From assembly GCA_021106775.1 (NCBI GenBank), contig JAIOTL010000401.1, forward strand, positions 1-5,911: 5,911 nt of DNA, in the 5' to 3' direction. The position numbers were made by a program, and so were the translations under genes. This DNA comes from Planctomycetota bacterium. Lineage in GTDB: Bacteria; Planctomycetota; UBA8742; SKZP01; JAIOTL01. Under the pieces are notes generated by a model, which made no database searches, was not told the DNA's origin, and saw only the letters and a program-made list of their open reading frames with translations. This document shows, one piece after another, positions 1 through 5,911 of the stretch. How positions within the stretch are numbered: position 1 is the stretch's first letter; the number at the start of each line of letters is the position of its first letter.

Positions 1-105
1 AAAAATCTGAACTCTGAAAAAGTAAAAAGCAATGACGAAAACCCTAATAAATGGTATAAAAGTATTGGGACACAACCTAAAAAAAAGGGGCTTAACTCAG
101 GCTGA
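1..105 (+). CDS. 3' end of an upstream gene (partial, unknown function)
   Basis: Frame 1 is open from the window edge to a TGA at 103-105, giving 34 codons of a hydrophilic tail rich in Lys, Asn and Ser that ends KKKGLNSG. The other two forward frames hit stops within the first 15 bases or so. The stop lies two bases before the ATG of the next gene, a spacing typical of translationally coupled operon genes. No domain can be recognised in so short a tail, so no function is offered. An open run of this length can occur by chance in A-rich DNA. The call rests on the run together with the tight junction. If it is real, the downstream signalling protein is probably co-transcribed with this gene, which would explain why no promoter is obvious just before it. 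Confidence 0.55.
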   Translation, partial: KNLNSEKVKSNDENPNKWYKSIGTQPKKKGLNSG

Positions 106-107
106 TT

Positions 108-2135
108 ATGAAAGATGAAAAGGTTTTAATTGCGCTAGGTGACGATGAGAATGCAATCGTAAGGAAAATATTTGTTCAGTACGACTTAGAAATCAATGAG
201 ATTAACACCAGAAGTAAACTGCTGACGTCTGCACAAAATGAAAAACCATTGATAATTATTTTGAATATCTCTTCGGAGGATGGTATCGGTGGTGCTGCTG
301 TTGGTGAAGCGATTATGAAGGTTTCACCAGACAGCAGAATAATTTTCGTTGGAAAAGACGACCAGAAACTCATTGTTGATGCGCTTTATTCAGGAGATGC
401 ATTTATTTATTCTCCTATAAGACCTGAGATTGCTGAAATTGTTATTAAAACGAATGTTGTGAAATCGCGGGTTAATAGAACTGGTCGGATAAAATACAAG
501 GACAAAACAACAAGGAAGGCGCAAGAAACCCAAGCGATGCATAATTTTGTGCTTCAATTGAGCAATGCCAGACGAATGAACGAGTTCGCACAAATCATCA
601 TGCAATATCTTCGTGAAATGCTCGATTTTAAGGTGTTTGTGTTCTCGATTATTGAAAAACAACCTGATTTGTTCCGTTCTCGAATTTATTTAACGGATGA
701 TGTAAACGCTGAGACACTTGCAAACATAAAAAACGAAATTAAGGAACATACTAAACGACAACCTGCACAAATATTCAATTTTGAATTCGTAACGCAGGAT
801 GAAACCAATGAAATTGCGAAAACCTGGGATGCGAATAATTATTATATCTGGGAACTCAGTGCTCAGAGCAACTTCGGCTGTATTTTTGTTTTTAGCGATG
901 TGCCTTTAAAAGTGTCTGCACCAATGAAAAAACTGACATATTCGATGTTTACTCAGGCATCGACGTTTATCAGCTATCTGCGCGAGCTTGAAACCGAGCG
1001 GATTGAACTTCTTAACACGATTACGAACATAATGCCCGAAGGTGTTTTGTGGATTGACGACAGAAAAACCGAAGTCTTTGTTAATAATCGAGCGAAAGAG
1101 ATTTTCGACAAAAATATCAAGGAATCGATAAGCACAACTCTGCACCGCGACAAACTTTTCGATATTTTCCGAAGGCTTAATATTTTTGATAATTTCTTCG
1201 GGTTAAACGCAAGCAAGAAGAAAAACATATCAAACACACTCACGATTAACGGATTTCTGCTTGAATTCAACGTTTACAGAATAACACAGGGTGACAGCCA
1301 GGAATATACCGGCACACTGTTTGTTATACGGGATAAAACCGAGGAAAAGAACGAAGCACAAGAGAATTTTGAGCTTCTAAATGTGATTATCAACGAAATC
1401 AAAGAGCCTGTGAAGTCCATTGACGCACTTTCCGAGTTGGTTTACGACAACCTGAAATCGCAGACAATATCTCGAGAATATTTGCGAAATATTGATGTGA
1501 TTAACGATGCGGTTAACAAAATTTCGGAGATTGTTAATTATTTCGTCAATAAAAATAAGCTGAAGTACGAAATCCTTCGGAAAAAACCAGTCAAGGTTGA
1601 AAACATATTCGATGCCGTGTTCGACAAGTTCAGAGACGAGGCTGCATCGAGAAATATTACGCTGAAGAAAGAGGTGCTTCCGGGCGGGATGAATATTTTG
1701 GCTGATGCTGAGCAGATTCAGCTTGTTCTCAAGAATCTTGTGATGAATTCGATGAATTATACAGCTGATTCGGGAATAATCATACTTCGCAGTGAACCTT
1801 CGGAATATGCTAAGATTACGAAAAAAGGTAAAATTGCCGGCATAAAGAAAATCGATGATTTTACTAAATTGCCCAGATATTTCGTTGAAATAAGCTGCAT
1901 TGACAACGGTATCGGCATCCCCGAAGACCATCATATTAAGGTTTTCGAGCGTTTCGCACAGGCGGAAACACCACAGGTAACAGGCAAGAAGGGCATCGGA
2001 CTCGGATTGACTCTTGCTCAGAATATCATTGAATTTCATGGTGGAAACATCTGGATAGACCATGAATACAAAGATGGCGCAAAGGTTGTCTTCAACATCG
2101 CTGTTGGTTTCGCACTTCCAAAAGACCTGAGCTAA
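108..2135 (+). CDS. Pseudo-histidine kinase: degenerate receiver, GAF-like, PAS, HisKA-like and HATPase_c domains
   Basis: This 675-residue protein has no signal peptide or membrane helix, so it is probably cytoplasmic. Residues 1-115 have a receiver-like alternation with an acidic GDDE at 11-14, but Asn53 sits where the phosphoacceptor Asp is expected, Gly82 at the usual Thr/Ser and Ser102-Pro103 at the usual Lys-Pro. Residues about 145-292 look GAF-like. Residues about 300-415 are PAS-like, ending in the typical IRDKTEE. Residues about 416-490 form the DHp two-helix segment. Its H-box reads INEIKEPV, with Asn429 at the His position, and no His occurs between 347 and 607. The HATPase_c domain is intact: N-box Asn543/Asn547, G1 DNGIGIP at 599-605, F-box F613 and F616, G2 GIGLGL at 629-634. 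The protein probably binds ATP but should not autophosphorylate in the classical way. DivL of Caulobacter, with Tyr for His, is a known parallel. The ATG has AGG at 99-101 six bases upstream. An in-frame TAA at 93-95 rules out an earlier start beyond it. The target is unknown. Confidence 0.88.
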   Translation: MKDEKVLIALGDDENAIVRKIFVQYDLEINEINTRSKLLTSAQNEKPLIIILNISSEDGIGGAAVGEAIMKVSPDSRIIFVGKDDQKLIVDALYSGDAFIYSPIRPEIAEIVIKTNVVKSRVNRTGRIKYKDKTTRKAQETQAMHNFVLQLSNARRMNEFAQIIMQYLREMLDFKVFVFSIIEKQPDLFRSRIYLTDDVNAETLANIKNEIKEHTKRQPAQIFNFEFVTQDETNEIAKTWDANNYYIWELSAQSNFGCIFVFSDVPLKVSAPMKKLTYSMFTQASTFISYLRELETERIELLNTITNIMPEGVLWIDDRKTEVFVNNRAKEIFDKNIKESISTTLHRDKLFDIFRRLNIFDNFFGLNASKKKNISNTLTINGFLLEFNVYRITQGDSQEYTGTLFVIRDKTEEKNEAQENFELLNVIINEIKEPVKSIDALSELVYDNLKSQTISREYLRNIDVINDAVNKISEIVNYFVNKNKLKYEILRKKPVKVENIFDAVFDKFRDEAASRNITLKKEVLPGGMNILADAEQIQLVLKNLVMNSMNYTADSGIIILRSEPSEYAKITKKGKIAGIKKIDDFTKLPRYFVEISCIDNGIGIPEDHHIKVFERFAQAETPQVTGKKGIGLGLTLAQNIIEFHGGNIWIDHEYKDGAKVVFNIAVGFALPKDLS

Positions 2136-2232
2136 ATTCAATCAATATTTCTTATATCACCCGAAAACAAATTACTATATTCTTTGCCTAATATTCGTTA
2201 ATCTACATATTAAAAGATAGGATTGTACATTA

Positions 2233-2290
2233 AATTGTATTGGAACTTTCGATTTGTAACTTTTAACAGCTTAGAAGATATAATACAATT
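2233..2290. repeat. 9-bp inverted repeat bracketing the candidate promoter
   Basis: AATTGTATT at 2233-2241 is the exact reverse complement of AATACAATT at 2282-2290, leaving 40 bases between the arms. The right arm overlaps the end of the TATAAT box. A further related ATTGTA lies at 2222-2227. The arrangement could be a pair of operator half-sites. A 9-bp match of AT-rich arms is about what one might expect by chance in 190 bp of this composition, so the support is weak. Confidence 0.25.
2254..2284 (+). promoter_or_regulatory. Candidate housekeeping-type promoter for the sigma/anti-sigma operon
   Basis: A perfect -10 hexamer TATAAT lies at 2279-2284. TTGTAA at 2254-2259 matches four of six bases of the -35 consensus, with a long 19-bp spacer. 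Transcription would start near 2291 and leave a leader of about 35 bases before the ATG at 2326. A second motif, GGAACTT at 2242-2248, resembles the -35 element of many ECF sigma factors and could mark autoregulation, but I could not match a convincing ECF -10 to it. AT-rich DNA gives such hexamers by chance. The placement in the only sizeable gap is the main support. Confidence 0.4.
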
Positions 2291-2325
2291 CGGTGTAATA
2301 ATTTTAAAAAAAGAGTGTCAACTAT

Positions 2326-2895
2326 ATGAACAACGAAAAAGAACTGATTGATTCGCTAAAGAAAGACCTAGTTAACTCATTTCCGTTGTTAATTGAAAGG
2401 TTCGAGAAAGCTCTTATGAGCTATGCCTACAGATTAACCGGCGATTTGCAAGGCGCGCAGGATATTGTTCAGGTTGTATTTTTCAAGTTTTATCAGAAAT
2501 TCTGGGATATGCAGCCTATTGTGCATTTATCAGCACTGCTTTACAAGATGACCGGGAATTTGTCGAAGAACTATATTCGAGATAAATCAAGAAAAAGAGA
2601 GATATCTATGAACTTAGAATCATCTTCTACGTCAGGTTTTTCAATACCTGTAATATCGGATAGCGAATACGACTCAACAGTTGAGCTTGAAACGATTATT
2701 CGCAAAGCGATTGACAGACTTCCGAGTAAACAGAAAACGGCTCTTATACTTAAAGTTTACGAGGGCAAGACTTATCTCGAAATTGCTGAAATTCTCGAGA
2801 CCTCCAAAAATAACGTTATGGTGCTTATACACAGGGCACATAACACTTTAATCGCTGACAAACAATTACAAAAATACCTGGAATTTAATAAATAA
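2326..2895 (+). CDS. ECF-type sigma-70 family RNA polymerase sigma factor
   Basis: At 189 residues this is the usual size for a two-domain ECF-type sigma factor. It would direct RNA polymerase core to a dedicated set of promoters. Region 2 spans about 22-91. It includes the core-binding helix GAQDIVQVVFFKFYQKF at 43-59 and the promoter-melting stretch ending LSKNYIRDKSRKRE at 79-92, both close to family consensus. A Ser-rich linker at about 93-120 joins it to region 4 at about 122-176. Region 4 shows LPSKQKTAL at 132-140 and a helix-turn-helix from TYLEIAEIL to LIHRAHNTL (149-175) for recognising the -35 element. No region 1 or region 3 is seen. The start ATG has only a weak AAGAG (2311-2315) ten bases upstream. 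The next gene begins 10 bp after the stop and opens with a zinc-binding anti-sigma motif, so this sigma factor is probably held inactive by it. The regulon cannot be told from this window. Confidence 0.92.
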   Translation: MNNEKELIDSLKKDLVNSFPLLIERFEKALMSYAYRLTGDLQGAQDIVQVVFFKFYQKFWDMQPIVHLSALLYKMTGNLSKNYIRDKSRKREISMNLESSSTSGFSIPVISDSEYDSTVELETIIRKAIDRLPSKQKTALILKVYEGKTYLEIAEILETSKNNVMVLIHRAHNTLIADKQLQKYLEFNK

Positions 2896-2900
2896 AGGGG
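2896..2900 (+). promoter_or_regulatory. Ribosome binding site abutting the sigma gene's stop
   Basis: AGGGG directly follows the TAA at 2893-2895 and lies five bases before the ATG at 2906. This strong site supports 2906 as a true start. Its contact with the sigma gene's stop suggests translational coupling of the two products, as is common for sigma/anti-sigma pairs. Confidence 0.7.
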
Positions 2901-2905
2901 CAGAA

Positions 2906-5900
2906 ATGAGCAATAACTGCACACAAATGAGATTATTTATCACAGCTTTGTTGCACAACGAACTTGACTCTGCCGATAGCACGCAAACCAAAGAACACAT
3001 TAACGAATGCAATGACTGCAAAGCATATTTTTTGAAAATCCGAAAACTTGAGCAATTTCTGAAAAGTGCAATACCCAATGTGGAAATACCGTCAGTGAGA
3101 AATGATGTAATGAAAAAAATTGGAGAAACAGAGAAAAACAACGCAATTAGGGAGAATATTATGACCATCAGATTCGATTGTGCAAAATGCAAGCGGCACT
3201 TTGAAGCAGAGACAAAGCATGTCGGAAAGAAGATGAAATGTCCTAAATGCGGCACGGTTAATGTTGTTCCTTCAAATCCAACGATTTCGCCGAAGCAGGT
3301 TCGACCACCGAGTAGAATTAATGACGCGGAAACAGGTCAAATGCCTTCAATTTCAAAGCAGATAGCGGATACAAGTTCATCTGCAACACCGCTTGTAGGC
3401 GAAATTCCAACCGTGAAAGAAGTGCGTAGAATCGCATCGGATATTCAAGCTTCGAGAAAAGCTCCAAGAAGAAGCAATGTTCAAAGATCGAAACCAAGGC
3501 GAATTCAATCTGAACCTGGTCGAATGCGCAAACCGAGAAGAAGTCCTGAATATCGCGTGAATGCGACCGGTCAGCAATTATCGGCAGATAAGAATTCACA
3601 GAAGAAAAAATATGTTATCATCGGTTCTTCAGCATTCGGCTTCTTTCTTCTTCTGATTCTTGCAATTATTGCTTTTGGTGGAAGTGGCGGCGAAAATGTT
3701 GTTCCTGAAAATGTCAACAATACTGCACCAGTGGTCGAGGAAACGAATACACCTGATTTTAAACCTCATCAGCCAAAAGTTATTTTCGACGAACCTGAAA
3801 CTACGGATGAGATAAAAGAAGAAAAGAAAGTTGAACCCACAATTGAACCTCTTGAAATTACTTCCATAAAGCTTCCTGAAACCGAATTCGCAATTTATCA
3901 GGAAATTTCATTCGGAATTAAAATTAAAGGCGGCGTAAAACCTTATTTATGGAGCATCTCGGAAGGTTCACTACCTGATGGATTAATATTCGAAAACGGT
4001 GTTATCAAAGGCGTTATCAGAGATTCAGGTGAATTTAGTTTTACAATATTTGTTATTGATGCTAACAGAAATATAAAAACACAAAGATATTCGATGAGTG
4101 TTTATTCGGAGTTTCAGCTTGGTTCAGAGATTCCAAGGAAAATGATTCTGAATGAGGAATATTCGTTCAAAATTAATGCTATCGGCGGAAAGGAACCTTA
4201 TTCAGCATCGGAGCTTGATAACAGTCTTCCTAATGGTGTAAAGTTCTATCATGAAACGCTGGAAGTTAAGGGTACGTCGACCGAAGTTGGAATCTTTACG
4301 CTAGATTTATCCTTAACAGATGCAATTGGACAAGAGCAGACATGGAGTCATAAATGGTTTGTTGATGATCCGGAACCTATAATCGAAAAACCAAAGGATG
4401 ACAAAGACGACAAAGAACTTGAAAAACCTGATGACAAAATTGAAAATCCTGAAAAAGAACCTGAAAAACCTTCACTTTCACAAACACAGATTCGCCTACT
4501 TCTGATGAAATATCGTAACGAAGCCTCTCAGTTGTTACGAGCAAAGAAATACCAGGAAGCAATTGATGTATTTGCGAAAATTCTCGAGCTTGATGACCAG
4601 GATTCAAACGCATATTACAATTCTGCATGTGCTTACTCGCTAATGAAAAATAAGGACAAAGCAATTGAATATCTAGAGAAAGCGATTCGCGCGGGTTTCA
4701 GAGACCTCAATCATATTCTCGAAGATAAGGATTTCGATTATATCAAGCGTGACAAAAGGTTCAGAAAACTCACCAAAAACCAGGATGTTATCAACCAGCT
4801 TTCTATGAACGCTCTAAAAGATAGAGTTGCCAAGGAATTCCCGGCTGACCAGGGATTCCTCAAGACTATCGATCATGAAAATAGACTTGTTTACGCTACG
4901 AATCTTGGTGATTCCAAGGATGACAGCAGAGAGATTCTAAATATGCTGCGCAGTAGAATTGAAAATTATGCGAAAGCACAATGGCGTCAATTATTTAAGA
5001 AAAAACCAAAATATTATATCACCGTTGTAATTCCGAAAAAACAATGGTTCGACCTGTACAAGCGTCGCAAAGGTTTTCCAGCGATGGTTGGTGGTTGGTA
5101 CAACCCAGCAGATAAATTCCTCATTGCAGGAACAATGGGACACACATTAACCCACGAGTTTACCCACGCTATGCATTTTGCTGACATGGAAGGTCGAAAA
5201 GGTCAGAAAAATATGCATATCTGGTTCACGGAAGGACTTGCTACATGCTTTGAGGACTGCAAACTGCCTGAACGCTCAACACAAAAGCCAGAACCCATTT
5301 ACAATAATCGTGTAAAAACAATGGTTACTGTACTTGAAAACCCGAACTACAGAAGTCGATTATACTGGAATTGGCGTAAATTCTTCTCGCAAGATCGCAG
5401 AATATTTATGTCTCGCGGGCGTGTCGGCGTTTCATATTCAATGTCAAGATGTATCACGTTATGGCTGTACAGAACGAAACGACTGAAGAAATATTACGAG
5501 CTTTATATGGATTCTTGCGACAATGGTACACCGGACGGTAAAAACGGTATTACAGCAATGGAGAAATTGTTTGGTATGAAGCTTGAGAAAATCGAAGATA
5601 TGTGGCTCAAATGGATAATAGTGCAGAAGTATGAAGACCCGAAAGCATATATCGGGATAGAAATTTCAAGCAAACCATCCAACATGGGCATGGGTGTTGT
5701 AATCTCAGAAGTTAAGAAGGATTCAAGTGCAGAAGATGCTGGCTTACAGGTTGGCGACATTATTGTTACTTTCAATCGTATGGCAATCGATGTTGTCTCC
5801 CATTTGGCTGTCGCAATTACTGAGTGTAAAATCGGACAAAAAGTCGATTGCGTCATCATCCGTAACGGAAAACCTGTAGAATTGAAAGTCAAACTCAAGC

Positions 5901-5911
5901 GACGACCTAAG
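2906..5911 (+). CDS. Membrane-spanning anti-sigma / zinc ribbon / Ig-like / TPR / gluzincin metallopeptidase / PDZ protein (3' end open at window edge)
   Basis: A single frame of 1002 codons runs from ATG 2906 off the window without a stop. I checked the frame line by line. Residues 1-75 match zf-HC2/ZAS anti-sigma factors: C5, H31-x3-C35-x2-C38, then a P-x2-R-x2-V-x3-I tail. Residues 86-120 form a Cys4 zinc ribbon (C92, C95, C112, C115). Residues 121-235 are a basic, disordered linker. Residues 236-257 are one hydrophobic helix with KKK on its N-terminal side, implying N-in/C-out topology. Outside come an acidic linker (263-315), two He_PIG-like Ig domains (about 324-400 and 401-486; GG..PY...LP.G signatures), a Lys/Glu/Pro spacer (494-522) and two TPRs (about 535-602). 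A metallopeptidase domain follows, with HEFTH at 750-754 and the likely third zinc ligand Glu776 in WFTEGLA, as in peptidase-MA/DUF1570-type gluzincins. A PDZ domain (914-1002) looks nearly complete, so the stop is probably close. The likely role is to bind the upstream sigma factor and link its release to an envelope signal. The protease substrate is unknown. Met86 may be an alternative start. Confidence 0.85.
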   Translation, partial: MSNNCTQMRLFITALLHNELDSADSTQTKEHINECNDCKAYFLKIRKLEQFLKSAIPNVEIPSVRNDVMKKIGETEKNNAIRENIMTIRFDCAKCKRHFEAETKHVGKKMKCPKCGTVNVVPSNPTISPKQVRPPSRINDAETGQMPSISKQIADTSSSATPLVGEIPTVKEVRRIASDIQASRKAPRRSNVQRSKPRRIQSEPGRMRKPRRSPEYRVNATGQQLSADKNSQKKKYVIIGSSAFGFFLLLILAIIAFGGSGGENVVPENVNNTAPVVEETNTPDFKPHQPKVIFDEPETTDEIKEEKKVEPTIEPLEITSIKLPETEFAIYQEISFGIKIKGGVKPYLWSISEGSLPDGLIFENGVIKGVIRDSGEFSFTIFVIDANRNIKTQRYSMSVYSEFQLGSEIPRKMILNEEYSFKINAIGGKEPYSASELDNSLPNGVKFYHETLEVKGTSTEVGIFTLDLSLTDAIGQEQTWSHKWFVDDPEPIIEKPKDDKDDKELEKPDDKIENPEKEPEKPSLSQTQIRLLLMKYRNEASQLLRAKKYQEAIDVFAKILELDDQDSNAYYNSACAYSLMKNKDKAIEYLEKAIRAGFRDLNHILEDKDFDYIKRDKRFRKLTKNQDVINQLSMNALKDRVAKEFPADQGFLKTIDHENRLVYATNLGDSKDDSREILNMLRSRIENYAKAQWRQLFKKKPKYYITVVIPKKQWFDLYKRRKGFPAMVGGWYNPADKFLIAGTMGHTLTHEFTHAMHFADMEGRKGQKNMHIWFTEGLATCFEDCKLPERSTQKPEPIYNNRVKTMVTVLENPNYRSRLYWNWRKFFSQDRRIFMSRGRVGVSYSMSRCITLWLYRTKRLKKYYELYMDSCDNGTPDGKNGITAMEKLFGMKLEKIEDMWLKWIIVQKYEDPKAYIGIEISSKPSNMGMGVVISEVKKDSSAEDAGLQVGDIIVTFNRMAIDVVSHLAVAITECKIGQKVDCVIIRNGKPVELKVKLKRRPK
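3149..3163 (+). promoter_or_regulatory. Internal ribosome binding site and in-frame start (Met86)
   Basis: AGGGAG at 3149-3154 lies six bases before an in-frame ATG at 3161-3163. This is a stronger site than the one in front of the sigma gene. The Met opens MTIRFDCAKC, which resembles the usual N-terminus of stand-alone zinc-ribbon proteins. Initiation here would give a membrane protein with the zinc ribbon but without the anti-sigma domain. It may be a working second start or a relic of a fusion between two once-separate genes. Confidence 0.5.
4385..4471 (+). repeat. Low-complexity Lys/Glu/Asp/Pro-coding spacer inside the large gene
   Basis: The 29 codons for residues 494-522 use almost only Lys, Glu, Asp and Pro, with recurring EKP and DDK units encoded by near-repeated GAAAAACCT and GATGACAAA strings. 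The segment separates the Ig-like pair from the TPRs and is probably an extended flexible or rod-like spacer. Short tandem units like these can vary in number between strains. Confidence 0.6.

Follow-up and report, generated by a model that had tools for sequence, protein, structure and literature searches.

Anti-sigma domains of this size class are small and normally hold a stress-response sigma factor inactive. Class I zinc anti-sigma factors (ASDI/ZAS) are defined by an Hx3Cx2C signature spread across helices 2 and 3 (PMC7406223), and in the sections of the two papers drawn on here, varied domains are already described behind such anti-sigma domains (PMC7406223; PMC12203970). A protein that comes close to the one described below is RsgI9 of Clostridium thermocellum, which, as portrayed in the part of its report drawn on, combines an anti-sigma-type domain inside the cell with a helix, a periplasmic domain that cleaves itself and a sensor resembling a protease (PMC12203970). 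In the site-2 protease RseP, the HExxH motif is placed within a membrane segment by the section of the review used here (PMC7593790).

Here, we describe a locus in a window of 5,911 nucleotides of a Planctomycetota bacterium (contig JAIOTL010000401.1; all features below are on the forward strand). On balance, we favour the view that a class I ZAS domain has been fused in frame to a pre-existing membrane peptidase, tethering the sigma factor, and that an older start at Met86 is probably still in use.

Organization of the locus

An ECF-type sigma factor gene (189 aa, positions 2326 to 2895) is followed after 10 nt by ORF 2, which encodes the anti-sigma/peptidase chain and runs from 2906 to the window end at 5911, 1002 codons with no stop reached; the sigma gene, 10-bp gap and single open frame of the first-pass annotation are thus confirmed by the ORF coordinates. 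The sigma protein scores above cut-off with Sigma70_r2 (1.4e-10) and Sigma70_r4_2 (9.8e-15) in Pfam, and TIGR02937 in NCBIfam (76.1 bits against a cut-off of 42.9). In several relatives the protein ends only a few residues from the position of the last ORF 2 codon at the window end, and others (such as P0016, P0017 and P0020) carry further domains; since the ends differ and the frame meets no stop, 1002 residues is a minimum chain length.

A possible ECF autoregulatory promoter, GGAACTT at 2242-2248, lies 5' of the sigma gene, but the expected number in the window is 0.77, and we give it no weight; the same holds for a sigma-70-type promoter scan of 2100-3300, which gave 7 sites where shuffled sequence averaged 4.2 (sd 2.0). 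No terminator was found in a scan of this same interval.

The N-terminal anti-sigma domain

Residues 1-85 (positions 2906 to 3160) form a class I ZAS domain with a short linker, as judged from alignment, profile and model. Aligned with ten ZAS N-termini, the zinc signature reads C5, H31, C35 and C38, and the latter three, which make up Hx3Cx2C, are common to all ten relatives; an eleventh match, L086, was left out because it lacks the motif. No single-sequence match passes its curated cut-off, a database threshold rather than a biological feature (zf-HC2 in Pfam: 0.023, 15.2 bits, cut-off 22.2; RsrA model in NCBIfam: 0.0026, 17.8 bits, cut-off 62.5). The initial ZAS assignment, weak when taken alone, is strengthened by a profile of the domain and its relatives, which finds RsiW (4.1e-13) and RsrA (3e-8) in the PDB, along with RslA, ChrR and DdvA, and by a model of residues 1-125, whose top 16 rows in Foldseek, drawn from chains of seven entries and individually weak (E 0.3-2.4), are all anti-sigma domains. 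The model matches MucA, RsiW, RslA, ChrR and DdvA; its ribbon portion is poor (pLDDT about 50-60). The anti-sigma fold and the adjoining ECF sigma gene, here at a 10-nt gap, are likewise features of class I. We infer that residues 1-85 bind and inhibit the partner sigma factor. Among 11 ZAS proteins in the fetched loci, none has a zinc ribbon, and in 10 a helix follows 67-98 residues past the start of the ZAS match.

Membrane anchor and outer domains

Hydropathy and charge bias place a single membrane helix at about residues 235-263 (3608 to 3694). The linker before it carries 25 K+R and 9 D+E, versus 5 and 14 in the linker after it, a bias that puts the ZAS domain inside and the peptidase outside; the likely topology therefore has ZAS at the inner face and the peptidase pointing outward.

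Beyond the helix lie two He_PIG Ig-like domains at about residues 314-486 (3845 to 4363, outer limits by eye; Pfam 1.3e-11 over two stretches, the best being 416-479), and then TPR repeats with a TPR end domain at about residues 535-623 (4508 to 4774), supported by TPR_2 (Pfam, 2.1e-7), TPR_END_plus (NCBIfam, 4.2e-19 at residues 569-623) and model helices. The gluzincin-type metallopeptidase spans about residues 640-905 (4823 to 5620, limits estimated). Its DUF1570 match falls just short of the curated Pfam cut-off of 22 (4.7e-4, 20.9 bits), and it has both the gluzincin fold and the HExxH with downstream glutamate of DUF1570-like gluzincins: HEFTH is encoded at 5153-5167 and E776 at 5231-5233, and H750, E751, H754 and E776 are invariant across 38 aligned proteins. 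A PDZ domain closes the chain at about residues 915-1000 (5648 to 5905), with PDZ_2 (Pfam, 8.2e-13 at residues 915-997) and HtrA-type PDZ matches. Domain searches accordingly uphold the domains and their order as first listed (ZAS, ribbon, one helix, two Ig-like domains, TPRs, HEXXH...E, PDZ); a PHROGs search gave nothing useful for ORF 2. An M61-type aminopeptidase identity was rejected: 4fgm, described as aminopeptidase N family, was the best Foldseek row (442 columns, rmsd 13.7), yet it is not among the 50 matches listed in a second structural look, where M9 collagenases lead.

Met86 and the junction

The first-pass annotation did not mention Met86 as an independent start. Met86 and the zinc ribbon (CxxC...CxxC) occupy residues 86-123 (3161 to 3274), and a Shine-Dalgarno-like GGGAG (3150 to 3154) lies 6 nt 5' of the ATG. 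Its duplex energy of -8.9 ranks second among 46 in-frame ATGs and is equalled at 11 of 1806 in-frame codon positions, but ribosome-site strength is a poor guide here, with -2.5 for the kinase start, -3.2 for the sigma start, and the best score in the comparison (-9.4) at an internal ATG of the kinase gene. Homology points the same way: P0030 (908 aa) aligns with residues 86-1002 at 26% identity, its Met1 falling exactly on Met86; in the ribbon loci the zinc ribbon is usually found at the protein start, and 20 of 26 have an ATG at most 2 codons from it (control 10.8%). Met86 at 3161 thus looks like an independent start, and a second, ZAS-free product from it is likely. The ribosome-site energy at 2906 is also good (-7.0), so the full chain should be made as well.

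These start signals, together with the homologous start in P0030, would also suit a pair of adjacent, unfused genes, one for a small RsrA-like soluble anti-sigma factor of ~80 residues and one for a ribbon-type membrane peptidase beginning at Met86, with the missing stop being an assembly error or a very recent, functionless stop loss. The likeliest site for a sequencing slip joining two frames is the A7 run at codons 70-72 (3113 to 3119), where a slip by one base would end either alternative frame at Met86 or shortly before it, and L081 does show a ZAS frame behind a sigma gene, with no helix within the DNA covered. However, the 13-14 codons from the A7 run to Met86 fit the fused frame and neither alternative (codon score 4.44 versus -2.66 and -4.79; true-frame mean 3.69, sd 2.74), and the other two large ORFs in the window are unbroken. 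Codon usage therefore speaks against a frameshift artefact at the A7 run, short of full exclusion, and we regard two separate genes as rather unlikely. The fusion is probably real and recent.

Distribution of the fusion

The ZAS motif is present in 0 of 46 related peptidases (P0013-P0058), and the zinc ribbon in one, P0030; in 33 of the 46 a hydrophobic stretch begins by residue 40. In 58 genome loci other than that of P0030 (53 with at least 800 nt upstream), the peptidase has no adjoining sigma gene; the only two sigma-like matches there are on the opposite strand, past the peptidase by ~1.9 kb in L019 and ~4 kb in L011. The idea that homologues always follow an ECF sigma gene does not hold; what was found is largely the pattern that had been named as speaking against the proposal, namely C-terminal relatives that lack residues 1-85 and adjoin no sigma gene. 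The claim of four functions on one chain is borne out here in that the parts for sigma binding, anchoring, sensing and proteolysis share a single open frame; an evolved cis-control unit is no more than a conjecture. Together with the P0030 start, these counts suggest that ZAS and peptidase have separate histories that were joined here.

The fused protein (P0001) is the one member of its family, on one contig. A search with residues 1-125 returned the query alone among 70 candidates, which were limited to proteins 0.55 to 1.75 times the query length. A word search with all of P0001 brought up nine further hits; every one contains He_PIG, and query coverage is 12-19%, which marks them as repeat matches. 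Across 392 genomes of the phylum, ZAS and ribbon match separately: the matches listed fall within residues 2-85 or 49-125, one spans 11-91, and none contains both parts whole; scoring two candidates per genome gave ten matches at E 1e-50, none of which starts before residue 495. Class-level searches covered 2 and 1 genomes. The fusion is known from this sequence only, and no title or abstract start among the open-licence literature matches listed names an anti-sigma factor fused to a metallopeptidase.

A model for sigma tethering and release

What can be read directly from the DNA is the open frame with its domains, the conservation of catalytic and zinc residues, the bias in charge and the start-like signals at Met86. 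Based on these, we suggest that the ZAS domain, co-encoded with its ECF sigma factor, was attached in front of a ribbon - helix - Ig-like - TPR - gluzincin - PDZ protein, and that the resulting chain of at least 1002 residues would keep the sigma factor at the inner membrane face with the peptidase outward. The old Met86 start would probably still yield a ZAS-free peptidase copy from the same messenger. Release of the sigma factor would most likely occur by proteolysis of the chain or by loss of the ZAS-sigma contact, and the protease that cuts the chain may be the built-in peptidase itself or separate site-1 and site-2 proteases.

A more elaborate variant, in which one gene with two starts yields a tethered anti-sigma factor with an outward gluzincin plus a ZAS-free protease, and sigma release is set by cleavage, be it within a form or between the two, seems improbable. 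Improbable, too, is that, given a real fusion, the peptidase is a self-cleaving trigger: substrate on the Ig-like, TPR or PDZ domains would prompt the gluzincin to sever the outer linker of its own chain (site 1), and a site-2 protease would then free the ZAS-sigma complex. The intact HEFTH...E, the acidic, proline-containing linkers (58 residues after the helix and 47 before the TPRs) and the role of RsgI autocleavage in the periplasmic domain as the first step, as given in the section drawn on (PMC12203970), are all in line with this, but this peptidase is also present in proteins that have a secretion-like start and lack a nearby sigma gene, so that its ancestral substrate was probably something else. 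That the peptidase domain is a sensor only, binding substrate without useful catalysis, with RsgI9 and its protease-like domain as precedent (PMC12203970), is scarcely plausible given that the catalytic residues are kept.

If the preferred reading of a real fusion is right, a protease that elsewhere functions with no anti-sigma domain has acquired one here, which would show sigma-factor systems in the act of gaining new sensors and provide a natural test of one chain doing jobs split among RseA, DegS and RseP. The Met86 start sharpens the question, as one gene may yield both a tether and a free protease.

Comparison with known systems

The locus resembles RsiW-type class I (ASDI/ZAS) factors in its N-terminal zinc anti-sigma domain, ECF partner just 5', single helix and outer C-terminal part, but differs in the zinc ribbon and basic linker (~110 residues) between ZAS and helix and in the peptidase of the outer part. 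The planctomycete TPR - DUF1570-like peptidase - PDZ proteins (P0018, P0021 and P0030, for example) share the module, at 26-36% identity, and its catalytic residues; this group lacks the ZAS motif, most members have a hydrophobic, signal-like start, and the 58 loci covered show no adjoining sigma gene. DegS is a serine protease. The RseA/DegS/RseP system likewise combines an ECF sigma factor, an inner-membrane anti-sigma factor, and PDZ and metallopeptidase functions, but on separate proteins. An RseP-type site-2 protease was ruled out here, as ORF 2 has one helix (235-263) rather than the three or more membrane segments of that class (PMC7593790), and its HEFTH (750-754) lies in a soluble outer domain rather than in a membrane helix.

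A CHAT domain is a different kind of protease domain from a gluzincin. By its PDB name only, 8rot_B (991 residues) is a CHAT-domain protein; the profile search against the PDB finds a ZAS-like stretch in it at 8-48 (E 3.4e-4). In the passages of the review drawn on, BlaR1/MecR1 also unite a sensor and a zinc metallopeptidase on one membrane protein controlling transcription, but there the peptidase faces inward and breaks down a repressor, and no anti-sigma domain is described there; IutY of Pseudomonas putida similarly joins two sigma-system functions, but as a sigma factor fused to an anti-sigma factor, with no peptidase in that description (PMC7593790).

RsgI9 and ORF 2 both carry, on a single chain, an anti-sigma-type domain inside, one helix and an outer domain of protease-like type, but RsgI9, as set out in the section drawn on, has an RsgI-type N-domain for which no SigI partner is known so far, a periplasmic domain of its own that undergoes autocleavage, and a protease-like domain that binds polysaccharide (PMC12203970). 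No RsgI family is among the matches listed (25 of 28 in Pfam, 25 of 41 in NCBIfam), and the sigma partner matches ECF models. The first-pass statement that no named system is known with this exact architecture therefore needs narrowing, in that RsgI9 already joins anti-sigma-type and protease-like parts; the searches above found the ZAS-metallopeptidase fusion in this sequence only, and it is the ZAS-gluzincin version that appears to be new.

Gene layout and domains

Three large ORFs lie on the plus strand of the window. The first (108-2135) encodes a histidine-kinase-like protein and the second (2326-2895) a sigma factor of the ECF type; the third, here called ORF 2, begins at 2906, 10 nt after the sigma gene, has 1002 codons and is open up to the window end. 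The modules listed for ORF 2 in the first-pass annotation are backed by domain scans and motif checks, among them the ribbon, whose CxxC...CxxC pattern begins at residue 92 (motif check); the zinc anti-sigma (ZAS) domain, residues 1-85, is however only weakly detected on its own, since a single-sequence scan left it below the cut-off (zf-HC2, 0.023). Upstream of the sigma gene, GGAACTT at 2242-2248 resembles what we take to be an ECF -35 element; 0.77 sites of this type are expected by chance in the window.

The protein at 108-2135 is possibly a phosphotransfer-dead kinase: a Pfam scan found the ATPase domain and a weak receiver match, and no HisKA domain at E 1. Alignment with 3dge places an Asn (N429) at the position of the phospho-acceptor His of the SHEL motif.

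Relatives of the peptidase and of the ZAS domain

To judge from sequence comparison, the ZAS and peptidase halves of ORF 2 have separate histories. The first-pass annotation had asked whether homologues keep the same domain order. The ZAS motif is found in the first 150 residues of none of 46 proteins related to the ORF 2 peptidase (P0013-P0058). The ribbon is present in a single one, P0030, which from its first Met onward aligns with ORF 2 residues 86-1002 at 26% identity, and a hydrophobic stretch begins within the first 40 residues in 33 of the 46. It had also asked whether homologues always follow an ECF sigma gene: a search with the window's sigma factor revealed none adjoining the peptidase in 58 genome loci, at least 800 nt of upstream sequence being present in 53 of them, though this was a single-sequence search, which divergent sigma factors can escape. 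The only matches, at loci L019 (E 9.7e-8) and L011 (3.7e-5), are on the opposite strand and lie beyond the peptidase, by about 1.9 kb and 4 kb, respectively.

The TPR-peptidase-PDZ module occurs with quite different partners: several PDZ domains in P0013 and P0014, PF00415 (which we take to be RCC1-type repeats) in P0016, and PF13088 (presumably sialidase-type repeats) in P0017. Several peptidase copies each are present in G001-G003, genomes from Planctomycetota classes sampled by one or two genomes.

When residues 1-125 were compared with 392 genomes of the phylum, the matches listed comprised one ZAS set and one ribbon set. An ATG lies within two codons of the position of Met86 (codon at 3161), a putative second start of ORF 2, in 20 of the 26 ribbon loci examined, against an ATG control of 10.8%; if GTG and TTG are included, the count rises to 25/26, while the control still covers ATG alone. 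At L111 and L112, a long frame has the ribbon at its far end instead. On the ZAS side, 7 of 30 loci of sigma relatives carry the motif in a frame starting beside the sigma gene, and since four of these seven frames reach 215-491 residues, a ZAS domain with a large outer part is not rare in itself.

The junction in ORF 2

The fusion, that is, the in-frame joining of the ZAS domain to the peptidase protein, rests on one sequence; a word-based search, a method of limited reach, found it in no other. Should the sequence have slipped by a single base at the A7 run (3113-3119, codons 70-72), ZAS and peptidase would be separate genes. Codon usage from the A7 run to Met86 argues against such a slip: the fused frame scores 4.44, a value typical of coding sequence (mean 3.69, sd 2.74), and the two other frames, at -2.66 and -4.79, do not look like coding sequence, but the test spans 13-14 codons and cannot settle fusion versus slip. 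Six bases before Met86 there is a GGGAG, with a duplex energy of -8.9, the second best of 46 in-frame ATGs. This score does not deserve much weight, because the best value (-9.4) belongs to an ATG inside the kinase gene, the starts of the kinase and sigma genes reach only -2.5 and -3.2, and among 1806 codon positions 11 equal or better Met86.

Proposed mechanism and comparison with known systems

Before the ORF 2 helix there are 25 K+R to 9 D+E, and after it 5 to 14; from this charge bias, the ZAS domain is predicted to be cytosolic and the peptidase outside. In the simplest reading, ORF 2 would be a membrane-tethered anti-sigma factor. Sigma release by the classic pathway, according to PMC12203970 and PMC7593790, needs a cytosolic protease in addition to the site-1 and site-2 proteases; that ORF 2's own gluzincin might serve as the site-1 protease is a guess.

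A ZAS-like stretch (residues 8-48) is also seen at the N-terminus of PDB 8rot_B, a protein named for its CHAT domain, which is perhaps another fusion of anti-sigma to protease.

The first-pass annotation knew of no named system with this architecture. That holds in a narrow form: among the matches listed from the open-licence literature, none names a ribbon-type gluzincin-PDZ protein that bears a ZAS domain. In a broader form it needs qualification, as RsgI9 likewise has a protease-like outer domain (PMC12203970). Because it has been described in general terms that class I anti-sigma domains are joined to C-terminal domains of various types (PMC7406223) and RsgI9 is already on record, ORF 2 appears to be a variant within a known kind.
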